Below are positions 1 through 32,391 of a stretch of DNA of 32,391 bases, piece after piece (within the stretch, counting starts at the first letter, position 1; every line of letters starts with the position of its first letter). Under the pieces are notes generated by a model, which worked only from the letters and a program-made list of their open reading frames with translations, was not told where the DNA came from and ran no database searches. The stretch comes from Chloroflexota bacterium (GTDB taxonomy: Bacteria; Chloroflexota; Dehalococcoidia; UBA2247; JAUWOP01), in contig JAUWOP010000011.1 in NCBI GenBank assembly GCA_030612045.1, forward strand, positions 1-32,391, read 5' to 3'. A program made the position numbers and the translations under genes.

Positions 1-137
1 TGTCATTGCGAGCAAAGCGAAGCAATCTCATCGCCACTCCCACCACCGAGATTGCTTCGGCACTGCGTGCCTCGCAATGACACACTATGGGGACGCTCCT
101 CGCAATGACAGATGTGGGGATGAGGCTATTTTCGGAA
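1..137 (-). repeat. Composite palindromic repeat, truncated by window edge (copy D)
   Basis: The stretch begins with TGTCATTGCGAG and contains its inverted form CTCGCAATGACA twice (71-82 and 99-110). It ends with CTATTTTCGGAA at 126-137, the reverse complement of the TTCCGAAAATAG end seen at 16148-16159. It therefore looks like the same composite element as copies at 11683, 12309 and 16147, read on the minus strand and cut off at base 1. No coding capacity is visible. Confidence 0.75.
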
Positions 138-194
138 TAAAATTTGGGTGAAGGCTGAAAGCCTGAATCCTTTATGTTGTGTTAGGCGAAGTGT

Positions 195-1298
195 TCATTT
201 TAATCGTTTGTTTTCCTCAAACGATTTTTGTATTAAGACCTTGGCACTTTGAAACCTCTCAAGGCTATCAATTGCAACTTCAATATTGCCAACTCCCCAA
301 TGTCCAATATTCGAAACATCACGCACATATTCAGGTGGACTCTCTAAATTTGGGTAATTTAGCTTCAACCAAACGCGAAGCCCACTTTTCTGAAGATTAA
401 CGCAACAGAAGATATCTTTGCCATAAGTATATCTGATATACATGGCAAGATACTTCCTTTGAACAACAGTTGGAGCAAGCTCTCTGCAAAATTTGTCAAT
501 TATCCGAAATAATTCCACAACTTCTTGTGGTTTTCCTTTAATATGGTGATCCTCACTGTATTCTTTACCTACTACATGATGGTCAGGCTCTACGCCAACT
601 TTATCATAAGTTGAAGGGACCTCAACTTCTGATGTCTGAGCCCAAAGCCTCTTAAGGGCTTTCTTCACTTGCGTTGGTTTAATGGTGTCATCTCCAATAG
701 TTGAATGTATAAGCCTGATTAGACTACTGGGGGGTTCCATAAAGAGTTTGTCCAAAGCCTTTCTTATCTTTCCTGTAGTAAAGACTTGTTCACCAATCTC
801 ATCAAGTAGACCTTTCGCCATTGCATCACGTGAGAAACGTGCAAATCGTTCTCCAACCTGTTGGATCGACATACCTTCGGTTTCCTTTGGATCGAGAGAA
901 ATTTCAAAAAGCAACTTATCAGGAGCTTCCACCTTCTCTGTGCTATGATAAACTTTGTATGTAACACCATTAGTAAGGATGCACCATTCAATGCCAGCAT
1001 TAGCAGCATAGCCAACTACTTGTGTAATGGATTTAACGTCTGTAAGTGGATCTTTCAACTGTTTCGCTTCTATGAATAGAACTGGTTTGCGGTTTATTTT
1101 AGGTGCGTAGTCAACGGACTTTCCATCAATAGTCGGATACTCAAGTTCGACTTCGTCTGGATCCCGTATATCCCAGCCAAGGGCTTGCAATAATGGATCT
1201 ATAAATATCGTTCGTGTTGGATACTCCTTTAAATCATCCTTTCGGTGTCTATCTAGTCTCATCCGAAGGCTTTCAATGCATGAAATTATAGCGTTCAC
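195..1298 (-). CDS. Orphan HsdR_N-type PD-(D/E)XK nuclease-like protein with C-terminal DUF5655-like domain
   Basis: The first half resembles the N-terminal domain of type I restriction subunit R. A PD-(D/E)XK-like core is visible with D63, then E77 and K79 in LFIEAK, preceded by the family phrase TIFIDPLLQALGWD. The last ~110 residues (VVELFRIIDKFCRELAP through YVRDVSNIGHWGVG) resemble DUF5655, a domain often attached to such folds. At 367 aa it lacks the helicase motor of HsdR, and no methylase or specificity gene is nearby, so it is not a complete restriction system. The start is GTG at 1298, supported by AGGAG seven bases upstream. It may act in defence or DNA handling; no substrate can be named. 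Confidence 0.7.
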   Translation of the reverse strand: MNAIISCIESLRMRLDRHRKDDLKEYPTRTIFIDPLLQALGWDIRDPDEVELEYPTIDGKSVDYAPKINRKPVLFIEAKQLKDPLTDVKSITQVVGYAANAGIEWCILTNGVTYKVYHSTEKVEAPDKLLFEISLDPKETEGMSIQQVGERFARFSRDAMAKGLLDEIGEQVFTTGKIRKALDKLFMEPPSSLIRLIHSTIGDDTIKPTQVKKALKRLWAQTSEVEVPSTYDKVGVEPDHHVVGKEYSEDHHIKGKPQEVVELFRIIDKFCRELAPTVVQRKYLAMYIRYTYGKDIFCCVNLQKSGLRVWLKLNYPNLESPPEYVRDVSNIGHWGVGNIEVAIDSLERFQSAKVLIQKSFEENKRLK

Positions 1299-1433
1299 TT
1301 TTTATCTCCTGAACATTTCATCTAACTTGTGCACAACTGCCTTACAGTTATTCCCATTTAATGGGCGTAAACTTCGCTTGTTTTGCCGCTATGCCCCTAA
1401 TTACAACCACTGCGGGTTCTCTGTGGTGAATGT

Positions 1434-2702
1434 TTATCCTCTTTTCATTCTTGTGGTGATGGACTCCATGTAGGCACGGTAGTTTTCCTTCATCTCTCCC
1501 AAACTGTCCCCGCCAAACTTCTCCAGGAGGACGTCGGCAAGCACTATTGCCAGCATAGCCTCCCCGATTACTCCCGCTGCAGGAACTACACAGACATCAC
1601 TGCGCTCCACATGCGCCTGCATCGGTTCACCAGTTATGAGGTCAATAGAAGGAAGGGGATTTGCCAGAGTGGGAATGGGCTTTACCGCTGCCTTTACCAC
1701 AATGGGTTCACCATTGCTTATGCCCCCTTCAATGCCACCAGCATGGTTGGTGATATGACGCCAGGGATAAGGTGATTCCTCTTTTGTAGCGCCAGCGTAA
1801 GCGTTACGAAAAACGGGCTCAATAACATCGTGGCTCTGAGAACCTGGGAGACTCGCTACAGCGAAGCCATCCCCAATCTCCACTCCCTTGACGGCATTGA
1901 TGCTCATCATCGCCTGGGCTATTCTGCCATCTAATCTACGGTCCCAATGGACATGACTCCCCAGCCCAACAGGCACCCCCGTGGCAATAACTTCGAAAAC
2001 ACCCCCAATGCTATCCCCTGCTGCTCTTGCGGCATCGATTTCCTTAATCATGGCACTCTCTACTTCAGCATTAGCACAACGCACAGGAGAGTTCTCCACC
2101 TGTTGCCAGTCAATGGGGAATCTCCCTAAATCCCCCTTTTCTAAAGGGGGACTAAGGGGGATTAGAAAGGGGGATTTAGGGGGATTTAGGGGGATTATCG
2201 ACTGTTTGCCAATGGCTACGGTATGACTGTGGACTACAATATCAAACTCCTCCAGCAGCCTTCGAGCTACAGCACCAACAGCTACCCTGGCGGCTGTCTC
2301 TCTGGCGCTGGCTCGCTCCAATATAGGACGCACATCCTTAAATCCATACTTAATAGTTCCTGCCAGGTCAGCATGTCCTGGTCGGAGATGGGTCACCGGC
2401 CCAGCTTCCTCTACCACCACTGAGGTGTTCATTACCTCCTTCCAGTTCTCCCAATCACGATTCTTAATAAGTAACGCTATGGGACTGCCTATGGTAAGCC
2501 CATAACGCACTCCGGAGAGGATTTCTGCCCTATCCTGCTCAATCTTCATGCGTGAGCCCCGCCCGTAGCCACCCTGGCGTCTTCGCAGTTCCGTGGCAAT
2601 ATATTCTTCATCCAGGGGCAATCCTGCCGGCACCCCCTCGATGATTGTGCTCAGTGCTTTGCCATGAGATTCACCTGCAGTAAGATAACGAAATCTGGTC
2701 AT
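1434..2702 (-). CDS. aroC: Chorismate synthase with an in-frame repeat-derived insert
   Basis: AroC converts 5-enolpyruvylshikimate-3-phosphate to chorismate with reduced FMN, the last step of the shikimate pathway. Family signatures are clear: the N-terminal GESHGKAL, RRRQGGYGRG (41-50), THLRPGHADLAG (104-115), RASARETAARVAVGA (130-144), and SHVHWDRRLDGRIAQAMMSI (249-268). The protein is 422 aa, longer than the usual 360-400. The excess is a proline-rich block at about residues 171-196, encoded by a G/C-rich palindromic repeat that is also found in intergenic DNA here. The reading frame is intact on both sides and the block falls in a variable region before SPVRCANAE, so the enzyme is probably functional. 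The ATG overlaps the TAA of the upstream DUF2007 gene (TAATG), implying translational coupling. Confidence 0.95.
   Translation of the reverse strand: MTRFRYLTAGESHGKALSTIIEGVPAGLPLDEEYIATELRRRQGGYGRGSRMKIEQDRAEILSGVRYGLTIGSPIALLIKNRDWENWKEVMNTSVVVEEAGPVTHLRPGHADLAGTIKYGFKDVRPILERASARETAARVAVGAVARRLLEEFDIVVHSHTVAIGKQSIIPLNPPKSPFLIPLSPPLEKGDLGRFPIDWQQVENSPVRCANAEVESAMIKEIDAARAAGDSIGGVFEVIATGVPVGLGSHVHWDRRLDGRIAQAMMSINAVKGVEIGDGFAVASLPGSQSHDVIEPVFRNAYAGATKEESPYPWRHITNHAGGIEGGISNGEPIVVKAAVKPIPTLANPLPSIDLITGEPMQAHVERSDVCVVPAAGVIGEAMLAIVLADVLLEKFGGDSLGEMKENYRAYMESITTRMKRG
2115..2196. repeat. G/C-rich palindromic repeat inside aroC
   Basis: Repeated AATCCCCCTAAATCC and AAGGGGGATT units form inverted repeats. 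The same units occur between genes at 14301-14335, 16203-16237 and 24033-24067. On the minus strand the block is read in the aroC frame as a Pro/Leu/Lys-rich peptide (about residues 171-196) without a stop codon. It contains extra tandem GGGGGATTTA units compared with the intergenic copies. Confidence 0.85.
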
Positions 2703-2986
2703 TACTCATCAACCTTTATTATCTCTCTGGCTACTGATGCCAGTGACTCAGGCACTAAGACCTTGACCTCACCTAACCCGTCCACCGTAATGCCATAAAC
2801 AATGCCAGCACTCTCATAGTGCAACATTGCGGGGATACCCTCACTTTCCAGGTGAGTTTTAATCACCTGAGCCTCCAGTTGTCCTGCTGCAATATAGACT
2901 ACGGTCAGTTTTGATGACGACACGGCTAACTCCTTTTCCTCCGAGTATTTCTCGTAAATATTCATCTCATCAGCACACATCACCAC
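2702..2986 (-). CDS. DUF2007-family small protein
   Basis: A 94-aa protein whose residues ~27-94 match the DUF2007 pattern: LTVVYIAAGQLEAQVIKTHL, then SEGIPAMLHYESAG and a C-terminal VKVLVPESLASVAREII. These domains are sometimes called putative signal-transducing proteins, but no biochemical role is established. The gene sits 9 bp after the dNTPase gene and its stop overlaps the aroC start, so it belongs to the operon. The start is uncertain: GTG at 2986, ATG at 2980 and ATG at 2965 are all possible, and the ribosome site is weak. The domain itself lies downstream of all of them. Confidence 0.75.
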   Translation of the reverse strand: MVMCADEMNIYEKYSEEKELAVSSSKLTVVYIAAGQLEAQVIKTHLESEGIPAMLHYESAGIVYGITVDGLGEVKVLVPESLASVAREIIKVDE

Positions 2987-2995
2987 TGAGAGGAT

Positions 2996-4075
2996 TCAGA
3001 TGGACTCTGCCATTCCGAAAGCATATTGGTCTGTCATACCGGAAATATAGTCTACTACACTTCGCTCGATAGTATCAGCATGGATAAGGTACTCTCGAGG
3101 CAGCTTATCCCTATGCTCCATAAAGTATTCGTATAAGTGATATAATACCTGCCGTGTCGGCTCAGCCTCTTTTTCCAGAAGTGCCGAGTCATAGACCCGC
3201 TCGAACAGGAACTCTCTCAGGGCATTCGTTGCATGTTGAATTTCAGGGCTCATACTTATACTGATAGCTGATGGCTGACAGCTATCTATAGGAGTATCCA
3301 TAGCGCCTCTTGCCTGCCAGGAGTTCTCAATAATATCACAGACCATGGCATCAATTCTCTCCGAATGAGATTGCCCCAGAACCTCAATAGCACCCTGAGG
3401 TAAGTCTCTCTCAGTAATCATCCCTGCCCTTATGGCATCACCAATATCATGGTTTATGTAGGCTACACTGTCGGCTATCTTGCACATCTGACCTTCCAGG
3501 GTACTTACCGTCCCCCAACCCTCACCCAGTATTTTAACCCTGGTTTTAGAATGCTTCAGGATGCCCTCTCTTACCTCAAAGGTAAGATTGAGACCCTTGC
3601 CATCATGCTCCAGAAGATCAACTACTCTAAGGCTTTGCTCATTATGCCGAAATCCGAAGGGGGAAAGTTCATTCAGCACCTCTTCCCCCATATGACCAAA
3701 GGGAGTATGTCCCAGGTCGTGCCCCAGTGCAATAGCTTCTGTTAAATCCTCATTGAGATTCAATGCCCGTGAGATTGTACGGGCAATTTGAGATACTTCA
3801 AGTGTATGGGTTAAACGGGTCACATAATGGTCTCCCAGTGGGGCGATAAATACCTGGGTCTTATGTTTGAGACGGCGGAAAGCCTTACAATGAATAATAC
3901 GGTCTCTATCCCGCTGGAAGGCAGTACGCACCATAGAGGGAGGCTCATCTCTGAGCCTTCCCCGAGAGTCCCTGCTTTTTACTGCATAGGGAGAAAGGCT
4001 CTCCTCCCGTTCTTCTAACCATTGCCTGACTCCTGAACACCTCATAGGGATTCCCATCCTGCTCTCATGCCACAC
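2996..4075 (-). CDS. dgt: HD-domain deoxynucleoside triphosphate triphosphohydrolase (dGTPase-like)
   Basis: This family cleaves dNTPs to nucleoside and triphosphate. The HD metal site is visible as H90 (RLTHTLEVSQIARTISRAL), H119-D120 and the following histidines in GHDLGHTPFGH, plus the later NHDIGDAI segment. The conserved N-terminal DRDRIIHCKAFRRLKHKTQV is also present. The length (359 aa) fits the shorter bacterial dGTPase-like branch rather than E. coli Dgt (about 505 aa). The start is ambiguous: GTG at 4075 overlaps the PAP2 gene by 11 bp, while ATG at 4057 or 4042-4045 would shorten the N-terminus by 6-10 residues. The gene is the third member of the minus-strand operon. Confidence 0.9.
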   Translation of the reverse strand: MWHESRMGIPMRCSGVRQWLEEREESLSPYAVKSRDSRGRLRDEPPSMVRTAFQRDRDRIIHCKAFRRLKHKTQVFIAPLGDHYVTRLTHTLEVSQIARTISRALNLNEDLTEAIALGHDLGHTPFGHMGEEVLNELSPFGFRHNEQSLRVVDLLEHDGKGLNLTFEVREGILKHSKTRVKILGEGWGTVSTLEGQMCKIADSVAYINHDIGDAIRAGMITERDLPQGAIEVLGQSHSERIDAMVCDIIENSWQARGAMDTPIDSCQPSAISISMSPEIQHATNALREFLFERVYDSALLEKEAEPTRQVLYHLYEYFMEHRDKLPREYLIHADTIERSVVDYISGMTDQYAFGMAESI

Positions 4076-4664
4076 GGAGCCATCGCAGTAGTCTCAGAAG
4101 AAGGACAACCAGGGGTTCAAGGAGAGGCAAGAGAAACTTATGAACCAGGTAAGCGACGAGGATACCTATCGCTGCACCTCCTACTATGTCAAGAGGATAG
4201 TGCACCGCAGCATAGACCCGTGCAAAACACATTAGGAAGGCAGGAATGAAAAGCCATTGTCCTATCCTACGATTGCGCCACCATACTGCACTGGCAGTAG
4301 CAAAGGTTACTCCTGCACAATTACTGGGAAAGGAGGGGTCAGTAGGTGGATAGAAGATAGCTTTTACTCTCTCCATAAGCCACGGCATCTCTTGAAAAGG
4401 ACGAGGATTGGGGTAAATATGGTTGCATATCTCAATGATGGCACAGATTATCCCAATACTAATAGCAGCACATATCATTGCTCTCTGATTTTGGCCTCTC
4501 GCTGCCTCATCAGTCCCCAAGAGCCAGAGTGCTACTAACACCAGTGCAAGCCCCACAGGAACAAAGTAGTCATTGACCATTAACCTCATAAAGCCATCTA
4601 GCAGGGGCGATTTACCCACCAGATTGCTGAGCCATTCTACGGCTCTTTCATCTGCTACAGTCAT
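4065..4664 (-). CDS. PAP2-superfamily membrane phosphatase-like protein with altered motifs
   Basis: A 199-aa polytopic membrane protein with the PAP2 (phosphatidic acid phosphatase type 2 / undecaprenyl pyrophosphatase) layout. Motif 1 is seen as NPRPF, motif 2 as SFPSNCAG, and motif 3 as ARVYAAVHYPLDIVGG, which keeps the Arg, His and Asp. In motif 2 the usual PSGH histidine is replaced by cysteine (TGT codon), and the motif 1 lysine is not obvious. Lipid-phosphate or undecaprenyl-PP hydrolysis is the family role; whether this protein is active is unclear. Its start overlaps the stop of the upstream gene (ATGA), indicating coupling. Confidence 0.8.
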   Translation of the reverse strand: MTVADERAVEWLSNLVGKSPLLDGFMRLMVNDYFVPVGLALVLVALWLLGTDEAARGQNQRAMICAAISIGIICAIIEICNHIYPNPRPFQEMPWLMERVKAIFYPPTDPSFPSNCAGVTFATASAVWWRNRRIGQWLFIPAFLMCFARVYAAVHYPLDIVGGAAIGILVAYLVHKFLLPLLEPLVVLLLRLLRWLRVA

Positions 4665-5110
4665 TTCTTATCTTTCCTCATACTTACGCTAGTTGTCCCC
4701 CTTATACTGCTCAATAGTGCTCTGAGATAGTTCTCCTCTCTTAGAGTATCCAATCCTTCTTTCGTAATACCTGCGCTCACTTCTGGCTGTTCTGATGAAG
4801 AAGAAAGCCCACGGTTTATCACCGAAGAGAGAATCAGGGTGAAGAATGCCGCTACTATGGTTGCCAGCAGAAAGAACCTGACCTGTTGTGCTCCCTCCAG
4901 CCCAGTATGCATTATCTCTTCCATGTGGTTGTCACAACCGAAGAACCACCCAAAAGCACCACCTATCGCTACTGCAGCAAAGATATAAGAAGGAACTCTC
5001 TTTTTGAAGAATAACAACCCCCATAACTTGCTGTAGGCTGCTGCCAGTTGTATCACCCCACAGGCAGCGATGAAAACAAATAGAAGATAATGTCCTGCGA
5101 GGTGTTCCAT
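4661..5110 (-). CDS. Hypothetical small membrane protein, first gene of the aroC operon
   Basis: A 149-aa protein not recognised as a named family. Three hydrophobic segments are visible, near residues 6-35, 41-62 and 78-100. The last ~45 residues are charged and hydrophilic, ending KDKK, and look cytoplasmic. The short loop before segment 3 contains GCDNHMEEIMHTG, with possible metal-binding residues. It starts with ATG at 5110 and overlaps the PAP2 gene by 4 bp (ATGA). The coupling suggests the two membrane proteins are made together, but no function can be assigned. Confidence 0.65.
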   Translation of the reverse strand: MEHLAGHYLLFVFIAACGVIQLAAAYSKLWGLLFFKKRVPSYIFAAVAIGGAFGWFFGCDNHMEEIMHTGLEGAQQVRFFLLATIVAAFFTLILSSVINRGLSSSSEQPEVSAGITKEGLDTLREENYLRALLSSIRGTTSVSMRKDKK

Positions 5111-5326
5111 TACCTGTTCATACTCCCTTGACCTTCCCCCATTAGCGCATTCTAAAAGGGAAAGGTATCCTTGTCAAGGAAGAGAGCTACAAAACTTGTA
5201 AATTCTGATCACTGAGCGATAGCATCATGCCTTAAAGCTACATTTGGATTCTGCCATGCTGGTTGTGGTAGAATGCTTTGAGAAGCATTCCTCACAGTAC
5301 TGAGAATCCGGGTGGTGATATGAACA

Positions 5327-6265
5327 ATGAATAAGCTAATGAATATGGATGAAGCAATCACTCGATTTGTACATTCTGGAGATATGGTTTATCTGGGAGG
5401 ATATGGCTGCCGCTGTGTTTCCTCAGCATCTCATGAGATAATCCGTCAGGGACTTCGGGGCCTGACTCTAGTTCGATGCTCCCTGAGTGATGAGACAGAC
5501 TGGCTTATTGGTGCAGGTTGTGTAAGTAGATTGCTCACCTCGATAGTCTCTCTTGGCGTTGGTATGGGACTGGGTGCTGCCTTCCGAAGGGCTATGGAGC
5601 AAGGCATACCCAATAAGGTAGAGATGGAAGACTACACCAATCTTTCCCTTCCCATGATGCTCATGGCAGGCTCTCTCGGTATACCCTGTATCCCAGTGAA
5701 GGAGATGTGGGGCTCTGACCTGCTGAAATTTACCTCTTTTCTGGGTAAGGATAAGTTTAAGATAATATCCTGCCCCTTCACCTCCCAATCATTGATGATG
5801 GTGCCAGCGATTAACCCTGATGTGGCTATAATTCATGTGCAGCAGGCTGATGCAGAGGGGAATGCCCAGGTGTGGGGTATGGAGGGTGATTGTGAGCTAG
5901 GTGCTAAGGCGAGTGGGAAGGTAATTGTTACTGCTGAACGCATAATAAGTAGAGAGGCTATTGGACGAGACCCTAATAGAACCATTATGCCTGGCTTCAG
6001 GGTAGATGCTGTAGTTGAAGAGCCCTGGGGTTCACACCCTCTCGCTGTCACGGGGTTTTATGATATTGACCAGGAATTCCGCTTGATGTACCGCGAGGCT
6101 TCTGAAACTATAGAGGGCTTCGAGGGTTTTATGAACGAGTGGGTCTACGATGTTCGGGATAGACCAGGGTATGTGGCACATTATCAGGAGAAGTATGGAA
6201 TTGAACGGCTGGAGGGTCTTAAGGCTGCCCCTTATTTCAGTCCTTCCGTAAACTACGGGTATTAG
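5327..6265 (+). CDS. Class I CoA-transferase, subunit A (GctA/IpdA-like)
   Basis: A 312-aa member of CoA-transferase family I, alpha type. Typical features are the N-terminal HSGDMVYLGGYG, a central segment with VPAINPDVAIIHVQQADAEGNAQVWG, and VIVTAERIISREAIGRDPNRT followed by the PWGSHP segment found in glutaconate CoA-transferase A and IpdA relatives. These proteins pair with a beta subunit to move CoA between carboxylic acids; the IpdAB branch instead opens a steroid-derived ring. It lies 9 bp before the beta-subunit gene. The annotated ATG follows a GGTGG-type ribosome site; an in-frame ATG four codons later (MNKLMN) is an alternative. The substrate is unknown. Confidence 0.85.
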   Translation: MNKLMNMDEAITRFVHSGDMVYLGGYGCRCVSSASHEIIRQGLRGLTLVRCSLSDETDWLIGAGCVSRLLTSIVSLGVGMGLGAAFRRAMEQGIPNKVEMEDYTNLSLPMMLMAGSLGIPCIPVKEMWGSDLLKFTSFLGKDKFKIISCPFTSQSLMMVPAINPDVAIIHVQQADAEGNAQVWGMEGDCELGAKASGKVIVTAERIISREAIGRDPNRTIMPGFRVDAVVEEPWGSHPLAVTGFYDIDQEFRLMYREASETIEGFEGFMNEWVYDVRDRPGYVAHYQEKYGIERLEGLKAAPYFSPSVNYGY

Positions 6266-6274
6266 GAGAGTAGA

Positions 6275-7063
6275 ATGTGGGAATGGAGTGAAGATTATAC
6301 CCCCGAGGAGCTTATGGTAGTTTGTGGTGCCAGAGAGATAAAGGATGGTGATGTATTGATAGTAGGCTCGGGTATGCCCCTGATAGCTGCTTCTCTCGCC
6401 AAACGGACTCATGCTCCAGGGTGTACGATGCTTCTTGAATCAGGGGTAGTAGATGCCCAGCCTCGAAGGAGTCCTCAGAATGTTGCCGATTGTTGTCTTA
6501 CCCCTGGGGCGGCTTCTGTTCATAGTTTCTTCGAGATGATGGCAACTCACTTGCAGTCAGGTCATATCGATATAGGGTTCCTGGCAGGCTCTCAGGTAGA
6601 TAAGTATGGGAATATTAACTCTACATGTATTGGCGATTATTACCGTCCGGAGCTCAGGCTTCCCGGGAGTGGTGGGGCTAGTCCCATTGGATGTCTAGCT
6701 CGAAGAGTATTGATTATGATGCGTCAAGCAAAGCATCGCTTTGTCTCACGAGTGGACTACATCACTACACCAGGTTACCTTGATGGTCCTGGCGCCAGAG
6801 AGAGGGCAGGACTTCCCCCGAATACCGGTCCCGTGGCAGTAATTAGCACCATGGGGCTTTTCCGGTTCGATTCGGAAACTAAGGAGATGTATTTGGAGTC
6901 CCACCACCCTCATACTACCGTAGCAGAGGTAATTGAGAATACTGACTGGGAGCTAAAGGTTTCACCAGCAGTAAAGCCAACCCCTCTCCCTAGCGAAGAG
7001 GAGATAAGGCTAATACGCCAGGAGCTAGACCCTCAGGGGATGCTCCGAAGGGTGCTGCGTTAA
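6275..7063 (+). CDS. Class I CoA-transferase, subunit B (GctB/IpdB-like)
   Basis: A 262-aa beta-type partner of the preceding gene. Family segments include DGDVLIVGSGMPLIAASLAK, FLAGSQVDKYGNINST and LPGSGGASPIGCLARRV, the glycine-rich loop of CoA-transferases. A glutamate at residue 55 in LLESGVVD lies where glutaconate CoA-transferase B has its catalytic Glu54, which suggests true transferase activity rather than the ring-opening activity of IpdAB. That choice is inference from position. The two genes are clearly one transcription unit. No clear terminator separates the end from the convergent DUF2851 gene, only 17 bp away. Confidence 0.85.
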   Translation: MWEWSEDYTPEELMVVCGAREIKDGDVLIVGSGMPLIAASLAKRTHAPGCTMLLESGVVDAQPRRSPQNVADCCLTPGAASVHSFFEMMATHLQSGHIDIGFLAGSQVDKYGNINSTCIGDYYRPELRLPGSGGASPIGCLARRVLIMMRQAKHRFVSRVDYITTPGYLDGPGARERAGLPPNTGPVAVISTMGLFRFDSETKEMYLESHHPHTTVAEVIENTDWELKVSPAVKPTPLPSEEEIRLIRQELDPQGMLRRVLR

Positions 7064-7080
7064 AAATCGCAGGTAAACAA

Positions 7081-8418
7081 TTATAACCTGAGTGGGCATG
7101 CTGAGCAGTCCTGATTACGGCAGAAGTCATGGTATAGCTGAATCAAGCCCTGCTGATGACAGGCTGAAGGGGATAGTGCAGAAACAAAGCCTCCACAGAT
7201 TTGGCTATGCATAAACTGAGTTATCCAGTTCTCCCCTGGTGTGTGGGAGGTATGATAGAGCTCCAGAATTCTTCTCTTCAGATAGTCCTGCTGTGTATGC
7301 TCTGCCCATGCAGCAAAGAAGGGAAAGAGAATGTTTACGGTAATTTCTCTGGCACGGCTTTTCCCGATGAGATAGGGATTCCACTTTGTTTCGACACCGA
7401 GGTCAAAGTGGGTTGCCCAATAGCCCCTGGTGGTAACTGCAAGCCTTCTCTCTATCTCTGAGTGGTAAGATTGGCATATCGATAGCATAGAGGAAAAGAG
7501 CTTCCCCCTGCACCTGAGAAGTAGCTCACTCATGGCAGCAAGCCGTCGAGGAGGAGAGTTTGCAGGTTGGATACGGAAGAACCGCCATGTATTCCTCATC
7601 ATGGGTTGGGGAGCACCTAGTCGAAGCCATTCAGACTTTACCTCTGCCGCCCATTTGTCACTTGCAGCGATACTGAGAGATTTCTCTGTAGCGAGCATGC
7701 CTGCTGAGCCCAGTAATAAAGCCTCAATGGTGGAGATGTTCTTCCCCCTTTGTTCAACTACCCTCCATAGTGTTGAGAGAGGGAGTTGCTGCGCCAATTC
7801 CATAAATACTGCTGTGTTCTTAGAATACCCTAAGGCGCGCATTATACCTTCATAGAGTACCTGTTCTACATCATAGAGAGCCATCGCTTTGCTGAATTGG
7901 TCTTTCTTCATTGAGAATCGAGATTCGCCTGCTCTCTGAATTACATCTCTGGTTCTCTCCGTGATAGCATATTGCCCTGTTCTGCGGCAAGGTGGTATGG
8001 CAGGTGTAGAAGAGTAGACTGTCCGACATAACTCCTCTATGGGTAGTGTAAGGCAGTCACTCAATGACATAATTGGTATCCCTGTATCTCTGTGGCACAG
8101 GGAGACTGGTCTTTTAGTATCATCCCAGAAGACAGCATGAAGGATGACCCCTTTATAGTTCGGGTCGAGATGATGCTTGTGAGACCACCAGTCACTAGTT
8201 CGGAGGTGAAGCTCCACATCTCCCTGGTGTATATTCCCTCCTCCTATTTCTATGATAGCATCGGCAAAATCTGGACCAGCGTCGTGATTTTCCCTGCCGG
8301 GGTAGTGAACCACTATCCTCTCACCCATAGTGGTAGACAGAGCATTCTTCCCCCATGGCTGCCGCTTCCATATTTCCCTGAAGGTACTCTCAGTAACGGA
8401 ATTACTCTTGGGAGTCAT
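7081..8418 (-). CDS. DUF2851-family protein
   Basis: A 445-aa protein with the DUF2851 N-terminal hallmark: GRENHDAGPDFADAII, GDVELHLRTSDWWSHKHH, then DPNYKGVILHAVFWDD. Acidic and histidine residues in this block resemble a metal-dependent site, but the family has no proven activity. The C-terminus carries a cysteine cluster, CRNQDCSACPLRL, with another Cys upstream in SACHQQG, possibly a metal or Fe-S ligand set. The ATG overlaps the stop of the XRE-type regulator gene by 4 bp (ATGA), so the two are translationally coupled. Function unknown. Confidence 0.8.
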   Translation of the reverse strand: MTPKSNSVTESTFREIWKRQPWGKNALSTTMGERIVVHYPGRENHDAGPDFADAIIEIGGGNIHQGDVELHLRTSDWWSHKHHLDPNYKGVILHAVFWDDTKRPVSLCHRDTGIPIMSLSDCLTLPIEELCRTVYSSTPAIPPCRRTGQYAITERTRDVIQRAGESRFSMKKDQFSKAMALYDVEQVLYEGIMRALGYSKNTAVFMELAQQLPLSTLWRVVEQRGKNISTIEALLLGSAGMLATEKSLSIAASDKWAAEVKSEWLRLGAPQPMMRNTWRFFRIQPANSPPRRLAAMSELLLRCRGKLFSSMLSICQSYHSEIERRLAVTTRGYWATHFDLGVETKWNPYLIGKSRAREITVNILFPFFAAWAEHTQQDYLKRRILELYHTSHTPGENWITQFMHSQICGGFVSALSPSACHQQGLIQLYHDFCRNQDCSACPLRL

Positions 8419-8708
8419 TTTTCCTGTTTTTCATCGTTTAGATAATCAGTGGTGGTAAACCCTTGTTCAGGGGAGTACCCACAATCTCCTGCATCGTTTG
8501 TGGTGCCATATTTGAAACTGGTACGCTCAGCCACAATACTCAGCAGTGTGGCTGAGGTACCCCTGGGTTTGTATACACCCCTCTCCCATTCACTGATGGT
8601 CTGCTGACGCGTCCCTATACCTCGTGCCATTTCCTGCTGGGTCAACCCCATGTGCTGCCGCAGAGCACGAATACTTTCCCTATTCCATTCTGTTCCCTCA
8701 TATTTCAT
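8415..8708 (-). CDS. XRE/Cro-type helix-turn-helix regulator
   Basis: A 97-aa protein with a classic XRE helix-turn-helix at residues ~10-55: IRALRQHMGLTQQEMARGIG, then TRQQTISEWERG as the recognition helix. The remaining ~35 residues are unstructured-looking and not a known sensor domain. It has a GGAGG ribosome site and a good sigma70-type promoter upstream (see 8733-8762). It overlaps the DUF2851 gene, so the pair forms a two-gene unit. It is a candidate regulator of its own promoter and of the divergent acs promoter 90 bp away; that is inference. Confidence 0.85.
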   Translation of the reverse strand: MKYEGTEWNRESIRALRQHMGLTQQEMARGIGTRQQTISEWERGVYKPRGTSATLLSIVAERTSFKYGTTNDAGDCGYSPEQGFTTTDYLNDEKQEK

Positions 8709-8732
8709 CCTTTAACTCCTCCAGCACTACTA

Positions 8733-8762
8733 ATTTTACACGGTATAGTGTATGCATGTCAA
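8733..8762 (-). promoter_or_regulatory. Promoter for the XRE/DUF2851 unit
   Basis: On the minus strand TTGACA (8757-8762) is followed after 18 bp by TAAAAT (8733-8738), about 25 bp before the ATG. A GGAGG ribosome site lies between. Confidence 0.6.
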
Positions 8763-8848
8763 AGTCCTGTGTGCTCAATCTTACTGTAGTCCCTGCAGTG
8801 CCCAGCTTCCGTCTCTCAGGGCTTACTGGAACTTATCCAGGGAAATTG

Positions 8849-8877
8849 TTGACCGCCATGCTAAAACTTGCTATTAT
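8849..8877 (+). promoter_or_regulatory. Promoter for acs
   Basis: TTGACC (8849-8854), a 17-bp spacer and TATTAT (8872-8877) make a near-consensus sigma70 promoter facing acs. The leader would be about 75-80 nt, ending in a strong GGAGG ribosome site at 8951-8955. Confidence 0.65.
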
Positions 8878-8961
8878 TCTCTATACTTTCTTGTAAGAGT
8901 CGAAATGGGTGAGTAAGACAAGTTTGAGATGAGCTGGTCTTAAAATAAAAGGAGGTTCAAT

Positions 8962-10938
8962 TTGGCGGAAAAAGCGCAATCGATTACATCAATGATGGAG
9001 GAGAAGAGAGTATTCTATCCTTCAAAGGAGTTCAGTGAGAAAGCCTCTGTTAAGAGTATGGAGGAGTATAAGGCGCTCTATAAGAGGTCAATAGATGACC
9101 CTGAAGGCTTCTGGGGCGAGTTGGCAGAGAACCTGGACTGGTATAAGAAGTGGGACAAGGTATTAGTGGAGGATTTTAAGAATGCCCAGCATGAGTGGTT
9201 CGTGGGTGGTAAGCTTAATGTCTCCTACAACTGCCTAGACCGGCACTTGAATACCTGGCGCAAGAATAAGGCAGCTATTATCTGGGAGGGGGAACTGGTA
9301 GGCGAGAGCAAGACCTACACCTATCAGCAACTCCATTATGAGGTGTGCAGGTTTGCCAATGTGCTGAGGAAGCAGGGGGTAAAAAAGGGAGACCGAGTGG
9401 CACTGTATCTGCCCATGATTCCCGAGCTACCCATCGCTTTACTGGCTTGTGCCCGAATAGGTGCCCCCCATGTGGTGGTTTTTGGTGGTTTCAGTGCTGA
9501 GGCACTTCGAAGCAGGATACAAGCCAGCGGGTCTGAGACCCTTATTTGCTGCGATGGATACTACCGCAATGGTAAAGTCATCCAGAGTAAAGGTAACGCA
9601 GATGGAGCTATGGCAGAGTGCCCCGAGGTGAAAAGAGTCATAGTCGTCCGAAGATGTGGGAATGAGATTAGCTTCAAAGAGGGACGTGACCAGTGGTGGC
9701 ATGAGCTGATGGCAGCAGATGATATCAAATCCTATTGCGAGCCTGAGGTTATGGATTCCGAGGATACCCTCATGCTTATGTACACCAGTGGAACTACCGG
9801 TAAGCCTAAGGGTGTGCTGCATACTCAGGCAGGGTATCTCCTCTTTGGTATGGAAACCATGAAGTGGAGTTTTGACCTCAAGGAGGAAGATACCTTCTGG
9901 TGCACCGCCGATATTGGTTGGGTAACAGGACAGACCTACTGTGTCTACGCTCCTCTGGGACTCGGCGCTACCAGCCTGCTATTCGAAGGGGTTCCTACTT
10001 ATCCTAAGCCGGACAGATTCTGGGAAATTGTAGAGAAGTACAAGGTAGATGTATTCTACACTGCCCCTACGGTTCTTCGCTCTCTCATGAGAGAAGGTGA
10101 TGACTGGGTCAATAAGCGTGATTTGAGCAGCCTGCGTGTCTTGGGCTCAGTAGGTGAGCCTATCAATCCCGAGGCATGGATGTGGTATTATACGGTGATA
10201 GGTAAGGAGAGATGTCCTGTCTCGGACTGCTGGTGGCAGACGGAGACGGGTGGTCACTTAATCTCTCCCATGCCTGGTGCCACTCCTACTAAGCCAGGTT
10301 CAGCTACCTTCCCGCTCCCTGGTATAGCGTGCGCAGTCTTGAAGCCAGATAACACACCTGCGGGTGTCAATGAAGGTGGTGCGCTGTGCATTACCAAACC
10401 ATGGCCCGGATTAATGAGGAGAGTATACCAGGAGCCAGATAAGTTTAAGGAGACCTACTTTGTCCAGTACCCCGGGACATATTTCAGTGGTGACGGTGCC
10501 AGGGTAGATGAGGATGGTTATTACTGGCTGATGGGACGGATAGACGATGTTATTAATGTGTCTGGTCACCGCATTGGCACTGCTGAGGTAGAGAGTGCTC
10601 TGGTCAGCTATGATACTGTAGCTGAGGCGGCAGTCGTGGGTATGCCACATGATATTAAGGGGCTAGGTATTTATGCCTTTGTGACCTTAAAGGTAGGAGT
10701 TGAAGGGACTGAGGCTCTCAAGAAAGCCCTGATAGCTCATGTGCGTAAGGAAATTGGACCTATTGCTTCCCCAGACAAGATTCAGTTTGCCGATGGCTTA
10801 CCCAAGACCAGGAGTGGTAAGATTATGAGGCGGATTCTAATGAAGATTGCTGAGGATAAAATTGGTGAGCTGGGTGATACCTCCACATTGGCTGACCCCA
10901 CTGTGGTTGATGACCTGGTTAAGAATAGAGTAAAGTAA
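8962..10938 (+). CDS. acs: Acetyl-CoA synthetase (AMP-forming)
   Basis: Acs makes acetyl-CoA from acetate, ATP and CoA through acetyl-AMP. At 658 aa it has normal length. Visible motifs are the adenylate P-loop YTSGTTGKPKG (274-284), WWQTETGG (424-431) whose second Trp closes the acetate pocket in Salmonella Acs, the hinge and C-domain segment GRIDDVINVSGHRIGTAEVE, and PKTRSGKIMRR with the catalytic, typically acetylation-controlled lysine at 620. The start is TTG at 8962, chosen because GGAGG lies six bases upstream and the encoded N-terminus is family-like. The acetate transporter gene follows about 100 bp later. Propionate as a substrate is less likely because of the Trp. Confidence 0.95.
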   Translation: MAEKAQSITSMMEEKRVFYPSKEFSEKASVKSMEEYKALYKRSIDDPEGFWGELAENLDWYKKWDKVLVEDFKNAQHEWFVGGKLNVSYNCLDRHLNTWRKNKAAIIWEGELVGESKTYTYQQLHYEVCRFANVLRKQGVKKGDRVALYLPMIPELPIALLACARIGAPHVVVFGGFSAEALRSRIQASGSETLICCDGYYRNGKVIQSKGNADGAMAECPEVKRVIVVRRCGNEISFKEGRDQWWHELMAADDIKSYCEPEVMDSEDTLMLMYTSGTTGKPKGVLHTQAGYLLFGMETMKWSFDLKEEDTFWCTADIGWVTGQTYCVYAPLGLGATSLLFEGVPTYPKPDRFWEIVEKYKVDVFYTAPTVLRSLMREGDDWVNKRDLSSLRVLGSVGEPINPEAWMWYYTVIGKERCPVSDCWWQTETGGHLISPMPGATPTKPGSATFPLPGIACAVLKPDNTPAGVNEGGALCITKPWPGLMRRVYQEPDKFKETYFVQYPGTYFSGDGARVDEDGYYWLMGRIDDVINVSGHRIGTAEVESALVSYDTVAEAAVVGMPHDIKGLGIYAFVTLKVGVEGTEALKKALIAHVRKEIGPIASPDKIQFADGLPKTRSGKIMRRILMKIAEDKIGELGDTSTLADPTVVDDLVKNRVK

Positions 10939-10950
10939 GTAGTGGTGAAT

Positions 10951-10984
10951 AAGCCCCTCAAAACCAAAGTGTTTTGAGGGGCTT
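10951..10984 (+). terminator. Hairpin between acs and acetate transporter
   Basis: A perfect 14-bp stem (AAGCCCCTCAAAAC paired with GTTTTGAGGGGCTT) has a 6-nt loop. The following GATTGTGTTCT is only moderately T-rich, so it may be a partial terminator or an RNA-stabilising hairpin that sets the acs to transporter expression ratio. Confidence 0.6.
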
Positions 10985-11045
10985 GATTGTGTTCTAGAAT
11001 CCTCTAAGCGGGATTTTTAACTCGAAAAAGGAGGTTTTGTTATAT

Positions 11046-11624
11046 ATGGCGGAAGCAACTAAATCAACACCAGCAGAATGGGCAAATCCTGGTGCCCTGG
11101 GGCTGGCAGGATTCGGTTTTAACACTATTCTGCTCCAGATACATAACTGTGGAGCCTTCGATAGTTATGTGCCTTTATTATATGGCTTCTTCTGGGGAGG
11201 GTTAGCACAGGTTATCGCAGGCATAATAGACGGACGCCGTGGGGATACCTTCGGGCTAACGGCATTCACCTCTTATGGCTTGTTCTGGATTGGCTTAAGC
11301 TTTATGTTCCTCATGCAATGGCTGAATCCAGATGTTATTATTTTGAGTTCAGGTGCTTTGGCATGGACATTCATACTATGGGGCATTTTCACTGTCTACA
11401 TGACAGTGGGAGCGCTGAAGATTTCCAAGGTTCATGTCTTCGTGTTCGCCACACTAGTCATATTGTTCTTCCTGTTGGCAGCACACAACTTTGGTGCTTT
11501 CGGTGCCACCATTTGTGGCATTGAGGGAATCATCTGTGGTGTGGCGGCAGTATACGGTTCGGCAGCCGTGCTGCTCCATGCTAAGTTTGGAAGGTGGGTA
11601 CTGCCCATAGGTCTACTATCATAA
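11046..11624 (+). CDS. satP: Acetate/succinate transporter, GPR1/FUN34/YaaH (SatP) family
   Basis: A 192-aa, six-helix membrane protein. The family signature appears as NPGALGLAGFGFNT near the N-terminus (NPAPLGL in E. coli SatP), followed by hydrophobic segments throughout. SatP-type proteins move acetate across the membrane with protons or as an anion channel. ATG at 11046 is preferred over the upstream TTG at 11037 because AGGAGG (11029-11034) is 11 bases from the ATG but only 2 from the TTG. It lies directly downstream of acs, which supports an acetate uptake and activation pair. Confidence 0.9.
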   Translation: MAEATKSTPAEWANPGALGLAGFGFNTILLQIHNCGAFDSYVPLLYGFFWGGLAQVIAGIIDGRRGDTFGLTAFTSYGLFWIGLSFMFLMQWLNPDVIILSSGALAWTFILWGIFTVYMTVGALKISKVHVFVFATLVILFFLLAAHNFGAFGATICGIEGIICGVAAVYGSAAVLLHAKFGRWVLPIGLLS

Positions 11625-11647
11625 GGATATAGATGTAGTATAAATAA

Positions 11648-11682
11648 GGGTAGGTTAGCCGATACCGGTTAATCTACCCTTT
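11648..11682 (+). terminator. Terminator after acetate transporter
   Basis: GGGTAGGTTAGCC and GGTTAATCTACCC pair over 13 bp (two G-U pairs) around the loop GATACC, followed by TTTGTTCT. It lies 24 bp after the transporter stop. Confidence 0.65.
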
Positions 11683-11820
11683 GTTCTGAAAATAGACTTT
11701 CTTCTGTTCGCCCTGAGCCTGTCGAAGGGTGTTCATGGTTCGGCAAGCTCACTATGAATGGTATGTGGCACAACCTATTTTCATGGTTTGTTGGTGGGCA
11801 GCTGCCTATGAGGATTTATT
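11683..11820 (+). repeat. Composite palindromic repeat, copy A
   Basis: The left end GTTCTGAAAATAG (11683-11695) is mirrored by CTATTTTC (11775-11782), followed by the tail GGTGGGCAGCTGCC and TATGAGGATTTATT. The core holds a different repeat, CCCTGAGCCTGTCGAAGGG, in place of the TGTCATTGCGAG core of copies B and C. No gene is seen inside. Confidence 0.8.
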
Positions 11821-11835
11821 ATTATATAGGGGAGC

Positions 11836-12288
11836 TTACTCAAGTTCCTCAGAGGCAAACACTACATCGCAATATTCGTCACCAGCAGCTACTGTCCTGG
11901 AAATGGTAAGGTTTATCTTCTTGCCTGTAGCTCCTTCAAACATACCCCTATCGAGACTCATCATTGCCTCGCAGAGTTTACGGCTGGTATTTTCCAGCTT
12001 CAGAGGGCAGGTATATCCCTTCACTCTTACACGGTTGTCCGATGCCTCCAGCAACTCAGCAGGGCGCTCACGTCCCCTGGTTCCCTCTACCAGAATATTG
12101 CCCACATCCCTCACATTGCAGGACTCAGAGTTCTGCCGTATTCGCTCACCGGCTGTTATCCCCAGACGATAGCACACATCAGCAATAAGAGGGAGTGCTT
12201 CGTCTCCAAACCTTTGATATGCCATCTGACTGAGAAGAGCGAGTGCATCTCGAGCAGTATTCACCTGAAAGTCTGGCACTGAGTTCAT
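11836..12288 (-). CDS. Putative L-2-amino-thiazoline-4-carboxylic acid hydrolase-like protein
   Basis: A 150-aa soluble protein. The C-terminal half has a spaced pattern (CPLKLENTSRKLCEAMMSLD, then RGMFEGATGKKINLTISRTV and GDEYCDVVF) resembling the ATC-hydrolase-like family PF14196, whose members end with a similar GxxxCxF strand. The assignment is by pattern only. An ideal GGAGGTGAT ribosome site lies just before the ATG at 12288, so it is well translated in principle. The gene stands alone between two same-orientation copies of the composite repeat (11683-11820 and 12309-12480). The substrate is unknown. Confidence 0.55.
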   Translation of the reverse strand: MNSVPDFQVNTARDALALLSQMAYQRFGDEALPLIADVCYRLGITAGERIRQNSESCNVRDVGNILVEGTRGRERPAELLEASDNRVRVKGYTCPLKLENTSRKLCEAMMSLDRGMFEGATGKKINLTISRTVAAGDEYCDVVFASEELE

Positions 12289-12308
12289 TTGCTATCACCT
12301 CCAAGCTT

Positions 12309-12480
12309 GTTCTGAAAATAGACTCACCCACACACCTGTCATTGCGAGGAGCGTAGCAACGAAGCAATGACATCCCCACCGAGATTGCTTCGCTTCGCTC
12401 GCAATGACAAGGGGAAAGGGCTCGCAATGACAACCTATTTTCATCATTCGTTGGTGGGCAGCCGCCCATGAGGGTTTATT
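12309..12480 (+). repeat. Composite palindromic repeat, copy B
   Basis: It opens with GTTCTGAAAATAG (12309-12321) and closes with CTATTTTC (12435-12442) plus the tail GGTGGGCAGCCGCCCATGAG and GGTTTATT. The core is TGTCATTGCGAGGAGCG (12337 onward) with two inverted CTCGCAATGACA ends. The frame matches copy A but the core is different. The next ~85 bp before the radical SAM gene end show nothing recognisable. Confidence 0.85.
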
Positions 12481-12564
12481 CTATCACTACCCCCGTACCA
12501 TGTGCCATTCTGAGCTCCTTGAGTTAACTCTATGAACCCTACAAAACTCTATAACTGGTCAGGA

Positions 12565-14283
12565 CTAGTGAGGCTTCAGCCATGACCACAGGAGGTGTAG
12601 CGGTCTTAGTTTAAGGTATCCCACGGACAGCTCTAGCTCTCTCTTTTCACATACTGTGGACATGCTTGCTTCATCTACTGCTGCCTTCAAGAGTGATAGG
12701 GCGAGAAAGTCAGCATCACTACCCTCGTGGTCAACAATGTCATCAATCTTGTGGAGCAACTCCTGAGCCCCCTCAATACGCTGCTCTACGGCGCGGGAAA
12801 CCCCCTGGGGAATAAGCCCGTATTTTGCCTTTAGGTGATTAAGTCGCAATCCGGCTTCATAGGTGGTAGCGGCAATCTGGTCGCGGTCCATCCACTCCGT
12901 CTCGTAGTTGAGAGTGTGCTTCCAGGTAGGAAGGAGCAGTGCCCGGCGGTGTTCCTCCAGGGTGTGGCAGAAGATGTGGTAGCCGTGCCGTTCGGGCTGC
13001 TCGAAGCCCAGGCTACCGGGGTCAAGAAAGGGAGCCAGGGGAGAGATAAATAATGACAGCCGTCTATCTCCCTTGAATCTCTCCATAAGAGAGCCGCAGT
13101 ATTCAATGGTCTCCATCACTGAACTGTGAGTTTGTTGTGGTAAACCAATCATGAAGAATACATCCAGTCGTCCACAGCCAGCAGAGAGGGCATATTCCAG
13201 GGTTCTCTCCAGTTCTTCATTGGAGTAGTGTTTCCCGTCAGCCCTCCTCACCTCGGGACTGTGGGATTCGGGTGAGAACTCCAGACAGAAGTGAGGGCAG
13301 GATTCTCCCATTCGTTGCAGGAGGTCAGCAGGAGCCGGGTTAAAAAGCTCCATGATGACCTGATTTTTAATCTTCTCTCTCTTAAGCAGCTTCAGGAGGT
13401 TATAGGTATATTCTTCTCCTGGCTGGCGAATGTCTCCCAGGATGAAGACCGGACCTTTGCTAAAGCGGGTAATATCTCTTATCTCATCTATCACAATCCC
13501 TGGGGGACGGAAGGCAGGTGACTCACGCTTACAGATGTGGCGGAAGGCATAGGCTGAACCGCCACAGGTAACGCAATTCTGAGTGCACCCCCGGCAGGTC
13601 AGTGCAGCGGTGATAGGGTACTGTAACCAACCCTTAAAGGGTATGTAACTGGCGAGGTCCCTGTATCGAATTACATCTCGGGGTATGCGTTGGTAGTGAT
13701 GTAGCATAACGGTATCAAGCTCTGTTGGGACATGAGAGAAGGGATTCTCCCTGACATTGCCCTGGGAATCACGCCACAACAGGTTGGGCACCCCTTCCGG
13801 TTCAGCTCCCTTTACTATGCAGTCCATCAACTGTCGCAAGGGCTCCTCCGTAGAATCCCCCCGTAACACATAATCTACCTCTGGATATTGCAATAACTCC
13901 TGGTAGTAATAAGAGGCTGAGATTCCTCCCATGATAATCGGGGTAGAAGGATGGTATTTCTTAACTATACGGGCTATTTCGATAGCGCCGTGGGCATGAG
14001 GCAGCCAGTGGAGGTCAATGCCGAAGACCAGGGGATTAAGGCGCTCAATAGCTCTCTCCACATTAAAGTTTTTGTTCTGCAACATTCTGACAGCCAGGTT
14101 GATGATGCGCACCCGGTAGCCAGCATGTTCCAGGTACTCAGCTATACTGCTAAACCCGATGGGATACATCTCAAAAATAGGGGAGGGGGGCACAAGGTCA
14201 CTGGTGGGACCATACAAGATGGTCCGCCGTCGGAAATCATAGACAGTAGGAGGATGCAATAAAACTAGGTCAGGAGAAGGCAA
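12565..14283 (-). CDS. B12-binding radical SAM protein, Ta0216-like
   Basis: An N-terminal cobalamin-binding-like Rossmann region (residues ~5-155, with PLVFGIDLHWLPHAHG and STPIIMGGISASYY) is followed by a radical SAM domain with the CxxxCxxC motif CTQNCVTC at about residues 233-240, preceded by an extra CRG cysteine. The closest recalled group is the Ta0216 family of B12/radical SAM proteins, of unknown substrate; methylation or rearrangement chemistry is typical of B12 radical SAM enzymes. I start at TTG 14283 (572 aa) because AAAGGAG lies just upstream. A longer TTG start at 14301 would begin inside the adjacent palindromic repeat. The gene is 79 bp downstream of menA and probably co-transcribed. 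Confidence 0.8.
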   Translation of the reverse strand: MPSPDLVLLHPPTVYDFRRRTILYGPTSDLVPPSPIFEMYPIGFSSIAEYLEHAGYRVRIINLAVRMLQNKNFNVERAIERLNPLVFGIDLHWLPHAHGAIEIARIVKKYHPSTPIIMGGISASYYYQELLQYPEVDYVLRGDSTEEPLRQLMDCIVKGAEPEGVPNLLWRDSQGNVRENPFSHVPTELDTVMLHHYQRIPRDVIRYRDLASYIPFKGWLQYPITAALTCRGCTQNCVTCGGSAYAFRHICKRESPAFRPPGIVIDEIRDITRFSKGPVFILGDIRQPGEEYTYNLLKLLKREKIKNQVIMELFNPAPADLLQRMGESCPHFCLEFSPESHSPEVRRADGKHYSNEELERTLEYALSAGCGRLDVFFMIGLPQQTHSSVMETIEYCGSLMERFKGDRRLSLFISPLAPFLDPGSLGFEQPERHGYHIFCHTLEEHRRALLLPTWKHTLNYETEWMDRDQIAATTYEAGLRLNHLKAKYGLIPQGVSRAVEQRIEGAQELLHKIDDIVDHEGSDADFLALSLLKAAVDEASMSTVCEKRELELSVGYLKLRPLHLLWSWLKPH

Positions 14284-14300
14284 GATACTCCTTTCAAACA

Positions 14301-14335
14301 AATCCCCCTAAATCCCCCTTTAGAAAAGGGGGATT
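14301..14335. repeat. G/C-rich palindromic repeat
   Basis: AATCCCCCTTT and AAAGGGGGATT form a perfect 11-bp stem around AGA, preceded by one extra AATCCCCCTA unit. The repeat touches the 5' end of the radical SAM gene. Confidence 0.85.
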
Positions 14336-14362
14336 GCTTCGTCTAGTAATAAGCCTCATTTC

Positions 14363-15313
14363 TCAGCCTCCAATCAACCTCTCAATGATAAAACCCAGTG
14401 AGAGGAGGAGCCCGGTCAGCAGGTAGAGTTGGGGAGTGGTGGCATTGGCTGGTGCCAGGGATGGTAAGTTGTCGTAGTGTTTTACTACTATCCGTATGAG
14501 CTTTATTCCCAGTGGTAAGGTAAGAAGCGCCAGCAATGCTAGTGGGGGTGTGCCTACATTAGGGTCAATCCATCCTCCTGCTACACCAAGGATTACAGCA
14601 ATATAGCTAACAATTAATATGAGAGCATACGCTGAGGCTGATTTGGATTTACCCAGAACAACTACCAGATGCCTCTTACCCGCTGTCTTATCTGCTGTGT
14701 AATCGGGTATCTCATTTACCCAGAGTATGGCAATGATGAGAAGGGCTAAAGGAATGGCAGCGATTATCGGCTGCCAGGCAAGTTGTTGAGCCTGGACATA
14801 GTAGGCTCCGAAGGTTACCAGAATGCCACAGTTCAGCCCTACCACGAACTCTCCTGCCCAGCGGTAACCTAGTTTGAAGGGTGGCGCCGTATAGAAATAG
14901 CCTGAGAGGACACCAATGACTCCCAGTATCAGGATGACGGTTCCTCTGGCATAGATAAGATACACTCCTATCAGAGCCGCCAGGATAAAGAAGATAATCC
15001 CTGAATAGAGAACGGTGGAGGGTTTAAGCAACCCCTTTTGTATCATGCGGCTACCGCCAGTGAAGGGAGCGATAAACTCATGGTTAGCCTCATCAGTGCC
15101 ACTCTTATGGTCAAAATAATCGTTGACCAGGTTTGTCCCGCCATTTATCAGCATGACACCTATCAGTGTAGGAACAAAATACTGCCAGTAGAACACCCCT
15201 TCCATTGCCCAGGCGATAGCGGTTCCCAAGATAGCAGGGGTGATGACAGCTATGAAAAAGGGTGCGCGGCAGGCACCAATCCAGAACTGCACACTGTTTT
15301 TGAGCTGTTTCAT
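14363..15313 (-). CDS. menA: 1,4-dihydroxy-2-naphthoate polyprenyltransferase (UbiA family)
   Basis: MenA attaches the isoprenoid tail to dihydroxynaphthoate in menaquinone synthesis. The 316-aa protein has about eight membrane helices and both Asp-rich prenyl-diphosphate/Mg sites: NDYFDHKSGTD (N64 to D74) and DYTADKTAGKRH (D204, D208). The NDYxD form with KSGTD is typical of MenA rather than UbiA or heme O synthase, though other UbiA-type roles cannot be excluded. Menaquinone would be the expected acceptor for the formate dehydrogenase encoded at 18067-22709. ATG at 15313 is preceded by a GGAGGGGAGAAGG stretch. Confidence 0.8.
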   Translation of the reverse strand: MKQLKNSVQFWIGACRAPFFIAVITPAILGTAIAWAMEGVFYWQYFVPTLIGVMLINGGTNLVNDYFDHKSGTDEANHEFIAPFTGGSRMIQKGLLKPSTVLYSGIIFFILAALIGVYLIYARGTVILILGVIGVLSGYFYTAPPFKLGYRWAGEFVVGLNCGILVTFGAYYVQAQQLAWQPIIAAIPLALLIIAILWVNEIPDYTADKTAGKRHLVVVLGKSKSASAYALILIVSYIAVILGVAGGWIDPNVGTPPLALLALLTLPLGIKLIRIVVKHYDNLPSLAPANATTPQLYLLTGLLLSLGFIIERLIGG

Positions 15314-15638
15314 TCCCGTATCCTTCTCCCCTCCTACGGTTTTACGCTATGCCACCCTGTTACGGTCCTCTTTTAAAGTAATCATTCACCCGGTGTCATT
15401 CTGAGGGAGCCCTTCGGTGCTATCATTCTGAATGCAACGAAGAATCTCAGAGGCCTTTCCCCCTCACTGCGTTCAGTATTAAGGTGACATGTAGGAAGTG
15501 TCTGAACGATTACCATGCTGTAGCTTATTACACCAGGATTGTGGCGTCAAGATTTTGTGTTTGGCATGTGGCGTGATGTATAATTAGGAAAATGAATGCA
15601 GCTTTGGAGTTGTCAGGAACGGTGAGGAGGTAAAATAA
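15314..15638. other. Divergent menA-tatA intergenic region with a TGTCATTCTGAG repeat
   Basis: The 325 bp between divergent genes contain one palindromic repeat unit starting TGTCATTCTGAG at 15394 and ending near AAGAATCTC (about 15448), and a tatA promoter near 15555-15584. Nothing else recognisable was found. Confidence 0.6.
15555..15584 (+). promoter_or_regulatory. Promoter for the tat operon
   Basis: TATAAT (15579-15584) is a perfect -10 box, with TTGTGT (15555-15560) 18 bp upstream as a weaker -35. A GAGGAGG ribosome site (15624-15630) precedes the ATG at 15639. Confidence 0.55.
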
Positions 15639-15887
15639 ATGCCGCATTTCGGCCCGCTGGAGATTGGTCTCATAGTGGTCATAGTGTTAATTATTTTTGG
15701 TGCGGGTAAGCTGCCTCAGGTGGGGGGTGCTATAGGAAAGGGTATCAGGGAGTTTCGCCGTGGCAAGATAGGTGAGGATGAAGAGGATAAGGATAGCTCC
15801 CCGAAGCAGGTTAAAGTTGCCGAACCAAAGGCAGAGGAATCAGACAAGTCTGAGGCTAAGGGTGATAAAAAGGAGGAGGTGAGCTAA
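15639..15887 (+). CDS. tatA: Sec-independent protein translocase TatA (first copy)
   Basis: TatA subunits form the pore-like assembly that moves folded proteins across the membrane. This 82-aa protein has the short N-terminal helix ([20 protein letters not shown]), the FG hinge, and the amphipathic helix [17 protein letters not shown], then a charged, disordered tail. It is followed without a gap by a second, shorter TatA at 15888. Its GAGGAGG ribosome site is strong. Confidence 0.9.
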
Positions 15888-16064
15888 ATGGGTCTGCCAC
15901 ACCTTGGTCCCCTGGAGATTGGTCTTATTGTGGTTTTGGTATTGATTATCTTTGGAGTGGGTAAGCTACCCCAGGTTGGAGGTGCTATAGGTAAGGGTGT
16001 CCGAGAATTTCACCGCGGCAAATCAGGTGAGGATGAAAAGGAGAACCCTGGTAAGGAAGGTTAA
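15888..16064 (+). CDS. tatA: Sec-independent protein translocase TatA (second, short copy)
   Basis: A 58-aa gene starting at ATG 15888, directly after the stop of the first tatA, with AGGAGGAGGTGAG upstream inside that gene. The product shares the same hydrophobic helix ([20 protein letters not shown]) and amphipathic helix ([17 protein letters not shown]) as its neighbour but has almost no C-terminal tail. The near identity points to a recent tandem duplication that then lost or never gained the acidic tail. Confidence 0.88.
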
Positions 16065-16557
16065 TCTTTCGTTCTGGCCTGATTTTGAGAGTTCTGGTAG
16101 TTGCTCAGCTATTTCTCATGTTACCCCGAACTCTTCGTTTCTTGTTGTTCCGAAAATAGCCAGCTCCTATACCTGTCGTTGTGAGGGGCGCAAGCGATGG
16201 GTAATCCCCCTTAGTCCCCCTTTTCTAAAGGGGGATTTGATGGACGATGAGATTAGCTTTGCGCCTTCGCTCGGGACTTCAGCTCACCGTAATGGCAGTA
16301 AGAGAGGATTATTTTCATAGTTCGCTGGTGGGCAGTTGCCCATGAGGGTTTGCTTCGAAAATAGATTTGCATGCCTGGAGCATCGGCTCTAGGCTACCCG
16401 CTCTGTAGCTGAATGGTTGCAGTTATTGGAGCTTTGAGCATTTTGATATTGTTTAGGATTTCGTGCTTCGGATTTAGGATTTAGAGCCTTAATGGGTCAA
16501 GGAGTTGGGATGTTCGGTGTCCTTTTGCTTCAGGATTGTCAGGGTTAGGGAGAGAAG
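16065..16557. other. Repeat-filled gap between tatA2 and tatB
   Basis: This 493-bp stretch breaks the tat operon. It holds composite repeat copy C (16147-16364), then unassigned DNA with the AGGATTTCGTGCTTCGGATT motif (about 16455-16475) that recurs in altered form before fdhA at about 18025-18050. No reading frame with protein-like sequence was found, and no clear promoter for tatB is visible. Confidence 0.7.
16147..16364 (+). repeat. Composite palindromic repeat, copy C
   Basis: The left end GTTCCGAAAATAG (16147-16159) is mirrored by TTATTTTC (16309-16316), with tail GGTGGGCAGTTGCCCATGAG. The core TGTCGTTGTGAGG itself contains the G/C-rich repeat AATCCCCCTTAG...AAAGGGGGATT (16203-16237), so one repeat is nested in another. 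A further TTCGAAAATAG at 16354-16364 looks like the start of an additional end. Confidence 0.85.
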
Positions 16558-16872
16558 ATGGATTTCTTTGGTATAGGCGGATGGGAGCTATTATTAATCC
16601 TCGTTGTTGTTTTTATGATATTTGGTCCCCGCAAGCTGCCTGAGATTGCTCAGAAGATGGGCAAGTTCATGTATAACTTCAAGAAATATAGTACCGACCT
16701 GAACCAGACCATCAAATCAGAAGTGGAAAAGGTTGCCAAGGAGGAGGTCCTTGGTAATCCGGGTAAGCAGCCCTCCTCATCTTCTAGCTCAGCTAAGTCT
16801 CCTGCAAGTAATCCCCCAGTTGCGCCTGTGGCAGCAGCAGATGCGGGTAACCCTGAAGGAAAAGTTGAATGA
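16558..16872 (+). CDS. tatB: Sec-independent protein translocase TatB
   Basis: A 104-aa TatA/B-family protein. The N-terminal helix GGWELLLILVVVFMIFGPRK and the FGPRKLPEIAQKMGK motif favour TatB (the substrate-receiving partner of TatC) over TatA. A long amphipathic segment with SEVEKVAKEE follows, and a Ser/Pro/Ala-rich tail. The ATG is preceded by GGGAGAGAAG. It is separated from the tatA genes by a repeat-rich gap of nearly 500 bp and from tatC by about 290 bp with another repeat. TatB versus TatA assignment is moderately secure. Confidence 0.8.
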   Translation: MDFFGIGGWELLLILVVVFMIFGPRKLPEIAQKMGKFMYNFKKYSTDLNQTIKSEVEKVAKEEVLGNPGKQPSSSSSSAKSPASNPPVAPVAAADAGNPEGKVE

Positions 16873-17025
16873 CCAATGATGGCTGGGTCAAACGGTTGCG
16901 GTTGCGCACCTCGTATCGGGAAGAGAGTTCATAGTGTTTGTAGAGTTGATGAAGTGCTTGAACGTTAATGAATAAGGCACTCAATAAACTCAAAGAGCTC
17001 TATAAATGTAGTAACTGCTCACCTG

Positions 17026-17086
17026 TGTCATTCCTGCGAAAGCAGGAATCGAAGGCGAATGGATTCCCACTTGCGTGGGAATGACA
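17026..17086. repeat. 61-bp TGTCATTCC palindromic repeat between tatB and tatC
   Basis: The ends TGTCATTCC and GGAATGACA are inverted. Inside are two perfect hairpins, ATTCCTGC-GAAA-GCAGGAAT and ATTCCCAC-TTGC-GTGGGAAT, so it can fold as a double hairpin or one long cruciform. It is a mobile-like intergenic repeat of a type common in bacteria, and the only copy seen here. Confidence 0.85.
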
Positions 17087-17164
17087 AAGCGGCTGTGTAG
17101 TTACCAAACGCAATAAACTTGTAGAGGTGAGCCGGGCAACCGAATAACGAACGACGAATAACGA

Positions 17165-17935
17165 TTGGTTGGGAAGTTGCCAGAAGAAAAGACCATTACT
17201 CTACTCAGTCATCTCGGGGAGCTGCGGCGGCGACTGATTATCTCGCTGATTGCCGTGGCAGTTACTACCAGCGCCTCCTTTTGCCTCATCTACTATAAGG
17301 TGGTTGATGTGTTTGGCTTCCTCATCTCACGCGCCGAGGGCATTGACCTCATCTACACCGAGCTGACAGGGATGATTAGCGCCTATTGCAAGGTATCAGT
17401 CATGTGTGGCGTGATGCTGGCACTGCCTATAATTATCTACGAGATTGTAATGTTCATCCGCCCCGCCCTGCTTCCCAGGGAGAAGAGGTATCTCTATTCT
17501 CTATTGCCTGGGGTGATGTTATCCTTTGCTGCCGGTGTCGCCTTCGGTTTTTATGTGTTACTTCCCCCTGCAATGAAGTTCCTCATTACCTTTGGCGCTG
17601 ATGTTGCCCTTCCTATGATTACAGTGGGGAACTATGTCTCTATAGTGACCCGTCTCCTCTTCGCCATTGGTTTATGTTTTGAATTGCCCCTTCTCTGCTA
17701 CTTCCTCACCAAGATAGGGGTGGTTACTCCGGATAAACTTGCCAAATATCGGAAGATAGCTATTGTGGTCGCCTTTATCCTGGGGGCTATTATCACGCCC
17801 ACCTTTGACCCTATTAATCAGAGCATGGTAGCCCTGCCTCTTATTGTCCTATATGAGGTGGGCATCATTCTGTCAAAGGTCGCCATGTCCTCCAAGAAGG
17901 CAACTTATCCTGAAGAGGTAGGCAGTGAAGTTTGA
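17165..17935 (+). CDS. tatC: Sec-independent protein translocase TatC
   Basis: TatC is the six-helix core of the Tat translocase that recognises twin-arginine signals. The 256-aa product shows the N-terminal LLSHLGELRRRLI, the first periplasmic-loop segment with FIRPALLPREKRY, and the later GVVTPDKLAKYRKIAIV and ITPTFDPINQ motifs. The start is uncertain: TTG at 17165 has no clear ribosome site, and TTG at 17177 is a shorter alternative. A promoter for the formate dehydrogenase genes overlaps its stop codon. The next gene encodes a protein with a Tat signal, a likely substrate. Confidence 0.92.
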   Translation: MVGKLPEEKTITLLSHLGELRRRLIISLIAVAVTTSASFCLIYYKVVDVFGFLISRAEGIDLIYTELTGMISAYCKVSVMCGVMLALPIIIYEIVMFIRPALLPREKRYLYSLLPGVMLSFAAGVAFGFYVLLPPAMKFLITFGADVALPMITVGNYVSIVTRLLFAIGLCFELPLLCYFLTKIGVVTPDKLAKYRKIAIVVAFILGAIITPTFDPINQSMVALPLIVLYEVGIILSKVAMSSKKATYPEEVGSEV

Positions 17936-17961
17936 CTTTTGTTTCTGAGATATGATATATT
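17932..17961 (+). promoter_or_regulatory. Candidate fdh operon promoter overlapping the tatC stop
   Basis: TTGACT (17932-17937), 18-bp spacer, TATATT (17956-17961). It would give a leader of about 100 nt before the fdhA AAGGGAGGG ribosome site. Confidence 0.45.
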
Positions 17962-18066
17962 CCTTCCTAGTAGATTATGAGGAAATTCTGAATACTAGCC
18001 ACTGACTACAGAGGTTTTGGTTATTGGGATTTCGTACTTAGGATTTAATCAAGGGAGGGTAGTCTT

Positions 18067-21000
18067 ATGGAGCTAAGTCGGCGGGGATTCCTTAAGCTGT
18101 CCGGCGGCACTATGGGGGCAGCTATAATCCTCCCCCAACTGGGCTGGGGGAAGGGTATCCTGGATGTCAAAGCCAGTTCGCCAATCAGCTTGCACAAGAG
18201 GATTGGTGAGACCACTACCATATGTCCTTACTGCGGTGTAGGTTGTGGTTTTATTGCGGCTTCTGGTGACAATGAGATTATCAATATTGAGGGTGACCCT
18301 GACCATCCCATTAACCAGGGTTCTGCCTGTAGCAAGGGCTCGGCCCTGGCACAGATTCGGACGGTGAATGGGAAGGATAATCCGTGGCGATTGACCAAGC
18401 CTCTCTATCGCAGAGGTGGGGGGACAGAGTGGGAGGAGGTAGAGTGGGATTGGACTATTGATGCCATAGCCACCAAAATTAAGGATACCAGGGATAGCAA
18501 GTGGGTGGAAAAAGATGGCAGCGGTAAGACAGTCAACCGCTGTGAGTCAATTGCCTGCTTTGGTGGTGCGGCGCTGGATAATGAGGAGTGTTATCTGTTA
18601 TCCAAGATGGCTCGCTCCCTGGGGATAGTGTATCTGGAACACTGTGCCCGTATATGACATTCCGCTACAGTTGCGGCTCTGGCAGAGTCGTTCGGTAGGG
18701 GAGCAATGACCAATCACTGGATTGACCTCAAGAATACTGATTGCGCCATGATTATCGGCAGTAATGCTGCCGAGAATCACCCTATGTCATTCAAGTGGCT
18801 TACTAAAGCAAAGGAAGAGAAGGGGGCGAAGATTGTCAATGTTGACCCTCGCTTTACTCGCACCTCTTCCAAGTCTGATATTTATGCCCCCATAAGGTCA
18901 GGTACCGATATTGCCTTCATTGGGGGGATGATTAAATGGGTGCTTGATGATATGACAGCAAATCCTGGTAACTATAATATGGACTATGTGAAGCAGTATA
19001 CCAATGCTGCTCTTATTATCAATGATAGTTATAAAGGTCCTGATGATGCCAGTCATCCCGGGTTGTTTGAGGGATATACTCCCTCTACCACTAGTGCTCC
19101 AGGAAATTTAGGCTCTTATAATAAGACCACCTGGGGATATGCTAACACAACTACACCTAATGTAGATACTACTCTGGAGAATCCTAATTGTGTATTTCAG
19201 TTGCTGAAGGCTCATTATTCTATCTATACAACCGATAAAGTCAGTCAGATTACAGGGTGTCTTACGAGCAAACTAGAAGAGGTATACAGGACTTATGCTG
19301 CCACAGGTAATAAGGGCAAGGCAGGCACTATCCTGTATGCTATGGGCACCACCCAGCATACCTACGGCACCCAGAACATTCGTTCCTATGCCATTCTCCA
19401 GCTCCTGCTGGCAAATATGGGTATCGCTGGTGGGGGTATTAATGCCCTGCGTGGTGAATCTAATGTGCAGGGTTCCACTGATATGTGCCTCCTGAGCCAT
19501 ATTCTGCCAGGGTACCTTAAGGTGCCTAATGAGACGGATACCGATATTGATGCTTATCTTGGTCGGGTTGAGCCAGCAACTGTTACTCCTGCTGGACTTG
19601 ACGGTGACAAGAGCGCTAACTGGTGGGGGAATGGGCATTATAAACAGTATATGGTTAGCCTGCTCAAGGCATTCTACGGCGATAATGCTACCACTCCAGA
19701 GTTTGGTTTCAACTATCTGCCCAAGGCTGATTCCAAGACAAACTATACTCATATAGGTTTGTTTGAGAAGTTGAATGAGGGTACTACCATCAAGGGGATG
19801 ATGTGCTGGGGGCAAAACCCCGCTGTAGCTGGTCCCGATTGCGGTGGTGAACGCAATGCTCTGGAGAAGCTTGACTGGCTGATGTGCATTGACCTGTGGG
19901 AGACGGAGACCGCCGCTTTCTGGAAGAGACCGGGGGCTAACCCTGCCTCAATAGATACCGAGGTCTTTCTCCTGCCGGCAGCAGCCTCTTTTGAGAAGGA
20001 GGGTAGCATCTCCAACAGCGGACGCTGGGTGCAGTGGCGCTACAAGGCGATTGACCCTCCCGGAGATGCCAGACCAGACCTCCGTGTTATGGATGAGCTT
20101 ATGCTCAAGCTGAAAGAGAAATATAGCGGGCAAACTGCCCACAATGCTGATGCCATCAACAAACTGGCATGGAACTACCACATCAGTGGAGAGTATGCTG
20201 ACCACGCCGACCCCAATGTGGTGGCTAAGGAAGTCAATGGCTATAATATGTCTACAGGTGTGCCCCTAACGAGTTTCGGGAATCTCAAGGATGACGGCAC
20301 TACCTGCTCCGGTAACTGGATATACTGTGGGATGTTTGATGCCGATGATAACAACAAGGCAAAGAGGCATGACCCGGTAGACCGGAGTATCAACCAGATT
20401 GGACTGTATTCCGACTGGACCTGGTGCTGGCCGATAAACCGCCGCATCATCTACAACCGAGCCTCGGTTGACCTTAATGGTGTTCCCTGGGATAAGGGGC
20501 AGCCTGTTATCTGGTGGGAATACGATGGTCCAAGCACAAAATGGGCGGGGGATATCCCCGATGGTGGCTGGGCACCTATAAATGTAGCTGCTGCGGGCTC
20601 AAAGTATCTCCCCTTCATCATGAAGCCTGAGGGGGTGGCTCATATATGGGGCTTCGGGCGAACGGATGGTCCTGTTCCTGAGGCATATGAGCCGTGGGAA
20701 AGCCCCATGGAGGAGACTATAAGGGGTGTCCTCAAGGCTAAGGGTGGTGAAGGATTCAATGACCCCTGCTGCTATGTGGGTAAACTTGAAAAAGATGGTG
20801 AGAGCCAAAATGAGCACGGTTCATTTAGCGACTTTCCTTGCGTGGGTACGACCTACCGGGTAACCGAGCACTGGCAGTCAGGTCCGATGACCCGTAATCT
20901 CCCATGGCTGGTAGAGTTAATGCCTGATGTGTTTGTGGAGTTGGGTGAAGACCTGGCAAGTGAGAAGGGCATCAACAGGGGTGATAAGGTTAAGGTAACT

Positions 21001-21234
21001 ACAGCACGAGGCTCAATTGAAGCGGTGGCGGTGGTTACCAGGAGACTCCACCGCATGACTATAGGGTTGAATGGCACTCAAAGGCAAATTGACCATGTGG
21101 GTATACTGTGGCACTGGGGTTACATCGGGCTTTCTAAGGGCGACAGCGCCAATATCCTTACCCCTCATGTGGGAGATGCCAATACCACTATACCAGAATA
21201 TAAGACCTTCCTGTGCAAGATAGAGAAGGCTTAG
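18067..21234 (+). CDS. fdnG: Formate dehydrogenase catalytic subunit, selenocysteine- and Mo/W-dependent, Tat-exported
   Basis: One 1055-residue reading frame is interrupted only by TGA at 18655-18657, in-frame on both sides. The TGA sits in ARI-(TGA)-HSATVAALAESFGRG, exactly where E. coli FdnG and FdhF have catalytic selenocysteine, with the conserved His next to it. So I read it as Sec197. The N-terminus has a Tat signal (SRRGFLKLSG at 4-13). A [4Fe-4S] site follows: C53, C56, C60 and C88. The enzyme oxidises formate to CO2 using a bis-pterin Mo or W centre. fdnH and fdnI follow, so it is the exported FDH-N type. A short stem-loop just after the TGA could be the SECIS. ATG 18067 has AAGGGAGGG upstream. 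Selenocysteine machinery is not in the window. Confidence 0.93.
18671..18685 (+). promoter_or_regulatory. Possible bacterial SECIS stem-loop
   Basis: About 14 nt after the TGA, TTGC/GGCTCTG/GCAG can form a small stem (TGC with GCA plus a G-U pair) with a GG-and-U-containing loop, at the distance expected for SelB-binding hairpins. The fold is weak by eye; assignment is inference from position. Confidence 0.35.
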
Positions 21235-21247
21235 AAAGGAAGAGACT

Positions 21248-22057
21248 ATGACTGAAAAGGCACTGCTTATAGATGTCAGTAAATGTACGGGGTGCCGTGC
21301 TTGTCAGGTAGCCTGTAAGGAGTGGAATGGTCTTCCTGCCGTGGAGACTACCTGCACAGGAACATACGAGAATCCCCCTGACCTCTCACCTGATACCTGG
21401 AACAAGATTAAATTCACAGAAATTGGCTCAACCTCAGACGGAACGATGCGATGGCTCTTCAGGTCGGAGCGCTGTTTGCACTGCACCGATGCCTCCTGCG
21501 TGGAGGTCTGTCCTACAGGGGCAGTTTATCATCACGAGTTGGGCTTCGTGGCTTATGACAGAACTAAGTGTACCGGGTGTGGCTATTGCACTCAGTACTG
21601 CCCCTTTAATATTCCCCAATTGAGTGGGAATAAGCTGACCGGTATGCAGAAAATGGATAAGTGCACCTTCTGTTTGGACCGTGTCGCTAACGGACTGGAG
21701 CCAGCATGTTCCAAGGCTTGCCCTACCGGAGCAATAAGCTTTGGTAACCGCGGTGACTTGATATTAAAGGGAAGCAGCCGTGTAAATGACCTTAAGTCAA
21801 ACGGTTACTCTAATGCCTATCTCTATGGTGAGCATGAGTTGGGGGGACTGCATACTATGTATGTCCTTGATGAGAAGCCAGAGGTTTATGGCCTGCCAGC
21901 GGACCCCCAGTATGTACCAGGTTACGAGGTAGTGCGGCAGGATATCCTCAAACCTTTAGGTTGGGCGCTGATTGCTGCCGCAGCAGGAGGATTCGCCTTG
22001 AACTTCCTGGTGTCTCGCTCCCGGATGGTAAAGGCTGGTAAGAAGGAGGAGGAGTAG
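21248..22057 (+). CDS. fdnH: Formate dehydrogenase iron-sulfur (beta) subunit
   Basis: The 269-aa protein passes electrons from FdnG to the cytochrome b subunit. Four cysteine clusters for [4Fe-4S] centres are visible: CTGCRACQVAC near residues 13-23, CLHCTDASCVEVCP, CTGCGYCTQYCP, and CTFCLDRVANG with CSKACP. A single C-terminal membrane helix (WALIAAAAGGFALNFLV) anchors it, as in E. coli FdnH. It lies 13 bp after fdnG, with GGAAGAG upstream of the ATG, and 1 bp before fdnI. Confidence 0.93.
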   Translation: MTEKALLIDVSKCTGCRACQVACKEWNGLPAVETTCTGTYENPPDLSPDTWNKIKFTEIGSTSDGTMRWLFRSERCLHCTDASCVEVCPTGAVYHHELGFVAYDRTKCTGCGYCTQYCPFNIPQLSGNKLTGMQKMDKCTFCLDRVANGLEPACSKACPTGAISFGNRGDLILKGSSRVNDLKSNGYSNAYLYGEHELGGLHTMYVLDEKPEVYGLPADPQYVPGYEVVRQDILKPLGWALIAAAAGGFALNFLVSRSRMVKAGKKEEE

Positions 22058-22058
22058 T

Positions 22059-22709
22059 ATGGAAGAGATAGAACGGTTTAGACTATCCACTCGAGTGCTC
22101 CATTGGGCAATAGTAATATTTACTTGCCTGCTGGGTGCTTCAGGGCTGTGTATCTATATCTCTCAAATAGGTGGTTGGGTAGGGCAGGGGGGATATGTCG
22201 GATATATCCACCGTGTATGCGCTATTCTCTTCGTTCTCTCAGCCGTGATTTACCTGGTAACTAACTTCAAGAGTTCGATAAAATTCCTCAAGGAAGCCTT
22301 CGTCTGGGGATTGTCTGATTTGGGCTGGGCATTGGCGGCTCCTGATTACTACTTTGGTGGCGACCCGGAGAAGATGCCGCCGCAGGAGCATATCAATACT
22401 GGTCAGAAGCTTTACTGGCTGGCAGTGATAATAGGTGTTGTGGTGTTTCTGGTCACCGGGATACTCATGTGGGCGTTTAGGGATATCGTCTCGGAGAGTG
22501 TCTTCATGTGGAGCCTTCTGATTCATGATGTGGCTTTCATTGGTGCTATGGTCATGGTTGCCCTTCACCTCTACCTGGGGTCTATACACCCGGTAATGAC
22601 AGAATCCCTGAAGTCCATGGTAACAGGGAAGGCATCAATAGAGTATTGCGAGCACCATCATGGCAGGTGGCTACGCCATGAGCTGAAGAAGAAGGAATCT
22701 GAAAGCTAG
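22059..22709 (+). CDS. fdnI: Formate dehydrogenase cytochrome b (gamma) subunit
   Basis: A 216-aa four-helix membrane cytochrome that passes electrons to quinone. Histidines H15, H51, H156 and H170 lie at the positions and spacing of the four heme-b ligands of E. coli FdnI, so two b hemes are expected. The opening RLSTRVLHWAIV is typical. It starts one base after the fdnH stop and ends just before a strong terminator. Menaquinone is the probable acceptor, since menA is encoded nearby. Confidence 0.9.
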   Translation: MEEIERFRLSTRVLHWAIVIFTCLLGASGLCIYISQIGGWVGQGGYVGYIHRVCAILFVLSAVIYLVTNFKSSIKFLKEAFVWGLSDLGWALAAPDYYFGGDPEKMPPQEHINTGQKLYWLAVIIGVVVFLVTGILMWAFRDIVSESVFMWSLLIHDVAFIGAMVMVALHLYLGSIHPVMTESLKSMVTGKASIEYCEHHHGRWLRHELKKKESES

Positions 22710-22747
22710 TGCTATTTCATAAAGATTATAATTAGCTTTTCCCTGTA

Positions 22748-22780
22748 GAGCGGGGGACAAGCCCCCGCTCATCTTTTTCT
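22748..22780 (+). terminator. Rho-independent terminator of the fdh operon
   Basis: GAGCGGGGG and CCCCCGCTC form a 9-bp stem with loop ACAAG, followed by ATCTTTTTCT. It lies about 40 bp after fdnI. Confidence 0.9.
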
Positions 22781-23022
22781 GAGGGTAGGGTAGTTCTCTC
22801 ATGGTATTACAGTACAAAGATACATCATTGTTTTCATTCTCGTGATTCAGTATTTATAAGGTAACCGTTCACTAGATGTCATTGCAAGCATCCGACCCGC
22901 CGCTGCGCTGGGCGGGTTATATCAGAAAGGAACTCTGAGTTCCTTAGGAGAGCAAAGACCCGGAGACAATCTTAGGGGATGTGAGAGGATAGATTGCCAC
23001 GCTTCGTTCGTAATGATAGAGG
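22781..23022. repeat. Degenerate TGTCATTGC repeat between fdnI and fdhE
   Basis: After AT-rich DNA, GTAACCGTTCAC (22861-22872; also at 32157) leads into TGTCATTGC (22877-22885), with an inverted CGTAATGATA end near 23009-23018. The interior holds a GACCCGCC...GGCGGGTT hairpin and a perfect AAGGAACTC-T-GAGTTCCTT hairpin (22927-22945). No gene is seen. Confidence 0.65.
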
Positions 23023-23058
23023 GTGGGTGAACATTTACTTTATAAGAAAGAAGGAGTA

Positions 23059-23907
23059 ATGCTCTCCTTAGAGGACAAGTTCTTACAGCGGTTACAAGAG
23101 CTAGTAATGCGGGGGGATGATTTCTCCCGCGTTGCGGAATTTTATCAGCAGGTAGCGCCTCTTCAGGTTGAGGCAAAGTCCCGTCTGGAACTGAAGCGCC
23201 CGCCGACCAGTAGTGCTATTAAAAAGAAGCTGGAAGCAGACAAAGCTCAGGTTACCTTCGAGGGATTAGCTATAGATTGGCTGGTGGTGAGGGATTTATT
23301 CTCCAGGATGTTACATCTCCTCGCTGATTATAAGATAGTTGACGATGCTCAGTTGGGAAAGCTGAAGGAGTTAGCCCCTGACCCCGCTCTCCTCAAGCGA
23401 GCCGCGCGGAAGTGGTATAAGCAGCCCGTGGTAGAGTGCAGTAATTCAGTGGAAGTAGCGATTGCTATAGCACTGCGATTGACCTTCCTGCCATGTCTGG
23501 TCAAGCATTCCGAAGCAATAATGAGCATGTTTGACCAGGAGCGGTGGCGGCGCAGCAGTTGTCCCATCTGTGGCGGAAAGGCTGACTTCGCTTTCTTGAA
23601 CAAGGAGAATGGGGCTCGTTGGCTGGTATGCTGGCGCTGTGATACCCAGTGGCTGTTTCAACGGCTGGTCTGCCCCTATTGTGGTAATGATGACCAGAAG
23701 TCCCTGGCGTACTTCACTGATGATAACAATCTCTACAGGTTATATGTCTGTGATGTATGTCACTCTTACCTTAAGTGTATTGATTTGCGCCAGACAGAGG
23801 AGGAGATACTCTTTCCCCTGGAACGTATCCTCACGGTTGGTCAGGATAGTCAGATACAGGAGAAGGGCTATAAGCCCGGATGGATAGCTAGCACTCCTGA
23901 TAGATAA
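23059..23907 (+). CDS. fdhE: Formate dehydrogenase accessory protein FdhE
   Basis: FdhE is a cytoplasmic metal-binding protein needed to make active exported formate dehydrogenase. Four CxxC pairs are visible in the C-terminal half: CPIC, CWRC, CPYC and CDVC, spaced as in the FdhE rubredoxin-like domains, with NKENGARWLVC and LYVCDVCHSYLKCID as family context. I use ATG at 23059 (282 aa), next to AAGAAGGAG; a GTG at 23023 would add 12 residues not like the family. It lies beyond the fdh terminator and a repeat, so it may have its own promoter. Confidence 0.88.
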   Translation: MLSLEDKFLQRLQELVMRGDDFSRVAEFYQQVAPLQVEAKSRLELKRPPTSSAIKKKLEADKAQVTFEGLAIDWLVVRDLFSRMLHLLADYKIVDDAQLGKLKELAPDPALLKRAARKWYKQPVVECSNSVEVAIAIALRLTFLPCLVKHSEAIMSMFDQERWRRSSCPICGGKADFAFLNKENGARWLVCWRCDTQWLFQRLVCPYCGNDDQKSLAYFTDDNNLYRLYVCDVCHSYLKCIDLRQTEEEILFPLERILTVGQDSQIQEKGYKPGWIASTPDR

Positions 23908-23986
23908 TCAAACTCCTTCACCGTTCACTCATTTACTGAGTGCCACACTAATTCCTGAATGTGGCGAAAAGGAGGAGCCTCTTTTT

Positions 23987-24142
23987 TGTCATTGTGAGTC
24001 CTTTCCTCCTGTCATTGCGAGCGAAGCGAAGCAATCCCCCTTAGTCCCCCTTTAGTAAAGGGGGATTAAAGAGATTAGCTTGCGTCTTCGTCGCTAACAC
24101 TCCTCGCAATGACACATTATGGGGATGCTCCTCGTAATGACA
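23987..24142. repeat. Composite TGTCATTGCGAG repeat with nested G/C-rich repeat
   Basis: Unit TTGTCATTGTGAG (23986 onward) is followed by TGTCATTGCGAGCGAAGCG (24010 onward). The G/C-rich repeat AATCCCCCTTAG...AAAGGGGGATT (24033-24067) is embedded in it. Inverted ends CTCGCAATGACA (to about 24115) and CTCGTAATGACA (to 24142) close it. The preceding ~80 bp after fdhE show only a weak GCCACA/TGTGGC hairpin. The right end abuts the CaiB remnant exactly. Confidence 0.85.
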
Positions 24143-24528
24143 AGGGAAGGGACAATATATTGACCTTTCCCAGGCTGAGGCTACCATTCCCCATTTTGGG
24201 GAGGCAATTATGGATTACACTATGAACCGACGGGTTCAAGGAACTCTGGGTAACCGTCATCCTTCGGCAATTCAAGGATGCTACCCATGTAGAGGAGACG
24301 ACCAATGGGTCAATATTACCATCTACAATGATGAAGAGTGGGAGGGATTTTGCCGCGCTATAGGTAATCCTGTCTGGAACTCCTAACCATCTTCGTCTGC
24401 CACCTTGTCGCCTTGGGGAGCATAATGAATATGTGTATAAACAAATCATCGGTGTATCTGATGCAGAATACTCTGAATTAGAGAAAGAGCGACACATCGG
24501 CACAGAACCTGCACCATGGATTCATTGA
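24141..24528 (+). pseudogene. Remnant of a CaiB/BaiF-family (type III) CoA-transferase
   Basis: Two fragments of one family are readable. Fragment 1 (24141-24386) reads QGKGQYIDLSQAEATIPHFG, then GEAIMDYTMNRRVQGTLGNR, HPSAIQGCYPCRGDDQW and CRAIGNP, then a stop. Fragment 2, in another frame, reads SGTPNHLRLPPCRLGEHNEY and continues to the family C-terminus, ending in TGA at 24528. About 200 N-terminal residues and roughly 120-150 internal residues of a normal ~400-aa protein are missing. The left edge coincides with the end of a palindromic repeat. It is a clearly decayed gene and should not be annotated as protein-coding. Confidence 0.88.
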
Positions 24529-24548
24529 GGATTATTTAGGATTTAATC

Positions 24549-25274
24549 ATGGAAGGGCTCGAAACCAGGTTAATGATGATTTATCATCACCTATTGGATT
24601 ACTATGGCGCTCAGCATTGGTGGCCTGCGGATGATGATTTTGAGGTGATGATAGGTGCTATTCTTACCCAGTCAGCAGCATGGAGCAATGTAGAAAAGGC
24701 AATCACCAATTTGAAGAACAGGAAAGTATTATCTCCTGAAGCCCTGTGCGAGATTACATTGGAGGAACTTTCCAGTCTAATCTATTCCTGTGGTTACTAT
24801 AATGCTAAGGCTTCGAAGATTAAGGCACTGGTTCAGTGGCTGGGAGAGAGGTTTGATGATGACCTGAGTCGCCTTTTCGCTCTGGATATTCCTCAGATGC
24901 GCCATGACCTACTGGAAGTTAAGGGAATAGGTAAGGAAACGGCCGATTCTATTATCCTTTATGCTGCTCGCAAGCCTATATTTGTTATTGATGCCTATAC
25001 TCACCGTATCATGCAACGTCTTGGTATGACTACTACCGGCAGCAACTATGAGGAACTGCAGAACCTTTTTATGAATAATCTACCCTTAAAAGAGGAGCTA
25101 CTCAATGAATACCATGCACTTTTAGTAGCGCATGGTAAGCAGCTATGCAAGAAGATTCCTCGGTGTGAGCGGTGTCCCCTAAAGGATACATGCGAGGATT
25201 TTTTGCGGCTAACCCTAAACAAACACAAGCTGCCTGGAAAATTCTCACAAGAATCACATTCCCAGACAGCTTGA
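24549..25274 (+). CDS. HhH-GPD DNA glycosylase (endonuclease III-related)
   Basis: A 241-aa base-excision repair enzyme. The helix-hairpin-helix is LLEVKGIGKETADSIILYA, the catalytic aspartate is in FVIDAYTHRI, and a [4Fe-4S] cluster is indicated by CKKIPRCERCPLKDTC. The first cysteine spacing is C-x5-C instead of the x6 of E. coli Nth, fitting the COG2231 branch related to H. pylori 3-methyladenine glycosylase. So the substrate could be alkylated bases rather than oxidised pyrimidines. It starts 21 bp after the CaiB remnant. Confidence 0.88.
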   Translation: MEGLETRLMMIYHHLLDYYGAQHWWPADDDFEVMIGAILTQSAAWSNVEKAITNLKNRKVLSPEALCEITLEELSSLIYSCGYYNAKASKIKALVQWLGERFDDDLSRLFALDIPQMRHDLLEVKGIGKETADSIILYAARKPIFVIDAYTHRIMQRLGMTTTGSNYEELQNLFMNNLPLKEELLNEYHALLVAHGKQLCKKIPRCERCPLKDTCEDFLRLTLNKHKLPGKFSQESHSQTA

Positions 25275-25306
25275 AAAATAAGCTTCAGGATTTGTCCTTA
25301 AGACAC

Positions 25307-26503
25307 TTAATCCGGTGCTCCGACTACTGTTACGCCACACTGGAATCTTCCGGGGTGCCCGCCCTGATTGTGGGTTAGCCCCAGACGAACATTCTTAAGC
25401 TGCCTCGAGGGATCTTGTGCTTTACCCTGGAACTGCTTGTAAAATTCATAAACCTCACGTCCACCACTTGCACCAATAGGGTGACCAAAGGACTTCAGCC
25501 CTCCACTGATGTTAATCGGGAGGTCTCCCTCTTGCTCAAAGCTACCAGCATCAACATCTTCCTTAACTTTGCCTACCCCACAGAATCCTGCTGACTCACA
25601 GGCAATAGCTTCAGCAATAGAAAAACAATCATGCATCTCAGCCATATCCAGCTCTTTACGGGGGTCTTTAATCCCTGCCATATCATATGCTTGCTTACAA
25701 GCTGCTTCCGTTTCTGGCCAGAAGGTATAGTCATAGTCCTCTTTCTGCTTACCCCAGCCAGGACCAACAGAGATTCCCAAACCCTTAATCAGGATATAAT
25801 CCTTACGGAAACTCTTGGCCATATCAGCTCTGCAGAGGACTGCTGCTGAACCCCCATCGGTAACTCCACAGCAATCAAATAGTCCCAAGGGCCAGGCAAT
25901 CATGGGCGCATTCATTGCCTGCTCTACGGTAACTTCCCTTCTTAGATGAGCTAGAGGGTTTCGGGCACCATTGTGGTGACTTTTGACCGATATCTTAGCA
26001 AGCATCCTTTTACCCTCTTCCCTGCTCAAACCATATCTATTGAAGTATCGAGTGGCAGCCATAGCATAGCGTCCAGGGCCTGTACCTCCACCCATGTAAA
26101 TAGGATGCCATTTGTCTGACTGCAACCTAAAAGTATGCAACCCACCATAGCCAACATCCTTCACCTTCTCCACCCCAACAGATAAACATATATCATATAT
26201 ACCGGCAGCTATAGCGAAAGCAGGACCTCTGATGCTCTCCGCTCCTGTGCCACAAGCATTCTCCACACGGGTAACCGGAATGTAGTTTAGCTTCAGGGGA
26301 GCAGCTAACGCCGCCCCAGTTACTCCGGATGCCATTGTTCCAAGCCAGGCAGCCTGAATATCCTTAATATCCACACCAGCATCATCAAGCGCCTCATAAG
26401 TCGCCTCTATTATTAAATCATCAGCATCCTTATCCCAAAGCTCCCCAAATTGGGTACACCCCATGCCAATTATGGCTACTTTATCCTTAATTGTCCCTGG
26501 CAT
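25307..26503 (-). CDS. Thiolase-superfamily protein (acetyl-CoA acetyltransferase / lipid-transfer type)
   Basis: A 398-aa thiolase-fold protein. The first catalytic cysteine is C84 in VENACGTGAES. The FGHPIGASGGREVYEF loop is present, and the C-terminal GLTHNQGGHPGRFQCGVTVV resembles the SCP2-thiolase/archaeal thiolase group rather than FadA. Such proteins are thiolases, or aldol lyases when paired with a DUF35 partner (Ltp2-ChsH2). It sits 10 bp after the HMGCS/DUF35 fusion gene and has a clear TAAGGAGGTAAAG ribosome site, so the pair is likely one complex. Confidence 0.88.
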   Translation of the reverse strand: MPGTIKDKVAIIGMGCTQFGELWDKDADDLIIEATYEALDDAGVDIKDIQAAWLGTMASGVTGAALAAPLKLNYIPVTRVENACGTGAESIRGPAFAIAAGIYDICLSVGVEKVKDVGYGGLHTFRLQSDKWHPIYMGGGTGPGRYAMAATRYFNRYGLSREEGKRMLAKISVKSHHNGARNPLAHLRREVTVEQAMNAPMIAWPLGLFDCCGVTDGGSAAVLCRADMAKSFRKDYILIKGLGISVGPGWGKQKEDYDYTFWPETEAACKQAYDMAGIKDPRKELDMAEMHDCFSIAEAIACESAGFCGVGKVKEDVDAGSFEQEGDLPINISGGLKSFGHPIGASGGREVYEFYKQFQGKAQDPSRQLKNVRLGLTHNQGGHPGRFQCGVTVVGAPD

Positions 26504-26513
26504 CTTTACCTCC

Positions 26514-27938
26514 TTAACATCTTACCGGGCGGGCTTTCCAGTAGTAATTTACGAATCCACCTTCCTCATGTATCTTCCTGAAGGTAAGCTCCATTCGCAT
26601 CCCAATTTCAAGCTTATCTACATCCTTATCTGTCATCTGCCCATAGACCCTTCCGCCACCATCCAGGTTTGTTACACTTAAGACATTAGGCAGGTCTATG
26701 ACTCCTGCACCACGCTCATCTATACTGTATGTAAAGAGATCTCCCTGCTTATCTGACATCCTTACATAATCAAAATCATCCTTTGCCTGGCACCACATAC
26801 AAACTCTCTGAGGTGGAAGCTGGACATGGCCACACTTCCTGCATCGTGTGCCATTTCCTCTTATGAGCGCTTTCTTCTCACGCCACAGTATATTAAGCGA
26901 GCCTTCCATGTGATGCATACGGTCTACATCCCACTCCATGAGATTGCGATAGTGGAGATACTTTCCGTAGCTAGAGAGCATAAGCTTCGACTCAAGGTGC
27001 CTCTTTATTCCGCGCCTGGCACCAAGCTTCGTCATCCCATCAGTGACCCTGAAGGCATAAGCATCAGTCCCATCACCGAAATTAACAGTGAGAATTCTAT
27101 CACCCGGCTTTGCCTCCTCAAGTGCTCCCACAAACATCATAGGAACAAAAGCACAGCCAGTATGACCAACCTTATCAAACATAGCATCCTGAACCTGAGT
27201 TTTAGGGTCAAGCTTCATCCCCTTTGCCACTGCAGCATGCTCCCCAGCATTCCCACTATAAAGGACAACCTTAGTGAAATCACCGATGTTCCAGCTATAT
27301 TTCTTTAACAGTCCCGTGACAGCCCCTTTAACTCGCGGCAAGATCTCCTCATCTCTGATAAATCTGTCTTCCCATGTCTGGGTATGCGTGTCGCTCCTCC
27401 TTCGCCAGAAGGTAAGGTCTTCGCTTGAAATCACTTGACTTCCCTCTATCTCGGCGACAATACCCGAATCTCCAACTAGAAATGCAGCGGCTCCACCCCC
27501 CCAGCTTGACTCATAGGGTGAATCAGGGGGTGGCACTCGATAGTCAGAAGCAATGACCAGTACCTTCTTTGCCGAGCCGGCATTAACCGCATCCGTTGCT
27601 GCCTGGAGTGCTAATGTTCCTCCTTGGAGCGAATCAGCAATGTCCATTGCGATTATGTCCTCTCGAAGGTCGAGAGCTGCAGCTACTATGCTAGCACTTT
27701 GCTTTTCCGTATAAGGTGCAGTTGTTGTAGCAAAGTACAGCCTGTCAACTGAACTACGGTCTATATTACTTAAACAATCAATCCCCGCCTCTACAGCCAT
27801 GGTTATGCTATCCTCATCAATATTGGGAATCGCAGTCTCCGTTGGCTTAGCGCGTCCCCCCCAAATCTTGGCTAACTCAGCGGCGCTTAATCTGTAAATG
27901 GGTATGTAAGCACCATATGACACAATTCCTGCTGCCAT
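26514..27938 (-). CDS. HMG-CoA-synthase-like protein fused to a DUF35 OB-fold domain
   Basis: Residues ~1-310 have the hydroxymethylglutaryl-CoA synthase / KAS III fold: MAAGIVSYGAYIPIYRLS, DRLYFATTTAPYTEKQSASI, and DKVGHTGCAFVPMMFVGALE with H259. Where the condensing cysteine is expected the sequence is ADSLQGGTLALQ with Ser103 and no Cys. Residues ~355-474 are a DUF35 domain: a zinc ribbon with C366, C369, C380, C383 (CRKCG...CMWC) followed by an OB fold. In methanogenic archaea thiolase, HMGCS and DUF35 are separate and form one channeling complex; here two are fused and the thiolase is next door. GGAGG precedes the ATG. The reaction is unknown. Confidence 0.88.
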   Translation of the reverse strand: MAAGIVSYGAYIPIYRLSAAELAKIWGGRAKPTETAIPNIDEDSITMAVEAGIDCLSNIDRSSVDRLYFATTTAPYTEKQSASIVAAALDLREDIIAMDIADSLQGGTLALQAATDAVNAGSAKKVLVIASDYRVPPPDSPYESSWGGGAAAFLVGDSGIVAEIEGSQVISSEDLTFWRRRSDTHTQTWEDRFIRDEEILPRVKGAVTGLLKKYSWNIGDFTKVVLYSGNAGEHAAVAKGMKLDPKTQVQDAMFDKVGHTGCAFVPMMFVGALEEAKPGDRILTVNFGDGTDAYAFRVTDGMTKLGARRGIKRHLESKLMLSSYGKYLHYRNLMEWDVDRMHHMEGSLNILWREKKALIRGNGTRCRKCGHVQLPPQRVCMWCQAKDDFDYVRMSDKQGDLFTYSIDERGAGVIDLPNVLSVTNLDGGGRVYGQMTDKDVDKLEIGMRMELTFRKIHEEGGFVNYYWKARPVRC

Positions 27939-28095
27939 ATTACTTCCTCCTTGTAGGATTAACTTGTATTACAGCGCACCTTCCTCTGCGGGTGAATATA
28001 GAAACTCTACTAAGCTCACACTATTCACCCTCAAGTAGCAAGTGTAGTATGGCAGACATTGATACCTGTGTCAAGAAAACCACTCCAAGAAAATC

Positions 28096-28124
28096 TTTCG
28101 ATTTTGGATGTGGTGGGGTATAAT
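28096..28124 (+). promoter_or_regulatory. Promoter for the rplI-dnaB cluster
   Basis: TATAAT (28119-28124) with TTTCGA (28096-28101) 17 bp upstream, about 50 bp before the rplI ATG. The -10 box is perfect and the -35 is weak. Confidence 0.5.
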
Positions 28125-28176
28125 ATGATGCAGTTGATTATTATTAGCTATTAGTAGCACAGGGAGAGAGCTTGAT

Positions 28177-28638
28177 ATGAAAGTAGCATTGCTTTGTGAT
28201 GTAGACGGTCTGGGTAAATTGGGTGAGGTGAAGGAGGTGGCAGATGGCTACGGGAGAAATTTCCTTTTGCCCCGTAAGATGGCTTCGCTGGCTACCCCAT
28301 CTGTACTAAAACATGTACAGGCACAAGTTCAAAAGGAGGTAAAGAGGCAACAGCTGATTGCTGCTGAATTCAAAAGGCAGGCTCAGGAGTTAGAGGGTCT
28401 TACCCTTACTTTCAGAGCAAAAAAGGCTTCAGATGAGCGCATCTTTGGCTCGATCCGGGATGTACACATCGCACAGGAAATCCACCATCTCATTGGCTTC
28501 GACCTGGAGAAAGGAAACGTGGTACTCGAAGAGCCTCTTAATCAAATAGGAACTCATAAGGTGACAATAAGGCTTCGTAAGGATCTAACACCTACAGTAC
28601 TGGTTATTATACAGGGGGAAGATAGTTCCAGTGAATAA
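28177..28638 (+). CDS. rplI: 50S ribosomal protein L9
   Basis: A 153-aa bL9. The N-terminal domain is typical: [20 protein letters not shown], then [16 protein letters not shown], followed by the long central helix ([20 protein letters not shown]) and the C-terminal domain with [22 protein letters not shown] lies upstream. Its stop overlaps the dnaB start by 8 bp, a standard rplI-dnaB pairing. Confidence 0.95.
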
Positions 28639-30049
28639 TGAAAAACTGCCCCCTCATAACATAGATGCTGAGGAAGCAGTGCTTGGTTCTTTATTTATTG
28701 ACCCTGATGTGGTCAATGATGTAGTCCTGTTATTGAAACCAGGGGATTTCTATGATGAGAGGAACCTATGGACATATGAGGCATGTCTTTCTCTCTACGA
28801 GCGGAATGAGGCAATAAACCAGGTAACTGTAGCTCAGGAACTGGTGCATCGGAACAGGCTGGAAGAGATTGGAACGGGATATCTGAGTCACCTGGTGAGT
28901 TCATGCCCTACCTCAGTTCATGCAGAGTATTATGCCCAGATTGTGCATCGCCTAGCGGTAATGCGGCGGCTTATCACCTCAGCAGAACAGATTGCTGTTA
29001 TGGCGTATGAATCTGACCCTGATGCTGATGCTGTGTTGAGCAAAGCAGAGGATATACTGTTTCACTTGCACCATGGCGAGACAACTCGTGACTTTGTCCA
29101 CATTCGTCAGGTGCTGGAGCAATACTTTGAGGAAACTGAGGGTGCTGCCTTCTCAGAAGGGCATCCTCCTCATGTATTTACCAGCTTTGGTGCCCTAGAT
29201 GAGCTGCTTGGTGGTCTGCAACGTTCAGACATGTTCATCCTGGCAGCCAGACCTAGTATGGGGAAGTCGAGTCTGGCACTCAACATTGCCAGAAATGCTG
29301 CAATAGACCAGGGCTCTCATGTAGCCTTCTTTAGCCTGGAAATGTCGAAGGAGCAACTGGTGCAGCGCCTTATTGCCTCAGAGGCCAGGGTAGATTCCAA
29401 GCACATTCGTCTCCATACTTTTACCGAAGATGAGGAAAGGCGTATCATGGAAGCAAGTGGCATTCTGTCTGAGGCACCAATTTTTATCGATGATAGTCCT
29501 TTACTGAAGGTGATGGAGATGCGGGGGAAGGTGCGGCGGCTTTACTATGACCAGGGGGTTGACCTCATCATTGTGGACTACTTACAGTTGATTCGTGGTG
29601 ATAGTGCTAAACCAGAGAACAGGGTTCAAGAGACAAGCGAAATCTCACGTTCACTCAAAGCTCTTGCCAGGGAATTGGATGTACCTCTAATCGCTGTATC
29701 CCAGCTAAGCCGTGCGGTAGAGTTGCGTACACCTCACATCCCTCAACTCTCCGACCTCAGGGAAAGTGGCAGCATCGAACAGGATGCCGATGTAGTAGCA
29801 TTTATCTATCGGGATGATGTCTATTATACGCCTGAAGAATGGGAGGCGAAACACCCGGATGTTCCTTATCCTAAAGGAATGGCTAATATAATTATCGCTA
29901 AACACCGTAATGGACCCACGGGTCAGGTTGACCTGCGATTTCGGCGAGAAATAGCAAAATTTGAGACTCTGGAAAGAATAGGTTCTGAAGGTGAACAGCA
30001 AACCCTTCCCAGGATTTCCCACCAGGGCACATTTTACTCCCGTGCCTGA
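28631..30049 (+). CDS. dnaB: Replicative DNA helicase DnaB
   Basis: A 472-aa hexameric 5'-3' helicase for the replication fork. The N-terminal domain begins [18 protein letters not shown]. The RecA-type motor has Walker A at ~205-213 ([10 protein letters not shown]), Walker B in [10 protein letters not shown], and the later [15 protein letters not shown]. No intein is present. It starts with GTG overlapping rplI and its last 59 bp overlap the start of the DnaD-domain gene. Confidence 0.95.
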
Positions 30050-30710
30050 TGTGCTATTCACTTCTCTTCTCCCCCAGATGGAGGATTTGCTGGAGGTGAA
30101 GGTGGTGGTGCACCTGTTTTGGTTGCTACACCACAAGCGGGGCTACCCAAAATTTGTTACCTTTAGAGAGCTTCTGGCGGATAAGACCCTGGGACGCAGC
30201 CTGGGCAAAGAGAAGCCCAGTGATGAGTTGTTACGTATAGGGCTGGCATCAGCATTAAGTCGAGGTATACTCCTCCATCAAGCACTGAAACAGGAAGATG
30301 GCAAACGAATAGATGCTTTCTTCCTGAATACAAACACCAATAAAGAAGCTATTGCCAGGTTGCGGAGAGGTGAGCTTGTGCTGGGAGATAGTTCACCTGT
30401 AGATGAACCATACATTGAAGAGGAGAAGCCAAATATTTATACTCTCTATGAGCAAAATATTGGTGTCCTTACTCCTATGATTACTGCAGAATTGGGAGAG
30501 GCAGAGAAGCTCTACCCTGAAAGATGGATAGAGGATGCTTTCAGGGAGGCTATGACTGCAAACAAGCGTCAGTGGCGCTATATTTCTCGAATTCTAGAAA
30601 GATGGTCAACCGAGGGTAAAGATGATGGAGAGTCTAGGAGAGATTCTAAAGAGAAGCCAGATTCTGACAAATATATCAGAGGGAAATACGGTCATCTCGT
30701 CCAGCGCTGA
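29991..30710 (+). CDS. DnaD-domain replication protein
   Basis: A 239-aa protein with an N-terminal winged-helix-like region (LPQMEDLLEVKVVVHLFWLL, HHKRGYPKFVTFRELL) and a C-terminal DnaD domain at about 148-206 (IYTLYEQNIGVLTPMITAEL, WIEDAFREAMTANKRQWRYI, SRILERW). DnaD-type proteins work in replication initiation and primosome assembly. GTG at 29991 is preferred over GTG at 30042 because the segment [15 protein letters not shown] resembles the conserved N-terminus of these proteins. The first 59 bp overlap dnaB in another frame, and the last 89 bp overlap the next gene. Confidence 0.8.
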   Translation: MNSKPFPGFPTRAHFTPVPDVLFTSLLPQMEDLLEVKVVVHLFWLLHHKRGYPKFVTFRELLADKTLGRSLGKEKPSDELLRIGLASALSRGILLHQALKQEDGKRIDAFFLNTNTNKEAIARLRRGELVLGDSSPVDEPYIEEEKPNIYTLYEQNIGVLTPMITAELGEAEKLYPERWIEDAFREAMTANKRQWRYISRILERWSTEGKDDGESRRDSKEKPDSDKYIRGKYGHLVQR

Positions 30711-32043
30711 GGCAGCAGAGGAGGAACCAGCCTTGTGCCCATATTGTAAGGGTGCTGGCTTTGTCTATCCTGATGTTCCCCCGGGGCATCCTGATTTTGG
30801 TAGAGCAGTGCCCTGTTACTGTCTTCAAAAAGAGAGACAGGGTAGCCTGATGCAGCGTTTACAAAGGTATAGTAATTTGGGGGCACTGACTCGTTTTACC
30901 TTTGACACTCTGATACCCCAGGGGCGCAGTGGTAACCCAGCGAATCAGAATAGATTCCAGAGGGCTTGCCAGGGAGCAAAGAATTTTGCTCAAAATCCTG
31001 ATGGGTGGCTGGTATTTATCGGCCCTAGTGGATGTGGTAAGACTCACCTGGCTGTTGCTATTGCCAACTATCGAATACAGCAGGGATACCCTACTTTCTT
31101 TGTCGTTGTTCCTGACCTTCTTGACCATCTGAGGGCAACCTTTGGTCCTACCAGTGAGGTTACCTATGATGAACTCTTTGAGCAGGTGAGGAATGCACCG
31201 CTTCTTATTCTTGATGACCTGGGCACACAGACTAATACTCCCTGGGCACAGGAAAAACTGTTTCAGATTATCAATCACCGCTATAGTGCTCAATTACCTA
31301 CTGTAATTACCATGAATACCTCTCTGGAGGAGTTAGAGGAGCGATTATACGCTCGGCTAAGTGAACCTACCCTGTCGCAGGTCTATCTGGTAGAAGAAAG
31401 GGAAGCCTCTGAGCTGGAGCATCTCAGTGAGCTAGGATTAAAATTACTCACGAACATGACCTTTCGGAACTTTGACTTCAAGCGCGTGGATCTTCCTGTA
31501 GAGCAGCGCTATACCCTGGAGCATGCTTATCAACTGGCATATAACTTTGCCCAGGCACCTGAAGGATGGCTGATATTTCAGGGAACTAACGGCTGCGGTA
31601 AGACACACCTGGCTGTAGCTATTGCTAACTACTGTCTGGAGCACGAGAGAGAGGTGCTCTTCATTCCGGTGCCAGATTTCCTTGACCATCTGCGTTCCTG
31701 TTTCAGTCCTGATAGCGGAGTCCGGTATGATGAGCTTCTGGAAAGAACAAAAAAGTCCCCCCTGCTTATCCTGGATGATTTTGGGGAGGAGAGCAGCACC
31801 CCATGGGTGCGTGAGAAACTCTACCAGCTTATCAACTACCGTTATATTGCTCAATTGCCCACTGTGGTAACTACTTCCTTCTCTCTAGATGAGTTCGAAT
31901 CCCGCATTAGTTCACGGATGGCAGACCCTCGCCTTAGTGTAGTATTCAATATCACTGCACCTGATTATAGGACTGACCGCCCACTACCCGAAAAGGGCAA
32001 ATCCCTCAAGGGTTATTCTCATCGCAGGAGGATGCAAACTTAA
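30622..32043 (+). CDS. Protein with two tandem DnaC/IstB-type AAA+ ATPase domains
   Basis: A 473-aa helicase-loader-like protein. An N-terminal zinc-binding-like region has C39, C42, C65 and C67. AAA+ domain 1 has Walker A GPSGCGKT (134-141) and Walker B LLILDDLG (194-201). Domain 2 has Walker A GTNGCGKT (321-328) and Walker B LLILDDFG (381-388). The two domains are near copies (THLAVAIANY in both; PDLLDHLR and PDFLDHLR), each followed by a sensor/Arg-rich segment (RLYARLSE and RISSRMAD). DnaC proteins normally have one such domain. Its place after dnaB and dnaD supports helicase loading. ATG 30622 follows GAGGG; it starts 89 bp before the upstream gene ends. Confidence 0.85.
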   Translation: MMESLGEILKRSQILTNISEGNTVISSSAEAAEEEPALCPYCKGAGFVYPDVPPGHPDFGRAVPCYCLQKERQGSLMQRLQRYSNLGALTRFTFDTLIPQGRSGNPANQNRFQRACQGAKNFAQNPDGWLVFIGPSGCGKTHLAVAIANYRIQQGYPTFFVVVPDLLDHLRATFGPTSEVTYDELFEQVRNAPLLILDDLGTQTNTPWAQEKLFQIINHRYSAQLPTVITMNTSLEELEERLYARLSEPTLSQVYLVEEREASELEHLSELGLKLLTNMTFRNFDFKRVDLPVEQRYTLEHAYQLAYNFAQAPEGWLIFQGTNGCGKTHLAVAIANYCLEHEREVLFIPVPDFLDHLRSCFSPDSGVRYDELLERTKKSPLLILDDFGEESSTPWVREKLYQLINYRYIAQLPTVVTTSFSLDEFESRISSRMADPRLSVVFNITAPDYRTDRPLPEKGKSLKGYSHRRRMQT

Positions 32044-32391
32044 GGTGATTTTGACATAAAGATAGGCTGTTATATAGAACGACATAATTAAATGCGCATG
32101 CGCTGGAATTAAGCTCTAATCTCTAAAGCCCAAGCACCAATTTCCAAACAAATTTCGTAACCGTTCACCCCATCTTATGTCGTTGCGAGGAGCGTAAGCG
32201 ACGAGTAATCCCCATCCAGCAGGGACTCTGTTCAAAGGCAAGAATGACGGCATTAGGAAACTAAGCTGGCATAGCAGTGGTGGTTACCTCTGTGGGGTGT
32301 AACCACAGGTAGTCCCGAATTTCTAAATTCATTCGATCTAATTCAGACAGGTAACTGCTCACTGATAGCCGATAATTAGCGGGGTTGGTTT
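32044..32391. repeat. Repeat-bearing region downstream of the dnaC-like gene
   Basis: No gene is seen in the last 348 bp. GTAACCGTTCACC (32157-32169) precedes a TGTCGTTGCGAGG repeat (from 32178) that ends near AATGACG (32243-32249). A perfect 8-bp hairpin, GTGGTTAC/GTAACCAC with an 11-nt loop, lies at 32280-32306 without a T-tract. Confidence 0.6.

Follow-up and report, generated by a model that had tools for sequence, protein, structure and literature searches.

The fdnGHI genes found in the window, by which we mean the whole stretch of 32,391 nucleotides that was analysed, most probably encode a selenocysteine (Sec)-containing respiratory formate dehydrogenase-N of an uncultivated member of Dehalococcoidia, a reading to which we give a probability of about 93%. 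At its center lies the observation that fdnG is a single frame with a TGA at the catalytic Sec position; the genes for the beta and gamma subunits adjoin it (Table 1). On this reading the organism probably respires formate and not organohalides.

How continuous is the frame of fdnG? The TGA at codon 197 is the sole internal stop among its 1055 codons. When the two sides are joined, the product gives 1147 bits to TIGR01553 (formate dehydrogenase-N alpha; cut-off 814.2) over residues 3-1054, has domains for the binding of molybdopterin, Fe4S4 and a dinucleotide, and can be aligned over its whole length with Sec formate dehydrogenases of known structure, E. coli FdnG (1KQF) among them. In a direct alignment to E. 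coli FdnG, 45.6% of the aligned positions are identical, Sec196 corresponds to residue 197, and C53, C56, C60, C88, K90, H198 and R462 are all matched. The residues that matter in Fdh-N are the Fe-S cysteines, a lysine near the cluster and the cofactor, the histidine after Sec, and an active-site arginine. Homologues have Sec at the position of the TGA in most cases, or Cys in two of them (L050 and L057), and the product starts with the twin-arginine signal MELSRRGFLK. The original prediction had placed the TGA at the catalytic Sec position with family sequence on both sides, which the alignments bear out. It had also foreseen a split into pieces of 196 and 842 amino acids, and a mechanical ORF scan returns exactly these (18067-18657 and 18706-21234); the further damage to the frame that it had named as an objection is absent. 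A plain gene caller would thus split fdnG, and reading the TGA as Sec corrects such an annotation. As a separate matter, genome-wide recoding of UGA was considered and rejected, because TGA serves as a normal stop elsewhere in the window, for example at 17165-17935, 14363-15313 and 28631-30049.

Table 1. Features of the window that bear on the formate dehydrogenase genes
Feature	Position	Strand	Remarks
menA-like prenyltransferase (menaquinone synthesis)	14363-15313	-	TIGR00751, 103.3 bits (cut-off 102.15)
tatA-like protein, Tat export	16558-16872	+	
tatC, Tat export	17165-17935	+	
fdnG, formate dehydrogenase-N alpha subunit	18067-21234	+	1055 aa; Sec at residue 197; N-terminal twin-arginine signal
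In-frame TGA read as selenocysteine	18655-18657	+	aligned with E. coli FdnG Sec196
SECIS-like hairpin	18660-18703	+	apical stem 18673-18691; GGC triloop 18681-18683
fdnH, Fe-S beta subunit	21248-22057	+	17 of 17 E. coli FdnH Cys aligned with Cys
fdnI, cytochrome b gamma subunit	22059-22709	+	PF01292; E. coli FdnI H18, H155 and H169 aligned
Terminator-like hairpin 3' of fdnI	22748-22770	+	consensus match only
fdhE-like accessory protein (FdhE_central)	23023-23907	+	below TIGR01562 cut-off

A Sec codon in bacteria is expected to be followed by a SECIS, and the original prediction proposed to fold the RNA after 18657 for one. A SECIS-like hairpin is indeed there. The 56 nucleotides counted from the TGA fold with -21.8 kcal/mol, and comparison with dinucleotide-shuffled sequences gives z = -2.84. 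The apical stem has 8 base pairs, and the GGC triloop lies 23 nucleotides after the UGA; the hairpin agrees with the published bacterial SECIS (bSECIS) model as far as this is quoted in PMC13188914. Comparison of the window with Rfam, which may or may not hold a bacterial SECIS family, gave no match. Telling Sec from Cys genes by folding energy was also tried and rejected, since Cys homologues fold about as well and the energies overlap.

The apical stem is unusual in another respect. Among 18 FdnGs from Chloroflexota, Nitrospirota and Thermodesulfobacteriota, whose mutual amino-acid identity is 46-99%, codons +6 to +8, +10 and +11 after Sec are identical in all 18 (GCG GCT CTG ... GAG TCG), and codon +12 is TTC in 17. 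Elsewhere, at 176 conserved positions with degenerate codons, the most frequent codon has a mean share of 0.63, and no more than about 1% of these positions show the same degree of fixation. In these 18 homologues the two strands of the apical stem are both frozen, while loop bases 2 and 3 vary. In an alignment of 17 SECIS sequences, likewise, the apical stem never varies, and covariation of the outer pairs does not exceed that of shuffles. The stem has the same nucleotide sequence in different phyla, to a degree that neither base pairing nor the protein would require. The 23-nucleotide pattern taken from the window (18673-18695) occurs in 24 copies in 21 of 393 genomes of the class (L079-L102), and every copy belongs to an fdnG and starts 18 nucleotides downstream of the T of the TGA codon in the AR[IL]UH motif; the reversed pattern, used as a control, does not occur in these 393 genomes. 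Other Sec FdnGs, including those of E. coli and of a genus that we call g70, have a different and variable loop (GCCAGTTTGGC, GCCGGTCTGGC and similar). The frozen kind is clustered in the FdnG tree, with three changes, and both kinds of SECIS co-occur in some genomes (G009, G010 and G012), so that presumably the same SelB reads both. It may be imagined that the frozen kind constitutes a distinct, sequence-fixed class of SECIS, in which the sequence of the stem, GCGGCUCU-Gnn-AGAGUCGUUCGG, is itself recognized by SelB or a different factor, and not only the loop G and the shape. Such recognition would explain why both strands are frozen across phyla while loop bases 2 and 3 and the surrounding codons drift, though we regard the idea as tentative and would sooner doubt it than accept it. 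A text search of the literature for the stem motif gave one match, which was unrelated. In any case, the codon-frozen stem offers a simple test case for SelB recognition of bacterial SECIS.

Does the organism have the means to insert Sec? The genome that was searched (G000) measures 1.62 Mb in 85 contigs and is 97% complete. It contains a tRNA-Sec with anticodon UCA (69.7 bits, C8:539-632), selB (357 bits, C37:7062-8927), selA adjoining selB in divergent orientation (556 bits), and selD (387 bits, contig C41; L017:1077-2126, + strand). Thus the selenocysteine system that the original prediction expected elsewhere in the genome is present in all four components, and together with the alignments and the hairpin this supports its interpretation overall. 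fdhD is found in the genome as well. selD itself has one in-frame TGA, in GSGUACK, and SelD is predicted to be a second selenoprotein of this genome; the hairpin after this TGA has a GGG triloop and as a whole folds no better than shuffles.

FdnH is 42% identical to the E. coli beta subunit and FdnI 29% to the gamma subunit over aligned residues; H57 of E. coli FdnI, one of the four heme ligands, is unaligned. The best matches of the two proteins are FDH-beta, formate-DH-gamma and chains B and C of 1KQF, though neither protein reaches its NCBIfam equivalog cut-off. The tatA-like and tatC genes upstream fit the twin-arginine signal of FdnG, and the menA-like gene suggests menaquinone as the probable electron acceptor of FdnGHI. 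Sec, the Fe-S beta subunit, cytochrome b, the Tat genes and the menA-like gene together make oxidation of formate at the outward-facing side of the membrane, with electrons passed to menaquinone, the best reading of the sequence; that the UGA is translated, that the enzyme is active and works in this direction, and that a quinone takes up the electrons are what we infer from it. According to this reading, SelA and SelD would make Sec on tRNA-Sec(UCA), and SelB would bind the hairpin just after the UGA and deliver Sec there. FdhD, probably with the FdhE-like protein, would help the alpha subunit to receive its molybdopterin cofactor, and the Tat machinery would export the alpha subunit together with FdnH. 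Formate would then be oxidized outside the membrane, and electrons would flow through the clusters of FdnH and the hemes of FdnI to menaquinone. In the same window, a B12-binding radical SAM protein is encoded at 12565-14301 on the minus strand (TIGR04190, 666 bits; cut-off 500).

E. coli and close relatives in cultivation were already known to have a Sec FdnG with its machinery, so that the arrangement is an ordinary one; these published precedents reduce the surprise. FdnGHI of E. coli K-12 (1KQF) resembles the system of the window in subunit order, in the aligned catalytic Sec and Fe-S cysteines, and in the SECIS-type hairpin after the UGA, while it differs in the sequence of the SECIS and in H57 of FdnI. 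Dehalogenimonas belongs to the same class and has a Sec FdnG, a complete fdn operon and Sec machinery, selCDAB being present in all analysed genomes (PMC13390414); for D. alkenigignens, selC and selenocysteine genes were described, as was a formate dehydrogenase that contains a UGA and has a putative SECIS (PMC4918011). The genomes that we take as Dehalogenimonas (g70) have TGA at the same codon and 54-56% identity in FdnG, but the apical stem of their SECIS is of the other kind, and Dehalogenimonas respires organohalides, whereas the genome studied here is without a reductive dehalogenase match. A predicted Sec formate dehydrogenase-N alpha, FdnI_2, is also known from the single cell Dsc4 of uncultivated deep-sea Chloroflexi (PMC5736913), the likeness being drawn from its description, and Sec formate dehydrogenases were noted in Chloroflexi of the Okinawa Trough (PMC4959059).

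Relatives of FdnG, 41-61% identical to it in their best segment, are found in Chloroflexota, Nitrospirota, Thermodesulfobacteriota, Bacillota and Actinomycetota. With few exceptions they have TGA at the catalytic codon, the same codon across many independent assemblies, and in a search of 60 genomes the full-length matches to FdnG mostly have exactly one TGA. Among Fdn-type homologues the exceptions are L050, L057 and a partial copy in L043, which have Cys, and L060, which has Ser. Ser occurs in three genomes of genus g24 (single contigs, 1.4-1.5 Mb) and Sec in four genomes of g70, the second genus of the same family; that g24 represents Dehalococcoides and g70 Dehalogenimonas is judged from the family and the dehalogenases. 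A tree made by a quick maximum-likelihood method places the Ser and Cys rows inside the Sec rows and groups the Ser row with Sec enzymes of Dehalococcoidia in a starred set, a placement of moderate weight. Sec is the usual state of FdnG in the class and, given this nesting, probably the older one, with Ser derived. OmeA of Dehalococcoides, an FdnG-like CISM protein, is a homologous alpha subunit of 46-49% identity; it has Ser for Sec, is inactive with formate and lacks a cytochrome b subunit, and the Ser has been discussed as the likely cause of the inactivity (PMC5736913). The original prediction contrasted the TGA with the serine of cultivated Dehalococcoides. The serine is indeed present in Dehalococcoides-like genomes, as also published (PMC5736913), but the contrast was overstated, as Sec is common in the class and Ser is the exception. 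Dehalococcoides would rather have a Ser enzyme that arose within a Sec family found widely in its class. The likely active formate oxidizer that the prediction envisaged is consistent with the sequence.

Could the TGA have come from faulty sequencing or assembly, or could a Cys codon have recently mutated to a stop and left a pseudogene? The window is a contig of a draft genome, and Cys homologues do exist (L050 and L057). However, TGA at the same codon is seen in dozens of independent assemblies, the remainder of the fdnG frame is intact, no component of the sel system is missing, and the codons that follow the TGA are constrained at the nucleotide level. We find this explanation hardly credible, since the sharing of the TGA codon among homologues in many independent assemblies excludes chance or error.

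Granting a Sec enzyme, its role has still to be weighed. Formate oxidation is favoured in an outer-face Fdh-N with a quinone partner, and the Tat signal, the membrane-anchored beta subunit and cytochrome b point to just this orientation and partner. They argue against an enzyme that works mainly in reverse, as a CO2 reductase feeding formate to the Wood-Ljungdahl pathway, and that alternative seems to us very improbable, even though related deep-sea Chloroflexi are described as homoacetogens with several formate dehydrogenases, some of them with Sec (PMC5736913). The complex might instead be an OmeA-like relay that passes electrons from a hydrogenase to reductive dehalogenases and is not a formate dehydrogenase; OmeA comes from the same class, and the Sec FDH-N of Dehalogenimonas was proposed to do both (PMC13390414). 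An OmeA-type system would combine catalytic Ser with reductive dehalogenases in the genome. Here the active site has Sec, cytochrome b completes the FdnGHI set, and the genome gave no match to PF13486, while a control genome of g24 (G027) gave 27, so that a relay of this sort is very improbable. With the control working, the lack of a reductive dehalogenase match also makes it unlikely that FdnGHI serves organohalide respiration. Respiratory oxidation of formate thus continues to be the preferred reading.

Some minor observations were made along the way. At L002:1501-1591 (+ strand; G000:C45:26979-27069) lies a tRNA with the Cys anticodon GCA and a tRNA-Sec-like build, which gives 54.9 bits to the tRNA-Sec of Rfam and has a long variable arm and U before CCA. 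It was considered as a second tRNA-Sec and rejected because of its Cys anticodon. Its neighbours on either side are YedF-type genes of selenium metabolism, and it was the only GCA tRNA that a pattern search of the genome found. It resembles selC* tRNA-Cys, for which a review gives Firmicutes, Thermodesulfobacteria, Nitrospirae and Proteobacteria as sources, Chloroflexi not being among them (PMC7609411). In L043 (Desulfobacteraceae bacterium UBA5623), TGA- and TGC-containing pieces of FdnG stand side by side on one contig and adjoin a run of N, so that they may perhaps be mis-joined. Finally, two Dehalogenimonas-like genomes, G152 and G132 (L129 and L130), have, in addition, an FdnG-like gene of some 1005 amino acids that lacks a TGA.
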